From: Brevibacterium limosum
Lineage (GTDB): Bacteria > Actinomycetota > Actinomycetes > Actinomycetales > Brevibacteriaceae
Length of the DNA stretch: 64,000 bases
Assembly: GCF_011617705.1 (NCBI RefSeq)
Contig: NZ_CP050154.1
Coordinates: forward strand, 3,162,001-3,226,000
Direction of reading: 5' to 3'
Shown: one piece after another, positions 1 through 64,000 of the stretch
How the letters are laid out: every line of letters starts with the position of its first letter
Position numbering within the stretch: position 1 is the first letter of the stretch
Translations under genes and position numbers: made by a program
The notes under the pieces: generated by a model
Database searches by the model: none
What the model saw: the letters and a program-made list of their open reading frames with translations, nothing else
What the model was told of the DNA's origin: nothing

Positions 1-224
1 TGCGGAAGAACTCCTGCACGCGGCTCAAGCGGATTCGGCCCCTTTCGGACTCGGAAACGGACCCCGGTGACGGGATCGCTGGGATGGGAGGGTGAGTTGA
101 AGGCTCCCTTCGATCCTAGTCGGCTGCCGGTGCGGGTCGACGTCTTCCGCCGGTAGGAGTGATCAACCTCGCTCGCCGAGGCGGCCGACCGAGACCGTGA
201 TCACTGCGGTTTCCGTCCTCATCG
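1..224. other. Intergenic leader with no recognised gene
   Basis: No ORF with a credible start, ribosome site or family resemblance was found. The stretch holds one copy of the over-represented 9-mer CCGAGGCGG (176-184). It also has widely spaced inverted arms AGTGATCA (158-165) and TGATCACT (198-205), which lie just past the stop of the sigma-factor gene. The 32-base loop makes this a poor terminator candidate. Confidence 0.4.
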
Positions 225-1424
225 TCAGTCCGGAGGCTTCCGTCCTGGTCGGACCCGTGCCGCCTGCCGGTTGAGGTGGTCGCGTTCGGCTACGCTTGCG
301 GCCCGTTTCGCGGCCAGTGCATAGAGGTCAGCGGCCTTCTCCGACTGTCCTGCCCGTTCGCGCAGATGTGCCTCCACGGCGAAGTAGCGCGGCAGACTCT
401 CCTCCAGCCCCCGCAGTTCGGCCAGACCGGCCGCAGGGCCGTCGGCCTCCCCGACGGCCACGGCCCGGTTGAGGCGCACGATCGGCGTATCGCGCAGGGC
501 CAGCAGCTCGTCGTACCACTCGACGATCTGCACCCAATCGGTGTCGTCGACCTGCTGAGCATCGGCGTGCAGCGCCGCAATCGCCGCCTGTGCCTGATAC
601 TGTCCGAGTTCGTCGCGGGCGAGCGCGGACTGCAGGATCTCGATGCCCTCGCGGATAAGGTGTCGATCCCATCGAGAGCGGTCCTGATCGACCAGGGCGA
701 TGAGTCGACCGGCGGGACCGAACCGGGCGTCGCGACGGGCGTGGTGGAGGAGCATGAGCGCGAGGAGTCCGTCCACCTCGGCGGATTCGATCATCGTCTT
801 CAGCGTCCGGGTCAGTCGGATCGCTTCGGCGACGAGGTCGACGTCGCCCGAGTGGCCCTCGTTGAACACGAGGTAGAGAGTGGTGAGCACCGAGGACAGC
901 TCGCCGAGCCGGTTGAGTCGTGAGCCTGCGATCGTGGATTTGGCGCGGCTGATGCGTTGGGCCATCGTCGCTTCGGGCACCATATAGGCGTCGGCGATCT
1001 GCTTCGTAGTCAGTCCGCCCACCGCCCGCAGGGTCAGGGCCACCGCCGAGGCGGGACTGAGGTCGGGATGGGCGCAGAGGAAGTAGAGATCGAGGGTGTC
1101 ATCGGCGTTCGCGACGCTGTCGGTCCCGGGTTCGGCTGAGGCCCCTGGTTCGGCGAGTGTGGCTGCCATGACCCGTTCCTCGCGTCTCATCCGCGTTCCG
1201 TCGGACCGCACGGTATCGAGGAACTTCCGCCACGCCACTGTCACAAGCCAGCCCTGCCGGTCGCGGGGCGGCTCGGACGGCCACGATCGCAGGGCTGCGA
1301 TGAGGGCGTCCTGAACGGCATCCTCGGCGGTCGCGAAGTCTGCTCCACGACTGACGAGGATGCCGATCACGGCGGGGACGAGCCCACGCAGCTCCGCCTC
1401 GGCGAGGGGATCCGGATCGGTCAT
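225..1424 (-). CDS. ECF42-type RNA polymerase sigma factor (SigJ-like, DUF6596 C-terminus)
   Basis: A 399-residue extracytoplasmic-function sigma factor. Region 2 lies near residues 10-75, with the motif FATAEDAVQDALIAAL and GWLVTVAWRKFLD. Region 4 lies near 110-165, including LTTKQIADAYMVPEATMAQRISRAK. About 220 further residues form a helical TPR-like tail. This long tail, together with an adjacent DGPF/YCII gene, is the hallmark of group ECF42. There is no anti-sigma factor gene nearby, as is usual for the group. The gene is second in an operon, 24 bases downstream of the YCII gene, and is probably transcribed from the ECF42-like promoter at 1912-1938, so autoregulation is expected. The genes it controls cannot be read from the sequence. 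Confidence 0.9.
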   Translation of the reverse strand: MTDPDPLAEAELRGLVPAVIGILVSRGADFATAEDAVQDALIAALRSWPSEPPRDRQGWLVTVAWRKFLDTVRSDGTRMRREERVMAATLAEPGASAEPGTDSVANADDTLDLYFLCAHPDLSPASAVALTLRAVGGLTTKQIADAYMVPEATMAQRISRAKSTIAGSRLNRLGELSSVLTTLYLVFNEGHSGDVDLVAEAIRLTRTLKTMIESAEVDGLLALMLLHHARRDARFGPAGRLIALVDQDRSRWDRHLIREGIEILQSALARDELGQYQAQAAIAALHADAQQVDDTDWVQIVEWYDELLALRDTPIVRLNRAVAVGEADGPAAGLAELRGLEESLPRYFAVEAHLRERAGQSEKAADLYALAAKRAASVAERDHLNRQAARVRPGRKPPD

Positions 1425-1448
1425 AGCGGACTCCGTTCGCGTCCCCGA

Positions 1449-1856
1449 TCACTCGTCCACGTTGGGTGCGTGGTCGAGGAAAGGCCGCAGTTCGAGCCAT
1501 TCGTTGATCGGCTCCCCGCCTTTGCCCGGTGCGGCCGACAGCTCACCGGCGAGTTCGAGGGCACGGTCGTAGTTCTCGACGTCGATGACCATCCACCCGG
1601 CGATGAGGTCCTTCGTCTCGGGGAAGGGACCGTCCGTGACCGGAGGTCTGCCCGGTCCACCCGATTGGACGAAGGTGCCCTCGGGTGAGAGTGCCTGGGA
1701 GTCGACGAATTCGCCGGTGTCCTTGAGTTTGTCGGCGAAGGCGTTCATATACGCCATATGTGCGTCGACCTCGGCGGGGCTCCACTGGTCCATCGGGGTG
1801 TAGTCCATATATTCGCTCGACATCCGATAGTGCTTGAGCATGAGGTACTTGGCCAT
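1449..1856 (-). CDS. YCII-related (DGPF domain) protein, sigma-factor partner
   Basis: A 135-residue alpha/beta protein starting MAKYLMLKHYR and carrying the VTDGPFPETKDLIAGWMVIDVE block (given here in parts: VTDGPF, then ETKDLIAGW) that names the DGPF family. I place the start at the ATG at 1856, not the longer in-frame start at 1886, because AAGGAG stands six bases before it. It is the first gene of a two-gene operon with the ECF42 sigma factor. This pairing is conserved in the group. The biochemical role of DGPF proteins is not established, so only the link to the sigma factor is inferred. Confidence 0.88.
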   Translation of the reverse strand: MAKYLMLKHYRMSSEYMDYTPMDQWSPAEVDAHMAYMNAFADKLKDTGEFVDSQALSPEGTFVQSGGPGRPPVTDGPFPETKDLIAGWMVIDVENYDRALELAGELSAAPGKGGEPINEWLELRPFLDHAPNVDE

Positions 1857-1911
1857 GATGGTCTCCTTGTCTTGTGTCGCTCGCACGGGGTGTGCTCGCT
1901 GACGTATCTGG

Positions 1912-1938
1912 GACGCAGCCGGACGAGTGTTCTCGACA
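1912..1938 (-). promoter_or_regulatory. ECF42-type promoter for the YCII-sigma operon
   Basis: Read on the minus strand, TGTCGA (1938-1933) is followed after exactly 17 bases by CGTC (1915-1912). TGTCGA at -35 and CGTC or CGAC at -10 is the promoter pattern I recall for ECF42 factors. The element ends 55 bases before the start of the YCII gene. Predicted from sequence only. Confidence 0.55.
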
Positions 1939-2132
1939 TCAGCGGCGAAGATCTCTCGGTTTCATTCTGCTCAGGTCGTCGAACACAGTCCCAGAATAGG
2001 CCGATGTGTCCGTCCTGGAACATGCGTCACCGGATGCGAACACAGATCGGCCCAGGCCACGGCTCTGCGTTGAGAAGCTTGTCAGGTACGAAACACCGAC
2101 CGCTTGAACGCACATGAGTCCAGGAGCAGATC

Positions 2133-2807
2133 ATGAAGACACAGACACTTCTCAAGACCATCACCGTTGCCGGAGCCCTCGCCGCGACCCTGACGCTCTC
2201 GGCCTGCGATATGCACATCTCGTTCGGCCAGGAGGGTCAGGGCCAGGAACAGGATGGCCAGCGGGCACAGGGGCAGCAGACCGAGAACAGCTCCGAGACG
2301 ACCGTCGGAGACCAGACAACGGATACGGGCTCCACCTCGGACTCCGCCACCGACGGTGCGGGGTCGACCGGCACGACGAACAACGGCACGGCCGATAACG
2401 GCAGCGGCGGATCCTCGGATTCCTCCAGCTCCTCCTCGGCGAGTGATTCCTCCACCTCGGCCAGGTCGTCATCGAACGGTTCCGCCTCGACCGGATCCTC
2501 CTCGTCGAGCGACACGACCGACGGCTACCAGGGTCCGCGGATCGGTGAAGAGGGAGTCGAGCTCGATGCGGACGGCAACGGCAAGATCCCCGCGGACGTG
2601 CTCGAGAAGGACATCGAACACGCCTATGCCAAGCAGGGCACCACGGTCGACACGGTCGACTGCTACTCGGACCTGCGGATCTATTCCCACAGCGGCTCGC
2701 AGTCCTGCACCGTCACCGCGGCCGGAAAGAATCACTACGGCACCGTGAAGATCACCTCGGCGTCGCAGTCCGGCATCGGCTACAGCCTCGAATTCCCGAA
2801 CATCTGA
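2133..2807 (+). CDS. DUF4333-domain lipoprotein with Ser-rich linker
   Basis: A 224-residue exported lipoprotein. Residues 1-25 form a lipoprotein signal peptide ending in the lipobox LTLSAC, with lipidated Cys25. Residues about 35-130 are a low-complexity Ser/Thr/Gly/Asp/Gln linker that probably spans the cell wall. The C-terminal part, about 150-224, resembles the actinobacterial DUF4333 domain and has its two cysteines (VDCYSDL and QSCTVT), which are likely to form a disulfide. GGAG at 2122-2125 precedes the ATG. Monocistronic, followed by a strong hairpin at 2884-2916. The function of DUF4333 is unknown. Confidence 0.8.
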   Translation: MKTQTLLKTITVAGALAATLTLSACDMHISFGQEGQGQEQDGQRAQGQQTENSSETTVGDQTTDTGSTSDSATDGAGSTGTTNNGTADNGSGGSSDSSSSSSASDSSTSARSSSNGSASTGSSSSSDTTDGYQGPRIGEEGVELDADGNGKIPADVLEKDIEHAYAKQGTTVDTVDCYSDLRIYSHSGSQSCTVTAAGKNHYGTVKITSASQSGIGYSLEFPNI

Positions 2808-2883
2808 GCCGGCGCTGCTCGGTCGCGTCCCTGACGCGACCTCCCCGACCCGCTGCCCTCGAGCGTCTCGCATCCCCCGACTC

Positions 2884-2916
2884 GCACTCCCCTGGACACC
2901 GCGACCAGGGGAGTGC
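2884..2916 (+). terminator. Hairpin terminator after the DUF4333 lipoprotein
   Basis: Perfect 12-base arms, GCACTCCCCTGG (2884-2895) and CCAGGGGAGTGC (2905-2916), enclose a nine-base loop. There is no clear T-run. It lies 77 bases past the stop codon. Confidence 0.6.
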
Positions 2917-3067
2917 GTTCGTCGCGGTCTGGAACAAGTCCGCATTTTCCATTGTTGTGCCCACTGTGGGCGTCGGCCCAACCGCAAGTCGGCCTCGTCG
3001 TGCTGGCCAGCCGCGTCCATGTCAGATTCGACAATCTCACCGATCACAACCGACAAGGAGCACCACC

Positions 3068-3601
3068 ATGGCACTCTCTGACAAGAAGATCGCATTCCTC
3101 CTCACCAGCGGCGTCGAGCAGGTCGAACTGACCAGCCCGCGCGCTGCCCTGGACGAAGCCGGTGCGACGACCGTCATCGTCTCCCCCTCGGAGGGGACTC
3201 TGCAGGCGATGGAAGGCGATTGGGAGCATGCGAAGACCTTCGACGTCGACGTTCCCGTCGCCGAGGCCTCCGTCGATGACTTCGACGCCCTCGTCCTGCC
3301 CGGCGGCACCCTCAACGCCGACGCTCTGCGCCTGAATGAGGACGCAGTCAACCTCGTCAAGGCGTTCTTCGCCGCCGACAAACCGGTCGCCGCGATCTGC
3401 CACGCACCGTGGATCCTCGCCGAGGCGGGAGTGGCGAAGGGACGGAATCTGACGTCCTTCATCTCGACGAAGACCGACCTCATCAACGCCGGTGCCGACT
3501 GGACCGACACCGAGGTGGTCATCGACGGCAACCTCATCACCTCGCGCAATCCCGGCGACCTCGACGCATTCAACAAGGCGATCGCCGACAAGTTCAGCTG
3601 A
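3068..3601 (+). CDS. DJ-1/PfpI family protein (type 1 glutamine amidotransferase fold)
   Basis: A 177-residue cytosolic protein of the PfpI/YhbO/DJ-1 superfamily. It has the family's LVLPGG loop (76-80) and the nucleophile elbow AICHAPW, with Cys111 followed by His112. Members act as deglycases, chaperones or peptidases; which applies here cannot be told. The start at 3068 (MALSDKKIAF) is chosen over an upstream in-frame ATG at 2957. AAGGAG lies eight bases before it and the N-terminal strand of the fold begins there. An imperfect hairpin at 3627-3653 follows. Probably monocistronic. Confidence 0.88.
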   Translation: MALSDKKIAFLLTSGVEQVELTSPRAALDEAGATTVIVSPSEGTLQAMEGDWEHAKTFDVDVPVAEASVDDFDALVLPGGTLNADALRLNEDAVNLVKAFFAADKPVAAICHAPWILAEAGVAKGRNLTSFISTKTDLINAGADWTDTEVVIDGNLITSRNPGDLDAFNKAIADKFS

Positions 3602-3626
3602 GCGGTCGGACATACCCTTCGACGAA

Positions 3627-3653
3627 CTCCCCCGGAACGATCGTTTCGGGGAG
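3627..3653 (+). terminator. Hairpin after the PfpI gene
   Basis: Nearly complementary arms of 13-14 bases meet at ACGATCGT: CTCCCCCGGAACGA on the left and TCGTTTCGGGGAG on the right. It lies 25 bases after the stop codon and 50 bases before the next gene. Confidence 0.5.
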
Positions 3654-3703
3654 CTCCTCTGTTCGTCACCCGCGGTCTTGACAGCCGCGCATATGATCTA
3701 CTC

Positions 3704-5287
3704 ATGCCAGCTTCCCCGTTCGTCAAGGCGACGACTCCTGCCCTCGCGGCACTGCTCATCGGGCTCCTCCTCATCCTGTGCACCACACCGTCTCCAGCGC
3801 ATGCGGCATATCCGACGTCGGGTGCGATCGGCAAGATACACACATCGCTCGGCGGGAAAGGCGGAAAGCTCGGCCCGGCCACCGGCCCGCAGCGGTGCAC
3901 ACTGATCCAGAAGGGCTGCTATCAGCCGTTCAAGCACGGCAGCATCCACTGGACGAAGGCCACGGGCGCGCACGCCACGTGGGGCGCCATCCGCACGGCA
4001 TGGAAGAAGTCCGGTTGGGAGCGCGGAACTCTGGGATATCCGACGAGCAATGAGTATCGGTCCGGCTCCGAAATCAGGCAGAAGTTCCAGCACGGCATCA
4101 TCGTGTGGACGGCGAAGTCCGGTGCGAAGGTGAAGCTCATGAAGTCGGCGAAGGCACCGTCGTCGTTCGCGATCACGGGGTCGGGGTTCGGCCATGGGGT
4201 CGGGATGAGCCAGTACGGGGCGCGCGGAATGGCTGCGGCCGGGAAGACGTCGACGCAGATCCTTCAGCACTACTACACCGGCGCGAAGGTCACGACGATG
4301 ACGAAGAACGCCGACACCGACCTCAAGGTGCAGCTGCTGACCGGGAAGAAGTCGGTGACGGTCACTCCACGCTCCGGTCGTCTCCGGGTCGCAGTCGGGT
4401 CGAAGACCGTGGAGTCGGGCTCGAAGATCTCGATCGAACGCACCTCGTCCGGCATGATCAAGGCGATGGTCGGGTCGCAGAGCTATTCGGGGTCGAAGAT
4501 CGTCGTCGAATGGCAGGGCACCCGGTATTGGAAGGGCTCCTCGGCGACGACGGTGTCAGTCAGCGGAGCGCAGAACGGGGCGACCGGCACCTACCGTCAC
4601 GGTCGCCTCGAGATCAGTCAGCTGAAGAGCACGCTCAATGTCATCAACGTCCTGGGTCTCAACAAGGAGTACCTGCCCGGCATCGCCGAGATGCCCGCGT
4701 CCTGGCAGTCCGAGGCTCTGCGCAGTCAGGCCATCGCCTCCCGCACCTACGCTTACCGCAACCTCGGCGCCGCGAAGCCGGCGTGTGGCTGCCATGTCTA
4801 CGACGAGGTGGCCTCCCAGCGTTTCCTCGGGTGGACTCATGAGAACGCGAGCGACTCCGGTCCCTGGCGCAGAGCCGTGGCCGCGACCCAGACCACGAGC
4901 GGGTCGACGGTGAAGTCGGCTCGTGTCGTCACGTACAAGGGCAGCCTCATCGACGCTGTCTATTCCTCGTCGGCCGGAAACAAGACGCATTCCGCCGCCG
5001 AGGTGTGGGGGTCGTCCGTGCCCTACCTGGTTTCGGTCGATGACTCTCCGTCGAGGTATGCCTCGGCGAAGAACCCGAACGCCTCATGGTCGGTGACGAT
5101 CAAGCAGGCCGATATGGCACGGGCATTCGGTCTGGCAGACGTCCGTTCCCTGTCCGTGTCGAAGACCGGTTCGGGTTTGGTGAAGACGGTGAAGGCCACC
5201 TCGGGGAAGGGAAAGACCATAAGTCGCACCGGCGATCAGCTGCGAACGAAGCTGAAGCTCAAGTCCGCATCGTTCAACGTGAAGTGA
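3704..5287 (+). CDS. Secreted SpoIID/LytB-domain protein with LGFP-type repeats
   Basis: A 527-residue secreted protein. Residues 1-34 are a signal peptide with cleavage after AHA. Residues 35-145 hold two LGFP-like units (GGKLGPATGPQ and RGTLGYPTSNEYR), a wall-binding repeat of actinobacteria. Next comes the block GFGHGVGMSQYGA near 159-171 with ILQHYYTG. The SpoIID core follows near 300-480, with EYLPGIAEMPASW, LRSQAIASRTYA and VYSSSAGNKTHSA. SpoIID-type proteins cut or bind denuded peptidoglycan, so a role in wall remodelling is likely. The GHGVGMSQ block precedes the core here, whereas in Bacillus SpoIID it lies at the end. A 28-bp tandem repeat begins at the stop codon. Confidence 0.85.
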   Translation: MPASPFVKATTPALAALLIGLLLILCTTPSPAHAAYPTSGAIGKIHTSLGGKGGKLGPATGPQRCTLIQKGCYQPFKHGSIHWTKATGAHATWGAIRTAWKKSGWERGTLGYPTSNEYRSGSEIRQKFQHGIIVWTAKSGAKVKLMKSAKAPSSFAITGSGFGHGVGMSQYGARGMAAAGKTSTQILQHYYTGAKVTTMTKNADTDLKVQLLTGKKSVTVTPRSGRLRVAVGSKTVESGSKISIERTSSGMIKAMVGSQSYSGSKIVVEWQGTRYWKGSSATTVSVSGAQNGATGTYRHGRLEISQLKSTLNVINVLGLNKEYLPGIAEMPASWQSEALRSQAIASRTYAYRNLGAAKPACGCHVYDEVASQRFLGWTHENASDSGPWRRAVAATQTTSGSTVKSARVVTYKGSLIDAVYSSSAGNKTHSAAEVWGSSVPYLVSVDDSPSRYASAKNPNASWSVTIKQADMARAFGLADVRSLSVSKTGSGLVKTVKATSGKGKTISRTGDQLRTKLKLKSASFNVK

Positions 5288-5363
5288 CCACGACCGACCG
5301 AGCTCAGCGAGCCGACCACGACCGACCGAGCTCAGCGAGCCGACCACGACCGACCGAGCTCAG
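5286..5363. repeat. 28-bp direct repeat, nearly three copies, at the spoIID-domain gene stop
   Basis: Copies at 5286-5312, 5313-5340 and 5341-5363 (the last one partial) are identical over their shared length; the unit begins CGACCACGACCGACCGAGCT. The array starts inside the stop codon of the SpoIID-domain gene and runs into the left arm of the long hairpin at 5359-5426. Confidence 0.9.
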
Positions 5364-5426
5364 GTAACGCGAAACTCGAAAAAGTCGTCACTGGTGGCGA
5401 CTTTTTCGAGTTTCGCGTTACCTGAG
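5359..5426. repeat. Long perfect palindrome (family A, copy 1), probable terminator
   Basis: Two perfect 29-base arms, beginning CTCAGGTAACGCGAAACTCG (5359-5387) and mirrored at 5398-5426, enclose a ten-base loop. A diverged relative lies at 36781-36848. It is placed between the SpoIID-domain gene on the plus strand and the tRNA-Ser on the minus strand, so it could stop transcription from both sides. Confidence 0.85.
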
Positions 5427-5548
5427 GGATTCTGACCGGCGGGTTCACACTCCGGCGGGGGTGAGCAGTCCCTTGTTGACGAGTTCGGCTTCCTTCTCGC
5501 GCACGATGACGGGGAGAAAGGATCGGGGCGAAGTGAGAGCGTAACGGC

Positions 5549-5586
5549 GAAGTCCCGGCCCGCAGGATCTGCGAGACCGGGACTTC
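5549..5586 (-). terminator. Hairpin downstream of tRNA-Ser
   Basis: Perfect ten-base arms GAAGTCCCGG (5549-5558) and CCGGGACTTC (5577-5586) lie directly after the tRNA 3' end on the minus strand. Confidence 0.5.
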
Positions 5587-5588
5587 CG

Positions 5589-5676
5589 TGGCGGAGGATA
5601 GGGGATTCGAACCCCTGAGGGCGTTAACCCAACCCGCGTTCCAGGCGAGCGCCATAGGCCACTAGGCGAATCCTCC
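5589..5676 (-). tRNA. tRNA-Ser (anticodon GGA), CCA encoded
   Basis: Reading the minus strand from 5676, the acceptor arm GGAGGAT pairs with ATCCTCC. The anticodon stem CTCGC/GCGGG holds the loop CTGGAAC with anticodon GGA, which reads UCC and UCU serine codons. A long variable arm typical of serine tRNA and the T loop GTTCGAATC follow. The discriminator G (5592) is followed by genomic CCA (5591-5589). Confidence 0.95.
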
Positions 5677-5945
5677 GCGAATCAGCTTATCCGAGTCATG
5701 ACGACAATGCGAAATCGCCGTGGCCGAGTGTGAAGCATCCCACTTCCCGCAGGTGAACAGGCGCTCCGGTCAGCGACCGCTCGCAGCAGCCGGAGTCTGG
5801 AGTGCGCACCCGGAGCTTGGCATCTGCTCCGAGTGAGCCGTGGGGTATCCCGCACCTCAGGGAATCGGCATAGGCTTGCCGTGAGCAGTGCGCGAAGCAG
5901 TCTCAGCCGACTCCGCTCAGGCACGTTCCCGACCGAGGAGTCCTC

Positions 5946-6388
5946 GTGAAATTCATGCTCATCATGCGCACGGTCGATCAGGTCGCCGTCGAACGAATGG
6001 CCGAAGCCGACTTCAACGAGATGATCGCCGCCATGGGCACCTACAACGAATCGATGATCAACGCCGGCGTCCTGTCCGACGGCGCCGGCCTGGCCGATCC
6101 GTCCGAAGGCGCCGTCGTCGACTTCTCCGGCAGCGAACCGACAACCGCCCCCGGTGCCTATGGCAACCTGAGGGAGCTGTTCAACAGGTTCTGGGTCATC
6201 GAGGTCGCCTCCCAGGGCGAAGCCATCGACTGGGCGAAGCCATCGACTGGGCGAAGAAGGCGCCCCTGGACGCAGGTTCCCAGATCGAGGTCCGGCGGAT
6301 CAACGGCCCCGAGGACTTCCCCGAAGACAACGAATGGATCCAGAAAGAACAGGAATGGATCGAGCAGGGTCGCCTCAACAACGGCTGA
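5946..6388 (+). pseudogene. YCII-related (DGPF) gene, frameshifted by a 17-bp tandem duplication
   Basis: The GTG at 5946, preceded by GAGGAG, opens a YCII-like protein (MKFMLIMRTVDQ ... FWVIEVASQGEAIDWAK). The 17-base unit GCCATCGACTGGGCGAA occurs twice in a row (6222-6238 and 6239-6255) and throws the frame. The rest of the family domain (KAPLDAGSQIEVRRINGPED) continues in another frame and ends at 6388. Removing one copy restores a single ORF of about 141 residues. As it stands, translation runs on in the wrong frame to 6494, into the SRP RNA gene. I call it a recent pseudogene; reversible on/off switching by loss of one copy is possible. Confidence 0.85.
6222..6255. repeat. 17-bp tandem duplication inside the YCII gene
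   Basis: Two exact adjacent copies of GCCATCGACTGGGCGAA. The length is not a multiple of three, so it causes the frameshift in the surrounding gene. Confidence 0.95.
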
Positions 6389-6467
6389 GTCCCGTCGATT
6401 CGAACGACCGTGTGGCCCCGCCCACTCGTTTTGTCCACCGAGGCCGCTCTCGACTAGACTGATTCGT

Positions 6468-6555
6468 GGCTCCCCGTGCGGCGTCATCTTGTGAACTCCC
6501 CCAGGGCCGGAAGGCAGCAAGGGTAAGCGAGCTCTGTCGGGTGCACGGGGAGTCC
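6468..6555 (+). ncRNA. ffs: Signal recognition particle RNA, small bacterial type (4.5S RNA)
   Basis: About 88 bases. The terminal stem GGCTCCCCGTGC pairs with GCACGGGGAGTC. The apical domain has the conserved internal-loop strand AGGGCCGGAAGGCAGCAAGG with the GGAA tetraloop and the AGCAA side that binds Ffh. No protein gene is needed to explain the block; an out-of-frame tail of the preceding YCII gene merely overlaps it. Confidence 0.95.
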
Positions 6556-6740
6556 TCTATTCCCCAAGATCACAATTCCACAACTCCCCTTATCCCCCGT
6601 CAGCCCAGGTCAGCTCTGCCTCCGCAGCCTTCCGGACGCCAGAATCGGGGCCGAGAAGCGAATTCGTTAATACTTTCGTGATTTTGCTTCATTACCATTA
6701 TTCGCAGTTCTCATCCCTGTGTTTTAACGAGGTTTCCCTG

Positions 6741-8264
6741 TTGTCCACAAAGATCCAAGGGGCCCTTGCCGCCCTTTCGGCGCTGGCCCTGCTCACGGCG
6801 TGCACGCCGTCGAGCAACGATCCCGATGCGACCCGCAATGGCGCGAACAAGACCGCCGAGGCGGCCGCAGAACCCGTGTTCCGCGTCGGAGCCGTCACCG
6901 ACGAAGCCGCAGAGTCCGCGTCCGAATCGACTCCGACATCGCAGCCCAGTGAGGATGCGACATCTCAGCCCAGTGCGGGCGCGACCTCCGCTGCGGATCC
7001 GAGTCCGTCCCCCGATTCAGCCGCCTCGATCCCCGGCGCAGAGGACTTCGGCAAAGTGACCGAATCCGGAGACGAGATCGACCTCGACCCCGGCCAGCGC
7101 ATCGGCATCTCCGTTGAGAACGCCGACCTCAGTGACGTCTCCGTCACCGAGGAGGCCCACCCCCGGATCGCACACGATCCCGGCACATTCTTCGACGCTT
7201 CCGGAACCGCACTCGAGACCGATGAGAATGCTCGGGCCGGTGCGTCGACCCCGAGCTCCACCGAGTCCGAGCCCAGCGACGATGAAACGAAGGACAGCGG
7301 AACAGAGAACGAGGACGACGCCGAGGCGGTATCCGCCCCGGCAGAGTCCGCGGCCTGGATCTCGAGCTACGGCCTCGTCGCCGACAGTGAATACACCGTG
7401 AAGGCCACCGCCACCACGGACGGTGGTGACGAGGTCGACTTCGATGCCACGATCACCGTCGGTGCCAGCGACGGAGCACCGATGTCGGTGCGCACAACGC
7501 TCGCCGATGATCAGACGGTCGGCGTCGCCGCCCCCATCATGCTCAACTTCGGTTCCACCGTGTCCAAGGAATTCCGTGACGATGTGGAACGTCGCCTCTC
7601 GGTCAAGGTCACCGACGAGGACGGCAGGGAACGGAAGGTCGACGGCTCATGGGGCTGGCTCTATGACGACCCGCAGTCCCGACTGCACTTCCGACCGAAG
7701 GAATTCTGGCCCGCCCATTCGAAGGTCTCCGTCGATGCTCCTCTCAAGGACGTGCCGACGGGTGAGAACAGTGTGGGTCAGAACGACCTCACACTCGATT
7801 TCGAGATCGGACGCAAACAGGTCGTCGAGGCCGATGTGAAGACCCACCGCATGACCGTCACCCGAGACGGCAAGACGGTCATGGACTTCCCGGCCTCCCT
7901 CGGCGCCCCGAAGTCCCCGTCGTACAACGGCACGCATGTGGTGATGTCGAAGGCCGCCGACTACACGATGACATCCGAGCAGTGGGACTACGAGACCGAT
8001 GTGCAGTGGGCCGTGCGCATCCACAACAACGGCGAGTTCATCCACGCCGCCCCGTGGTCTGCCGGCGTCCAGGGCTCGCAGAACGTCTCGCACGGCTGCA
8101 TCAACCTCACCACCCAGCGGGCGAAGGAGTATTACGACTCCGCGATCTTCGGCGACCCGGTCGAGGTCACCGGTTCGCATGTGAGCCTGTCGACCAACGA
8201 CAGCGACATCTCGGACTGGGTCTATTCCTGGAATGAATGGAAGAAGCTGAGCGCCCTCGACTGA
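6741..8264 (+). CDS. L,D-transpeptidase lipoprotein (YkuD domain, LdtMt2-like)
   Basis: A 507-residue envelope enzyme that forms 3-3 cross-links in peptidoglycan. I use the TTG at 6741, which follows ACGAGG, because it gives a short lipoprotein signal (STKIQG ... LLTAC, lipid Cys near 21). A long Ser/Thr/Glu/Asp-rich linker follows. Then come Ig-like domains: the second (PIMLNFGSTVSKEFRDD ... HSKVSVDAPL) matches those of mycobacterial Ldt proteins. The C-terminal YkuD domain has HAAPWSAGVQG and the catalytic signature SHGCINL with Cys453. Monocistronic, and convergent with the siderophore-binding gene. Confidence 0.9.
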   Translation: MSTKIQGALAALSALALLTACTPSSNDPDATRNGANKTAEAAAEPVFRVGAVTDEAAESASESTPTSQPSEDATSQPSAGATSAADPSPSPDSAASIPGAEDFGKVTESGDEIDLDPGQRIGISVENADLSDVSVTEEAHPRIAHDPGTFFDASGTALETDENARAGASTPSSTESEPSDDETKDSGTENEDDAEAVSAPAESAAWISSYGLVADSEYTVKATATTDGGDEVDFDATITVGASDGAPMSVRTTLADDQTVGVAAPIMLNFGSTVSKEFRDDVERRLSVKVTDEDGRERKVDGSWGWLYDDPQSRLHFRPKEFWPAHSKVSVDAPLKDVPTGENSVGQNDLTLDFEIGRKQVVEADVKTHRMTVTRDGKTVMDFPASLGAPKSPSYNGTHVVMSKAADYTMTSEQWDYETDVQWAVRIHNNGEFIHAAPWSAGVQGSQNVSHGCINLTTQRAKEYYDSAIFGDPVEVTGSHVSLSTNDSDISDWVYSWNEWKKLSALD

Positions 8265-8311
8265 GAGCGCCCAGCTTGCCTGTCTGACTCGACCGGGCCT
8301 TCGCCGTCGAC

Positions 8312-9340
8312 TTACTTGTCGAGCTTCTCCACTGCCTTGTCGATCATCGGCACATATCGCTCGAGCGTCCACGGGACGGTGAGCGGGTTGATGATCGAGG
8401 AACCGGTGACGAACGCCTGGTCTGCGGAGGCCACGACGGCACCGGACTTGATCGCCGGAATGTTCGCGTACAGTCCCTGCGATTCGATCTCCTGCCTGTT
8501 CTTCTCGTCGGAGTAGAAGGTGAAGATGATGTCCGAGTCATTGAGCTTATCGGCGTTCTCCAGACCGATGAGCGCCGAATCCGTTCCCGGCTCGTCATAG
8601 TCCTTCTTCAGCTCATCGATGACCGGGTCCGGAGTCAAGCCGAGGGCGGAGACCATGGCCACGCGCTGCTCGGAGGGATAGAAGACGCCGAGAGTACCGG
8701 GACCGGAGTTGTAGATGTAGGAGAAGGTGAGGTCCTTGTACTCGTCCCGCTTGGCCTCCTTCAGCTGCGTCTTGATGTCGTCGACGAGACCCTCGGATTC
8801 CTCTTCCTGACCGAGCGCTTTCCCGACCGTCGTGATCTGCTCATCCCATTCGATGGTCCACGGCTGCTTCGGGTAGGCCACGGTCGGGGCGATGGCATCG
8901 AGCTGCTCGTACTGATCGGCGGTGATCCCGGACCAGGGGGCGAGGATGACATCGGGTTCGAGCTCGGCGATCGCCTCGACATCGAGTTCCGTGTCGCCCT
9001 GGAACTGCTCCGGCAGCTCCTCACCCTTGTCCTTCACCGCCTCATAGATCCACGGCATGTACCCGGTGTCATCGGATCCCCACGCGTATTCCTCCATGCC
9101 GACCGGAGTCTTGCCCAACGCGATCGCGGTCTCCGTCGATCCCTGACCGAGGGTGACGACGCGTTCGGGCTCGGCCTCGATGACCGCTTCGCCGAGCGCG
9201 TGCTTGATCGTCACGGTCTCGAAATCGGCAGACCCGGACTCCTGCGCGGCCTGCGATCCCTGTCCGCAGGCGGTGGCGGTGAGCGAGAGCGCGACGAGCG
9301 CTCCGGTGATGACGGCCCGGCGGCTGTGAGGAACTGACAT
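8312..9340 (-). CDS. Iron-siderophore ABC transporter substrate-binding lipoprotein
   Basis: A 342-residue FecB/FepB-type binding protein. It has a lipoprotein signal with SRR near the N-terminus and lipobox LTATAC, and then the two-lobed periplasmic-binding fold (ERVVTLGQGSTETAIALG, EPDVILAPWSG, FVTGSSIINPLTVPW). It would present ferri-siderophores to a permease, but no permease or ATPase gene lies next to it, so it is an orphan or works with a distant importer. An IdeR/DtxR-like iron box at 9392-9410 lies 52-70 bases before the start and supports iron-repressed expression. GAAAGGACAGG precedes the ATG. Confidence 0.9.
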   Translation of the reverse strand: MSVPHSRRAVITGALVALSLTATACGQGSQAAQESGSADFETVTIKHALGEAVIEAEPERVVTLGQGSTETAIALGKTPVGMEEYAWGSDDTGYMPWIYEAVKDKGEELPEQFQGDTELDVEAIAELEPDVILAPWSGITADQYEQLDAIAPTVAYPKQPWTIEWDEQITTVGKALGQEEESEGLVDDIKTQLKEAKRDEYKDLTFSYIYNSGPGTLGVFYPSEQRVAMVSALGLTPDPVIDELKKDYDEPGTDSALIGLENADKLNDSDIIFTFYSDEKNRQEIESQGLYANIPAIKSGAVVASADQAFVTGSSIINPLTVPWTLERYVPMIDKAVEKLDK

Positions 9341-9391
9341 TCCTGTCCTTTCGACAGTGGTCGGAGCCTGATGCGACCCCTCGACATTAAC

Positions 9392-9410
9392 GTAGGACAG
9401 CCTAACTTAA
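9392..9410. promoter_or_regulatory. IdeR/DtxR-type iron box
   Basis: GTAGGACAGCCTAACTTAA matches the 19-base iron-box consensus TTAGGTTAGCCTAACCTAA at 15 positions. It lies in the divergent region between the siderophore-binding gene and the XRE regulator. Iron-dependent repression of the former is predicted. Confidence 0.65.
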
Positions 9411-9518
9411 CCGACCGTCGATTCCGCAATAGCTGTGAGCCACTTCACGTCGATGTCCCATCTCTGCTGAGAGCAGAAACCCTCGCCGAGGCGGCCCTGC
9501 GAACCGTAGGCTCACCCC

Positions 9519-9878
9519 ATGACCCACATGCTCCCGCACAGTCCGACCCCGCCGCCGCTGTGGCGTGAGGCGCTCGGACGCGCACTCCGACTGCGCCGGA
9601 CCGACATGGGTCTCACCCTGGCACAGGTCTCCGAACGGTCCGGGGTCTCGACCCAGTTCCTCTCCGAGATCGAACGCGGGCTCAAGGACCCGTCGTCGGA
9701 GGTCATCGAGGCCGTCGCAGCGGTCCTCGGTCTGCAGCTTCCGCAGATTCTCGTGCTCGCAGCTGTCGGCATGACCTCCGGGGTCTCCGCGACCGCGCTG
9801 CTGTCCGCCGCCGATATGACGCGAGCCGCACCCTCTCCGCCGGCGGCGGGTCAGGTGCGGCTCGCTCTGGCTGCCTGA
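9519..9878 (+). CDS. XRE-family regulator resembling ClgR/PopR
   Basis: A 119-residue DNA-binding protein with a helix-turn-helix near residues 18-75 (LWREALGRALRLRR, LTLAQVSERSGVSTQFLSEI, ERGLKDPSSEVIEAVAAVLGL). The ERG-K-SSEV pattern is that of ClgR and PopR, the actinobacterial activators of clp protease genes. Those proteins are themselves Clp substrates through their C-termini; this one ends in small residues (LALAA), which would fit such a degron. Four kilobases away lie a clpP pair and a ClpC-like gene, its plausible targets. No clear ribosome site, so the mRNA may be almost leaderless; ATG 9528 is an alternative start. Confidence 0.75.
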   Translation: MTHMLPHSPTPPPLWREALGRALRLRRTDMGLTLAQVSERSGVSTQFLSEIERGLKDPSSEVIEAVAAVLGLQLPQILVLAAVGMTSGVSATALLSAADMTRAAPSPPAAGQVRLALAA

Positions 9879-9883
9879 ACGGC

Positions 9884-10165
9884 TCAGCCGTCACCGGCCT
9901 CGAGCCGGTTCGCCCGCAGCACCTCGAGGCGGGCGCGGTATTCGGCCTCCTCGATGTCGCCCTGGGCGAAACGCTGCGCCAGAGTCGCTTCGGCGCTCCT
10001 CGTCCCCTCTCGTGCCGCATTCGCCCACGGCGGTCCCCCGGCCTGCCGCCACCGGCGACGGTTGAGCGTGACGATGAGGGCGATGATGAGTCCGATGACG
10101 AGGACCCAGAAGATCGGGATGAGGACGAAGAACGGCCAGGCCAGCGGACCGTGTTCCATATGCAT
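9884..10165 (-). CDS. Small membrane protein with C-terminal SHOCT domain
   Basis: 93 residues. A single membrane helix near residues 10-33 (WPFFVLIPIFWVLVIGLII) is followed by a basic stretch and a SHOCT motif near 62-88 (ATLAQRFAQGDIEEAEYRAR). SHOCT domains are short, often C-terminal oligomerisation segments. The ATG at 10165 is chosen because AAGGAGG lies six bases before it; the longer frame from 10258 has no such site. It lies downstream of a two-component system transcribed in the same direction, separated by 119 bases. Function unknown. Confidence 0.75.
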   Translation of the reverse strand: MHMEHGPLAWPFFVLIPIFWVLVIGLIIALIVTLNRRRWRQAGGPPWANAAREGTRSAEATLAQRFAQGDIEEAEYRARLEVLRANRLEAGDG

Positions 10166-10284
10166 GATGCCTCCTTGGCGGGTGTCCACGGCGGTCGTGG
10201 ACCTGACATCCATCACACGCCTCGAGCCGGGCGCGGCGAATCCGCCGACGGGAGACACCTGTGCTGCTTCCTGCGGAGCAGGTC

Positions 10285-10959
10285 TCAGCGTTCGTTGAGC
10301 CAGCCGGGCGACACCAGCCCCGATTCGTAGGCGAGGACGACGAGGTGGACGCGGTCCCGGGCCCCGACCTTCGTCATGATGCGGGAGACATGGGTCTTCG
10401 CGGTCAGCGGGGAGAGCACGAGCGATGCGGCGATCTCGTCGTTCGACTGACCTCGGCCGACGAGCGCGAGGACTTCGCGTTCCCGGTCCGTGAGGACGTC
10501 GAGCCCGGCGTCAGGCTCCGCCTTCAGCCCCAGTGACATGCGGGAGAGCAGGTACTTCGTGACCTCGGGTGAGAGCAGAGCCTCACCGGCGGCGACGACG
10601 CGCACGGCTCGGATGAGGTCGGTCGGGTCGGTGTCCTTGAGCAGGAAGCCGCTGGCCCCGGCGCGCACGGCTCGAACGATGTACTCGTCGAGGCCGAAGG
10701 TCGTCACGAGGACGACGCGGACGGCGTCGAGCCGCGGATCGGCGGCGATCTCCTCCGTCGCCCAGAGACCGTCTCCGCCGGGCATGCGGATGTCCATGAG
10801 GACGACGTCGACGGGCGCTCTGCGCAGCGCGTCGAGGAGGTCCTGCCCGCCGGAGGCTTGGATCGTGACCGCGATGTCGTCCTCGGAATCCAGCAGCGAG
10901 GCGAAGCCGGCGCGCACGAGCTGATGATCGTCGGCGATCGCGACTCGGATCGGTGTCAT
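10285..10959 (-). CDS. NarL/LuxR-family response regulator
   Basis: 224 residues. The receiver domain (1-120) has acidic pocket Asp10/Asp11 and phosphoacceptor Asp56 in VVLMDIRMP. The output domain (about 150-215) is a LuxR-type helix-turn-helix (LTDREREVLALVGRGQSNDE, then IAASLVLSPLTAKTHVSRIM). Its start overlaps the stop of the sensor kinase gene by four bases (ATGA), so the two are translationally coupled and form one system. Targets are unknown; the SHOCT protein gene just downstream may be part of the unit. Confidence 0.93.
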   Translation of the reverse strand: MTPIRVAIADDHQLVRAGFASLLDSEDDIAVTIQASGGQDLLDALRRAPVDVVLMDIRMPGGDGLWATEEIAADPRLDAVRVVLVTTFGLDEYIVRAVRAGASGFLLKDTDPTDLIRAVRVVAAGEALLSPEVTKYLLSRMSLGLKAEPDAGLDVLTDREREVLALVGRGQSNDEIAASLVLSPLTAKTHVSRIMTKVGARDRVHLVVLAYESGLVSPGWLNER

Positions 10960-12311
10960 CGCCGCGCCTCCTCGTCGGGTGTCCCTGTCGGGTCGACGCT
11001 CCAGGGAAGGTCGACGTCGACGGTGGTTCCCCGCTGACCCGCCGATGACAGTTCGAGTGCTCCGTTCAGCAGCTTCGCCCTCTCGCGCATGCCCATGATT
11101 CCCGCCCCTTCAGCACCGCCGGACATCCCCGTCCCATCGTCGCTGATGCGCACGCGCAGTCGGTCCGAGTTCCGTTCGATCACGACCTGTGCGCTGTTGG
11201 CCCGCGCATGTCTGAGCACATTCGTCAGCGCTTCCTGGATGATCCGATAGGCGGCCGCATCCGTCGACTGGCCGGGGTTCGCCCGCGCTCCTTCGGCGTC
11301 GGTGTCCCGCCGATCGTCCACGCTGATGTCGGTGGAGCCGACGAGGCGGGAGATCAGAGCCGGGACATCGTCGAGCCCGAGCACCGGTGCCAAGGGCGCC
11401 GGCTCCGCCCCGTCCGCAGAACCGGCGTCCGAGCGCATCGTGTGCAGCACGGTGCGCACTTCATTGAGCCCGGTGCGGCTGAGCTCCCTGATCGCGGCGA
11501 GCGCCGAACGAGCCTGCTCGGGGTCGCGGTCGATGAGGTGTTCGCCGACTCCGGCTTGGACGTTGATCTGGGACAGAGCATGGCCGAGGACGTCGTGGAC
11601 ATCCCGGGCGATGCGCAGTCGTTCGGCTTGGACCACCTCGGCGTGGCGAGCGCTCTGTTCGGCTGCCTCCTGGCGCGCCAGCTCGCCGCGGCGCCGGACG
11701 AATGCGCCGATGCCCACGGCGATTGCCAGTCCCATCGTGGCCGAGACCACCCGCCCCACCGACCAATCGATTCCCAGCATGGGGCCGAGCAGCAGGCAGC
11801 CCACCCAGACTCCCGCCGCCGAGGCGATCGCCCAGAGCTGACGTCCGCGGACCATCGCGGCGAGGACGGCGAAGAGGAAGGCGGCATAGAACGGCGTCGT
11901 CCTGGGCCCGGCCTCCACCGGTGACCACGGTCCGCGGTCGCTCCACGGGCTTGGTCCCATTCCGTGTCCGCCGGATCCTGCATCGGGGGTTGCTGCCGCC
12001 CACACCAGGATGTCGAGGAGGGCAAGTCCCGCCAGTGCTGCCGCGCGCGGTCCCGGCCACCTCGCTGCGAAGAAGAAGATCGCAGGTGAGACGACCGCAG
12101 TGCCGATGCGGACGGTCATCGCGGCCGCAGACGTATCGGCCTGGGCGGCAAGGACGATGGCGAACGGCAGCTGCAGCACCACTGCGGCGACGGTGAGAAG
12201 GACGATCCGTCGGCGTGCGCGCGGCGGGGATCCTTCCGCGGGTGCGCGGAGGTCTGGACGGTCCGTTCTCATTCTCCGATCGTAGCGACCCGCGCCCGAG
12301 GCCGTCGTCAT
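10956..12311 (-). CDS. Sensor histidine kinase (HisKA_3 type), partner of the NarL regulator
   Basis: Up to 451 residues. Several membrane helices occur in residues 35-205. A HisKA_3 dimerisation domain follows with the phosphorylated His239 in RIARDVHDVLGHALSQ, and then an HATPase_c domain (IIQEALTNVLRHA, ISDDGTGM, GIMGMRERAKLLNG). The extracytoplasmic part is short and rich in Gly, Pro and Trp, so the signal is probably sensed in the membrane or just outside it. The start is uncertain: ATG 12272 with GGAG almost touching it, or ATG 12311. The stop overlaps the response-regulator start. Confidence 0.92.
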   Translation of the reverse strand: MTTASGAGRYDRRMRTDRPDLRAPAEGSPPRARRRIVLLTVAAVVLQLPFAIVLAAQADTSAAAMTVRIGTAVVSPAIFFFAARWPGPRAAALAGLALLDILVWAAATPDAGSGGHGMGPSPWSDRGPWSPVEAGPRTTPFYAAFLFAVLAAMVRGRQLWAIASAAGVWVGCLLLGPMLGIDWSVGRVVSATMGLAIAVGIGAFVRRRGELARQEAAEQSARHAEVVQAERLRIARDVHDVLGHALSQINVQAGVGEHLIDRDPEQARSALAAIRELSRTGLNEVRTVLHTMRSDAGSADGAEPAPLAPVLGLDDVPALISRLVGSTDISVDDRRDTDAEGARANPGQSTDAAAYRIIQEALTNVLRHARANSAQVVIERNSDRLRVRISDDGTGMSGGAEGAGIMGMRERAKLLNGALELSSAGQRGTTVDVDLPWSVDPTGTPDEEARR

Positions 12312-12352
12312 CCTCGGGGAGTACTTCCGACCACCTCGGTGGGAGAAGAGAG

Positions 12353-12934
12353 TCAGAGGATGACGTCGACGAGTCCGAAGTCCCGTGCCGCCTGTGCGTC
12401 GAGGACGAGGTCGCGATCGAAGTCACGGTGGATCTGCTCCGGGGTCCGACCGGTGCTGTCGGCGAGCATCTCTTCGACTTCTCGGCGCTGTCGCACGATC
12501 TCGTCTGCGGCGACGATGAGGTCGGGGATCGTGCCCCGTGCTCCTTCGGCGTGCGGCTGCCGCAGCACCGCGCGGGCGTGGGCGAGCATCGCCCGCTGCC
12601 CGGGCTCTCCGGCGGCCAGGAGCACGGCCGCGTCGGCGGCGGCCTGCCCGACGCAGGTGGTGGCCACGGGTGAGCCGACGTGGTGCATGGCGTCGAAGAT
12701 CGCGGTCATCGCGGTCAGTGACCCGCCCGGGGAGTTGATGTACATGCTGATCGGCAGATCCCGGCTGCTCGAATCGAGGTGCAGCAGCTGCGCGATGATC
12801 GTGTTCGCCACCCCGTCGTCGACGGGCACGCCGAGGTAGACGATGCGATTGCCGAGCAGGTGAGAATAGACGTCGACGATCTTCTCGCTGCCACCGGAGC
12901 GGTCGACGACGTTGGGAATCGTGTACTGGCTCAT
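12353..12934 (-). CDS. ClpP-like subunit lacking catalytic Ser and His
   Basis: 193 residues, plainly homologous to ClpP (MSQYTIPNVVDRS, MYINSPGGSLTAMTAIFDAM, RDFGLVDVIL). The catalytic elbow GQAAS of active ClpP reads GQAAADAAVLLAAG, so the nucleophile is Ala100. The histidine of the HQP motif is replaced by arginine (HARAVLRQPHAE). The aspartate region FDRDLVLDA is kept. I checked both changes on the nucleotide sequence. It should be proteolytically dead but may still form a ring with the active subunit encoded just upstream, whose stop it overlaps by four bases (ATGA). Loop lengths are normal, so this is not simple decay. Confidence 0.9.
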   Translation of the reverse strand: MSQYTIPNVVDRSGGSEKIVDVYSHLLGNRIVYLGVPVDDGVANTIIAQLLHLDSSSRDLPISMYINSPGGSLTAMTAIFDAMHHVGSPVATTCVGQAAADAAVLLAAGEPGQRAMLAHARAVLRQPHAEGARGTIPDLIVAADEIVRQRREVEEMLADSTGRTPEQIHRDFDRDLVLDAQAARDFGLVDVIL

Positions 12935-13566
12935 CGGGTTCCTCCGATCTGCGCGTGCAGATCGGCCGGGGAAGTCAGGACCCGGTCGACGAGTCCGTAT
13001 TCGATCGCCTCCTCGGCGGTGAACCATCGGTCCCGCAGTGAGTCTTCGAAGATGCGTTCGTACGACTTCTCGGTCGCCTCGGCGACCCGGGTGAGCACGG
13101 AGTCCCGGACCTCGCGGAGGTCGTCGCCTTGGAGTTCGATATCGGCGGCGGCTCCTCCGATCCCACCAGAGCCCTGATGGAGGAGGATGCGGGCGTGGGG
13201 CAGGGCCAGACGTCTTCCGGGTGTGCCCATACTGAGCACGAACTGCCCCGCCGAGGCGGCCCACCCGAAGGCGATCGTGACCACGTCATTGGGCAGGGCG
13301 GCGATGGTGTCGGCGATCGCGTGCATCATCGGCACGGATCCGCCGGGAGAGTTGATCCACAGGTGGATATCGGAGCGTGGGTCCTCGGCGGAGAGGAGGA
13401 CGAGGCGGGAGATGATCTCCATTCCGTTCTCGTCGCGCAGCTCTCCGTTGAAGACGACGGATCGGTAAGCGTAGAGCATTCTCCGGGATTCGGGGATCGC
13501 GGTCGTCGTCGGAGACTCGTCGGCCTCGGAGAACACCAATGGGCTGGTTGCGGTTCGTGTGGGCAT
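12931..13566 (-). CDS. clpP: ATP-dependent Clp protease proteolytic subunit ClpP (active paralogue)
   Basis: 211 residues with the full catalytic set: Ser105 in GWAASAGQF, His130 in ARILLHQGSGG and Asp179 in SLRDRWFTAEEA. The sequence resembles the ClpP3-type accessory subunits of Streptomyces more than the housekeeping ClpP1/ClpP2. The usual neighbours of the latter, tig and clpX, are absent. The start at 13566 gives a normal-length propeptide region. It is the first gene of a two-gene operon with the catalytically dead ClpP-like gene. GTTCGC (minus strand, 13597-13592) lies 25 bases before the start and resembles half of a ClgR site; this is weak evidence. Confidence 0.92.
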   Translation of the reverse strand: MPTRTATSPLVFSEADESPTTTAIPESRRMLYAYRSVVFNGELRDENGMEIISRLVLLSAEDPRSDIHLWINSPGGSVPMMHAIADTIAALPNDVVTIAFGWAASAGQFVLSMGTPGRRLALPHARILLHQGSGGIGGAAADIELQGDDLREVRDSVLTRVAEATEKSYERIFEDSLRDRWFTAEEAIEYGLVDRVLTSPADLHAQIGGTR

Positions 13567-13707
13567 GTCTCCACTGTGCAACCCAGCGACGGCGAACCGA
13601 GCACGGATCCGCTGGAAGCGGGACCGTGCCGCTGTGAGCGGACGGGCACATCTGAGGCTCCGGCGACCCTTGACTCTTCGACCGGGCCCGGACTTAGGAT
13701 CGACGGC

Positions 13708-14346
13708 ATGAGCACACAGCGAGATCGGGCCGGTCACCTCATCGATGCGCACGGTCGCACATTCGCCGCGGAGGCCGCGATCACACTCCGTGACAAGCCG
13801 GCCCCGCTGTGGCAGCTGCTCGTCCTCAGCCTGCTCCTGTCCACGCGCATCAGCTCCGACATCGCCCTCGCGAGCGCGCGCGAGCTGTTCTCGGCGAAGT
13901 GGAGAACGCCGCAGCGTCTGCGCGCGAGCACGTGGCAGCAGCGCGTCGATGCGCTCGGACGCGGCGGGTATCGCCGCTACGACGAGAGCACCGCCACCCG
14001 TCTGGCCGAGGCCGCCGATCTGCTCATCGACCGATGGGACGGGGACCTGCGGAAGCTGCGCGATGAGGCCGAGGGGCAGCCTAGTCGGATTTCGGGTCTC
14101 CTGCAGGAATTCACCGGGATCGGTCCGACCGGGGCGTCCATCTTCCTCCGAGAGGTCCAGCAGGTCTGGCCCTCGGTGAGGCCAGCCTTCGACCCGCTCG
14201 TGCGCAAGGGCGCGAAGACGGCCGGGCTGCCGGAGCAGGACGAGAAGCTGGCCGCGTTGGTCGACGACGCGGACCTCGCAGGACTCGCGGCCGCGCTCGT
14301 GCGTCTCGCCCGAGATCCGGACCTCGCCGCCGACGCGCAGGACTGA
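13708..14346 (+). CDS. HhH-GPD-type DNA glycosylase-like protein (endonuclease III superfamily)
   Basis: 212 residues. An all-helical protein with WQLLVLSLLLSTRISSDIAL near 30-50 and a helix-hairpin-helix segment near 130-150 (LLQEFTGIGPTGASIFLREV), as in endonuclease III-like proteins. The aspartate of PAFDPLVRKGAK, about 20 residues after the hairpin, is the expected catalytic position. The iron-sulfur cysteines of endonuclease III are absent. Annotated relatives are called endonucleases, but activity is not proven. The start is placed at 13708, where homology begins; the longer open frame upstream is antisense to clpP. Divergent from the clpP pair. Confidence 0.7.
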   Translation: MSTQRDRAGHLIDAHGRTFAAEAAITLRDKPAPLWQLLVLSLLLSTRISSDIALASARELFSAKWRTPQRLRASTWQQRVDALGRGGYRRYDESTATRLAEAADLLIDRWDGDLRKLRDEAEGQPSRISGLLQEFTGIGPTGASIFLREVQQVWPSVRPAFDPLVRKGAKTAGLPEQDEKLAALVDDADLAGLAAALVRLARDPDLAADAQD

Positions 14347-14398
14347 GACCTCCGCACAGGCTCGCGTGCTAGCATCGACGCACACGAAAGGGGATGAG

Positions 14399-14704
14399 AT
14401 GATGGCGAATCTGTGGCTGACTCTGCAGCTGCTCGTCGTCGTGCTCTCTGCTGACCTCGACTCGGTCGTTCCCCAGTCCCCCATTCATCTCATCGTTCTG
14501 GCTCTCCTCGGCGCGGCCCTGCTGACGCCGATCGCCGCATGGGCGAGCATCGCTCTGCTGCGCGTGCTGTCGCTGTCCGCGCGTCCGCCGTCATTGCCGG
14601 ATACGCGCCGAAGCACTCGCGAATTCCGCATGCCGGAGGAACCCGGCACTCCGGGTACTGCTCTGCCCAGAGCCCCATCTGTCGTCGTTCGCGCCATCGC
14701 CTGA
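14399..14704 (+). CDS. Small membrane protein, DUF6412-like
   Basis: About 101 residues. The N-terminal half has two hydrophobic helices (LTLQLLVVVLSADLDS and PIHLIVLALLGAALLTPIAA). The rest is a Pro/Arg-rich cytosolic tail. AAAGGGG precedes two successive ATG codons (14399 and 14402). Short proteins of this type occur beside an accessory yidC in other actinobacteria, as here (yidC begins 164 bases downstream). The DUF6412 assignment rests on that context and general resemblance. Function unknown. Confidence 0.55.
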   Translation: MMANLWLTLQLLVVVLSADLDSVVPQSPIHLIVLALLGAALLTPIAAWASIALLRVLSLSARPPSLPDTRRSTREFRMPEEPGTPGTALPRAPSVVVRAIA

Positions 14705-14868
14705 ACGACCTCACCTCGCGTTCCGAACGGAACGCCTCCCCGCCTCGGCGCGGGCGATCTTCCTTCGTCTGTGCGCAGCGATGCGTCTGAGTCAGTCCTC
14801 ACGGTGGTGGCCGCCAACGGCCCACGTCAACCGCGCCTCAGCGCGCCCTGTCCGAAGGACACCCACCC

Positions 14869-15681
14869 GTGAACATCTACGAATTTCTGCCCATCCGCCT
14901 GCTCGTCGAGGCCGCCTACACGGTGGTCACGGGGATCAGCGAAATTCTCGAACCCCTCGCCGGCGGCCTCAGCGCCGCCCTAGCCGTCATCGTGCTCACC
15001 GTCCTCGTCCGCGCCGTGCTCATCCCCGTCGGCGTGTCCCAGGTCAGGGCAGGCATCACACGAAAACGACTGGCCCCGAAGATCAGCGACTTGCAGAAGA
15101 AATACAAAGACAAGCCCGAACTCATGCAGCAGAAGCTCATGGAGCTGTACAAGGAGGAGAACGCCTCCCCTTTCGCCGGGTGCCTTCCGGTGCTCGCGCA
15201 GATGCCCGTGCTCATGGCGGTGTATGGTCTCTTCATAAATGCGACGATCGGCGGGCACGCCAATGAGCTGCTCGGGCATACGCTCTTCGGCCTGCCGCTC
15301 AACACGAGCTTCGTCAAACTGCTCGGCGCCGGCGATCTGACCGGCACCGCGATCACGGTCTACCTCATCCTCGTCGTGCTCATCGCCGTCGTCGCCGGTT
15401 TCTCCCGGCACCTGCTCACCCCGGCCACGCCCGAGACCCCGGCTGCTGCTCCGGCGAAGAATGGAGGAGATGCTCCGGCGGTGCCGGATCTGTCGGGGGT
15501 GATGAAGACGCTGAGCTTCATGCCCTTCCTCACTGCGATCTTCGCACTCTTCGTCCCCTTGGCCGCGGCGCTCTACCTGGCGACGACGACCACGTGGACG
15601 CTCTGCGAACGACTTGTCCTCAACCGGGTTCTGGGCGCGAACGAGCCGCAGCCGGCGACGAACACCCGCGTCGCCGACTGA
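14869..15681 (+). CDS. yidC: YidC/Oxa1-family membrane protein insertase (accessory copy)
   Basis: 270 residues. It has the conserved five-helix YidC core without the large periplasmic domain, as in Gram-positive insertases. The hydrophilic-groove arginine is in LTVLVRAVLIPVG. The cytosolic coiled hairpin (KRLAPKISDLQKKYKDKPEL ... LYKEENASP) and the GCLPVLAQMPVLMAVYGLF helix are present. It inserts membrane proteins, with or without SecYEG. The housekeeping yidC of actinobacteria sits by the origin with rnpA and jag, so this is probably a second copy. GTG start with GAAGGA eight bases before it. A strong hairpin at 15717-15756 ends the unit. Confidence 0.92.
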   Translation: MNIYEFLPIRLLVEAAYTVVTGISEILEPLAGGLSAALAVIVLTVLVRAVLIPVGVSQVRAGITRKRLAPKISDLQKKYKDKPELMQQKLMELYKEENASPFAGCLPVLAQMPVLMAVYGLFINATIGGHANELLGHTLFGLPLNTSFVKLLGAGDLTGTAITVYLILVVLIAVVAGFSRHLLTPATPETPAAAPAKNGGDAPAVPDLSGVMKTLSFMPFLTAIFALFVPLAAALYLATTTTWTLCERLVLNRVLGANEPQPATNTRVAD

Positions 15682-15716
15682 GTCCGACGAGCGAAATCGG
15701 GCACATGAGCACGAAA

Positions 15717-15756
15717 GAGCCCGGGGCGAAGGATCGGAATCCTTCGCCCCGGGCTC
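15717..15756. terminator. Strong bidirectional terminator between yidC and the ClpC-like gene
   Basis: Perfect 18-base GC-rich arms (GAGCCCGGGGCGAAGGAT and its complement) enclose the tetraloop CGGA. It lies between convergent genes and can serve both. Confidence 0.8.
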
Positions 15757-15790
15757 CGCATCGACGGCCGGCGCAGGGCCGCCTCGCTGA

Positions 15791-18340
15791 TCAGGCGACG
15801 ATCGGCTCCGGTCGGGTGCCGGCCACGACCTTGAGAGCACCGTCGACGACGGTGGCACGCACGGTGCCGCCCTCTTCGACCGCCTCGGTGACGAGGAGAT
15901 CGGCGATGCGGTCGTCGAGCTCGCGCTGGATCGCGCGACGCAGCGGACGGGCACCGAACTCGGGTTCGTAGCCTTCATCGGCGAGCCAGTCGAGAGCCTC
16001 GGCCGAGACGTCGAGGGCGATGCCCTGAGCCTCGAGACGCTGCTTCGACGCAGCGAGCTGGTGAACGACGATGGAGCGCAGCTGCTCGCGATCGAGCCGC
16101 GAGAACATCACGGTGTCATCGATGCGGTTGATGAACTCCGGCCGCATGAACTCCTTGAGCCGGCCCATGACCTTGGCCTTGAGATCCTTCTCCGCATCCC
16201 CGGCGGTACCGGAGGCGAAGCCCAGCGGAGTGCCGGACATGAACTCGGAGCCGAGGTTCGAGGTCATGATGATCACGGTGTTGCGGAAGTCGACCGTGCG
16301 GCCCTGACCGTCGGTGAGACGTCCGTCGTCGAGGACCTGCAGCAGCAGGTTGAACGCATCCGGGTGGGCCTTTTCGACCTCGTCGAGCAGGATGACCGAA
16401 TACGGGCGGCGGCGGACCTTCTCCGTCAGCTGACCGGCCTCGTCGTAGCCGACGTAGCCGGGAGGAGCACCGACGAGACGCGACACCGTGTGGCGTTCGC
16501 CGAACTCGCTCATATCGAAGCGGATCATGGCCGACTCGTCGTCGAACAGGGTCTGTGCCAGAGCCTTCGCCAGCTCGGTCTTGCCGACACCGGTGGGGCC
16601 GAGGAAGAGGAAGCTGCCGATCGGCCGGTTGGGATCGGCCATGCCCGTCTGGCTGCGGCGGATGGCACGCGACACGGCGGTCACGGCCTCGTCCTGACCG
16701 ATCACACGGTCGTGGAGGACCTCTTCCATGTTCGCCAGACGCATCTTCTGGCTCTGCGTCATCCGTGCTGCCGGGATTCCGGTGGCGCGGGAGACCACAT
16801 GAGCGATCTCCTGCTCACCGATGATCGCCTCGGCGGCAGCCGTCTTCGCGGCCTGCGCGTCCGGGTTCTCGGCGGATCCGATACGGGCGGCCACCTCGTT
16901 GATCTCATCGCGGACACGACCGGCGCGCTCGTAGTCCTCGACCTCGATCGCGGACTTCTTCTCCGCTTCGAGCTCGGAGAGCTTGAGCTTGAGCGCGTCG
17001 ATGTCGACGCCGGGACCGCGCCCCAGCGACATCCGGGCACCGGCCTGGTCGATGAGGTCGATGGCCTTGTCCGGCAGGAACCGGTCGGTGATGTAGCGGT
17101 TCGACAGCTCCACGGCGGCCCGGACCGCCTCGGCGGTGTAGGTGACCTCGTGGAACTCTGCGTAGCGGTCCTTGAGTCCGTCGATGATCGTCACCGCGTC
17201 CTCGACGCTCGGCTCGCCCACGGTCACCGGCTGGAAGCGGCGTTCGAGAGCCGAATCCTTCTCGATGGTGCGGTACTCCTTGAGCGTGGTCGCGCCGATC
17301 ATGTGCAGATCGCCGCGGGCCAGTCGCGGTTTGAGGATGTTTCCGGCATCCATCGAGTTCGCTTCGCCGTTGCCGCCGGCACCGACGAGGGTGTGGAGTT
17401 CATCGACGAAGACGATCATGTCTCCGTCGTCGGCGATCTCGTTCAGTGCTCCGGTCAGGCGCTCCTCGAAATCACCGCGGTAGCGGGTGCCCGCGAGCAT
17501 TCCGGGCATATCGAGAGCGATGATGCGCTTGCCCTGCAGCTGCTTGGGCACCTCACCCGAGTGGATGGCCTGTGCGAGGCCTTCAGCGACCGCGGTCTTG
17601 CCGACGCCGGCTTCACCGAGGAGGACCGGGTTGTTCTTCGTCCGGCGAGCGAGGATCTCGATCGTCTGCTCGATCTCCTGCGAACGGCCGATGACGGGAT
17701 CGAGCTTGCCTTCGGCGGCGAGTTCGGTGAGGTCGGTGCCGAACTTCTCCAACACGGATTCCTGACCGTCCTCACCCTCGGCGTCCTGACCGGGGTGCAT
17801 GCCTCCGGCTTCGGCCGCCTCGGCACCGGCCTGCAGGGCTGCCTGCGTGACTCCCGCCTGCGCGAGGATCCGACCGGCGGGCATCTCCTGATTGAGCACG
17901 AAGGCGAAGAACATGTGCTCCGGATCGATGTAGGTCGACCCGAAGGCCCGCGCCACCTGATAGGCGTCGAGCAGAGCGCGCTGGGCCGAACCGGTCAGTG
18001 TGGGCGTGGAATCCGCCCCGGTGTCGGTACTGGCCGGAAGGCGCTCTTCGATCGCATGGGCGATGAGCTCGGGGTCCGCACCCGCCTGACGCACCGCGGA
18101 GATTCCGGGTTCGGAATCGACCATGGTGCGCAGGATATGGAGTGCGTCGACCTCAGACTGGCCGTGACGCCCTGCGAACTCCGCAGCCGCTTCGATGACT
18201 TCATGGCTGCGCTTGCTCAGCAGTCGGTTGATGTCGACGGAACGGCCTCTGCGGGCTCCGGTCTGTCCCTGGAGGAAACGAGCGAGGAACTCGTCGAACG
18301 AGTCTCCGCCCGAGCCTGCGGGTCCGAAGAATGTGGCCAA
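15791..18340 (-). CDS. ClpC/ClpA-type AAA+ unfoldase, probable ClpP partner
   Basis: 849 residues. Residues 35-180 are two Clp_N repeats. AAA-1 has Walker A GEAGVGKT and Walker B IVFVDELH. A short UVR-like middle segment (EVEDYERAGRVRDEINEV) replaces the long ClpB coiled coil. AAA-2 has GPTGVGKT, VILLDEVEKA and GAPPGYVGYDEAG. After the second Walker B the sequence SGTPLGFASG carries an LGF tripeptide, where ClpA/ClpC place the loop that docks on ClpP. It is therefore an unfoldase for a ClpP barrel and not a ClpB disaggregase. TTG start with GAGGAGG eight bases before it. A HAIR-like repeat in the leader suggests HspR control. Its likely partners are the clpP pair 2.5 kb away. Confidence 0.9.
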   Translation of the reverse strand: MATFFGPAGSGGDSFDEFLARFLQGQTGARRGRSVDINRLLSKRSHEVIEAAAEFAGRHGQSEVDALHILRTMVDSEPGISAVRQAGADPELIAHAIEERLPASTDTGADSTPTLTGSAQRALLDAYQVARAFGSTYIDPEHMFFAFVLNQEMPAGRILAQAGVTQAALQAGAEAAEAGGMHPGQDAEGEDGQESVLEKFGTDLTELAAEGKLDPVIGRSQEIEQTIEILARRTKNNPVLLGEAGVGKTAVAEGLAQAIHSGEVPKQLQGKRIIALDMPGMLAGTRYRGDFEERLTGALNEIADDGDMIVFVDELHTLVGAGGNGEANSMDAGNILKPRLARGDLHMIGATTLKEYRTIEKDSALERRFQPVTVGEPSVEDAVTIIDGLKDRYAEFHEVTYTAEAVRAAVELSNRYITDRFLPDKAIDLIDQAGARMSLGRGPGVDIDALKLKLSELEAEKKSAIEVEDYERAGRVRDEINEVAARIGSAENPDAQAAKTAAAEAIIGEQEIAHVVSRATGIPAARMTQSQKMRLANMEEVLHDRVIGQDEAVTAVSRAIRRSQTGMADPNRPIGSFLFLGPTGVGKTELAKALAQTLFDDESAMIRFDMSEFGERHTVSRLVGAPPGYVGYDEAGQLTEKVRRRPYSVILLDEVEKAHPDAFNLLLQVLDDGRLTDGQGRTVDFRNTVIIMTSNLGSEFMSGTPLGFASGTAGDAEKDLKAKVMGRLKEFMRPEFINRIDDTVMFSRLDREQLRSIVVHQLAASKQRLEAQGIALDVSAEALDWLADEGYEPEFGARPLRRAIQRELDDRIADLLVTEAVEEGGTVRATVVDGALKVVAGTRPEPIVA

Positions 18341-18361
18341 AGCTGACCTCCTCTTTCAAAG

Positions 18362-18380
18362 TTGAGCGTATACGACTCAA
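18362..18380 (-). promoter_or_regulatory. HAIR-like inverted repeat (predicted HspR operator)
   Basis: TTGAGCGTATACGACTCAA reads on the minus strand as TTGAGT-n7-GCTCAA. The HspR-associated inverted repeat is CTTGAGT-n7-ACTCAAG. The seven-base spacing is exact and 11 of 12 inner arm positions agree. It lies 22-40 bases before the TTG start of the ClpC-like gene, where a repressor would block the promoter. Confidence 0.65.
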
Positions 18381-18456
18381 TCAACAGGCTGAGGGTCGTT
18401 GTTATTCCCGAGGAGGCTGAGGCCGCCGTCACACGCAACGGCGGGCATGCGTGCGG

Positions 18457-19254
18457 TCAGCCCTTCGACGGCCACCCGTTGGGTTCGCAGCCCTGCAGAC
18501 CCTTCGTCTGCTGCTGCATGAGTGGGGCGGTCTGGCCCGGGCCGGGGCAGGATTCGTGGCCGTGGCCGAGCGCGTGACCGACCTCGTGGTTGATGAGGTA
18601 CTGCCTGTACTGGACGATGTCGTCGAATTCGTCCGTGGCAGAGACCCAGCGTTTGGCGTTGAGGATGACGTTGGGCCCGTTGCGGCACGAGAGCTTGCCC
18701 AGGGTACGCAGGGGCAGACACATCTCGTCGACGGTGTCGGGGCTGGCGATGGAGATCATCGTGTCCTGGCCCTCGTCGACGAGCTCGATGGAGACGGCGT
18801 CGATGTCCTGCCAGCCGCGCTCGTCCTGCAGGGTCTTGATGATGAAGTCCCCTGCCTGGTCGACGTCGATGGGCAGGTTGTCTTCGACGCGCAGTGCGAC
18901 CTTGAAGGTTGTGCCGTCGTCACGGTTGGGCCCGGCCTCCTCTTTCGGCCGGTCCCATTTCCCGCCGCCGTGCGTGTCGATATCGGCTTCGCTGACTCCT
19001 GCCGCACCGGCGTCGTCGACGCTCGCGGTCTCGGTGGGCGTGGGCGACTCCGTCGGTTCGCCGCTCGGCTTGTCACCGGCTTCACCGCTCGGGTCAGACG
19101 ATGCGACCTGTGTTTCGGCCGCATGCGGAGTCGGTCGGGTCTCGTCTTCGGCTGCGGGTGCGCAGGCGCTCAGCCCGATGAGCAGCCAGGCAGCGGCAAG
19201 GGAGGTCAGGGCGCGGAGGCGTGGGCGGGAGACGATGCGGGTTCGACTGAGCAC
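18457..19254 (-). CDS. DUF3152 lipoprotein, putative zinc metalloprotease
   Basis: 265 residues. It has a lipoprotein signal ending LIGLSAC (Cys near 31), a linker of about 80 residues rich in Thr, Ser, Glu and Pro, and then the DUF3152 domain. Near the C-terminus it holds [18 protein letters not shown], an HExxHxxGHxH zinc signature as in metzincin-type proteases, followed by APLMQQQT, a methionine that could form the Met-turn. Two cysteine pairs (MCLPL/LSCRNG and [12 protein letters not shown]) probably form disulfides. It would act outside the membrane on an unknown substrate. Monocistronic. Confidence 0.82.
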
Positions 19255-19316
19255 GCCTGCGAGTCTAGCCGCATCACGCGGCGCTGCGGCGGGTGAACTG
19301 CCGGTTTTCGGTGATG

Positions 19317-19985
19317 TCAGAACTCGAGGACGCCGGCGGGGCCGCGCAGACGCGCCCGCAGACGGCAGTCGGGCCCCTCGACCACCGTGGTGTCACCGGC
19401 GCCGAGCTCCTCGAGCACCTGCCGCGCCGCCTCGGGCTCCGGGGATTCCACGCGGAATTCGAGCAGCTCGAGGGCGGGCAGGCCCGCCTCGGCGGGGTGG
19501 ACGGATTCGCCCCAGTCGATGAGGAACGGCTGCGCACCCTCCTGCGGCAGCGGGGAGCGCGTGGTCAGTCGCCATTCGAGGCGGTCCCCCTCGGCGGTGT
19601 CGCGGGCCATGTCCTGGACTTCACCGAAGTCGATTCCGGCGGTGTTCGCGGCCGCGATCTTTGCGAGGAACGCCGGCGGGTGGATGGCCCAGGTCTGCAG
19701 GGTCGGCTCTGTGGCCAGATGTGCGTCGAGCGGCAGGGTGCCGTCGACGGCCGGCTCCTGCTGCGGGTCGGGGCCGAGGATCTCGAGGTAGGTGTGCGCT
19801 CCTTCCGGCCAGCCCGCAGGGGCGAGTCCGAGGAGGAAGTTCGCCGTCCCCCGCCCCGGGTGTGAGCCGCCGGGAACTGCGCGCAGCCCCGTGGCCGCCT
19901 CCACGGCAGCGACCCCGGCCTCGAGGTCGGGCACCGTGATGATGAGGTGGTCGAGTTCAGCGGGAATGGTGTTCAGAGCGTCCAT
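19317..19985 (-). CDS. VOC-superfamily protein (glyoxalase-like, Glyoxalase_3 type)
   Basis: 222 residues. The N-terminus [23 protein letters not shown] is the first beta-alpha-beta unit of a vicinal-oxygen-chelate domain (the metal His is in LDHL). [13 protein letters not shown] and [12 protein letters not shown]-like segments (here [12 protein letters not shown]) follow, the latter holding the expected metal-ligand Glu. Members are dioxygenases, glyoxalases or resistance proteins, and the substrate cannot be deduced. GAAAGG lies upstream of the ATG. Monocistronic, next to the 456-base gap before the ABC operon. Confidence 0.75.
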
Positions 19986-20441
19986 GATCCACCCGGACCT
20001 TTCAGATGAGCGTGTAGGCCCTCAGTCTCCCCCTCTTCGGCATCGAGGGCAATGATGTCGAGGGCGCAGCCGAAGAAGTCGAGGACCACGCCGAGGCGGA
20101 CGCGCGGTTCCCGTGACCCGGCAGCAGCCGTGACGGGTTCACATCGCCGTCCGCCGACTTCACTCCGAGTAGAGCCCTGATTGCTCAACACACTCGTGAA
20201 GATCAGGAATGGCGATGACCAAATGATCGAAGTTCGAATTGCTCAACATGTCTCAATATTAAGCCCCGAATTGACGGCGATTACACGGATGAGATTAACT
20301 CGAGGCATGCACATCCACTTCGGGCTCAGCGCCGGACACTGCCTCTGCCTGCCTTCAATGGCACCCGCAATGTCCGCATATTGTTGAACTATCCTACTCA
20401 GTTCTCTCAGTTCCATCCCACTTGCCCGAAGGACGTCTTCA
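19986..20441. other. Intergenic region before the ABC-oxidoreductase operon
   Basis: No convincing gene. The first half is GC-rich. The second half (about 20180-20400) is clearly AT-richer than its surroundings and holds the repeated string ATTGCTCAACA (20180-20190 and 20239-20249), which could be operator half-sites for the operon starting at 20442. The short open frame at 20181-20387 has no ribosome site or family resemblance. I recognise no riboswitch fold. Confidence 0.4.
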
Positions 20442-22151
20442 ATGACGGATCACCGTCTCTCCACCAACGCGCGTCTGACTCAGCGCCACCTCGACCGCCG
20501 CTCGGTTCTCAGCCTCGGTCTCGGTTTCGGCACTCTGCTCACCCTCAGCGCCTGCACTCCGCACGACTCCAGCTCCCTGGCTGACGGCGAACCCGTACGC
20601 GGTGGGGTGCTCACTTACTTCGAACCCCAGACCTGGACGCTGCTCTACCCGCCGTCGGTCGGCTTCTACCCCAACGGCGGAATCATGAACAACATCTCCG
20701 CGAGGCTGCTGTGGCAGGATCCGGAGACCCTCGAGCTGCATCCGTGGCTGGCCACCGAACTGCCGGAGACGAATGCCGACGCGACGGCCTATACGTTCAC
20801 CATCCGTGAGGGCGTGACCTACTCGGACGGTTCGCCGCTGACACCTGAGAATGTGGCGAAGAACTTCGACCTCTTCGGTCGCGGCGACGAAGCACGCACG
20901 CTGCCGGTGTCCGAGCAGATCTCGAATTACGAGCGCAGCGAGGTCCTCGACGAGCATCGGGTTCGGTTCCACTTCTCGGCGCCCTCCCCGGGTTTCGCGC
21001 AGGCGACGTCGACGATGAACGCGGGACTGCTCGCAGATTCCACTCTCGCACTCGACGCCGACGGATTCGGCCCGGGCGGAGCCACGCAGATCCACACCTG
21101 CGGCCCCTTCCACATCACGGCGGAGACCATCGGCACGAAGCTCTCCGTCCGTGTCCGCGAAGACTACGACTGGGCACCCCCGCCCCTGAAGCATCAGGGG
21201 CGTGCCCACCTCGACGGCATCGACTTTCTGACCAACAACGAATACTCCGTCCGCATCGGTGCCGTGCTCTCGGGACAGGCCGACGGCGTCCGCGACGTCC
21301 AGGCCCCCGATGAGTCCCGCGTGACCGAACAGGGGCTGCGCCTCTATGCGAAGGCGACGAACGGAATCAACAACAGCATCAACTTCCGGTTCCGCCACGA
21401 CCTGCTGGCCGATATCGACGTCCGTCGGGCACTGATCGCCGCCATCGACCGACAGGAGATCGTCGACAAGCTCTTCACCCCGAACTACCCGCTGGCCACG
21501 GGCCTGCTGGCCAAGGGCGCAATGGGCTACACCGATCAGTCGGGTTCCTGGGAGTTCGACCCGGACAGGGCCGACCGCCTCCTCGACAAGGCCGGGTGGA
21601 GCGAACGCAACGGACAGGGCTACCGCATCAAGGACGGGCAGCCGCTGGCTCTGACGGTGAATATCGCACTGCCGCAGCCGCGGTCGAACGAAGTGCAGAC
21701 CCTCATCCAACAGCAGCTGCGCCGAGTCGGTGTGCGCCTGTCGATCAACCCCGGGGACCAATCGAAGCAGACTCTCGACGCTCTCGAACTCGACACCGTG
21801 CAGATCTACCATTCGATGGTCGCCCGCGCCGATTTCGACAATCTGCGCTCGAACTACTCCTCGGTCAACCGCGACGTCTTCCTCAACGGAGTCGACCGCA
21901 CGGACGCCGAGGACGATTCGGTCGATGCGAAGATCGACGAACTCCTCGAAGAGTTGGCATCCGAACCGGATCATAAGCAACGACAGCAGGCCGCCGAGGC
22001 GGTCCAGAACCACCTCGTCGACCAGGCCTATGTGCTGCCGTTCTTCGAAGAGCCTCAGGTCTTCGCATTCCGCCGCCGTGTCCACGGCTTCACCACCGAA
22101 CCCGTCGGACGTCCCGATTTCTACAGCACCTGGCTGGCAGGAGAGAAATGA
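20442..22151 (+). CDS. ABC transporter substrate-binding lipoprotein (SBP_bac_5 type, KPN_01854-like)
   Basis: 569 residues. The N-terminus has twin arginines and a lipobox (LDRRSVLSLG ... LLTLSAC), so it may be exported by Tat and lipidated. The remainder is the large DppA/OppA-type fold (GGVLTYFEPQTWTLLYPP, YTFTIREGVTYSDGSPLTPENV, DVRRALIAAIDRQEIVDKLF). The gene set downstream (two permeases, ATPase, luciferase-like monooxygenase, CMD/AhpD protein) matches a conserved cluster typified by Klebsiella KPN_01854-01858, so the ligand is probably not an ordinary peptide. GAAGGA precedes the start. First gene of a six-gene operon with four-base overlaps. Confidence 0.88.
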   Translation: MTDHRLSTNARLTQRHLDRRSVLSLGLGFGTLLTLSACTPHDSSSLADGEPVRGGVLTYFEPQTWTLLYPPSVGFYPNGGIMNNISARLLWQDPETLELHPWLATELPETNADATAYTFTIREGVTYSDGSPLTPENVAKNFDLFGRGDEARTLPVSEQISNYERSEVLDEHRVRFHFSAPSPGFAQATSTMNAGLLADSTLALDADGFGPGGATQIHTCGPFHITAETIGTKLSVRVREDYDWAPPPLKHQGRAHLDGIDFLTNNEYSVRIGAVLSGQADGVRDVQAPDESRVTEQGLRLYAKATNGINNSINFRFRHDLLADIDVRRALIAAIDRQEIVDKLFTPNYPLATGLLAKGAMGYTDQSGSWEFDPDRADRLLDKAGWSERNGQGYRIKDGQPLALTVNIALPQPRSNEVQTLIQQQLRRVGVRLSINPGDQSKQTLDALELDTVQIYHSMVARADFDNLRSNYSSVNRDVFLNGVDRTDAEDDSVDAKIDELLEELASEPDHKQRQQAAEAVQNHLVDQAYVLPFFEEPQVFAFRRRVHGFTTEPVGRPDFYSTWLAGEK

Positions 22152-23227
22152 TCCTCGACACCCGCTACCTCATCCTCCGCCTGGGCCAAGCGGTCCTGGT
22201 GCTGCTGCTCGCGTTCACCGCGGCGTTCATCCTGCTCAGCCTCATCCCCGGCGACGGAGTCACCGCCCGCTTCGCCGACCCCGCACTGGGCCTGTCCCCC
22301 GACCAGATCGCCGAGATCCGTGAGGCCACCGGCGCCGACGACTCCTGGTTCGGCAAATACCTCACCAGCATCACCGGTTTCCTCACCGGGGACTTCGGCT
22401 ATTCGGTCCAGACCGGTGCAGCCGTGTCGACGATCATCGCGGCGGCTCTGCCGTCGACAGCGGTGCTCGCGGCCTCCGGGTTCGTCACCGCCCTCGTCCT
22501 CGCCGTCGTCATCGCCGTCTTCGCGACCTTCGGCCCGGCCACCGGTCCGGGCGCACGAATGCGTCGGATCCTCGACTCGGTGCCCAGCCTCTTCATCTCC
22601 ATCCCCGTGTTCTGGCTCGGAATCCTGCTCATCCAGGTCTTCTCCTTCCAGCTCGGTCTCGTCTCCGTCGTCGACCCCGGCCCCGCCGAGGCGCTCGTGC
22701 TGCCGACCCTGACCGTGGCGGTTCCGCTCTCGGCCCCGATCGCTCAGGTGCTCATCCGTTCCATCACGGAGGTGCAGGCCTCCGGATTCGTCAAGGTCAC
22801 CACCGCAAAGGGCGCCTCCGAACTGTGGATCCTCGTCCACACCGTCGCCCGCAACGCGGTGCTGCCGGGACTGACGATCATCGGACTCGTCTTCGGTGAG
22901 CTCGTCGCCGGGGCCGTGGTCACCGAGACCGTGTTCGGCCGCAACGGCATCGGACTCATCACCGCCCAGGCCGTCACTCACCGGGACAATCCGATCCTGC
23001 TGGCTGTCGTCTCACTCGCCACCTTCGGCTACGTCATCATCAATCTGGCAGTCGACCTCCTCTACCCCGTCATCGACGTGCGACTGCGCACCAAACGCAG
23101 CGCCGCCTCGGCGGGCAGATCCCTGCGCAGCCACGACGAACCCACACGTCGGGCGCTGACGGCGACCGCCGCCAGCGTCGGAGTCGACCTCGACTGGGAT
23201 GATGAGACGAAGGAGAAGAACTCATGA
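22148..23227 (+). CDS. ABC transporter permease (DppB/OppB type)
   Basis: 359 residues. The N-terminal membrane helix (LILRLGQAVLVLLLAFTAAF) and five further helices form a BPD_transp_1 domain. The ATPase-coupling EAA-like loop is TTAKGASELWILVHTVARNA. A hydrophilic C-terminal tail of about 50 residues (RTKRSAASAG ... DDETKEKNS) is longer than usual. The start overlaps the binding-protein stop (ATGA), and the stop overlaps the next permease. Confidence 0.9.
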   Translation: MILDTRYLILRLGQAVLVLLLAFTAAFILLSLIPGDGVTARFADPALGLSPDQIAEIREATGADDSWFGKYLTSITGFLTGDFGYSVQTGAAVSTIIAAALPSTAVLAASGFVTALVLAVVIAVFATFGPATGPGARMRRILDSVPSLFISIPVFWLGILLIQVFSFQLGLVSVVDPGPAEALVLPTLTVAVPLSAPIAQVLIRSITEVQASGFVKVTTAKGASELWILVHTVARNAVLPGLTIIGLVFGELVAGAVVTETVFGRNGIGLITAQAVTHRDNPILLAVVSLATFGYVIINLAVDLLYPVIDVRLRTKRSAASAGRSLRSHDEPTRRALTATAASVGVDLDWDDETKEKNS

Positions 23228-24126
23228 GCATCGCCGACGTCTTCACCCGCGGCCAGGGCTATCGAGAGCAGAGCAGCCAAGGCCAGGGCACGAGCCCGAA
23301 ACGCACACGCGCACGCGGCGGCCGGGCACGCGTCGCGCTCACCCCGGCCACCATCGCCTCCGGACTGGTGCTGCTCATCGCCATCGCCTGGGCGCTGGTC
23401 CCCGGCCTCTTCACCCATTTCGACCCCAACGACGGAGGAGACACGCCCGCCCTGCTGGCCCCGAGCCTCGAGCATTGGTTCGGCACCGACCAGACCGGTC
23501 GAGACGCCTTCACCCGCGTCGTCTACGGCGCCTCCCAGTCCCTGCTCGCCGCACTCGTAGCCGTCGGGGTCGGGCTGATCGTCGGCACCGCGATCGGGCT
23601 CATCGCCGGCACCAGGCGCGGATTCGTCGACGATGTGCTCATGCGGTTCGTCGACGTGCTGCTGTCCATTCCCGCGATCCTGCTCAGCCTCTCGATCGTC
23701 GTCGTCCTCGGCTTCGGCACGATCAACGCAGCCATCGCCGTCGGAGTCACCGCCATCGCCCAGTTCGCCCGTCTCGCCCGGTCACAGGCGGTGCAGATCA
23801 ACACGAGCGACTTCGTGGCCGCAGCCTACGGATCCGGCGGCACGTTCTTCTCCGTCCTGGCCCGCCACATCCTCCCGAACTCGATCTCTCCCGTGCTGTC
23901 CCTGGCGGTGCTCCAGGTCGGTTCGGCGATCCTCCAGATCTCCACGCTCGGATTCCTCGGCTACGGCACCCCGCCGCCCACACCGGAATGGGGTCTCATC
24001 ATCGCCGAGGGCCGCAACTTCGTTGCCACCGCCTGGTGGTTGACCGTGCTGCCCGGCCTCGTGGTCATGGCCATCGTGCTCGCCACCCACCAGATCGGCA
24101 ACACCCTGCGAAAGGTGACATCATGA
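23224..24126 (+). CDS. ABC transporter permease (DppC/OppC type)
   Basis: 300 residues. A cytosolic N-terminus of about 35 residues rich in Gln, Gly and Arg precedes the first helix (IASGLVLLIAIAWALVPGLF). The DppC signature EHWFGTDQTGRDAFTRVVYG and the coupling loop FVAAAYGSGGTFFSVLARHI are present. It pairs with the DppB-type permease to form the channel. Four-base overlaps on both sides indicate coupled translation. Confidence 0.9.
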   Translation: MSIADVFTRGQGYREQSSQGQGTSPKRTRARGGRARVALTPATIASGLVLLIAIAWALVPGLFTHFDPNDGGDTPALLAPSLEHWFGTDQTGRDAFTRVVYGASQSLLAALVAVGVGLIVGTAIGLIAGTRRGFVDDVLMRFVDVLLSIPAILLSLSIVVVLGFGTINAAIAVGVTAIAQFARLARSQAVQINTSDFVAAAYGSGGTFFSVLARHILPNSISPVLSLAVLQVGSAILQISTLGFLGYGTPPPTPEWGLIIAEGRNFVATAWWLTVLPGLVVMAIVLATHQIGNTLRKVTS

Positions 24127-25817
24127 CCGACTCCTCACTGCTGCGCATCGACGGCCTGTCCATCGACTACACCCACCGAGGCGGCTCCGCGGCCCCGGCT
24201 GTGAGCAACCTCGATCTCGTAGTCCGTCCCGGTTCGATGACCGCCGTGGTCGGGGAATCCGGATCGGGGAAGTCGACGACGGCGAACGCCGTCATCGGTC
24301 TCCTCCCACCTTCGGCGCTGGTCACGGCCGGGCGGATCCGCCTCGGCGAGGTTGATCTGCTCAGTCTGGGCGCCTCCGGTTGGCGCGGTGTGCGCGGTTC
24401 CCAGATCGGCTATGTCCCACAGGATCCCGGGTCATCGCTCAATCCGCTGCAGACCGTCGGGAAGTCCGTCGCCGAGGCGCTGCACATCCACCGCCGGGCC
24501 AACCGCGCCGAGGCTCGCGCCCAGGTCATCGAACTGCTGGCCCGGGTCGGCATCGACCAGCCGGAGAAGCGGGCCGATCAGTTCCCGCACGAGCTCTCGG
24601 GCGGGATGCGGCAGCGTGTGCTCATCGCCGCTGCCATCGCGCTGCGCCCGCGCCTGCTCATCGCCGACGAACCCACCTCCGCGCTCGACGTCACCGTGCA
24701 GAAACAGGTCCTCGAACTCCTCGACGAACTGCGCGCCGAGACCGGGATGGGCATCCTCTTCATCACCCATGATCTCGCCGTCGCCGGCGAACGCGCCGAC
24801 GAGGTCGTGGTCATGCAGGGCGGACGCATCGTCGAATCGGGTCGGGCCGGTCGGGTCTTCTCCGACCCGGCCACCGAGTACACCTCGCGCCTCATCTCCG
24901 ACGCTCCCGCGCTGCAGACGAAGGCTAGTCCTCCCCGCGCCGAGGCGACCACTCAGTCCGCAGACCCATTCGTCTCCGTCGAATCACTCACCCACATCTT
25001 CGACCGAACCGGTGATCAGATCACCGGCGTCGACGGTGTGGACTTCACGGTCGCGCGCGGGACCACGCACGGTCTCGTCGGCGAATCGGGTTCGGGCAAG
25101 ACGACCACGGGCAAGGCTCTGACCGGGCTCCTCACACCGCAGTCCGGAAATGTGCGCATCGGTGACTTCGACGCCGCCGAGCTCGGACGCGGTCGTCCCT
25201 CACGGCAGCGGCTGCGGGAGTTCCGGCGCACCGTGCAACTGGTGCATCAGAACCCGTTCTCCGCGCTCGATCCCAAGCACTCCGTCCGCTCGACCCTGAC
25301 CGAGCCTCTGCGCAACTTCCGCCTCGGCGACCGTGCTTCCCGGCCAGGTCTCGTCGCCGAAGCGATGGATCGGGTGGCGCTGCCGAACGACTTCCTCGAC
25401 CGGCGTCCGGCAGAGCTCTCCGGCGGCCAGCTGCAGCGGGTCGCGATCGCCCGCGCCCTCATCGTCGAGCCCGAACTGGTCGTCTTCGACGAAGCGGTCT
25501 CCGCCCTCGACGTGACCGTGCAGGCGCAGATCCTGACCCTGCTCGACCGGCTGCAGAGGGAGCTCGGTCTGACCTACGTCTTCATCACCCATGACCTCGC
25601 CGTCGTCCGTCAGATCGCTGATACGGTGTCCGTGATGTCGCAAGGGCACCTCGTCGACGACGGTGCGACCGAAGAGATCTTCACCCGCCCGCGCTCGGCC
25701 TATACACGCACTCTGCTCGAGGCGATCCCCCGTCCCGCGACGCTGTCGACGGTTGCAGCGCCTGCGCACATTCGACCGGCAACCCCGACCCTGCTCACCG
25801 CAGCAGCAGAAAGCTGA
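24123..25817 (+). CDS. Fused ABC ATPase (DppD-DppF in one chain)
   Basis: 564 residues holding two complete nucleotide-binding domains. The first (about 7-255) has Walker A GESGSGKS, signature LSGGMRQR and Walker B LLIADEP. The second (about 280-545) has GESGSGKT, LSGGQLQR and LVVFDEA. Both have the DALDVTVQ-like D-loop context (SALDVTVQ) typical of the oligopeptide group. One chain thus supplies both ATP sites for the permease pair. The start at 24123 overlaps the permease stop; the open frame reaching upstream is antisense-like noise. Confidence 0.93.
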   Translation: MTDSSLLRIDGLSIDYTHRGGSAAPAVSNLDLVVRPGSMTAVVGESGSGKSTTANAVIGLLPPSALVTAGRIRLGEVDLLSLGASGWRGVRGSQIGYVPQDPGSSLNPLQTVGKSVAEALHIHRRANRAEARAQVIELLARVGIDQPEKRADQFPHELSGGMRQRVLIAAAIALRPRLLIADEPTSALDVTVQKQVLELLDELRAETGMGILFITHDLAVAGERADEVVVMQGGRIVESGRAGRVFSDPATEYTSRLISDAPALQTKASPPRAEATTQSADPFVSVESLTHIFDRTGDQITGVDGVDFTVARGTTHGLVGESGSGKTTTGKALTGLLTPQSGNVRIGDFDAAELGRGRPSRQRLREFRRTVQLVHQNPFSALDPKHSVRSTLTEPLRNFRLGDRASRPGLVAEAMDRVALPNDFLDRRPAELSGGQLQRVAIARALIVEPELVVFDEAVSALDVTVQAQILTLLDRLQRELGLTYVFITHDLAVVRQIADTVSVMSQGHLVDDGATEEIFTRPRSAYTRTLLEAIPRPATLSTVAAPAHIRPATPTLLTAAAES

Positions 25818-25822
25818 GAACC

Positions 25823-26890
25823 ATGACCCCTCAACCCACCGGCACCCAGGCGACCGGCACTGCCACGACCGAGCCGAAGCTCGGATTCTTCACCCGCCTG
25901 CTCGAGGACGCCCCAGCCGCGCAGCGCTACCGCTTCGCCCTCGAACAGATCGAGACGGCCGAGGACTTCGGCTTCCATTCCGCGTGGGTCGCCCAACACC
26001 ACTTCTCCGCGGCAGAGGGCGGGCTGCCGTCCCCGCTCGTCTTCCTCTCCCACGCCGCTGCACGCACCAGTCGCATCTCGCTGGGCACGGCGATCATCAC
26101 CCTGCCGATGGAGAATGCGGTGCGCGTGGCCGAAGACGCCGCCGTCGTCGACGAGCTCGCCGCCGGGCGCCTCGAGATCGGCCTCGGCTCAGGTGGGAAT
26201 CCGAAGTCCTTCCCGGCCTTCGGCACGAGCTTCGCTGACCGCCGCGAGGCCTTCGCCGAGAACCTCACGACCCTGCGCACACTGTTCGCCGGCGACCGGC
26301 TGCCCACCGACCACCGCCTCTACCCTGCCCCTGGAACGGAGCGTCCGAGCCTTGACCGGCGACTGTGGCAGGCGACCTTCTCCTCGGGCGGAGCCGGAGC
26401 GGCCGGCGCTGCCGGGGACGGACTCATGCTCTCGCGGACTCAGCCGCGCCCACAGGACGATCCGGGGGCTCGCCTCGACGAGGTGCAGCTGCCCGTCATC
26501 GACACCTATCTCTCACAGCTGCCGGGCGGAGTCGAACCGCGCATCCTCGCCTCCCGCACCGCCGTGGTCGCCGATGTCGCGGACCTGCCGCGGCTGCGCG
26601 AGATCACCGAACCCGCGCTGCGGGCCGAGGCCGACCGCCTCGTCGGCTATGACACCTCCGGGCTCAGCCTCGATGAGCTCCTCGTCGCCACCGACACCTA
26701 TCTCGGCACCCCCGAGCAGGTGAGCGAACGGCTGCGCCATGACCGGGTGCTCGACCGGGCCACGGATGTCAGCTTCCAAGTGCATTCTGTACCGGCGACG
26801 AACGAGACCGCTCTGCGCTCGATCGAACTGCTGGCTACCGAGGTGGCCCCGGCGCTGGGGTTCGCCGTGACCAAGGAGCGGGTGCACTGA
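25823..26890 (+). CDS. Luciferase-like FMN-dependent monooxygenase (LLM class, KPN_01858-like)
   Basis: 355 residues with the bacterial luciferase TIM-barrel fold. FALEQIETAEDFGFHSAWVAQHHF, in parts, gives the first strands. ISLGTAIITLPMENAVRVAED, again in parts, and AGRLEIGLGSG are typical of the single-component-like LLM group that uses reduced FMN. It probably oxidises the compound imported by the ABC system five bases upstream, or a product of it; the C-S, C-N or carbonyl target is unknown. No flavin reductase gene is nearby. One base separates it from the CMD/AhpD gene. Confidence 0.87.
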   Translation: MTPQPTGTQATGTATTEPKLGFFTRLLEDAPAAQRYRFALEQIETAEDFGFHSAWVAQHHFSAAEGGLPSPLVFLSHAAARTSRISLGTAIITLPMENAVRVAEDAAVVDELAAGRLEIGLGSGGNPKSFPAFGTSFADRREAFAENLTTLRTLFAGDRLPTDHRLYPAPGTERPSLDRRLWQATFSSGGAGAAGAAGDGLMLSRTQPRPQDDPGARLDEVQLPVIDTYLSQLPGGVEPRILASRTAVVADVADLPRLREITEPALRAEADRLVGYDTSGLSLDELLVATDTYLGTPEQVSERLRHDRVLDRATDVSFQVHSVPATNETALRSIELLATEVAPALGFAVTKERVH

Positions 26891-26891
26891 G

Positions 26892-28229
26892 ATGGCCGAT
26901 ATCATCAACCTCCTCGCTGGGATCGCGACGAAGGATCCTCTCGATGCCCTCCGCGATCACCGGGCGCAGGCGAAGGAGAATGCGCAGCGCAGCTTCGAGG
27001 CCCTGCTCGAGCCCGCAGATCCGCGAGGTGTGAGCTTCCGGGACCGCTATGCCGTGTCCGCGTTCACCGCCGGCCTCCTCGGTGCCCCCGTCGCCGAGGA
27101 GTTCTACCGTGACCTGCTCCGTGACGAGGACGAGGCCGCCTCCTGGACGATCGCCGAACTCCTCGACGACGCGCTCCTCGAACTTGACTCGCGGTCTTCT
27201 GTCCGCGGCCCCTACGGCACCTTCGAATCTGCGGCGCTGGCCGAGGAGAACGTGACCGGTCCCTGGCTGAGCCTCGGCGAGAAGTCCATCGAGGTGCTCG
27301 GTCCGCTGCTGGCCGCCGGCCTCGAGTTCGCGCACATGCTGCTCCTTCATCCGCGCGATGCTCGGCCCGAGCATCTGGCGCTGCTGCTCGCTGCGGGCTG
27401 GGACGAGGACGGAATCGTCACCCTCGCCCAGCTCGTCTCCTTCCTCAACTTCCAGATCCGCATCAGCACCGGCCTTGCGGCTCTGGCCCACGCTCCGGCG
27501 GCAGCCGGCCCTCCGGCCGCGGACGAGGTTCCGTCGACCGATGACGGTGCGGCCGCCTCGGCGCAGCACTCCCTCGTCTCTTCGAAAGGGGGCGAGGCAC
27601 TGGAGACGGTGGGCGAGCGGGTGAGCACCTACCCTGATCTGGCTCGTCCCGAGCTGTTCCAGCAGTCGGGACTCGGGTGGGTGCCCTGGATCGCGCCCGT
27701 CGCCGAGTCGGACCTCAGCGATGCGCAGTCAGATGCACTCATCGAGGCAGGACGGGCGAAGAACCCCTACTTCCGGCTGCTCGCAAGAGATCCGGCCGCG
27801 CTCAAGGCACGAACCCTGACCGACTTCGACATCTTCTTCAACACGACCGATGGTCTGGGGCGGGCCGAACGCGAACTCGCGGCGACAGCGGCCTCACGCC
27901 TCAACGGATGCCTGTTCTGCGCCTCGATCCATTCGCACCGTGCCACCGAGGAATCCGGGCGTCGGGAGGTCGTCCAGCGCCTCCTCGATGAGCCCATCGG
28001 CGCGAAATCCGATCTCGGCGACCCGCTCTGGAATGCCGTTGTCGATGCCTCGGCAGCACTCACCCTGACCCCGCAGGCCTTCGGCCCGCACCATGTCAGC
28101 GCGCTGCGCGAGGTCGGCCTTGAGGACGGGGACATCATCGACGTGCTGGGCTGCGCGGCATTCTTCAACTGGGCCAACCGCCTCATGCTCTCCCTGGGCG
28201 AACCTGAGGTGCTGATGCCGGGGAAATGA
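26892..28229 (+). CDS. Fused CMD-domain and AhpD-like alkylhydroperoxidase protein
   Basis: 445 residues built of two related halves. Residues 1-200 are a CMD-type domain (SFRDRYAVSAFTAGLLGAP, LLHPRDARPEHLALLLAAGW) without a CxxC pair. After a linker, residues 235-445 form an AhpD-like domain with the redox motif LNGCLFCASIHSHRA (CxxC then HxxH-like) and FFNTTDGLGRAERELAA. In other bacteria the two halves are separate neighbouring genes of the same cluster (Avi_7170 and Avi_7169 families, as I recall), so this is a gene fusion. It may detoxify peroxides or perform decarboxylation linked to the monooxygenase. Last gene of the operon. Confidence 0.85.
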   Translation: MADIINLLAGIATKDPLDALRDHRAQAKENAQRSFEALLEPADPRGVSFRDRYAVSAFTAGLLGAPVAEEFYRDLLRDEDEAASWTIAELLDDALLELDSRSSVRGPYGTFESAALAEENVTGPWLSLGEKSIEVLGPLLAAGLEFAHMLLLHPRDARPEHLALLLAAGWDEDGIVTLAQLVSFLNFQIRISTGLAALAHAPAAAGPPAADEVPSTDDGAAASAQHSLVSSKGGEALETVGERVSTYPDLARPELFQQSGLGWVPWIAPVAESDLSDAQSDALIEAGRAKNPYFRLLARDPAALKARTLTDFDIFFNTTDGLGRAERELAATAASRLNGCLFCASIHSHRATEESGRREVVQRLLDEPIGAKSDLGDPLWNAVVDASAALTLTPQAFGPHHVSALREVGLEDGDIIDVLGCAAFFNWANRLMLSLGEPEVLMPGK

Positions 28230-28276
28230 CGGTCTCCACTGTGGTGCGGTGACTACATACCTTCTGCAGCAGCGAT

Positions 28277-28312
28277 CGATCCACGGCGTTCTGCGGAAAA
28301 CGCCGTGGATCG
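28277..28312. terminator. Bidirectional hairpin terminator
   Basis: Perfect 14-base arms CGATCCACGGCGTT and AACGCCGTGGATCG enclose an eight-base loop. It lies between the convergent CMD/AhpD and DUF779 genes. Confidence 0.7.
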
Positions 28313-28354
28313 ACCACACAATCGCGCAGGGGTCGCGTCGGTCACGCGGGAGCT

Positions 28355-28773
28355 TCAGGCGACGTCCATGAGCGTCGAGCGGATGATGAAGCGGTTTCCC
28401 GTCGGTGATTCGACGCTGAAGCCGCTGCCGCGGCCTGGCACCACATCGATCGTCAGATGCGTGTGCTTCCAGTACTCGAACTGCTCGACCGACATCCAGA
28501 AGTCCAGCCCGGCCTTCTCGGCAGCGTCGATGGGCAGTTCGAAATGTCCGAGCAGCACATCGGCGTCCGAGGTGAGGAAGTCGCCTTCGGGGAAGCACAT
28601 GGGCGACGAGCCGTCACAGCAGCCGCCGGACTGGTGGAACATGAGCTGTCCGTGTTTGTCGACGAGGCCGGCAAGCAGGTCGATGGCGGCCTGAGTCATC
28701 GCCACCCGCGATTTCTCTTCGCCCTCGATCGTCGGTGTCGATTCGAGGGCGACTGTTTCGGCTGTTTCACTCA

Positions 28774-28774
<1 letters not shown>
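28355..28774 (-). CDS. DUF779 protein
   Basis: 139 residues. It carries the family's cysteine-rich stretch FHQSGGCCDGSSPMCFP near 46-62 and the pattern QFEYWKHTHLTIDV. DUF779 genes almost always sit next to an aldehyde or alcohol dehydrogenase. Here the ATG shares its A with the TGA of the aldehyde dehydrogenase gene (one-base overlap), so the two are translated together. A metal or redox role suggested by CC and C is only a guess. Confidence 0.88.
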
Positions 28775-30297
<1,523 letters not shown>

Positions 30298-30489
30298 GAC
30301 ACTCCTTCGTGTGAGTCCGTCCGCTCGGATTGTTCTGTCACGTCCGGTGCACTGACCGGTGCTCGCCGAGTCGATGGACAGCGTCCTCTCACCTTAGGCC
30401 GGACCGCCCGCAAGGACAATAGTTCGATGGGTCTCGGCGGGAAGTTCACCAGAGAGCCGAACGGTACCCTTAATGTGGCGCTTCGCGTC

Positions 30490-31116
30490 TCAGCACGAGA
30501 TGATCGAACCATTTGACGGTAAGGAACCTCTGAACGATATTCGGCGAGCGGCGGCTCTCTCGATATCAGGGCTGTCGATCGCTTGGACGTGCAGGTGAGG
30601 TTCCGTGCTGTTGCCCGAATTCCCGCAGCGGCCGATCTCTTGGCCGATCTGCACCTTCTGGCCCGGTCGAACCTGAGCGCTGCCTCGCTGCAGATGGCAC
30701 AGAGCCACGATTCCACCGGAGCTCCTGACCATGACGTGGTTCCCGGCAAGCGCCCACCACCCCGCTGCAGCACGCCTGTGCTGAGTCAGCGCATAGCCGA
30801 GCGAGGGCAGACCCCGATAGGCACGATGATCGAGTTCGGAATCGTGGACGGTCATCACGGTGCCATCAGTCGGGGCGAGCACGGGCCGGCCGAAGCCCGT
30901 GAAATTCTCCGGAGGTTCGGACCGGAACAGCGATCCGAGGGTGAACGCCGCCGAACGCCCTGCGGCGTCGACCGGTACGAAGTCGATGCTGAACGAGGTC
31001 GCGAACATCGTCGTACCGTGACTCGGTACGCGATCGGCTGGGCTGTTCTGTACCAGCCATCGGCCGGTGAAGGGGAAGTCCAGGTCGAGACCAGCAGCTT
31101 CCGTCGGATCCGTCAT
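30490..31116 (-). CDS. M23/LytM-family peptidase-like protein
   Basis: 208 residues. There is no signal peptide from this start. The core has SHGTTMFATSFSIDF (first His and Asp zinc ligands of an HxxxD-like pattern), PVLAPTDGTVMTV, NHVMVRSSGGIVALCHLQRG and CGNSGNSTEPHLHVQAIDSP with the HxH signature. These proteins cut peptide cross-links in peptidoglycan, but a form without an export signal is unusual, so a cytosolic role or an error in my start is possible. The start at 31116 overlaps the stop of the acetyltransferase gene by four bases. Confidence 0.78.
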   Translation of the reverse strand: MTDPTEAAGLDLDFPFTGRWLVQNSPADRVPSHGTTMFATSFSIDFVPVDAAGRSAAFTLGSLFRSEPPENFTGFGRPVLAPTDGTVMTVHDSELDHRAYRGLPSLGYALTQHRRAAAGWWALAGNHVMVRSSGGIVALCHLQRGSAQVRPGQKVQIGQEIGRCGNSGNSTEPHLHVQAIDSPDIERAAARRISFRGSLPSNGSIISC

Positions 31117-31682
31117 CGTGCGAGTCCGGTCTGCCGAATGGCAGCGTAGAGAACCATATCCCTGTGTTCCCCGCCGATCATCTGATGCCTGGCCAGCACA
31201 CCTTCTCGCACGTACCCGGCGTTTTCTGCCGTCCGCAGCGACGCGACATTCCACGACTCGATGTGCAACGCGACTCTGCGCAGACCAGGAACCGTCCATG
31301 CGAACTCGGTCAGCAGTGCCAGCGCTTCACTCGCAAAGCCCTGATTCCTCCGCGAAGGAACGATAGCGTACCCGGCGGTCGCGCGCCCCTCTCCCAGCTC
31401 CTTCAGCCACAGTCCGCAATGACCGATGGCGCCGTCATCTGCTCGAATGGCTATCGCGAACGAGAAACCGGCTCCCTCGGGATGCCTCATCTGCTGTCGT
31501 CTCACCCATGCCTTCGCCTCACACTCCGTCGCACAGCTCGGCAACGACCCCGTCAGAGACACGTAGGGATCGGTCGAGAGCTCACGCGCCATGGCACTGT
31601 CTCGCATTTCCACGGGTCGCAGGCGAAGTCGTCCGCGAACGGGCGAAGTCGCCGGCCACGGCGGAAAGACGGGCCCAGTCAT
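31113..31682 (-). CDS. GNAT-family N-acetyltransferase (RimJ/RimL-like)
   Basis: 189 residues. The acetyl-CoA loop is VPSRRNQGFASEALALLTEF, and the late strand LHIESWNVASLRTAENAGYVREG is typical of the RimJ/RimL group that acetylates protein N-termini or small amines. I start at ATG 31682, where the fold begins; it overlaps by four bases the TGA of the GNAT remnant upstream. It is coupled to the M23 gene downstream. The substrate is unknown. Confidence 0.82.
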   Translation of the reverse strand: MTGPVFPPWPATSPVRGRLRLRPVEMRDSAMARELSTDPYVSLTGSLPSCATECEAKAWVRRQQMRHPEGAGFSFAIAIRADDGAIGHCGLWLKELGEGRATAGYAIVPSRRNQGFASEALALLTEFAWTVPGLRRVALHIESWNVASLRTAENAGYVREGVLARHQMIGGEHRDMVLYAAIRQTGLAR

Positions 31683-31860
31683 ACCAACGCCTTGACTATG
31701 ATCAGGCACGGTGTGCCCTCGCCCCACAGCTCTGTCTCCTCGAGGGGGAGGAAGCCCGTCTTCTCGCAGAAGTGTCGCGTCCGCGCATAGTTCGGATCCT
31801 CCTTCGACGGTCCGAGAGTCTTCACCTGCAGCAGCTTCGCTCCACGAGCCCGAACACATC
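31679..31860 (-). pseudogene. C-terminal remnant of a second GNAT acetyltransferase
   Basis: About 55 residues, GAKLLQVKTLGPSKEDPNYA followed by RTRHFCEKTGFLPLEETELW and a short end, match the last third of a GNAT protein (the LLQVKTLGPSHPD..YARTR.FY...GF pattern). Upstream in this frame the match stops, and the region instead overlaps the start of the plus-strand small membrane protein and its leader. No intact N-terminal half is found. The stop still overlaps the start of the downstream GNAT gene by four bases, so it was probably once the first gene of that operon. Confidence 0.65.
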
Positions 31861-31965
31861 CTCGGGTACCGCCTCGTCGCGGTTGGCCGTCCAGCCAGAC
31901 TCTGTCATGAAGCACATCATAGGTGGGAGGCCGGGCCGCCGACACCCGTTGCTAGACTCGCCACC

Positions 31966-32190
31966 ATGAGCGAGCCCGACTCCCCCGTCCTTCGTCTGAT
32001 CCCCTATCTCGCGGCGATTTCTGCCGCGATCTTCGCGGGGTTGGCCATGGCCGGAACCGGAGAGAGCAACCTGCTTGTCACTCTGGTCGCAGCAGGAGCC
32101 GGATACTTCGGCGCACATTACCTCGTCAAGCTCATCATTCACGTCATCGTCACCCGCTTCGACACCGGCGATCACGACGACCAGAGCTGA
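31966..32190 (+). CDS. Small membrane protein of unknown function
   Basis: 74 residues with two predicted membrane helices (LIPYLAAISAAIFAGLAMAG and LLVTLVAAGAGYFGAHYLVK) and an acidic, hydrophilic C-terminus (FDTGDHDDQS). The ATG at 31966 is preceded by no clear ribosome site. Convergent with the AI-2E transporter gene. I do not recognise a family. Confidence 0.55.
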   Translation: MSEPDSPVLRLIPYLAAISAAIFAGLAMAGTGESNLLVTLVAAGAGYFGAHYLVKLIIHVIVTRFDTGDHDDQS

Positions 32191-32207
32191 CGTTCTCTCC
32201 GCCGCCC

Positions 32208-33278
32208 CTACCTCTTTGCCTGCGCAGGCACGACGACCTTGCGGATGATGATCAGCGCCGAGGCGGCCACCGGCACCGCAACCACCGCACCGAGCACACC
32301 GCCCAAGGTTCCACCGGCGATCGCGGCGATGATGACGAGGGCTCCGGGCACGTCGACCGCTGCGTTCATGATCCGCGGGCTGAGCAGATACGCCTCGACC
32401 TGCATGTACACGAGGTAGTAGATGCCGGCAGTGATGCCCAGCCCGGGCGAGACCATCAGACACGACGCGGTGATGATGATCGCGCCCGTGATCGGGCCGA
32501 CCAGAGGGATGAGCGATGCCAGGAACGCCACGAACGCCAACAGCGCCGGCAGCGGGGCACCGATGATGGTCAGTAAGATCGCCGAGCACACGCCGTTGAC
32601 GACACCCAAGGACACCTGCCCGAGGACGTAACGCCCGATGGAACGGGTGACCTCCTCGGTGACGGATTCGACGGTCGGCCGCGATGAGGCCGCGACCAGG
32701 GAGAACATCGCGGACTTGATCGTCGGCATGGACACCGCGAAGTAGATGGTGAGGATGACGACGATGATCACACCGGTGAGGAAGCTTAAGATCCCCGCTC
32801 CGATCGACACGACCCCGCCGCCGAGGGAGAGCACATTCTTCGGATCCGAGGCCCAATCCGCGATATTCGCAAACACCGCATCGACGTCGATCGCGCCGGT
32901 GAACTGCTTCTCGAGTTCCGTCACCCACCCGGTCGTCGCGAGGTTCGCCACGATCCCGGGCAGATCCGCGATGAACGTCTGGATCTGACTGATCACGGCC
33001 GGGGCGATGAGCAGCGCGACGCCGACGACGATGAGGATGAAGGCCACGACGACGATGAGCACGGCCAGTGACCGCGGCACCTTGCGATCGACGAGCCACT
33101 GCACGATCGGCTCGAGACCGAGGGCGAGGAACAGCGCCAAGCCGATATAGATGATCACGGTCGCCACGGACTGCAGCGCCGCCATCACGGCGATCGCCAA
33201 CCCCACACCCAAGGCCCCGGTGAACCCGAGCCGGAATGCGCTGTTGAGTGTGAGGGACTCGCCTCGCCCAGTGCCCAT
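32208..33278 (-). CDS. AI-2E family transporter (PF01594-type membrane protein)
   Basis: 356 residues with about eight membrane helices, arranged as in the AI-2E/TqsA/PerM family. The N-terminal helices include VATVIIYIGLALFLALGLEP and LAVLIVVVAFILIVVGVALL. The C-terminal block has the conserved LLALVAFLASLIPLVGPITGA-like segment (here ALLAFVAFLASLIPLVGPIT) and EAYLLSPRIMNAAVDV. Despite the name, most members are exporters or antiporters of unknown cargo. Divergent from the M3 peptidase fusion gene. Confidence 0.9.
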   Translation of the reverse strand: MGTGRGESLTLNSAFRLGFTGALGVGLAIAVMAALQSVATVIIYIGLALFLALGLEPIVQWLVDRKVPRSLAVLIVVVAFILIVVGVALLIAPAVISQIQTFIADLPGIVANLATTGWVTELEKQFTGAIDVDAVFANIADWASDPKNVLSLGGGVVSIGAGILSFLTGVIIVVILTIYFAVSMPTIKSAMFSLVAASSRPTVESVTEEVTRSIGRYVLGQVSLGVVNGVCSAILLTIIGAPLPALLAFVAFLASLIPLVGPITGAIIITASCLMVSPGLGITAGIYYLVYMQVEAYLLSPRIMNAAVDVPGALVIIAAIAGGTLGGVLGAVVAVPVAASALIIIRKVVVPAQAKR

Positions 33279-33372
33279 GGAAACCAGTGTAACCAGCGAT
33301 CATGCGCTGGTCGCCTCACTCACGTTAGGATCGGAGCGAGACCCCAACCGCAGAGAAAGTGAATCGTCGAGA

Positions 33373-35955
33373 ATGAGCGCAGATCCGAACAGCATCGATG
33401 TCTGGGAAGCGTTCCTCGACCCGCAGACCGACTATTCGCTGCCCGACTTCGCCGCGGTCACCCCGGCGACGCTGCTGACCGCGGTTCGCACGGCCACCGA
33501 TTTCGCCCGCGCCGAGGTGGCTGCGATCATCGCAGACGACGCCGAGTCCACGTTCTTCTCCACCACCGTGAGATTCGAATCCGCGTCCGTGCCGATGACC
33601 CGTATCGCCTCTGTGGCCGCAGCCATCGAATCGAATCATCTGCGTCCCGAACTCACCGACGCCGTCTCCGAGGTGTGGGAGCTCCTGTCGGCTACCCAGA
33701 CAGAGATCCTGCTGAACGTCGACCTCTTCCACCGCATCGAACAGGTCTCGGTCGCCGACCTCAACCCGGAGGACAAACGTCAGCACGAGCTCACCATCGA
33801 ACTCTTCGTGCGTGCGGGAGCCCGCCTCGGCGAGGAGGAACGGGAGCAGATGGCCACGATCGCGGCCGAACTGACCACCCTTGAGAACTCCTTCTCCCGC
33901 GCTCTGCAGCTCGATACGCGCGAACTGGCCGTCCACCTCAGCGAGGCCGAGTCCCTGGCGGGGATGAACGACGACCAGATCGCGGCGGCAGCGAATCGAG
34001 CGGCCGATCGCGGTGTCGACGGCTATCTGCTGCCGCTGAACAACTTCACCCAGCAGATCGTCCTCGAATCCCTCAGCACGGCACAGACCCGTCGGCACGT
34101 GCTGAATAACTCGATGGCGCGCGGATCCCGCGGCGGCGACGGCGACACCCGCACCCAGGTCGCCGACACCACGGCACTGCGTGCGCTCAAGGCGCACCTG
34201 CTCGGATATCCCTCCTACTCTTCCTTCGCCATCGACAACCAGACCGCAGGCAACCCCGACGCGGCAGCCGATATCGTCTCCTCCCTCATCAATCCCGCGA
34301 ACGCCCAACTCGACGAGGAGCTTGCGCAGGTCAAGGAGCGCTACGGCCTCGAGACGGTCGCAGCCGAAGACGTCAAGTACTACCTTGCGAAGTTCCGCGC
34401 CGACGAATTCGGCATCGACCCCGACGAGGTGGCCAAGTACTTCGAGTTCGACACCGTCCTCACCGAGGGCGTCTTCCGCGCGGCCACCGGCCTCTACGGA
34501 ATCACCTTCGCCCCCTACGAAGGGGTCACCGCCTGGCATGAGGACGTCCGCGCCTATGAGGTCACCGACGTCACCGAGCGGCACTTGGGGCTCGTGCTCA
34601 TCGACCCGTACTCCAGGGATACGAAACGAGGCGGAGCATGGATGGACCAGCTGGTTCCGGCCTCCCGCCTGACCGGGCTGCTGCCGGTCGTCACCCTCTC
34701 ACTCAATCTCGCCAAGCCCGGCCCGGGTCGGCCCACCCTGCTCAATCCGACCGAACTGACGACGTTCTTCCACGAGTTCGGTCACGTCCTCCACGGGCTC
34801 TTCGCGAACTCCACCTACCCGTCGACGGCGGGCACCGCGGTCCCGCGCGACTATGTCGAATTCCCGTCCCAGCTCAATGAGATGTGGCGCTTCCATCCCC
34901 AGGTCCTCCCCCACTTCGCCAAGCATGTCGACACGGGTGAGCCGATGCCGGCCGAACTCGTCGATGCGCTCATCGCCAGCGACAGGTTCGGGCAGGGCTT
35001 CGACACGATCGAATACCTCGCCGCGGCCATGCTCGACCTGTCCTGGCATTCGCTCGAGGCCGGGGACCACATCACCGAGGTGCTGTCCTTCGAATCCGAG
35101 GTGCTCGCCGCAGCCGGCTTCTCCCCGCTCGTGCCGCCGCGCTACCGGTCGACGTACTTCGGGCACGTCTTCGCCTCCGGCTATGCGGCCGGCTATTACT
35201 CCTACCTCTACTCCGAGGTCATCGCCGCCTGGGTCAGCGAATGGTTCGAGGAGCAGGGCGGACTGAACCGGGAAGCCGGAGAGGCCTTCCGCGAGGCGAT
35301 CCTCGCGCCGGGCTATTCGGTCGACCCGATGGCCGCGATCGAACGCTTCTTCGGCACTCGCCCGGATGTCGCACCGCTGCTGCGCCGCCGCGGTCTCGCC
35401 GAACCCGTCACCGAGGAGGACGGCGAGGCCGAGGCGGCCACGGCCGAGTCCGAGCCCGGAGCCGCCTCGGCGAAATGGGACAATCCCAACCACGAGGCGG
35501 TCGCCGCCGATCTCACGTCCGCCGGCATCGAGCCGCGCATCGAGGTCTTCACCGAGGCGACACCGAATGCTGCGACGGCGGCCGAGGCTTTGGGCATCGA
35601 GGTCGGGGCGATCGCGAACAGCCTCATCTTCTCCGCGGGCGGCTCCCCTGTGCTCATCATGGCATCGGGTGCCCACCGGGTCGACACCGCACACGTCGCC
35701 GAACTCATCGGCGTCGATTCGCTCGACCGGGCGCCGAAGGAACTCGTTCGGGAGGCGACCGGGCAGGTCATCGGCGGAGTCGCACCGTGCGGTCACCCGA
35801 GCCCGATTCCCACCTATGTCGATGTGTCGCTGAAGGATTATCCTGTTCTCTGGGCCGGCGCGGGGACACCGAATTCGATGGTGCCCCTGACGTACGAGCA
35901 GCTGCTCACGGTCACCAGAGGAAAGGAAATCACCGTTGTCGCAGAAGAGTCCTGA
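33373..35955 (+). CDS. M3-family oligopeptidase fused to a YbaK/ProX-type aminoacyl-tRNA deacylase domain
   Basis: 860 residues in one uninterrupted frame. Residues 1-680 are a thimet-oligopeptidase-like M3 peptidase. The zinc site is His467 and His471 in FFHEFGHVLHGLF with Glu496 in YVEFPSQLNE, 29 residues after the first His as in the family. After an acidic linker, residues about 700-855 are a complete YbaK-type editing domain (EVFTEATPNAATAAEALGIE, GAIANSLIFSAGGSPVLIMA, SGAHRVDTAHVAELIGVD, GQVIGGVAPCGHPSPIPT). M3 enzymes degrade short cytosolic peptides; YbaK domains hydrolyse mischarged tRNA. The start at 33373 is used because homology begins there. The end overlaps the next gene by 20 bases. 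Confidence 0.9.
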   Translation: MSADPNSIDVWEAFLDPQTDYSLPDFAAVTPATLLTAVRTATDFARAEVAAIIADDAESTFFSTTVRFESASVPMTRIASVAAAIESNHLRPELTDAVSEVWELLSATQTEILLNVDLFHRIEQVSVADLNPEDKRQHELTIELFVRAGARLGEEEREQMATIAAELTTLENSFSRALQLDTRELAVHLSEAESLAGMNDDQIAAAANRAADRGVDGYLLPLNNFTQQIVLESLSTAQTRRHVLNNSMARGSRGGDGDTRTQVADTTALRALKAHLLGYPSYSSFAIDNQTAGNPDAAADIVSSLINPANAQLDEELAQVKERYGLETVAAEDVKYYLAKFRADEFGIDPDEVAKYFEFDTVLTEGVFRAATGLYGITFAPYEGVTAWHEDVRAYEVTDVTERHLGLVLIDPYSRDTKRGGAWMDQLVPASRLTGLLPVVTLSLNLAKPGPGRPTLLNPTELTTFFHEFGHVLHGLFANSTYPSTAGTAVPRDYVEFPSQLNEMWRFHPQVLPHFAKHVDTGEPMPAELVDALIASDRFGQGFDTIEYLAAAMLDLSWHSLEAGDHITEVLSFESEVLAAAGFSPLVPPRYRSTYFGHVFASGYAAGYYSYLYSEVIAAWVSEWFEEQGGLNREAGEAFREAILAPGYSVDPMAAIERFFGTRPDVAPLLRRRGLAEPVTEEDGEAEAATAESEPGAASAKWDNPNHEAVAADLTSAGIEPRIEVFTEATPNAATAAEALGIEVGAIANSLIFSAGGSPVLIMASGAHRVDTAHVAELIGVDSLDRAPKELVREATGQVIGGVAPCGHPSPIPTYVDVSLKDYPVLWAGAGTPNSMVPLTYEQLLTVTRGKEITVVAEES

Positions 35956-36706
35956 GGCGGAGCCCGGGCGCTCCGAGGCTGAGTCTGGGCAGCCGGGTCG
36001 CACCACCGATCCGGCGCACACCACCTCGGCTGCCCGCTTCGCAGCCTTCGCCTCCTCCCGGGGCCGCTACTATGCGGTCTTCCTCGCCGTGTTCTGCGCG
36101 GTGCTCATCATCTCGAACATCTCGGCCACGAAGGTCATCGGCTTCGGCCCCATCGTCACCGACGGCGGCGCATTCCTCTTCCCCATCGCGTACATCCTCG
36201 GCGATGTGATCAGCGAGGTGTACGGCTTCAAAGCCGCCCGCAAGGCTGTGATCACCGGTTTCGGCCTGCAGATCCTGGCGACCTTCGTGTTCTGGCTCGT
36301 GCTCATCTCCCCTCCCGGCCCCGGTTACGAGAATCAGGAGGCCTTCGCCGCCGTGCTCGGCTTCTACCCGCGCATCGTCGCGGCCTCCCTCGTCGGCTAC
36401 TTCGTCGGCCAGCTGCTCAATTCGTGGGTGCTCGTAGCGGTGAAGAAGCGGATGGGCGAGTCGAAGCTGTGGGTCCGCCTGCTCACGTCGACAGGCGTCG
36501 GCGAGTTCGTCGACACCCTGCTCTTCTGCATCATCGCCTTCGCCGGAGTCATCCCGGGGCTCGACTTCATCAACTACATCATCGTCGGCTTCGTCTACAA
36601 GGTCGCCGTCGAGATCATCTTCCTGCCCGTGACCTACCGCGTCATCAAGCTCGTCAAGCGCCACGAACCCAGTTACGAGCTCGACGCCGCCGACGCCGGT
36701 CGCTGA
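35936..36706 (+). CDS. Queuosine precursor transporter (YhhQ/VUT_1 family)
   Basis: 256 residues. A disordered N-terminus of about 40 residues is followed by six membrane helices. VFCAVLIISNISATKVIGFG and FLFPIAYILGDVISEVYGF are family hallmarks, together with VGEFVDTLLFCIIAFAG. YhhQ proteins take up preQ0, preQ1 or queuine. The start is a TTG at 35936 behind AGGAAAGGAAA and overlaps the M3 fusion gene by 20 bases. It faces tgt across a palindromic terminator, which supports a queuosine salvage role. Confidence 0.88.
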   Translation: MSQKSPEAEPGRSEAESGQPGRTTDPAHTTSAARFAAFASSRGRYYAVFLAVFCAVLIISNISATKVIGFGPIVTDGGAFLFPIAYILGDVISEVYGFKAARKAVITGFGLQILATFVFWLVLISPPGPGYENQEAFAAVLGFYPRIVAASLVGYFVGQLLNSWVLVAVKKRMGESKLWVRLLTSTGVGEFVDTLLFCIIAFAGVIPGLDFINYIIVGFVYKVAVEIIFLPVTYRVIKLVKRHEPSYELDAADAGR

Positions 36707-36723
36707 CAGACGCCGGTCGCTGA
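36692..36723. repeat. 17-bp tandem duplication covering the yhhQ-like stop codon
   Basis: GACGCCGGTCGCTGA occurs at 36692-36706 and again at 36709-36723, separated by two bases, giving a period of 17. The first copy contains the stop codon of the transporter gene. Confidence 0.9.
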
Positions 36724-36780
36724 CTCCGCCCGCCTGTGCTCGCGGTGCCGCTCCCGCCGCATTCCGCCAGCCGTCGACCG

Positions 36781-36848
36781 CTCAGGTCCCGCGAAAATCG
36801 AAAGAGTCGTCGCCGGCGACGTGTTTTTCGAGTTTCGCGTGACTTGAG
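36781..36848. repeat. Long imperfect palindrome (family A, copy 2), probable terminator
   Basis: The arms, 34 bases each with about six mismatches, start CTCAGGTCCCGCGAAAATCG and end GAGTTTCGCGTGACTTGAG. It is the same length (68 bases) as, and clearly related to, the element at 5359-5426. It lies between the convergent queuosine transporter and tgt genes. Confidence 0.75.
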
Positions 36849-36878
36849 GCGCTGGAGGCCCGCTGGCCGCGGCCTGAG

Positions 36879-38141
<1,263 letters not shown>

Positions 38142-38153
38142 TTAACTGGGACC

Positions 38154-39086
38154 ATGACGTTCCCGCAGATGCTCGCCTCCGCCGAGGCGAGCCATCCCAT
38201 CGTCCTCGACGGCGGTTTGGGCACCGCCGCCGAGGACCGCGGCATCGACCTCGACCATCACCTGTGGTCGGCCGAGCTCATTCGCACCGGCCCAGACACC
38301 CTCGCCGAGGTGCACGCCGCCTTCGCCTCCGCCGGTGCCCGCATCCTGACGACCGCGAGCTATCAGGCGACTCCGCTCGGCTTCGCCCGTGCCGGAATCA
38401 GTGCCGAGGAAGGCCACAGGATCATCGGTGAGAGCGTGCGGATCGCGCGCAGGGCTGCTGACCGCACTGCCGCTCCGGGCAGAGGCACCCTCGTCGCCGG
38501 GTCGGTCGGGCCCTATGGTGCCGCGCTCGGCGACGGTGCCGAGTACACCGGGGACTATCGACTGACTCCTGAGGAGTTCACCGCCTTCCATCGACCGCGC
38601 ATCGCGGCCCTCGCCGAGGCGGGAGCGGATCTGCTCGCCGTCGAAACCCAGCCGCGCCTCGACGAGATCCGCGCGATCGTAGGGCTGGCCGAGGAGACCG
38701 GTCTTCCGGTCTGGGTGAGCGTGACTCTGCAGGACGGCACGGACACGGTCGCCCCGGCCCTGCCCGACGGCGGCTCCCTGGCCGACGTCGCGAAGGCGGC
38801 GGCCGCCTCGGCGTCGGTGCTGGCGATCGGGGTCAACTGCGTCCGGCCGTCCCTGGTGGCCCCCGCGCTCGAGGAGCTGTCGGCACACACGGCAATGCCG
38901 CTCATCGCCTACCCGAACTCGGGCGAGATCTACGACGCGGGTGCCATGGAATGGCGGGACGACCGCGCTGAAGCCGGGATCGGGTCATGGCCGGTGGCGG
39001 AGTGGACCCGCCTCGGCGCGCGGATCGTCGGCGGCTGCTGCCGGGTTCGACCGGACGACATCGCAGTGCTCAGTCACCGGGGCTGA
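38154..39086 (+). CDS. mmuM: Homocysteine S-methyltransferase
   Basis: 310 residues of the cobalamin-independent MmuM family, which moves a methyl group from S-methylmethionine or S-adenosylmethionine to homocysteine. IVLDGGLGTAAEDRGID starts the TIM barrel. The zinc cysteines are in AIGVNCVRP and VGGCCRVRPDD. No mmuP permease gene lies beside it. Divergent from tgt with only 21 bases between the starts, so the promoters overlap. Confidence 0.92.
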   Translation: MTFPQMLASAEASHPIVLDGGLGTAAEDRGIDLDHHLWSAELIRTGPDTLAEVHAAFASAGARILTTASYQATPLGFARAGISAEEGHRIIGESVRIARRAADRTAAPGRGTLVAGSVGPYGAALGDGAEYTGDYRLTPEEFTAFHRPRIAALAEAGADLLAVETQPRLDEIRAIVGLAEETGLPVWVSVTLQDGTDTVAPALPDGGSLADVAKAAAASASVLAIGVNCVRPSLVAPALEELSAHTAMPLIAYPNSGEIYDAGAMEWRDDRAEAGIGSWPVAEWTRLGARIVGGCCRVRPDDIAVLSHRG

Positions 39087-39098
39087 GCGATCTTGGCC

Positions 39099-40511
39099 TC
39101 AGCCGAGCATCTTGCCCGGGTTGAGGATCCCCAACGGATCGACCGCCGCCTTGATCCCCGACTGCAGAGCCTGAGCACCGGCATCGAGCTCCCGCACCAA
39201 CCAGTCCCTCTTCAGATACCCGACCCCGTGCTCACCGGTGATCGTTCCACCCAGATCCAGACCCAGCTGCATGATCTCGGCGAACGTCTCCTTCGCCTCG
39301 GCCACACTCGCCTCGTCCGAGGCATCGAAGAGCACACTCGGATGCATATTCCCATCCCCGGCATGACCGGCCGTGGCCACCTGAACCGCATGCCCGGCCG
39401 CGATCTCATCCAAACGGGCGAAGAACTCGCCGAGGCGGGACCGGGGCACGCACACATCATCGATGAGCTCTCCCCCGCCGATGCCGGCCACATACTTCTC
39501 CATCGCCGGGGACACGGCCCGACGAGCCGCGACGAACATCTCCGAATCCGCCGGATCCTCGGAGAAGAACACCTCATCGGCCCCCTGCTCGACAGCGATG
39601 GTCTCGAACTTCTCGAGTGCGGCGACACCGGCCGGGCCCGGGGCATCGGACTGGACGAGCAGGAGCGCCCCGGCACCATCGGGCAGGCCGAAATCCCCAT
39701 AGGCATTGATCATCGCCGCCGTGCCTCCGTCCATGAGTTCGAGCATCGACGGCGCCGCACCGGAGGCCATGAACGCAGAGACCGTATGACCGGCCGACTC
39801 CATATCCGGAAAGATCCCGACGCCTGTCACCGGTGGCGCCAGCAGCGGTCTGAGCCCGAGGGTGATCTCGACGATGACGCCCAGAGTCCCCTCGGATCCC
39901 ACGAACAGTCCCGCCAGGTCGAGACCGGCCACACCCTTCGCGGTCTGCCGGCCGAGCTTCGTCACGGTCCCATCGGCGAGCACCACGGTCAGTGCCCGCA
40001 CATAGTCCTTCGTCACCCCGTACTTCACACAGCACATCCCGCCGGCGTTCGTGGCGACGTTCCCGCCGATCGTCGAGATCGCCACCGATCCCGGATCCGG
40101 CGGATACGACAGACCATGCCCGGCCAGCGCCTGCTTGAGGTCCTGGTTGATGACACCGGGTTGGACGCGGCAGGTCTGATCGACCTCGTCGATGTCGACG
40201 ATCGCATTCAGCTTCGCCACATTGAGCAGGATCGCCCCGTCCGTGGCATTCGCCGCGCCCGACAGGCCCGTCCTCGCCCCCTGTGTGACGACCGGGATCC
40301 GATGCTCGGTGGCGAACCGCATCACCGCGACCACATCATCGACGCAAGCGGCACGCACCAGAGCCGACGCCTCACCGGCCGGACAGAACAGCGCCTTGTC
40401 CGACGAATAGGCATCGATGACGTCGCGGTCGGTGACCAGCGCCCCCGAACTCAGCTCGGCGGCGAGGCCGCCCAGATCCGCGCTCACCGTGGCATCCGCA
40501 CTCATCGTCAC
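39099..40511 (-). CDS. FAD-linked 2-hydroxyacid oxidase/dehydrogenase (GlcD-like)
   Basis: 470 residues of the PCMH-type flavoprotein family that includes glycolate oxidase GlcD and D-lactate dehydrogenase. FAD contacts are in QGARTGLSGAANA, DPGSVAISTIGGNVATNAGG and LFVGSEGTLGVI. The C-terminal substrate half has HAGDGNMHPSV and GEHGVGYLKRDWL. GlcE and GlcF partners are absent, so it is a stand-alone enzyme. In this genome region it could turn glycolate into glyoxylate, but D-lactate or 2-hydroxyglutarate are equally possible. GTG start overlapping the aminotransferase stop by four bases (ATG 40505 is an alternative). Confidence 0.85.
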   Translation of the reverse strand: MTMSADATVSADLGGLAAELSSGALVTDRDVIDAYSSDKALFCPAGEASALVRAACVDDVVAVMRFATEHRIPVVTQGARTGLSGAANATDGAILLNVAKLNAIVDIDEVDQTCRVQPGVINQDLKQALAGHGLSYPPDPGSVAISTIGGNVATNAGGMCCVKYGVTKDYVRALTVVLADGTVTKLGRQTAKGVAGLDLAGLFVGSEGTLGVIVEITLGLRPLLAPPVTGVGIFPDMESAGHTVSAFMASGAAPSMLELMDGGTAAMINAYGDFGLPDGAGALLLVQSDAPGPAGVAALEKFETIAVEQGADEVFFSEDPADSEMFVAARRAVSPAMEKYVAGIGGGELIDDVCVPRSRLGEFFARLDEIAAGHAVQVATAGHAGDGNMHPSVLFDASDEASVAEAKETFAEIMQLGLDLGGTITGEHGVGYLKRDWLVRELDAGAQALQSGIKAAVDPLGILNPGKMLG

Positions 40512-41569
40512 AGCGACGCGGCGACCTTGAGCACGCGTTCGAGCGCCTCAGCAGGCCCGATGCTCACGCGCACGCCGCCCTGCAGACGACGCACGGCCAC
40601 GGCCTGCTTCGCGCACTCGCCTTCGAAGGCGACAGCCGCCTCGGGGTCGAGAGCGATCCACACATAGTTGCCCTGAGCGTCGGGCACGGACAGACCCAGC
40701 TCTCGCAGATCGTGGGCGAACCGGTCACGCACCGCGGCGATCTCCTTGGCGCGCACAGCCACCTCGTCGACCCGGGACAGGGATTCCCGGGCCGCGGCCT
40801 GGGCGCCGGCGGTCACGGAGAACGGGGCGATGACCTGTCGCATCGCCGAAGCGATCTCGACGTCGGCGATGCCGAATCCCACTCGCAGACCGGCCAGACC
40901 GTGTGCCTTGGAGAAGGTCCTGGCGAGAACGAGATTCGGGTGCCTGCGCCTGGCCGTCAGGCCATCGACGGCCTCGGTCGCGAACTCCAGGTACGCCTCG
41001 TCGAGGACGACGATGACGTCGTCCGGCACCTCGGCGAGGAAGCCGTCGAGCTCGGCATCGGAGATCGTCGGGCCGGTCGGATTGTTCGGCGAGCACAGCA
41101 GCACGAGTCGGGTCGTGTCATCGATCGCCGCCGCCAGCCCGGCGAAATCGTGGCGACCGTCGTCGAGGAGGTCGACGGGGCGCTTCTGGGCACCCCGCGC
41201 CGAGGCGAGGATCGGGTACATCTCGAACGACGGCCACGGATAGACCACCGATGTGCGCGCCTCGAGGGTGATGTTCGTCAGCGCCGTGAGGACTTCGGAG
41301 GCACCGGCGCCGGGGACCACCTCGGCGGGTTCGACGTCGAGGTGGGAGGCGATATCGGCCACGAGCGCGGCCGCGGTGGGATCGGGGTAGTTCCCCGGGA
41401 TCGCCGAGGCGGCTGCCATCGTTTCGATGACACCCGGCAGCGGCGGCAGGTGGTTCTCGTTCGAGGACAGTTTGTACGGGGTCAGGCCCGGTGATTCGAC
41501 GGGAGGCTTGCCGGGAACATAGGGAGGGAATTCGGCGAGCGCGTCACGGAGCAGGAAACGTTTGGACAT
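40508..41569 (-). CDS. Histidinol-phosphate/aromatic aminotransferase-like (HisC2/Pat type)
   Basis: 353 residues of fold-type I PLP aminotransferases. The PLP lysine is in ARTFSKAHGLAGLRVGFGI. The cofactor-binding SPNNPTGP and VVLDEAYLEF motifs are present, and the final arginine region is GGVRVSIGPAEA. This group includes HisC and the Pat aromatic-acid aminotransferases. It is not in a histidine operon, so an aromatic or other 2-oxoacid role is more likely. ATG 41569 (MSKRFLLRDAL) is chosen; a GTG at 41587 is also in frame. Coupled to the GlcD-like gene by a four-base overlap. Confidence 0.85.
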   Translation of the reverse strand: MSKRFLLRDALAEFPPYVPGKPPVESPGLTPYKLSSNENHLPPLPGVIETMAAASAIPGNYPDPTAAALVADIASHLDVEPAEVVPGAGASEVLTALTNITLEARTSVVYPWPSFEMYPILASARGAQKRPVDLLDDGRHDFAGLAAAIDDTTRLVLLCSPNNPTGPTISDAELDGFLAEVPDDVIVVLDEAYLEFATEAVDGLTARRRHPNLVLARTFSKAHGLAGLRVGFGIADVEIASAMRQVIAPFSVTAGAQAAARESLSRVDEVAVRAKEIAAVRDRFAHDLRELGLSVPDAQGNYVWIALDPEAAVAFEGECAKQAVAVRRLQGGVRVSIGPAEALERVLKVAASL

Positions 41570-41783
41570 GTGCCCATAGTTGCACACCTTGTGGCGGGCG
41601 ACACAGACCGTCTTGCCAAACCGTCCGAATGGTCGGATTCAAGTGGTCGGGACGGACGTCCATCCGCTGTGAGAATGCTCTCGCGACTGTCCGTTCCCTC
41701 CTCCCGGGTTACAGGTGGGCCGATGCCGGAGAGTATCCTGAGAGACGAATACATAAAGCCAGTGACGAGGAATGAGAGTCCAA

Positions 41784-43259
41784 ATGCCCTCACCGCAGGA
41801 AAAGGTCGACGTCGTCTTGATCGGCGGCGGCATCATGAGCGCCACACTCGGTGCCATGTTGACCGAACTTCAGCCCGACTGGGACATCCGTGTCTACGAG
41901 AAGCTCGACTATGTGGCCACCGAGAGCTCGGACCCGTGGAACAACGCGGGCACCGGCCACGCCGCACTCTGCGAACTCAACTACACCCCCGAGGACTCCA
42001 ACGGCGACATCGACCTGGAGAAGGCCTCGACGATCAATCAGCAGTTCCACCATTCGCGACAGTACTGGTCGCACCTCGTCGACACCGGTGTGCTGACCGA
42101 TCCGAAGTCCTTCATCAACCCCATCGCCCACGTCAGCTACGGCCGCGGCGACAAGGGCCGTGACTACATCAAGCGCCGCTACGAGACGATGGTGCGCAAC
42201 CCGCTGTTCGCCGATATGGAATACACCGACGACCCGGCGACTCAGGCCGAGTGGCTGCCGCTGATGTTCGAGGGCCGCGGACCGGGCCAGGTCAACGGCA
42301 TCTCGCGGATCAAGCAGGGCACCGACGTCGACTTCGGTTCGCTGTCGGGTCAGCTGCTCAGCTATGTCGCCGACAAGGGTGCGACCGTACGCACCAGCCA
42401 CCAGGTCACCGATCTCGAGCGCGCCTCCGACGGTTGGACTCTCACCGTCAAGGATCTGCTCTCGCACGAGTCTCACCGGATCGGCGCGAAGTTCGTCTTC
42501 GTCGGCGCAGGCGGCGGCGCCCTGCCGCTGCTGCAGAAGTCGGGCATCCCCGAGGGCCGCGGCTACGGCGGCTTCCCGGTCTCCGGAATCTTCCTGCGCA
42601 CCGGCAACGAGGACCTCGTCGCCCGTCACCAGGCGAAGGTCTACGGTCAGGCGGCTCAGGGTGCTCCCCCGATGTCCGTTCCGCACCTCGACACCCGCGT
42701 CGTCGACGGCAAGGACTACCTCATGTTCGGCCCGTACGCCGGGTTCTCGCCGAAGTTCCTCAAGAAGGGTCGCTTCACCGACCTGCCGTTCTCCGTGCGC
42801 GGGAACAACCTCGCCACGATGCTCAACGTCGCCAAGGACAACACGGATCTCGTCACCTACCTGCTCGGTGAGCTGGCTGCGACGAAGAAGGCCCGCTTCG
42901 AGGCGATGCACCAGTTCATCCCGAACATCGACCCGTCCGACTGGGAGTTCATCCAGGCCGGTCAGCGCGTGCAGGTGATGAAGAAGGACCCGAAGAAGGG
43001 CGGTGTCCTCCAGTTCGGCACCGAGCTCATCTCCTCGGCCGACGGGTCGATCGCGGCTCTTCTCGGCGCCTCCCCGGGCGCGTCGACGGCCGTGCCGATC
43101 ATGGTCAACCTGCTCAAGACCTGCTTCCCGCGTGAGTACGCAGGCTGGGAGAAGCACTTCAAGGACATGATCCCCTCGCTGGGCCGCGACCTCGTCGACG
43201 ACGAGACCCTGCTCAAGGAGGTCTCCGAGTACACCTCGCGGACCCTCCAGCTGATCTGA
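41784..43259 (+). CDS. mqo: Malate:quinone oxidoreductase
   Basis: About 491 residues; a peripheral membrane FAD enzyme that oxidises malate to oxaloacetate and passes electrons to menaquinone. The dinucleotide motif is VDVVLIGGGIMSATLGAML. ESSDPWNNAGTGHAALCELN and the C-terminal ASPGASTAVPIMVNLLK are strongly conserved in Mqo. GACGAGG (41764-41770) could serve ATG 41784 (13 bases away) or the ATG at 41772 (almost touching); I prefer 41784. Monocistronic, ended by the hairpin at 43305-43342. Confidence 0.93.
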   Translation: MPSPQEKVDVVLIGGGIMSATLGAMLTELQPDWDIRVYEKLDYVATESSDPWNNAGTGHAALCELNYTPEDSNGDIDLEKASTINQQFHHSRQYWSHLVDTGVLTDPKSFINPIAHVSYGRGDKGRDYIKRRYETMVRNPLFADMEYTDDPATQAEWLPLMFEGRGPGQVNGISRIKQGTDVDFGSLSGQLLSYVADKGATVRTSHQVTDLERASDGWTLTVKDLLSHESHRIGAKFVFVGAGGGALPLLQKSGIPEGRGYGGFPVSGIFLRTGNEDLVARHQAKVYGQAAQGAPPMSVPHLDTRVVDGKDYLMFGPYAGFSPKFLKKGRFTDLPFSVRGNNLATMLNVAKDNTDLVTYLLGELAATKKARFEAMHQFIPNIDPSDWEFIQAGQRVQVMKKDPKKGGVLQFGTELISSADGSIAALLGASPGASTAVPIMVNLLKTCFPREYAGWEKHFKDMIPSLGRDLVDDETLLKEVSEYTSRTLQLI

Positions 43260-43304
43260 CGAATCAGCAAGACCTGAGCCTCGCTGCGAGCGAGGAGACA
43301 GCAC

Positions 43305-43342
43305 GAAGCGGCTTGCCGGAATCACTTCCGGCAAGCCGCTTC
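43305..43342. terminator. Hairpin terminator between mqo and allE
   Basis: Perfect 17-base arms beginning GAAGCGGCTTGCCGGAA enclose the loop TCAC. On the plus strand it is followed by a pyrimidine-rich TCTCCTTAT. Bidirectional use is likely because the genes converge. Confidence 0.8.
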
Positions 43343-43387
43343 TCTCCTTATGCCCGGCCCGACCTCAGAGGCTCAGAGCTCAGGGGC

Positions 43388-44212
43388 TCAGAGCTCGACT
43401 TGGCGATTGACGTCCTTGTACAGCAGGTAGCGGAAGCGTCCCGGCCCGCCCGCGTAGCAGGCCTGCGGACAGAATGCGCGCATGGAGATGAAGTCGCCCT
43501 CCTGCACCTCGACCCAGTCGCCGTTGAGGCGGTAGACGGCCTTGCCCTCGAGCACGTACAGCCCGTGCTCCATCTCGTGGGTCTCCGCGAACGGGATGAC
43601 CGCCCCGGCTTCGAAGGTGACGATGTTGACGTGCATGTCGTAGGCGAGGTCGTCCGGGTCGAGCGGACGGGTCGTGCGCCAGCGCCCATCGGTGCCCGGC
43701 ATCGGCGAGGGCTCGACATCGGCGTCGTTGCCGAACTTCGCCTCAGGGGTCAGCCCGGCCACGGGCTGATAGCGTTTGCGCACCCAATGGAAGCGGGCCG
43801 CCTCGGTGCCGGTGGACCTCGCCGACCACGACGAACCGGCGGGCAGGAACGCGAACCCACCGGGGGTCAGCGTGTGCGCGGTGCCTTCATGGGTGACCTC
43901 GAGCCGACCGGCCATGACGAAGAGGAATCCCTCGACCTCGGGCTGTGGCTCCGGCGCTTGCGCGCCGCCGCCGGGGGCGACTTCGAGGATCGTCTGCGAG
44001 AATGTCACCGCTCCCCCGGCCACGGGCTTGCTCAGCACCCACGACCGGGTCCCGGTCCACTCGGGCAGGTTCGAGGTGACGATATCGCGCAGCACTCCGC
44101 GCGGGATGACCGTATAGGCCTCGGTGACGAGGGCGCGGTCGGTGAGCAGATCGGACTGGGGCGGGTGCCCGCCGGTCGGGGCCCAGTAGGTGTACGGATC
44201 GGTCGTCGTCAT
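43388..44212 (-). CDS. allE: (S)-ureidoglycine aminohydrolase
   Basis: 274 residues, a double cupin. It converts ureidoglycine, the product of allantoate hydrolysis, to ureidoglycolate and ammonia in the manganese-dependent ureide pathway. The second cupin holds AETHEMEHGLYVLEGKAVYR, in which E, H and E are metal ligands, then the family end GDFISMRAFCPQACYAGGPG and RYLLYKDVNR. The first cupin has EGFLFVMAGRLEVTHEG. Third gene of the unit malic enzyme, DUF6986, allE, 34 bases after the DUF6986 stop. Expected control is from the operator region at 47067-47150. Confidence 0.92.
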   Translation of the reverse strand: MTTTDPYTYWAPTGGHPPQSDLLTDRALVTEAYTVIPRGVLRDIVTSNLPEWTGTRSWVLSKPVAGGAVTFSQTILEVAPGGGAQAPEPQPEVEGFLFVMAGRLEVTHEGTAHTLTPGGFAFLPAGSSWSARSTGTEAARFHWVRKRYQPVAGLTPEAKFGNDADVEPSPMPGTDGRWRTTRPLDPDDLAYDMHVNIVTFEAGAVIPFAETHEMEHGLYVLEGKAVYRLNGDWVEVQEGDFISMRAFCPQACYAGGPGRFRYLLYKDVNRQVEL

Positions 44213-44246
44213 GGATGGAGTCTCCTTCGGTCGGTGGTCAGTCTGC

Positions 44247-45560
44247 TCAGTCGAGCGAGCCGGTGCGGGCCAGCTGCCCGAGCTGGGTGAGGCTGAGGTT
44301 CGTCCGCGAGGTCACGAACTCCTCGGTGTGGGCTCCGCAGACGAGGCCCCGGTCGAGGTAGCGGGCGAGCGCCTTCGCTGTGGCGGGTTCGTCGAGGACG
44401 GTCGAATCCGCCTTGAACACGTAGTCGTGCAGGCGCTGAGCCGCCCGTGCCCCGCCTTCGCGGTAGAAGGCGAAGGTCGCTAAGAACCGGGTCGGCAGCT
44501 GGTGCGGGTGCAGATCCCAGCCCTGGTAGATCCCCCGCTTGAGGTGGCGGCGGACGAGTCCGGCGTGCAGTGCCCACGCGTGGTGGACCTCTGCGGGTTC
44601 GCCGAGCGGGAGGATGTTCGTCGACCCGTCGGAGAGGTGGACTCCGGTGCCGGCGACGGCGAGCATCATCTGGTTCTTCGCGAAATCGGCGACCGGATGG
44701 TCCATCGCCTGGTAGGCCGCGGCCACGCCCATCGATGCGGAATAGTCGTAGGTGCCGTAGTGCAGCGAGGTCACGCGCCCGGCTCCGGCCTGCAGCGCCG
44801 TCGCCAGCGGAACGGTGCCGTCGGCGGCGAGGACGAGCTGCGGGGTCTCGACCTGGATCTCGAAGGTGATCGTCCCCTCGCCGAGGTTGTGCTCGGCTTC
44901 CAGCGCACGGGAGGCGAGCACCATCGCCCGCACTTGGTCGACGGTGCTGACCTTCGGCAGGGTGAGCACGAGGTTGTCCGGCAGCTGACCGCCGGCCTCG
45001 ATGAGTTCGGACAGGAACAGATCGAGAGTGCGCAGACCGCGTTCCCGGGTCGCTGACTCCATGCATTTGAAGCGGATGCCGACGAAGCCGGGGGCTCCCT
45101 TCTGGGTGCGGCCGGCCACCGCATCCCGGGCGGCCTGGGCGACCCAGCGGTCCTCGGTGTCATCGCCCTGGTCGCCGAATCCGTCCTCGAAGTCCAGGCG
45201 CAGGTCCTCGATCGGTTCGCGCTCGAGCTTCGCGGTGACCGCCTCGGCGAGGAGTTCGGCCTCCCTGGCCACCTGGTGGATGCTGGGCCCCTGGCCCGGG
45301 ATCGCGGGACCGGTCTCCTTCCGGGCGGCGGTGATGACGCGTTCGGCCAGCTGGAGCATTCCGCCATGGGCCTCGACGCATTCGAGCGCCTGCTGCCCCC
45401 ACCGATACGGCAGGTTCGCACTCGTGCGGTCGCCGGGCACATACACGGTGTGCACGGGTTGACGGACGTCGCGGTCGCCGGGATACGCGGTCGTCAGGAG
45501 CTCGTCCGTGTCCCCCAGCAGTGAGTCGATATCGGTCAGTGTTGATCGTTCCACTTTCAC
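44247..45560 (-). CDS. DUF6986 protein, CitE/HpcH-like aldolase superfamily (candidate malate synthase)
   Basis: 437 residues with a HpcH/HpaI-citrate lyase type TIM barrel. Likely metal ligands lie in LRLDFEDGFGD (121-130) and at Glu238 in IQVETPQLVLAADG. Also present are SLHYGTYDYSASMG and the late GIYQGWDLHPHQLPTRFLA, similar to the GKWDLHP-like turn of CitE and malate synthases. Proteins of this barrel condense or cleave acyl-CoA and glyoxylate. It sits between malic enzyme and ureidoglycine aminohydrolase, so making malate from acetyl-CoA and glyoxylate is attractive. This is inference; the family has no proven function that I know of. Confidence 0.75.
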   Translation of the reverse strand: MKVERSTLTDIDSLLGDTDELLTTAYPGDRDVRQPVHTVYVPGDRTSANLPYRWGQQALECVEAHGGMLQLAERVITAARKETGPAIPGQGPSIHQVAREAELLAEAVTAKLEREPIEDLRLDFEDGFGDQGDDTEDRWVAQAARDAVAGRTQKGAPGFVGIRFKCMESATRERGLRTLDLFLSELIEAGGQLPDNLVLTLPKVSTVDQVRAMVLASRALEAEHNLGEGTITFEIQVETPQLVLAADGTVPLATALQAGAGRVTSLHYGTYDYSASMGVAAAYQAMDHPVADFAKNQMMLAVAGTGVHLSDGSTNILPLGEPAEVHHAWALHAGLVRRHLKRGIYQGWDLHPHQLPTRFLATFAFYREGGARAAQRLHDYVFKADSTVLDEPATAKALARYLDRGLVCGAHTEEFVTSRTNLSLTQLGQLARTGSLD

Positions 45561-45662
45561 ATCCTCTTTCTGTGCACGGGGTTCGACGGCGAGGCGGCGG
45601 CGCCCGGCCTGGCCTCATTGTCTCTCATTGTCCGCCGCCGGGCACGGAGACTCTCTGGGGTT

Positions 45663-47042
45663 TCAGGACGAGACCGCCGCGACCGCCTCGGCGACCTTCT
45701 TCGCGACCTCCGGATCGAACACGGAGGGGATGACATAGCCGGGGTGGAGTTCGTCCTCGGGGATGCACGAGGCGATCGCGTCGGCCGCGGCGACCATGAT
45801 GTTCTCGTCGACATCGCGGGCTTCGGCGTCGAGGAGTCCGCGGAAGATCCCGGGGAAGGCGAGCACGTTGTTGATCTGGTTCGGGAAGTCGCTGCGGCCG
45901 GTGGCCACCACAGCCGCGTGCTCAGCCGCCTCGGCGGGGTCCACCTCGGGGTCGGGATTGGCCATGGCGAAGACCAGCGCACCGTCGTTCATCGCCGCGA
46001 TATCGTCACCGCCCAGCACATTCGGGGCGGAGACGCCGATGAACGCGTCCGCGCCGACGACGGCTTCCTTGAGAGTGCCGGTGAAGCCCTCGGGATTCGT
46101 GTTCGCCTGCAGCCATCTCTTTTGCTCGGTGTCCACGCGCGAGTCCGGGCCGATCGCGCCGTCGCGGCCGCAGGCGATGATGTTCGCGGCGCCGGCGACC
46201 TGGAGGAGGCGGATGATGGCGTTGCCGGCCGCGCCGACTCCGGAGACGACGATGCGCAGATCCTCGATCTTCTTGTCCACGACCTTGAGCGCGTTCTTCA
46301 AGGCGGCGAGGGTGACGACGCCGGTGCCGTGCTGGTCGTCGTGGAAGACGGGGATATCGAGTTCGGCGCGCAGCCGGGCCTCGATCTCGAAGCAGCGCGG
46401 GGCGGCGATGTCCTCGAGGTTGATTCCGCCGTAGGCCGGGGCGATGGCCTTGCAGATCGAGATGATCTCCTCGGTGTCCTTCGTATCGAGAGCCACCGGC
46501 CAGGCGTCGACATCGGCGAACTGCTTGAACAGCACGGCCTTGCCCTCCATCACCGGCATGGCCGCCTCGGGGCCGATATCGCCGAGGCCGAGCACCGCGG
46601 TGCCGTCGGTGACCACGGCGACGGTGTTGCGTTTGATCGTCAGCCGGCGGGCATCCTCCTTGTTCTCCGCGATCGCCTTGCACACGCGTGCCACGCCGGG
46701 CGTGTAGGCGCGGGAGAGGTCGTCGCGGTTGCGCAGGGGAACCTTCGGGGCGGATTCGAGCTTCCCGCCGAGGTGGAGGAGGAAGGTCCGGTCCGAGACC
46801 TTGCGGACATCGACTCCGGGCAAAGCTTCGAGAGCGTCGGAGACCTCGTCGGCATGAGCGACGTCGCGGGTATCGGCGCTGACGTCGATGATGACCGCGT
46901 GCGGAGTGGACTCGACGACGTCGAGGGCGGTGACTGACGCACCGGCGGCGGCGGCCGCGGCGACGAGGTCGGAGGTCGTGGCCCTCCCGACCTCAGTGCC
47001 GACGCGCAGAGTGATGGAATATCCCGGGCTGGTGGCGACCAT
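45663..47042 (-). CDS. NAD(P)-dependent malic enzyme with N-terminal ACT-like domain
   Basis: 459 residues; decarboxylates malate to pyruvate. Residues 1-80 form an ACT-like regulatory domain ([20 protein letters not shown]). The catalytic core has [16 protein letters not shown] with the general acid Tyr, [20 protein letters not shown], the metal site [11 protein letters not shown] and the nucleotide motif [12 protein letters not shown]. The ATG at 47042 is chosen because AAGGAGG lies close upstream; the longer frame to 47066 lacks one. First gene of the operon with DUF6986 and allE, behind operator-like boxes shared with other purine-catabolism promoters. Confidence 0.92.
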
Positions 47043-47066
47043 GAGCAATATCCTCCTTGATATCAA

Positions 47067-47085
47067 GTTTCCGTATTATGGTAAC
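47067..47085. promoter_or_regulatory. Predicted IclR-type operator, malic enzyme promoter
   Basis: GTTTCCGTATTATGGTAAC is a near-perfect inverted repeat (GTTnCC/GGnAAC). The same core TTCCGTATnnTGG occurs at 52833-52847 and 60890-60904. It lies 25-43 bases before the malic enzyme start. Confidence 0.6.
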
Positions 47086-47096
47086 TAACTTTTGCC

Positions 47097-47150
47097 TAGT
47101 GGAAATTCTAGCTGGTGTCCGTGGATTCGGAAAGTTTCTTCCATTTCAGG
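47097..47150. promoter_or_regulatory. Additional IclR-type boxes between malic enzyme and iclR genes
   Basis: TAGTGGAAATT (47099-47109 region) and TTCCATTTCAGG (47139-47150) resemble the halves of the box at 47067. The second resembles the TTCCATTTCGTG box at 60911-60922. They lie 55-108 bases before the iclR start, which would allow autoregulation. Confidence 0.45.
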
Positions 47151-47204
47151 ACTAGACTGAACGGAGTTTCACCGCCGAGACTCCCCACAGATTAAGGAAT
47201 ATCG

Positions 47205-47984
47205 ATGAGCAGCAACGACACCCCGGCGATCCGCCAGTCCAAGGGCGGTGTGCAGTCCGTCGAACGTGCGTTCGGACTGCTTGAGTGCATTGCGAACTCC
47301 GCGGGCTCGGCGACGCTGAGCCATATCGCCGCGGACGTCAACCTGCCCCTGCCGACGATCCACCGTCTGCTCAACACCCTGGTCAATCTCGGCGTGGTCC
47401 GACAGCTGCCCGATCGCGGATATGCGCTCGGGCCCGGGCTGGTCCGCCTCGGCGATATCGCCGGCTCGCAGCTCGGCGCGATCGCCCGTCCCTATCTGCG
47501 GGACCTCGTCGCCGAGCTCGGAGAGTCGGCGAATGTGGCCACGATGGACGGAGACATGGTCGTCTACGTCGATCAGGTCGCCTCGGAGCGGCAGATGCGG
47601 ATGTTCACCGAGGTGGGACGCCGCGCGCACATGCACGCCACCGGGGTCGGCAAAGCCATCCTCGCGGGGCTCGAATCCGAGCAGGTCCGGCATATCGCCA
47701 CCACCGCCGGCATGCCCACTCCCACGGAGTTCAGCATCGGAACGATCGGCGATCTCGAGGCCGAGCTGAGCCGCATCCGTGCGCGCGGCTATGCCATCGA
47801 CGAGCAGGAGCAGGAGCTCGGGGTGCGCTGCTTCGCCATGGCCATCCCCGACGCCCCCGCCCCCTTGGCGATCTCCGTCTCCGGTCCGATCAGCCGCGTC
47901 GATCAGTCGTTCGCCGATCGCGCCGTACCCCTGCTCAAAGATGCGGCCGCCCGCATCTCCGCAGAGATGCAGAGCGGCCGCTGA
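47205..47984 (+). CDS. IclR-family transcriptional regulator (probable purine/ureide regulator)
   Basis: 259 residues. The N-terminal winged helix-turn-helix (15-75) has VQSVERAFGLLECIANSAG and the recognition helix LPTIHRLLNTLVNLG. The effector domain (85-255) has the IclR signature around MHATGVGKAILAG and the late block ELGVRCFAMAIPDAPAPLAI. In E. coli (AllR) and Streptomyces (AllR), IclR proteins bind glyoxylate or allantoate-related effectors and repress ureide genes. It stands divergently beside the malic enzyme, DUF6986, allE operon and among urate genes, so the same role is inferred. Confidence 0.9.
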   Translation: MSSNDTPAIRQSKGGVQSVERAFGLLECIANSAGSATLSHIAADVNLPLPTIHRLLNTLVNLGVVRQLPDRGYALGPGLVRLGDIAGSQLGAIARPYLRDLVAELGESANVATMDGDMVVYVDQVASERQMRMFTEVGRRAHMHATGVGKAILAGLESEQVRHIATTAGMPTPTEFSIGTIGDLEAELSRIRARGYAIDEQEQELGVRCFAMAIPDAPAPLAISVSGPISRVDQSFADRAVPLLKDAAARISAEMQSGR

Positions 47985-48010
47985 ACCTGCTCCCGTTGCT
48001 TCGAACCGGG

Positions 48011-50758
48011 TCAGGAGTCTCCGCCGGCCGTTCCCGAGGTGCCGGCATTGGCATCGCCCAGACGATAGCGTCGAGCCGCCTCGGCGGGAACGGATCGGTC
48101 GATCTCACCGCGCTTGGCGAGCAGCTGCAGGGTGCGCACGACCATCGAATGGGCGTCGATCTTGAAGTGCCGGCGGGCGGCGGCCCGAGTGTCGGAGAAG
48201 CCGAACCCGTCGGCGCCGAGGGTCGCGAAGTCGTGGTCCAGGTACGGCCGGATGAGGTCCGGCTGGGTGGAGTCGAAATCGCTCGTGGCCACGATCGGGC
48301 CAGGCTGTCCGTCCAGCTTCCGGCGCACATAGGGCACGCGTTCCGCGGTCTCGGCGTCACCGTCTGCGGCGGTCAGCTCCGCCGCTTCGCATTCGAGTCC
48401 GTCACGGCGCAGCTGCGCCCATGAGGTCACCGACCACACGGCGGCGTCGACGCCCCAATCGGCGGCGAGCAGGTCCCGGGCCTCGAGCGCCCAGGGCACG
48501 GCCACACCGGAAGCGAGCAGCTGCGCGTGCGGACGGTCGCCCGGAGCTGCCTCGGCGATGCGGTGGATGCCCTTGAGGATGCCCTCGACGTCGACGTCCT
48601 CGGGTTCGGCCGGCTGGAGCATCGGCTCGTTGTACACGGTCAGGTAGTACATGACATTGCGCTCGTCCTCGCCGAGGTCGTGCTCACCGTACATGCGGTG
48701 CAGACCGTCGCGGACGATGTGTCCGATCTCGTAGCCGTAGGCCGGATCATAGACGCGCACGGCCGGGTTCGTGGCCGCGAGCACCGGGGAATGCCCGTCG
48801 GCATGCTGCAGCCCCTCGCCGGTCAGAGTCGTCCGTCCGGCGGTGGCGCCGATGATGAACCCGCGCGTCATCTGGTCGCCGGCGGCCCAGAAGGCGTCTC
48901 CGGTGCGCTGGAACCCGAACATCGAGTAGAACACGTAGATCGGAATCATCGGTTCGCCGTGGGTGGAGTACGCGGTGCCCGCGGCGGTGAACCCGGCGGC
49001 GGCACCGGCCTCGTTGATGCCCACGTGGAGGAGCTGACCGGAAGTCGCCTCCTTGTACGAGAGGAACATCTCGCGGTCGACGGCGAGGTAGTTCTGCCCG
49101 TTCGGGTTGTAGATCTTCGCGGTCGGGAAGAACGCGTCGATGCCGAAGGTGCGGGCCTCATCGGGGATGATGGGCACGATCCGCTCGCCCAGCCCCTTCT
49201 CTCGCATGAGGTCCTTGAGCAGCCGGACGAAGGCCATGGTCGAGGCGGCCATCTGCTGGCCCGAACCCTTCTTCGTCTGCGCGAACGCCTTGTCGCTGGG
49301 AGCGGGCAGGGTGATCCGATTGTTTTCCGGCTTCCTCTCCGGCACGAATCCGCCGAGCTGGCGCCGCCGGTCGAGCATGTACCGGATCTCCTCGGAGTCC
49401 TGTCCCGGGTGATAGTAGGGCACCGCATACGGGTCCTCGTCGATGACCTTGTCGCTGATCGGGATGTCCATCCGGTCGCGGAAGGCCTTGACGTCGTCGG
49501 CGGTGAACTTCTTCATCTGGTGCGTGGCGTTGCGGGACTCGAACGTCGTGCCCAGGCCGTAGCCCTTGACGGTCTGCACGAGGATGACGGTCGGCTTGCC
49601 CTTGGTGTTCACGGCCTTCTGGTAGGCGGCGAAGACCTTGTGATAGTCGTGGCCGCCGCGCTTGAGGTTCCAGATGTCGTCATCGCTCAGGTGCTCGACG
49701 AGCCCCTTCGTCGCAGGTGTCCGACCGAAGAAGTTGTCGCGGATGAATCCGCCGGATTCGGCCTTGAAGGTCTGGTAGTCACCGTCGAGGGTCTCGTTCA
49801 TGATCTTCACGAGGTCGCCGGTGCGGTCCTTGGCCAGCAGGTCGTCCCATTCGCGGCCCCACAGCACCTTGATGACGTCCCAGCCGGCGCCGGTGAAGGT
49901 CGCCTCGAGCTCCTGGACGATCTTGCCGTTTCCGCGCACGGGTCCGTCGAGACGCTGGAGGTTGCAGTTGATGACGAAGGTGAGATTGTCCAGCCCTTCG
50001 TTCGCGGCCAACTGCAGAGCGCCGCGCGATTCGGGTTCGTCCATCTCGCCGTCGCCGAGGAACGCCCACACCCGCTGATCCGAGGTGTCGGAGATGCCGC
50101 GGTTGTGGAGGTAGCGGTTCATCTGCGCCTGGTAGATCGCGTTGATCGGGCCCAGACCCATCGACACGGTCGGGAACTGCCAGAACTCCGGCATCAGCCG
50201 CGGGTGCGGATAGGAGCTCAGCCCGTGCGGGGCACGCGAGACCTCCTGCCGGAACCCGTCGAGGTCGGCCTCGGTCAGGCGGCCCTCGAGGAACGCCCTG
50301 GCGTACATTCCCGGTGAGGCATGGCCCTGGAAGAACACCTGATCGCCGCCGCCGGGATGGTCCTGACCGCGGAAGAAGTTGTTGAATCCGATTTCGTAGA
50401 GCGTGGCGGCGCCGGCGTAGGTGGAGATGTGCCCGCCCACGGAGATCTCGGGCCGCTGCGCGCGATGGACGAGCATGGCGGCGTTCCACCGCAGCCATCT
50501 GCGGAAGCGGCGCTCGACCTTCTCCTCGCCGGGATAGAACGGCTCCTGGTCAACGGGGATGGTGTTGACGTAGTCGGTGGTGGTGACCTTGGGCTGGGCG
50601 ACGGAGTTCGTGGCCGCGCGAGCGCGCAGCGCCTCCATGATCTCGCCCGCGCGCTGGGTTCCGCGCGCGTCGACGAGGCCCTCCCAGGACTCGAGCCATT
50701 CATCGACCTCTTCGTCGGTGATTCCCCTCGGACTCGCCGAGGATGTGTCCTGTGTCAT
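48011..50758 (-). CDS. aceE: Pyruvate dehydrogenase E1 component, homodimeric type
   Basis: 915 residues, full length. The thiamine diphosphate motif is [12 protein letters not shown] ... [10 protein letters not shown]. The N-terminus ([29 protein letters not shown]-like helices omitted) and [20 protein letters not shown] are typical of AceE. It decarboxylates pyruvate and acetylates the E2 lipoyl domain; E2 and E3 genes are not in the window. It lies between the IclR gene and urate oxidase, an unusual site for aceE. A hairpin at 50784-50816 separates it from urate oxidase, leaving only about 25 bases for a promoter of its own. Confidence 0.95.
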
Positions 50759-50783
50759 AACGGGGGTTTCCTTCTCGCAGGGT

Positions 50784-50816
50784 CCGGGCTCCCGGAACAG
50801 TACCCCGGGAGCCCGG
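50784..50816 (-). terminator. Hairpin between urate oxidase and aceE
   Basis: Perfect 12-base arms CCGGGCTCCCGG (50784-50795) and CCGGGAGCCCGG (50805-50816) enclose a nine-base loop. There is no T-run on the minus strand. It may end the urate oxidase mRNA or act as a partial terminator into aceE. Confidence 0.55.
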
Positions 50817-50854
50817 AGATGGAAAGTCCTGTCTCAGCAGGTGATGTTCAGATC

Positions 50855-51739
50855 TCAGCAGAAGCCGGCGACCTGCGCCCACGCGTCCTTGTTCTCGTCG
50901 ACGCCTTCGCGGGTGAAGGTGGCTTCGATGAGGCCGTAGGGGCGGTCGGCGACGATGAAGACCTCGTTCGGGTTCTCGAGGCCGAAGCGTTCGATGTCAT
51001 AGAGGAAGTGGTGCTTGTTCGGGCAGGAGAAGCGGATCTCGTCGATCTCCGGCACGGCCTCGATGACCTTCTCGCCCATCTGGTAGAGCGTGTGCTGCAG
51101 GGCGTGGGAGAAGTGGTCGGTGAAGGAGTCGAGGATGATGTCCTTGACCTTGGTGTACACGGCTTCGAAGTCGAGTTCGGTGGTGTTGTAGATCCACCGC
51201 GTGGCGATATCCGTGGCCAGGATCCGGTCGTCGGTCTCCGGCAGCGTCGTGTACTTGTCCTTCGGATAGCCGACGAAGCCCGATTCCGTGGTCTTTAGCA
51301 CGGTGAGTCCGTTGAAGCCGGAGATCAGCGTGTCCTTGTCGCCGTCGCGGGTGAACACGACGGTGCGGACCTCGGGGGCGGACTTGAAGAACGAATGCTG
51401 ATGGTCGTTGATCCGATCCCAGCCGTATTCTTCGGCCTCCCAGCGTCCGCCGGTGACCCAGTCGAAACTCGACGTGAAATGGTCGGCCAGGCCCATGAGG
51501 AACTGTTCGGGCGAGCTCACGCCCAGCTCCTTGGCCTTCGCGAAGACCGTGTTCTTCTGAGTGTCGGTGGCGACGACGTGTTCGTTGTTGCCTTCGGTGT
51601 GGGCGGTCTCGAAGTCGCCCCACAGCTGCGAGGTGACGTTGAGATCGCGGATCTCGTGGCGGTCGCTGTCGCGGTAGACCCGCATGAGTCGGTTCTCCGC
51701 CTTGCCGTACTGGTTCGATGTCAGTCGGACCTTGCTCAT
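50855..51739 (-). CDS. uox: Urate oxidase (uricase)
   Basis: 294 residues; oxidises urate to 5-hydroxyisourate without a cofactor. It has the tandem T-fold motifs: YGKAENRLMRVYRDSDRHEI (with the active-site Lys region), the Thr in VVATDTQKNTVFAKAKE, the Phe/Arg substrate patch WVTGGRWEAEEYGWDRINDH (read in parts) and SCPNKHHFLYDIERFGL. The C-terminus ends AGFC and not the SKL peroxisomal tag of eukaryotes. Third in the unit uraD, uraH, uox, 155 bases after uraH. Confidence 0.95.
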   Translation of the reverse strand: MSKVRLTSNQYGKAENRLMRVYRDSDRHEIRDLNVTSQLWGDFETAHTEGNNEHVVATDTQKNTVFAKAKELGVSSPEQFLMGLADHFTSSFDWVTGGRWEAEEYGWDRINDHQHSFFKSAPEVRTVVFTRDGDKDTLISGFNGLTVLKTTESGFVGYPKDKYTTLPETDDRILATDIATRWIYNTTELDFEAVYTKVKDIILDSFTDHFSHALQHTLYQMGEKVIEAVPEIDEIRFSCPNKHHFLYDIERFGLENPNEVFIVADRPYGLIEATFTREGVDENKDAWAQVAGFC

Positions 51740-51894
51740 TTTCTTCCTCCAGTTCGTCGGCGTGCGAGCCTCCGCACACCGTGACCATTCGATTGGCGAG
51801 GCCAGCCGGGACGAACCGGGCGGCTTCGGCGGTTTGTTGAGGATGGAGATCCTGCAGGGGGCCTGCTTCCCCTGATGGCGACTGCGGGTGCGGC

Positions 51895-52218
51895 TCAGCT
51901 GCCGCGGTAGGTGCTGTAGGCGAAGGGGCTGAGCAGCAGCGGAATGTGATAATGCGCCTGCCCGGCCTGGACGGTGAAGTCGATGGTGACCACCGGGTGG
52001 AAGTGATCGATCTCCCGGGCCGCGAAGTACTCGCCGGTGCCGAAGACGATCCGGTAGTCCCCCGGCTCGAGGTGGTCGGGGCCGAAGTCGGAGACTCTCC
52101 CGTTGTCATCGGTGCGGGCCGAGACGATGACCTCGTCCCCGGAGTGGAGAGTGACCTCGAGGTCGGCGGCCGGGGTGCCGACCATCGAGTCGAGTGCGTG
52201 GGCGGTGATGAAGCTCAT
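51895..52218 (-). CDS. uraH: 5-hydroxyisourate hydrolase (transthyretin-like)
   Basis: 107 residues, the second enzyme after urate oxidase; opens 5-hydroxyisourate to OHCU. The catalytic His is in ITAHALDSMVGTPA, with DHFHPVVTIDF in the middle and the diagnostic C-terminal YRGS. Its start overlaps the uraD stop by four bases. Confidence 0.95.
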   Translation of the reverse strand: MSFITAHALDSMVGTPAADLEVTLHSGDEVIVSARTDDNGRVSDFGPDHLEPGDYRIVFGTGEYFAAREIDHFHPVVTIDFTVQAGQAHYHIPLLLSPFAYSTYRGS

Positions 52219-52706
52219 GAGAGGATCCCTTCGAGTCTGAGTTCGGCGATCTGGATGAGCTGCTGCCCGACCTCGGCGGTCTCATCCTCTTCGGTGTTGT
52301 CCATGCGGCGCTGCAGTTCGGAGAGGATCTCCTCGGGGGTGCGACCGGCGGCGCGGATGAGGAACACGCGGTCGAAGCGGGCTTCGTAGGCGGCGTTCCC
52401 GGCGGCGAGCTGGGTCTGCACGTCTGCTTCGAGGGTGCCGAGGCCGGCCTGCTCGCGGCTCGAGTGGGCCGCCTCGGCGCTCTCCCCCGTCGCCTTCTCA
52501 CCGATGCGCGGATGATGAGACATGGCCGCGTCGATCTCGGCGGTGGTCAGCGGTGCGGCGGCACGCGACGCGGCCGTGGCGGCGTCGAGGTCGGCCAGGG
52601 GGCGGGCGTCGACGACCGCGTCGATCCACCGGTCGACGTCGAGGCAGGGACGCAGAATTCCGCGGGCATCATCGGCTGGGAGTCGATTGAACTCGGCCAG
52701 GTCCAC
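52215..52706 (-). CDS. uraD: OHCU decarboxylase
   Basis: 163 residues; decarboxylates 2-oxo-4-hydroxy-4-carboxy-5-ureidoimidazoline to S-allantoin. It has the catalytic His in AAMSHHPRIGEKATG, then SSREQAGL, YEARFDRVFLIRAAGRTPEE (the FLI.AAGR box) and the acidic end. GTG start with AAGGAGG six bases before it. First gene of the urate operon, reading away from the operator region at 52743-52848. Confidence 0.94.
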   Translation of the reverse strand: MDLAEFNRLPADDARGILRPCLDVDRWIDAVVDARPLADLDAATAASRAAAPLTTAEIDAAMSHHPRIGEKATGESAEAAHSSREQAGLGTLEADVQTQLAAGNAAYEARFDRVFLIRAAGRTPEEILSELQRRMDNTEEDETAEVGQQLIQIAELRLEGILS

Positions 52707-52742
52707 GGTGACCTCCTTGGCAGGCGCTGAATGACTTTCACG

Positions 52743-52764
52743 GTTCGGAATACCATTTCCGAAC
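52743..52764. promoter_or_regulatory. Perfect inverted repeat before uraD
   Basis: Eight-base arms GTTCGGAA (52743-52750) and TTCCGAAC (52757-52764) are separated by TACCAT. It lies 37-58 bases before the uraD start and is a strong operator candidate. It shares only the TTCC/GGAA element with the TTCCGTAT boxes, so a different or related regulator may bind. Confidence 0.6.
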
Positions 52765-52814
52765 GACTGCTCCGAGTCTGCTGGGCGCCATCGGCAATGT
52801 CAAATTGCTCACAC

Positions 52815-52848
52815 ATTACTGTGGAAACTTTCTTCCGTATGGTGGATA
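52815..52848. promoter_or_regulatory. Predicted paired IclR-type operator before glycerate kinase
   Basis: TTCCGTATGGTGGATA (52833-52848) matches the core seen at 47069 and 60890. Just upstream, ACTGTGGAAAC (52819-52829) is a reverse-oriented half box. They lie 58-91 bases before the glycerate kinase start in the divergent region with uraD. Confidence 0.6.
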
Positions 52849-52905
52849 CTGGTCGTGTGGCAACCGCCGCACACCCGGCCATCGACGATGAGGTTGAATG
52901 AGTGC

Positions 52906-54099
52906 ATGAGTCCGAATACGACAGATCAGACCCCGTCAATCGTCTGCGCCCCTGACTCCTTCAAGGGCTCAGCCTCCGCCCCTGCCGCCGCGGCCGCCAT
53001 GGCCCGCGGCGCTCGGGCGGTCTTCCCCGGCGCACGGGTCACCGAGCTGCCCTTCGCCGACGGCGGGGAGGGCACGCTCGACGCCCTGCTGGCCGTATGG
53101 GGAACTCGGCCGCGCACCGTGGACACGGTCGATGCCCTGGGCAGGGCCGCCTCGGCGGCCTTCGGTCTGTCCCCCGACGGAACCACCGCGGTCATCGAGG
53201 CGGCCCAGGCCAATGGCCTGCCGCAGGTCTCGGACGTGGAGCTGCAGCCCGAACGCGCCGATACCTACGGCGTCGGACTGCTCGCGGCCGCGGCTCTCGA
53301 CCTCGGAGTCGAGGAGATCCTGCTGTGCATCGGCGGCTCGGCGAGCACGGACGGCGGGACCGGAATACTGGCTGCCCTCGGTGCGCGCTTCGTCGACGCC
53401 GACGGCGATCCCGTCGCACCCGGCGGCGGTGGGCTGGCCGCGATCTCCGCGATCGACACCTCGGCGCTGGACCGGCGTGCCGCTGCGGTGCGGTGGCGCA
53501 TCGCCGTCGATGTCGACAGTCCGCTCACCGGTCCCCGCGGGGCCGCTGCGGTCTTCGGCCCGCAGAAGGGAGCGGACGCTGACTCGGTGGCCCTCCTCGA
53601 TTCCGGCCTCGGCCACTTGGCCGAGGTCCTCGCCGACACCTCTGCCGAGGCCGAGGCCCTGGCGGCGACGCCGGGGTTCGGGGCAGCCGGTGGGATACCG
53701 CTGGCACTGACGAGCCTGCTGGGCGCCGAGGTGCTGCCCGGATCGACGATGGTCGCCGAGGCCGTGGGACTGACCGCGGCTCTGGCCGACGCCGATTTCG
53801 TGCTCACCGGGGAGGGATCCTTCGATTCCCAATCCTTGGGCGGCAAGGTCGTCGCGGCCGTGCGGGATCATGCCCCCGCCTCGGCGAGAGTGATCGTCAT
53901 CGCCGGTCGGGTCGGTCTGACCGCCGCGGAGTGCCGGGAGGCCGGAATCACGGCGGCACTGTCGATCGCACCGGGGCCGGCCGACCTTGCCGCCCTGTCC
54001 GAGCGCGCCGAAGCGCTCATCGAGGACACGGCCGCGCAGGCGTGCGCACTCGGCTCGCCGTCGGGCACACCATTTCAACGACGAAAGGACACACCATGA
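52906..54099 (+). CDS. Glycerate kinase (GarK/GlxK family)
   Basis: 397 residues; phosphorylates D-glycerate, feeding the glyoxylate-derived carbon into glycolysis. Family motifs are IVCAPDSFKGSASAPAAAAA, PFADGGEGTLDALL, CIGGSASTDGGTGILAALGA, VDVDSPLTGPRGAAAVFGPQ and FVLTGEGSFDSQS. The start at 52906 is supported by the beginning of homology but has only a distant GAGG. The stop overlaps the bcp start (ATGA). It completes the gcl, glxR, hyi pathway encoded 5-8 kb away and shares their operator box. Confidence 0.9.
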   Translation: MSPNTTDQTPSIVCAPDSFKGSASAPAAAAAMARGARAVFPGARVTELPFADGGEGTLDALLAVWGTRPRTVDTVDALGRAASAAFGLSPDGTTAVIEAAQANGLPQVSDVELQPERADTYGVGLLAAAALDLGVEEILLCIGGSASTDGGTGILAALGARFVDADGDPVAPGGGGLAAISAIDTSALDRRAAAVRWRIAVDVDSPLTGPRGAAAVFGPQKGADADSVALLDSGLGHLAEVLADTSAEAEALAATPGFGAAGGIPLALTSLLGAEVLPGSTMVAEAVGLTAALADADFVLTGEGSFDSQSLGGKVVAAVRDHAPASARVIVIAGRVGLTAAECREAGITAALSIAPGPADLAALSERAEALIEDTAAQACALGSPSGTPFQRRKDTP

Positions 54100-54575
54100 C
54101 CACGACCACTCAGACTCAGCTCGCCGTCGGAGACATCGCTCCCGACTTCACACTCACCGACGCGGAGGGACGGGCCGTGTCGAAGGCCGACTATGCCGGC
54201 CGCAACGTCATCCTCTACTTCTACCCGAAGGCCGCCTCGCCGGGCTGCACGACGGAGGCCTGCGATTTCCGGGACAACCTCTCGGCGCTGTCGGCCGCCG
54301 GGTTCGAGGTCCTCGGGGTCTCCCCCGATGACACCGAGTCGCTCAAGGAATTCGCCGCCGAGGAGGGGCTGACGTTCTCGCTGCTCTCCGATCCCGGTGC
54401 GGCGGTCGCGAAGGCCTACGGCAGCTATGGGCAGAAGACGATCGGTGAGCACACCTTCCTGGGCACTCAGCGCTCGACCTTCGTCATCGGCGCCGACGGC
54501 ACCCTCATCCACGCCGAGTACGACGTCGACGCTCGCGGCCACGTGGCCCGCCTCCGCACCCACCTCCTCCCCTAA
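54096..54575 (+). CDS. bcp: Thiol peroxidase, BCP/PrxQ-type peroxiredoxin
   Basis: 159 residues. LYFYPKAASPGCTTEACDFRD carries the peroxidatic Cys51 and the resolving Cys56 five residues on, as in the PrxQ group that is reduced by thioredoxin. FLGTQRSTFVIGADG completes the fold. It is translationally coupled to glycerate kinase by a four-base overlap, so it may deal with peroxide made by urate oxidase and other oxidases of the island; that link is inference. The upstream GAAAGG serves its start. Confidence 0.93.
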   Translation: MTTTTQTQLAVGDIAPDFTLTDAEGRAVSKADYAGRNVILYFYPKAASPGCTTEACDFRDNLSALSAAGFEVLGVSPDDTESLKEFAAEEGLTFSLLSDPGAAVAKAYGSYGQKTIGEHTFLGTQRSTFVIGADGTLIHAEYDVDARGHVARLRTHLLP

Positions 54576-54580
54576 TTGCT

Positions 54581-54632
54581 ACCTGACGGCGGCTCAGTAA
54601 CCTCGCGCGAGGTTGCTGAGCCGCCGTCAGGT
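54581..54632. repeat. 52-bp palindrome (family B, copy 1)
   Basis: Arms starting ACCTGACGGCGGCTCAGTAA meet at CGCG with no loop, with one T/C mismatch between them. The same element recurs at 55723-55774 and 60977-61028. It lies six bases after the bcp stop, between convergent genes, and can act as a terminator. Confidence 0.92.
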
Positions 54633-54646
54633 GGTTCTGAGCGGGA

Positions 54647-55636
54647 TCATCCGGTGCGCAGACGGGCGGCGAGGATGCCGAGGATGCGTTCGAACGGCGC
54701 GGTGCGGAACAGATCGCCGAAGGTCAGGCGGATGATCTTGTAGCCCCTGGCCTCGAGGGCGGCTTCGCGCGCCTTCTCCGCAGCGATGCTCTCGCGGGGT
54801 GAGCGGCCGTCCATCGTGTACTTCTCGATCCCGTCGATCTCGATGATCAGTCGCGCATCGTGGTTGCAGAAGTCGACCCGGGCGATGACCTCGCCGAGGT
54901 GGCCGAAGAATTCGACCTGCGGCTCGAATCCGGTGATGCCGTGTTCGAAGAAGCGCACTGCCGCGATCGACTCCGAGGGGGCTTCGCGTCGGCCGTCGGT
55001 GAGGTCGAGCGCGCGCAGCACCGCCGCGTCTCCACGGGATTCGGGGCATTCCTCCAGCACCGCCTCGATGCGGAAACGACTGGTGCGACGCCGGCGGATC
55101 ACCTCGTCGAACATCGGCACGGAGAGATCCGGCCCGTAGTCGCGGGCGATGTCGATGAGTGTGCGCTCCATCGTCGTCACGGCGTAGATGCCGACCATCC
55201 TCCGGTGCGCAGACGGGACTTCGCGGTTGCGCACATAGAGGTGGCGGTACTTGCGACTGACGTTCGGCCGGCACACCTCGACCCTCGTCTCGGCCGGATA
55301 GGAGATCGGCAGTCCGTGGATGAGAGCCGCCGACAGGTGTGAGAAGACCTCGCGCCCCTTCGTCACCCGCCATCGACCCGATGCTGTGTGGATCTTCTCC
55401 GCACGGGTGCGGATGAGGACTCTTAAGGGTTCGATCTCATCGCGCATATCGCCCTGGTGGCCGAACTCTTCGAAGACCTCTTCGCTCAGGGCCGCCCAGA
55501 TGGTTTCGTGTCGTGCGTCGTCGCACGATCCCGTCGCCACGTAACGTCCGCGGGCGATGCGCGAGAGGCAGCATTTCTCTCCGCGCCGGACCTCGTCCTT
55601 GGTGAACCCCAGTCGGTAGAGCTTCTCGGTTGTCAT
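54647..55636 (-). CDS. AbiEi-like/DUF559 nuclease-domain protein
   Basis: About 329 residues. The N-terminal part (1-90) resembles the winged-helix AbiEi antitoxin domain (LYRLGFTKDEVRRGEKCCL, SRIARGRYVA). The C-terminal part (about 240-320) is a DUF559/Vsr-like PD-(D/E)xK fold with VIARVDFCNHDARLIIEIDG, KAREAALEARGYKIIRLTF. Many actinobacteria carry scattered copies of such genes; no AbiEii toxin gene is adjacent. The start is uncertain (ATG 55636 or 55648; neither has a good ribosome site). It interrupts the purine island and is bracketed by two copies of the 52-bp palindrome. Probably a moron gene. Confidence 0.72.
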   Translation of the reverse strand: MTTEKLYRLGFTKDEVRRGEKCCLSRIARGRYVATGSCDDARHETIWAALSEEVFEEFGHQGDMRDEIEPLRVLIRTRAEKIHTASGRWRVTKGREVFSHLSAALIHGLPISYPAETRVEVCRPNVSRKYRHLYVRNREVPSAHRRMVGIYAVTTMERTLIDIARDYGPDLSVPMFDEVIRRRRTSRFRIEAVLEECPESRGDAAVLRALDLTDGRREAPSESIAAVRFFEHGITGFEPQVEFFGHLGEVIARVDFCNHDARLIIEIDGIEKYTMDGRSPRESIAAEKAREAALEARGYKIIRLTFGDLFRTAPFERILGILAARLRTG

Positions 55637-55720
55637 ACACAGATACATGACACCAAATTGCACCATTTGATATCAATAGGCAATAGCCGGAAACAAACTG
55701 TGGATAACTTCTCCCCAGAA

Positions 55721-55776
55721 CTACCTGACGGCGGCCCAGCAACCTTGCGCGAGGTTGCTGGGCCGCCGTCAGGTAG
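55721..55776. repeat. 52-bp palindrome (family B, copy 2)
   Basis: The core at 55723-55774 begins ACCTGACGGCGGCCCAGCAA and has one mismatch between arms; CT/AG extends it to 56 bases. It lies just after the allB stop on the minus strand and upstream of the DUF559 gene. Confidence 0.92.
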
Positions 55777-55780
55777 TAAT

Positions 55781-57136
55781 TCAGCGGGCGGTGAGGAGGT
55801 GGCCGGCGGGGGTCTCGAAGTCAACAGGGGCACCGCGCAGCAGCGTCTGGGTGACCCGACCGCGGACGGCTCGGGTGTCATACGCGCTGATCTGATTGCG
55901 GTGGTAGAGCTCCGCGGCCTGCACGGTCCACTCCTCATCGGGGGCGAATACGGCGAAGTCCGCGTCATTGCCCTCGGCGATCGCGCCTTTGCCCTCGACC
56001 CGGGCCACGGCCGCCGGTGCCGCCGACATCCAGCGGACCACCTCGGCGAGCTCGATTCCGCGCTTCGCGGCCTCGGTCCACACGAGCGAGAGCCCCAGCT
56101 GCAGGGACGAGATTCCGCCCCAGGCGGCACCGAAGTCGCCGGTGTCGAGCAGTTTGAGTTCTGCCGTCGAAGGCGAATGGTCAGAGACGATGCAGTCGAT
56201 CGTGCCGTCGATGAGCCCCTGCCACAGTGCCTCCCGGTTCGATTCCTCGCGGATCGGCGGGCAGCACTTGTGCGTCGTCGCCCCGTCCGGGATCTCCTCG
56301 GCGGTGAAGACGAGGTAGTGCGGGCACGTCTCGACGGTGAGCTTGATGCCCTCGGCCTTGGCCGCGGCGATCTGGTCGAGCGCATCGGCCGAGGACAGGT
56401 GCAGGATGTGCGCCCGGGCCCCGGTCTCCCGAGCGGCGTCGATGACGCGGGCGATTGCGACGTTCTCTGCCTCGCGCGGTCGCGTGGCGAGGAAGTCGGC
56501 GAACTTCGGCCCCGAATTCTTCGGCGCCGACGACATCACCTCGTGATCCTCGGCATGGACGATGAGCATCCCGTCGAAGGAGGCGATCTCGGCCATGTCC
56601 GCGGCCATCTCCGCCGGCTCAAGCGGCGGGAACTCCTCGACGCCGGAGTCCTCGAGGAAGCATTTGAACCCGTACACCCCGGCCTCGTGCAATGGCCGCA
56701 GATCTGCGGTGTTGCCGGGGATCGCCCCGCCCCAGAACCCGACGTCGACGAAGGCCTTGGGCCCGGCGACCTCGCGCTTGGTCTCCAATGCCGCGACATC
56801 GACCGTCGGCGGCAGCGAGTTCAGCGGCATGTCGACGATCGTCGTCACGCCCCCGGCCGCGGCTGCGCGGGTGGCGCTGGCGAAGCCCTCCCACTCGGCG
56901 CGCCCGGGATCGTTGACATGGACATGGGAGTCGACGAGACCGGGCAGCAGCACCTGATCGTCGCCGACCTCGATGATCTCTGCCCCCACCGAGGCGGCCG
57001 TGTCCAGATCCTGTCCACCGCGGGCGATCTCGGCGATCCTTCCGTCCCGGACACCGAGCTGCACGGAGTCGATCCCGCCGGGAAGCAGTGCCTTCGCGGC
57101 ATGGATGACCAGGTCGAAGCTGGCTTCTTTGCTCAA
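55781..57136 (-). CDS. allB: Allantoinase
   Basis: 451 residues, a dinuclear-zinc amidohydrolase that opens S-allantoin to allantoate. The metal motif is VDSHVHVNDPGRAEWEGF. The carboxylated-lysine segment lies near YGFKCFLEDSG. Further His ligands are in LIVHAEDHEV and ILHLSSADAL, and the last Asp is in CIVSDHSPSTAELK. It is downstream of gcl by 101 bases with a palindrome at 57204-57217 in the gap, so it may be co-transcribed or have its own promoter. The 52-bp palindrome follows the stop. Confidence 0.94.
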   Translation of the reverse strand: MSKEASFDLVIHAAKALLPGGIDSVQLGVRDGRIAEIARGGQDLDTAASVGAEIIEVGDDQVLLPGLVDSHVHVNDPGRAEWEGFASATRAAAAGGVTTIVDMPLNSLPPTVDVAALETKREVAGPKAFVDVGFWGGAIPGNTADLRPLHEAGVYGFKCFLEDSGVEEFPPLEPAEMAADMAEIASFDGMLIVHAEDHEVMSSAPKNSGPKFADFLATRPREAENVAIARVIDAARETGARAHILHLSSADALDQIAAAKAEGIKLTVETCPHYLVFTAEEIPDGATTHKCCPPIREESNREALWQGLIDGTIDCIVSDHSPSTAELKLLDTGDFGAAWGGISSLQLGLSLVWTEAAKRGIELAEVVRWMSAAPAAVARVEGKGAIAEGNDADFAVFAPDEEWTVQAAELYHRNQISAYDTRAVRGRVTQTLLRGAPVDFETPAGHLLTAR

Positions 57137-57203
57137 AATTCCTCCTCAGTCGCGCGGCTGTTCGGCCGGCGGATGCGGTGCGCAGCCTCGGCGCTGGACC
57201 GTC

Positions 57204-57217
57204 AACGGTATACCGTT
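57204..57217. promoter_or_regulatory. Perfect 14-base palindrome before allB
   Basis: AACGGTATACCGTT lies 68-81 bases before the allB start, just past the gcl stop codon. GTATAC-centred palindromes of this kind are typical operators of GntR-family regulators. No GntR gene is in the window. Confidence 0.5.
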
Positions 57218-57237
57218 CTAATCGTACTCGGACCAGC

Positions 57238-59037
<1,800 letters not shown>

Positions 59038-59118
59038 TGTTCGTCCTTTGTTCGTGAGCCGGCGACGACGCTGTCGCCGGCTCGGTTCATGGTGGGATTC
59101 CCGTGCCGAGGCGGTCGT

Positions 59119-60006
59119 TCAGTTCTCGTTCTTGGCCGAGAGCTGCTCGACGACGGTGAAGAGACCGGAGTGGTCGAGTCCGCCGTTGCCCTGTTGGACG
59201 GTGGCGGCGACGAGCTGGGCGACGGTGGCCCCGAGCGGGATGGCCACACCTGCTTCGCGGGCGGCGGCGGTGACGATGCCCATGTCCTTGTGGTGCAGCT
59301 CGAGCCGGAATCCGGGGTCGAAGGAGCGATCGAGCATCTTCTGCCCCTTCTGATCGAGCACCTTGGATCCGGCCAGTCCTCCGCCGAGGACCTGCAACGC
59401 CGCACCGGTCTCGACTCCGTAGGCTTCGAGGAAGACGACGGCCTCGGCGAGCAGTCCGATATTGCCGGCGACCATGAGCTGATTCGCGGCCTTGACGGTC
59501 TGGCCGGCTCCCGCGGGGCCGACGAGGACGATGGTCTTGCCGACGGCGTCGAAGACGTCGCTCATCGCGTCGAAGTCGGCTTGGTCACCGCCGACCATGA
59601 TGGACAGGACTCCGTCGATGGCGCCGGGCTCACCCCCGGAGACGGGAGCGTCGAGGGGTCTGAGTCCGGCGGCCTTGGCCCGATCGGCCAGTTCGGTGGC
59701 CACATCGGGACGGATGGTGGAGAAGTCGATCCAGGTGGCCCCGGCTGAGGCGTGAGCGAGGATGCCGTCGTCGCCGGTCAGCACGGCTTCGACGTCGGGT
59801 GAGTCGGGAACCATGGTGATGATGACATCGGCCCCGGCCACCGCCTCGGCGATGGTGGCGGCGGCACTGCCACCCGCCTCGGCGAGGGTGCCGGCCTTGG
59901 CCGGTGTGCGGTTGAAGCCGCGGACGTCGAACCCGGCAGTGACGAGGTTTTTGGCCATCGGCAGGCCCATGATGCCGAGTCCGATGAAAGCGATTGTCTT
60001 GGACAT
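59119..60006 (-). CDS. glxR: 2-hydroxy-3-oxopropionate (tartronate semialdehyde) reductase
   Basis: 295 residues of the beta-hydroxyacid dehydrogenase family. The NAD motif is IAFIGLGIMGLPMAKNLVTAGF, in parts. The substrate loop is DAPVSGGEPGAIDGVLSIMV. The catalytic Lys is in GAGQTVKAANQLMVAGNI and KDMGIVTAAA follows. It reduces tartronate semialdehyde to D-glycerate. ATG 60006 is chosen (GAAGGAAA upstream); the open frame beyond it is antisense noise. 31 bases after hyi. Confidence 0.95.
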   Translation of the reverse strand: MSKTIAFIGLGIMGLPMAKNLVTAGFDVRGFNRTPAKAGTLAEAGGSAAATIAEAVAGADVIITMVPDSPDVEAVLTGDDGILAHASAGATWIDFSTIRPDVATELADRAKAAGLRPLDAPVSGGEPGAIDGVLSIMVGGDQADFDAMSDVFDAVGKTIVLVGPAGAGQTVKAANQLMVAGNIGLLAEAVVFLEAYGVETGAALQVLGGGLAGSKVLDQKGQKMLDRSFDPGFRLELHHKDMGIVTAAAREAGVAIPLGATVAQLVAATVQQGNGGLDHSGLFTVVEQLSAKNEN

Positions 60007-60037
60007 GGTGGGGTTTCCTTCGTGTCGGTGCGGAGTT

Positions 60038-60862
60038 TCAGGCGGTCTGGGTGGCTCGGTCGAGCCAGTCGAAGGCAGTGGCGCGGTCCTGTTTGTATTC
60101 CAGCGCCACGGACCCGGTGTAGCCGAGCGAGTACGCGCGGTCGATCCAGTCGCGCAGCGGCAGCGATCCGGTGCCGGGCGCCCCGCGGCCCTCGGCGTCG
60201 GCGATCTGGATGTGGCCGAAGTTCGCGGCGTCGGCTTCGATGACGGCGGGGACGTCGTCGCCGTTGACGTGCATGTGATAGAAGTCGGCGAGCACGGCGA
60301 TGTTCTCGGGTCCGTGGGCACGGACTCGTCCGACCACCTCGGCGGCGTCGGCGTACCGCTTGAGCGGGTAGGCCTCGGCTCCGGAGACGGGTTCGACGAG
60401 GACGGTTCCGCCGATCTCGGCGACCTTTCCGGCGGCGAGCGCGAGGTTGGCTGCGGCCGTGGCGTCCTGTCCGGCCGCGTCCTGGCCGTCGGTGCGCAGT
60501 CCGTAGAGGGCGTTGAAGGCGCGGCAGCCGGTGCGGCGGCCGATCTCGACGACGATGGCGACGTTTGCGGCGAAGTCCTCCTCGGCGCCGATGATCGAGA
60601 CCATTCCGCGATCGCCCGCGGCCATGTTCCCGGCCCAGAAGTTCAGGCCCTTGAGGGCGACCCCTGCGGAGTCGAGGGAGTCGATGAACTCATCGACCTC
60701 CGCCGAGGTGGGGCTCGGGTTCCCGTCGAAGGGCCACCAGAATTCGACTTCGTCGAAGCCGGCGTCCTTCGCGGCCTGGGCGCGTTCGAGGACGGGCAGC
60801 TCGGTGAGCAGGGTCGAGCAGTTGACGACGTAGCTGGTGGGTGAGGTGAAGGCCTGGGACAT
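60038..60862 (-). CDS. hyi: Hydroxypyruvate isomerase
   Basis: 274 residues, a xylose-isomerase-like TIM barrel. FDEVEFWWPFDGNPSPT and GLNFWAGNMAAGDRGMVSI mark the Hyi group. The metal Glu/Asp/His set lies in GTVLVEPVSG, VLADFYHMHVNGDD and HIQIADAEGRGAPGTG. It equilibrates hydroxypyruvate with tartronate semialdehyde. AAAGGAG precedes ATG 60862. First gene of the hyi-glxR-gcl operon, with two operator boxes directly upstream (60888-60926). Confidence 0.93.
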   Translation of the reverse strand: MSQAFTSPTSYVVNCSTLLTELPVLERAQAAKDAGFDEVEFWWPFDGNPSPTSAEVDEFIDSLDSAGVALKGLNFWAGNMAAGDRGMVSIIGAEEDFAANVAIVVEIGRRTGCRAFNALYGLRTDGQDAAGQDATAAANLALAAGKVAEIGGTVLVEPVSGAEAYPLKRYADAAEVVGRVRAHGPENIAVLADFYHMHVNGDDVPAVIEADAANFGHIQIADAEGRGAPGTGSLPLRDWIDRAYSLGYTGSVALEYKQDRATAFDWLDRATQTA

Positions 60863-60887
60863 GGTGCTCTCCTTTGAGTTGCCGACA

Positions 60888-60926
60888 ATTTCCGTATTGT
60901 GGAAGTGAGTTTCCATTTCGTGAAAT
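60888..60926. promoter_or_regulatory. Predicted paired IclR-type operators before hyi-glxR-gcl
   Basis: TTCCGTATTGTGGAA (60890-60904) is the best copy of the box (TTCC-n7-GGAA). A second one, TTTCCATTTCGTGAAA (60910-60925), follows 21 bases on, about two helical turns. They lie 26-64 bases before the hyi start, over the expected promoter. Confidence 0.65.
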
Positions 60927-60976
60927 CAGCATAGATCGCCTGCGGAGTCCTCGTCAAGACCTCCCCTCCCAAAACA

Positions 60977-61028
60977 ACGTGACGGCGGCCCAGCAACCTC
61001 GCGCGAGGTTGCTGGGCCGCCGTCAGGT
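60977..61028. repeat. 52-bp palindrome (family B, copy 3)
   Basis: Differs from copy 2 by a few bases; the arms are perfect except ACG for ACC at the outer left. It lies six bases after the guaD stop and upstream of the hyi operator region, where it can terminate the xdh-guaD transcript. Confidence 0.92.
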
Positions 61029-61033
61029 AGTAA

Positions 61034-62317
61034 TTAGGAGTGGAGGGAGACGCCGTCGACCCAGACGTCCGCGATGTCGCCCGGGGTGCCCATGGCGAAG
61101 ATCTTCGCCAAGGCGTCGCCGTCGTCGGCGGCGTGGCGAATGCCGACGTCCAAAGGCTGTCCCTCTGCCGGGCGGATGAGCACGGCGTCGAAGCGCTTGC
61201 CCTCGCTGAGCACGCCGACCTCATCGAGTTCGAGCGCTTCGGCCCCGGCAGAGGTCGCCAGGTGCAGCAGATGCGCGGAGGTCAAGGCCACTCCCCCGGC
61301 CGGATCGAGCTGCTGCATGAAGTACGACTGCACACCCTCCTTGAGCAGATTGAAGCCCGTGCCCGCCCCGACGTCGGTGCCCAGGGCCACCCGGACGCCG
61401 GCCTCGATGTGCCGGCGCAGCGGAAAGAAGCCGCTGGCCAGAGCCGAGTTCGAGGTCGGGCAGTGCGCGACCACCGACCCGGCTTCGGCCATCCGCGCCA
61501 GTTCCCGATCCTGCGGGTGGACGTTGTGCGCGAGCACGGTGCGCCGACCGACGAGTCCCGCCCGGTCGTACGTATCGAGATAATCACGAGCCTCCGGGTG
61601 GATCTGCGCGACCCCGGAGATCTCATCGACGTTCTCGTTCAGGTGCGAGGTCACCCAGATGCCCTGGTTCTCCTCCACGAGGCGGCCGCCGGCAGCCAGC
61701 AGCTCCGGTCCCGCGGAGAACGAGAATCGCGGGGTCACCGCGTAGCGCAGTCGTCCCTTGCCGTGCCACCGGTCGATGAGCGCTTGGCTCTCCTCGGTCG
61801 AACGCGCCACGTCGGTGAGCAGCGCATCGGGCAGGTTCCGGTCGCTCGTCACCAGCCCGGAGGTGATCCGCAGCCCCGACTTCTCGGCGGCGGCGAAGAA
61901 GATGTCCATGGCAGCCGCGAAGTGCGAACCGAAGACCATCGCCGAGGTGGTCCCCGCCGAGATCAGTCCCGTGAGGAATTCGCCGGCCACCGCCTCCGCG
62001 TAGGCGGGGTCTGCGAGTTTCGCCTCTTCGGGCAGGGCGCACTGGTCGAGCCAGTCGAGCAGCGGCCGTCCGAGATGGCCGATGGCCCGCACCTGCGGCA
62101 GGTGGACGTGGGTGTCGACGAGCCCGGGGATGAGCACACCGTCGCGGAGGTCGACGACCTCGGCGGCGGGGTGCGCGGACCGGGCGGTGTCGAAATCGGT
62201 GCGGGAGGTGATGAGTCCGTCGTCGACGACGAGGGCGACATCGGAGGCCGAGCGCAGCCGGCCCCCGGTGAATGGGTTGTCCGGCGTGTCGAAGACGCGA
62301 ACGCGGTAGATGACCAC
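61034..62317 (-). CDS. guaD: Guanine deaminase
   Basis: 427 residues, zinc amidohydrolase turning guanine into xanthine. The motifs are PGLVDTHVHLPQVRAIGHLG, TSAMVFGSHF, TSHLNENVDE, VLAHNVHPQD, VAHCPTSNSALASGFFPLRR and the Asp in VALGTDVGAGTGFNLL. GTG start with AAGGAG eight bases before it. Last gene of the xdhB-xdhC-guaD unit, 63 bases after xdhC. Confidence 0.95.
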   Translation of the reverse strand: MVIYRVRVFDTPDNPFTGGRLRSASDVALVVDDGLITSRTDFDTARSAHPAAEVVDLRDGVLIPGLVDTHVHLPQVRAIGHLGRPLLDWLDQCALPEEAKLADPAYAEAVAGEFLTGLISAGTTSAMVFGSHFAAAMDIFFAAAEKSGLRITSGLVTSDRNLPDALLTDVARSTEESQALIDRWHGKGRLRYAVTPRFSFSAGPELLAAGGRLVEENQGIWVTSHLNENVDEISGVAQIHPEARDYLDTYDRAGLVGRRTVLAHNVHPQDRELARMAEAGSVVAHCPTSNSALASGFFPLRRHIEAGVRVALGTDVGAGTGFNLLKEGVQSYFMQQLDPAGGVALTSAHLLHLATSAGAEALELDEVGVLSEGKRFDAVLIRPAEGQPLDVGIRHAADDGDALAKIFAMGTPGDIADVWVDGVSLHS

Positions 62318-62380
62318 AGTGGTTCTCCTTGGTTCAGTGACATGAGTCAGAGCAGAAAGTCAGTCAGCGGCGGCCTGTGC

Positions 62381-63166
62381 TCAGGCCATGCGGCCGAGCA
62401 GGTCGGCGGCGACGCTCACGGCGATCGTCGCGGGTGCCTTGCCCGGCAGTTCGGGCAGTCCGATCGGGCACCGGATGGTGTCGACGGCCTCGGGCTCGAA
62501 GCCTTCGGCGGCGAGGTTCCTGCGGAAGCGCTGCCATTTCGCGTTCGACCCGATGAGCCCGACCGAACCGAGGTCGCCGCGGGTCAGTGCCGCGGCACAC
62601 AGATGCAGGTCCTCGGCATGGTCGTGGGTCATGATGACCACGTGCGCACCGGCCGGCAGCGCGGTGAGCACCTCTTCGCCGACGACGGCGAATTCGGAGC
62701 GGATGCGCGCGACCGGGGTCTCCAGCGCGTCGATCGCCTCGAGCTGCTCGGGCCGTGAATCGCTGACCGTGAGGTCGATATCGTGGCGGGCCAGGATCCG
62801 AGTGAGTTCGAGTCCGATGTTGCCGATGCCGAAGATCGCCACCGAGGCGGGCACGGGCAGGGGTTCGAACAGCATCGTGACCTCTCCGCCGCAGCATTGG
62901 CGACCGTACTTGGCCGGGGCCTTGTCGTTGAGCCGCAGGGTGAGCATCTCCGGGGCCTGCTGCCGCTCGGCGAGCAGTTCACGGGCTCGGGTGAGGGCCG
63001 TCATCTCGAGATTGCCCCCGCCGATGGTCCCGAACAGGTCATCGGCGGTGGCGATCATCTTCGCTCCCGCCTCGCGTGGGGCGTGCCCGCGCACCGCGGC
63101 GAGAGTGATGAGGACAGCCGGCACCCGAGCTGCGCGAAGCTCGGCCGCGGTGTCCATCCAGGTCAT
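62381..63166 (-). CDS. xdhC: Xanthine dehydrogenase accessory protein (molybdenum cofactor sulfuration/insertion)
   Basis: 261 residues. The XdhC N-terminal domain has GHAPREAGAKMI, GTIGGGNLE and the cysteine pair RQCCGGEV. The C-terminal Rossmann domain has AIFGIGNIGLELTRIL and VIMTHDHAEDLHLCAAAL. XdhC binds molybdopterin and delivers the sulfurated cofactor to XdhB. The start overlaps the xdhB stop by four bases. Confidence 0.93.
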   Translation of the reverse strand: MTWMDTAAELRAARVPAVLITLAAVRGHAPREAGAKMIATADDLFGTIGGGNLEMTALTRARELLAERQQAPEMLTLRLNDKAPAKYGRQCCGGEVTMLFEPLPVPASVAIFGIGNIGLELTRILARHDIDLTVSDSRPEQLEAIDALETPVARIRSEFAVVGEEVLTALPAGAHVVIMTHDHAEDLHLCAAALTRGDLGSVGLIGSNAKWQRFRRNLAAEGFEPEAVDTIRCPIGLPELPGKAPATIAVSVAADLLGRMA

Positions 63167-64000
63167 GACGGGACTCGCTGTCCTTCCCTCGCCGAGGCGG
63201 CCGCCTCCGAGTCCTGCCTGCGCGCTTCTTCGATCGCCCAGAACACCGCTTCGGGTGTGGCCGGGGATGCGAGATCGACGCTGTGGCCGGGGCGTGCGAA
63301 GGCGCCCACGGCTTCGCGCAGGGCTTCGCGGACGGAGAAGGCGAGCATGAGCGGGGGTTCGCCCACGGCCTTCGACCCGTACACGGCGCCTTCTTCATGC
63401 GCTTTGTCGAGGAAGGTGACGTTGAAGATCTCGGGGACTTCGGAGAAGCTCGGGATCTTGTATGTGCTCGCCGCCTGAGTGGCCAGGCGTCCCCGACTCG
63501 GCTTGTCGGATTCGTCCCAGCGCAGGTCTTCGAGCGTCAGCCAGCCGGCGCCCTGGATGAATCCGCCTTCGATCTGCCCGAGGTCGAGCAGCGGAGACAG
63601 GGAGTCTCCGACATCGTGGACGATGTCGACGCGGCGCAGAGTGTAGGAGCCGTCGAAGCGGTTGACTTCGACCTCGGACACGGCCGCCCCGTAGGCGAAG
63701 TACTTGAATGGCTCGCCCCGCATCTGCGACAGGTTCCAGTGCAGTCCCTCGGTGCGGTAGAACCCGGAGGCCGAGAGCTGGATGCGCTGGAAGTACGCGG
63801 TGTTGATCAGCTCCTCCCAGGTCACCGTCTTCGTCGAGGACAGTGCGGAGACGATTCCGCGGGAGATGCTGACCTCGTGGGCGGGTGCCCCGAGGATGCC
63901 CGCGGCGACCTGGCGCAGCCGCTCGAGGATCTGGTCGCAGGCGTTCTTCACCGCTCCGCCGTTGAGGTCGGATCCGGAGCTCGCCGCCGTCGCGGAGGTG
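63163..64000 (-). CDS. xdhB: Xanthine dehydrogenase molybdopterin-binding subunit, C-terminal part (cut by window end)
   Basis: About 279 codons of the C-terminus are visible; the rest lies beyond 64000. The fragment has SGSDLNGGAVKNACDQILER, GAAVSEVEVNRFDGSYTLRR, VDIVHDVGDSLSPLLDLGQIEGGFIQG (in parts), QAASTYKIPSFSEVP and GSKAVGEPPLMLAFSVREAL, whose Glu is the catalytic base of xanthine oxidoreductases. It oxidises hypoxanthine to xanthine and xanthine to urate, with FAD and iron-sulfur partners that must lie outside the window. Confidence 0.95.
   Translation of the reverse strand, partial: TSATAASSGSDLNGGAVKNACDQILERLRQVAAGILGAPAHEVSISRGIVSALSSTKTVTWEELINTAYFQRIQLSASGFYRTEGLHWNLSQMRGEPFKYFAYGAAVSEVEVNRFDGSYTLRRVDIVHDVGDSLSPLLDLGQIEGGFIQGAGWLTLEDLRWDESDKPSRGRLATQAASTYKIPSFSEVPEIFNVTFLDKAHEEGAVYGSKAVGEPPLMLAFSVREALREAVGAFARPGHSVDLASPATPEAVFWAIEEARRQDSEAAASAREGQRVPS

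Follow-up and report, generated by a model that had tools for sequence, protein, structure and literature searches.

Why is a ClpP subunit that has lost its cutting site kept beside one that has not? The main known examples of silent ClpP subunits come from cyanobacteria, plastids and apicoplasts, and the earlier note on the locus treated here held such a subunit to be unusual in actinobacteria. The locus lies in a 64,000-nucleotide stretch of the Brevibacterium limosum genome (contig NZ_CP050154.1, positions 3,162,001 to 3,226,000), referred to below as the window.

The clpP3-clpP4 gene pair

The clpP4-type gene (12353-12934, reverse strand) encodes a ClpP-fold subunit of 193 residues with a ClpP2-like docking pocket. 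In its translation, the nucleophile position is occupied by Ala100 (GQAA[A]DAAVLL) and the catalytic histidine position by Arg125 (HARAVL[R]QP), with Asp175 retained (DFDR[D]LVL). Alignment of the motifs at these positions to E. coli ClpP needs no gaps, and in place of the intact Ser-His-Asp of a catalytically active ClpP, clpP4 reads Ala100-Arg125-Asp175. The replacement of Ser and His in an otherwise intact fold and frame, as read in the earlier note, is borne out by the full-length product, by a match to Pfam CLP_protease (PF00574, E 2.3e-57) and by a confident AlphaFold model of the ClpP fold (pLDDT 91.7). The best structural matches of the model are M. tuberculosis ClpP1P2 chains (46% identity, TM ~0.93).

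The active partner is encoded by a clpP3-type gene (12931-13566, reverse strand), also matched by PF00574 (E 1e-53). Translation confirms that this upstream gene overlaps clpP4 by 4 nt (ATGA) and, as the earlier note had it, retains a complete triad: Ser105 in GWAA[S]AGQF, His130 in ILL[H]QG and Asp179 in LR[D]RWF. The genome carries four ClpP genes in two pairs; the window pair is not the housekeeping one, which sits elsewhere (2253647-2254842) with its triads intact.

Conservation of the silent subunit in the genus

A relative of the dead subunit, in addition to the housekeeping pair, is found in 32 of 57 genomes of the genus, of which one (G010) counts by a 55% relative only, the others being close. 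Ala100, Arg125 and Asp175 are invariant in 31/31 species, although only 97 of the 193 alignment columns are, and the two replacements are spelled by different codons (GCC, GCT or GCG for Ala100 and four forms for Arg125). Identity of both residues through three Ala and four Arg codons argues against chance or sequencing error. A loss confined to one strain, with Ser and His in all close relatives, did not materialise when the orthologues were aligned, since all 31 carry Ala and Arg; what the earlier note had described as a silent subunit paired with an active one is thus a conserved arrangement. Pairwise dN/dS has a median of 0.113 in the dead subunit and of 0.112 in the active partner (for the latter, a core of 152 codons from 20 species), and clpP4 is under purifying selection at the same level as its partner. 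G010, which is the most distant member of the genus, carries Ala at the nucleophile position with the His still present, which suggests that Ser may have been lost before His.

Triad loss across the Actinomycetota

The sample was widened beyond the genus to the order, the class and named genomes, giving 268 distinct second subunits in all. A Ser-His-Asp triad is present in 74 of these, whereas Ser is lost in 157, His in 66 and one or both in 187; about 30% retain Ser and His together. Counting the intact pattern, 26 triad patterns occur. An evenly drawn class sample has Ser or His lost in 65/110 second subunits, with 38 fully intact. Replacements include Ala-His-Asp (Nocardia, Rhodococcus and Mycolicibacterium), Gly-His-Asp (Microbacterium and Agromyces), Trp-His-Thr (Nocardioides), Phe-His-Asn (Paenarthrobacter) and Ser-Gly-Asp (ClpP4 of 8/8 named Streptomyces). 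Far from being unusual in actinobacteria, a damaged triad is the majority state of the second subunit in this PopR-linked pair, and Streptomyces ClpP4 is among the examples, with Gly in place of His.

The first subunit behaves differently. Its Ser-His-Asp triad is present in 262/263 sequences, the sole exception being cut by a contig end, such that all 262 fully readable copies are intact, and the housekeeping ClpP1 and ClpP2 have intact triads in 59/59 cases. On a maximum likelihood tree of second subunits built with the catalytic columns removed, and with reversal allowed, at least 12 changes between retained and lost Ser and His are required on the best tree, or 7 when branches below 95 support are collapsed; if loss is assumed to be irreversible, 30 separate all-dead clades result, the exact number of losses being limited by low-support parts of the tree and by possible Ala-to-Ser reversals. 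Loss of the cutting site has happened repeatedly and through different replacements in the second subunit, and never in its partner.

Several loci merit separate mention. In the eight Streptomyces loci, Gly replaces the catalytic His within LLGQP. In six Nocardioides-type loci the nucleophile is changed to Trp, often together with a change of Asp to Thr, the active site being filled by a bulky residue. A 386-kb plasmid of Tsukamurella tyrosinosolvens (NZ_LR134452.1) carries a clpP3-clpP4-HTH cassette that is annotated as two ordinary Clp proteolytic subunits.

The PopR-like regulator and its operator boxes

A popR-like helix-turn-helix regulator gene (9519-9878, forward strand) is convergent with the pair, and its product ends in a Clp degron-like VRLALAA. 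In Streptomyces, PopR activates clpP3-clpP4 via tandem TCTGCC-N3-GGCAGA-type repeats, and terminal alanines mark PopR-type regulators for Clp degradation (PMC9775585). A popR-like gene is near the pair in 12/12 other regions of the genus and in 133/140 loci of other genera, where it is usually convergent and its product nearly always terminates in -LAA or something close to it. Between clpP4 and popR, the window also has a two-component system (response regulator and HisKA_3 kinase, 10285-12311), which some species of the genus share and others lack.

Footprinting upstream of clpP3 in the genus identifies two conserved CCGCT-N3-AGCGG boxes. In the window, these predicted PopR-type operators occupy 13609-13621, some 42 bp ahead of the clpP3 start, and 13629-13641, 20 bp from the first; the first is conserved in 29/29 genus loci tested. 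The strict Streptomyces PopR box, with three mismatches allowed, occurs in the window only in chance numbers. The 300 nt that precede the clpP3 domain start contain a relaxed box (CYGCY-N3-RGCRG) in 228/258 loci, compared to 0.05 expected per locus from the remainder of the same DNA; the consensus was built partly from this genus, such that the genus count is not independent and the counts of other genera are. No recognisable box of this form was found in the other 30/258 loci. The spacing between paired boxes is 15 bp for most lineages and 20 bp for this genus. A perfect palindrome of the PopR-box type, TCTGCTGAGAGCAGA (9463-9477), just upstream of popR suggests that popR may control itself. 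The linked PopR-like gene and the PopR boxes assign the pair, by sequence, to the PopR-controlled ClpP3-ClpP4 type.

The ATPase docking pocket and a neighbouring, putatively ClpI-type ATPase

All Streptomyces Clp ATPases dock via ClpP2 (PMC9765437), and the mycobacterial ATPases bind ClpP2 only (PMC6889138). At the pocket position of E. coli Tyr62, 186/187 dead second subunits have Tyr; at that of Phe82, 186/187 have His, Tyr or Phe. Nearly all second subunits, dead or not, carry an aromatic residue or His at both positions. By contrast, the live partner has Trp, Tyr, Leu or Ala at the Tyr62 position and mostly Leu at the Phe82 position. The dead subunit keeps the docking pocket and the live partner tends to lose it, in support of the earlier suggestion that the silent subunit serves mainly for docking, which is now probable.

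A double-ring Clp ATPase, putatively of the ClpI type (15791-18340, reverse strand), is encoded nearby, with Clp_N, AAA, UVR, AAA_2 and ClpB_D2-small domains and an LGF loop (TPLGFASG). A ClpIa ATPase is expected to have an LGF loop and an M-domain of ClpC length and to stand between ClpB and ClpC; the LGF motif and a UVR match are present here, and the scores fall below the NCBIfam ClpB and ClpA cut-offs. Three other genes of this genome also encode a ClpB_D2-small domain. The ClpI-type ATPase is near the pair in most of the genus, being absent there in 4/12 other genus regions, and no relative of it was found within 3-10 kb of the pair in 140 loci of other genera; a constant partnership with ClpI is therefore ruled out beyond this genus. 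Where present, it is probably a dedicated or alternative motor.

A proposed backup core in which one subunit cuts and the other docks

The reading preferred here, and held to be quite likely, is that the locus encodes a backup Clp core switched by PopR, in which ClpP3 cuts and ClpP4 docks the ATPase and activates ClpP3. This draws on the ClpP2-like character of the dead subunit, its retained pocket and the published docking via ClpP2. We infer that ClpP3 and ClpP4 share a single heteromeric barrel and divide the labour in this genus; the dead subunit is probably retained because its task is gripping the unfolding motor and not cutting.

In the proposed mechanism, the Clp protease core from this locus would be additional to ClpP1P2, would be made only under certain conditions and would resemble ClpP3-ClpP4 of Streptomyces. 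ClpP3 would supply the peptide-cutting sites. ClpP4, devoid of them, would have a structural part in the ring: the Clp ATPase (ClpC, ClpX or the nearby ClpI) would dock on it, and its assembly with ClpP3 would activate the latter. As long as housekeeping ClpP1P2 works, PopR would be destroyed through its -LAA degron and the operon would be off; once ClpP1P2 fails or is blocked, PopR would accumulate, bind the tandem boxes and cause the backup core to be made. The observations made here concern sequence, conservation, purifying selection, asymmetric triad loss, pocket conservation and PopR with its boxes; degradation of PopR by ClpP1P2 is taken from published work on relatives.

Some findings count against this reading. 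The active site of ClpP2 does matter for ClpX-driven GFP-ssrA turnover in M. smegmatis (PMC6889138); thus, loss of this site is not always silent. The second subunits that keep Ser and His, the loci without a box and the presence of ClpI near the pair in part of the genus only also weigh against it.

Why the site was lost, and other roles for ClpP4

That the second-subunit site is dispensable, drifts and has been lost without a function of its own is a doubtful account, though one compatible with a docking role. Many different replacements in different lineages are in keeping with such neutral decay, as is the finding that Streptomyces ClpP2 S131A has full activity, the ClpP2 Ser being dispensable for casein degradation (PMC9765437). 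Drift is nevertheless not seen in the genus, where Ala100 and Arg125 hold while their codons change synonymously, nor elsewhere, with Trp held in 8 Nocardioides-type and Gly in 24/24 Streptomyces-type sequences; and the housekeeping ClpP2 is intact, such that dispensability in vitro is insufficient for loss. Since dispensability alone explains neither the retention of the housekeeping site nor the fixed replacements, other candidates are considered, namely structural filling of the site, tuning of product size, and freedom from active-site inhibitors in a backup core that is called upon just when ClpP1P2 has been blocked. Insensitivity to ADEP has been reported for ClpP3P4 (PMC12607617). A wider proposal, which is tentative, is that the Actinomycetota backup core became a half-dead barrel many times, independently and adaptively: the dead ring would dock, loss of the nucleophile and of the live-ring pocket would render the core insensitive to beta-lactones and ADEPs, and PopR would sense housekeeping failure.

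A dominant-negative or regulatory ClpP4, which would form inactive or half-active barrels with ClpP3 or housekeeping ClpP1/ClpP2 and so damp or redirect stress proteolysis, is improbable. The conservation of the dead subunit under purifying selection would suit this role, and one ADEP producer reportedly has a ClpP variant that disrupts ClpP1 complexes activated by ADEP (PMC12607617). However, in most loci the gene overlaps that of its own active partner by 4 nt, which points to stoichiometric co-assembly, and S. lividans requires clpP1P2 or clpP3P4 for viability (PMC9765437), which indicates that a ClpP3P4 core functions despite the Gly-for-His of Streptomyces ClpP4.

Descent of clpP4 from the ClpR of cyanobacteria or plastids is very improbable. 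The functional pattern of a silent ClpP homologue with an active partner is shared; yet clpP4 is closest to actinobacterial ClpP2, and other actinobacteria have intact members of its subfamily. NCBIfam PRK12552, which we take to be the cyanobacterial ClpR model, scores clpP4 at 149 bits against a cut-off of 263, below the active housekeeping ClpPs of the same genome (164 and 157), and kinship with ClpR is not supported. A pseudogene, recent strain-specific loss or sequencing error has a negligible probability given the shared residues at both sites in 31/31 species, the intact frames and a dN/dS of 0.11.

Comparison with known systems

The closest counterpart is Streptomyces ClpP3-ClpP4 (PMC9765437, PMC9775585). 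The two systems share a second clpP pair, an adjacent and convergent popR with an -LAA end, tandem CYGCY-N3-RGCRG boxes, the same subfamily by profile and tree, and a second subunit without a triad residue. They differ in the residues lost (Ser and His in the window ClpP4, His to Gly in Streptomyces), in box spacing (20 bp compared to 15 bp), and in the two-component system between clpP4 and popR and the nearby ClpI ATPase of the window. A literature search found no published notice of a dead second subunit in actinobacteria, Streptomyces included; the primary PopR papers (2000, 2002), which lie outside that search, could mention one. Streptomyces 'ClpP4' is annotated and discussed as a protease subunit but is predicted not to cut, and ClpP3P4 is predicted to be half silent, which bears on the resistance of the backup system to Clp-targeting antibiotics.

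Within the genus, the secondary clpP pair and its clpIa neighbourhood are known from Brevibacterium linens, where clpIa lies beside a secondary clpP1-clpP2 locus, apparently the same neighbourhood as that of the window (PMC10149685). That report does not mention the lost triad (the word 'catalytic' is absent from its text), and its passages on the locus do not refer to PopR. The housekeeping ClpP1P2 of Mycobacterium and Streptomyces shares the two-gene operon, ClpP1-like then ClpP2-like, with the docking pocket on the ClpP2-like subunit, and differs in that both of its subunits have Ser-His-Asp.

The earlier note likened the pair to the arrangement of ClpR subunits, which stands as an analogy and falls as kinship. 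Like the ClpR of cyanobacteria, plastids and apicoplasts (PMC7966870), clpP4 is a ClpP homologue without a working triad that has an active ClpP partner, its catalytic residues lost and its fold intact by AlphaFold model and alignment. Unlike ClpR, it is of a different lineage, belongs to a group with several independent losses and is unrecognised by PRK12552. The Actinomycetota, including antibiotic-producing Streptomyces, represent a replicated natural experiment on why hetero-barrels keep silent rings, and clpP4 is best read as a subunit that works like ClpR but is not ClpR.
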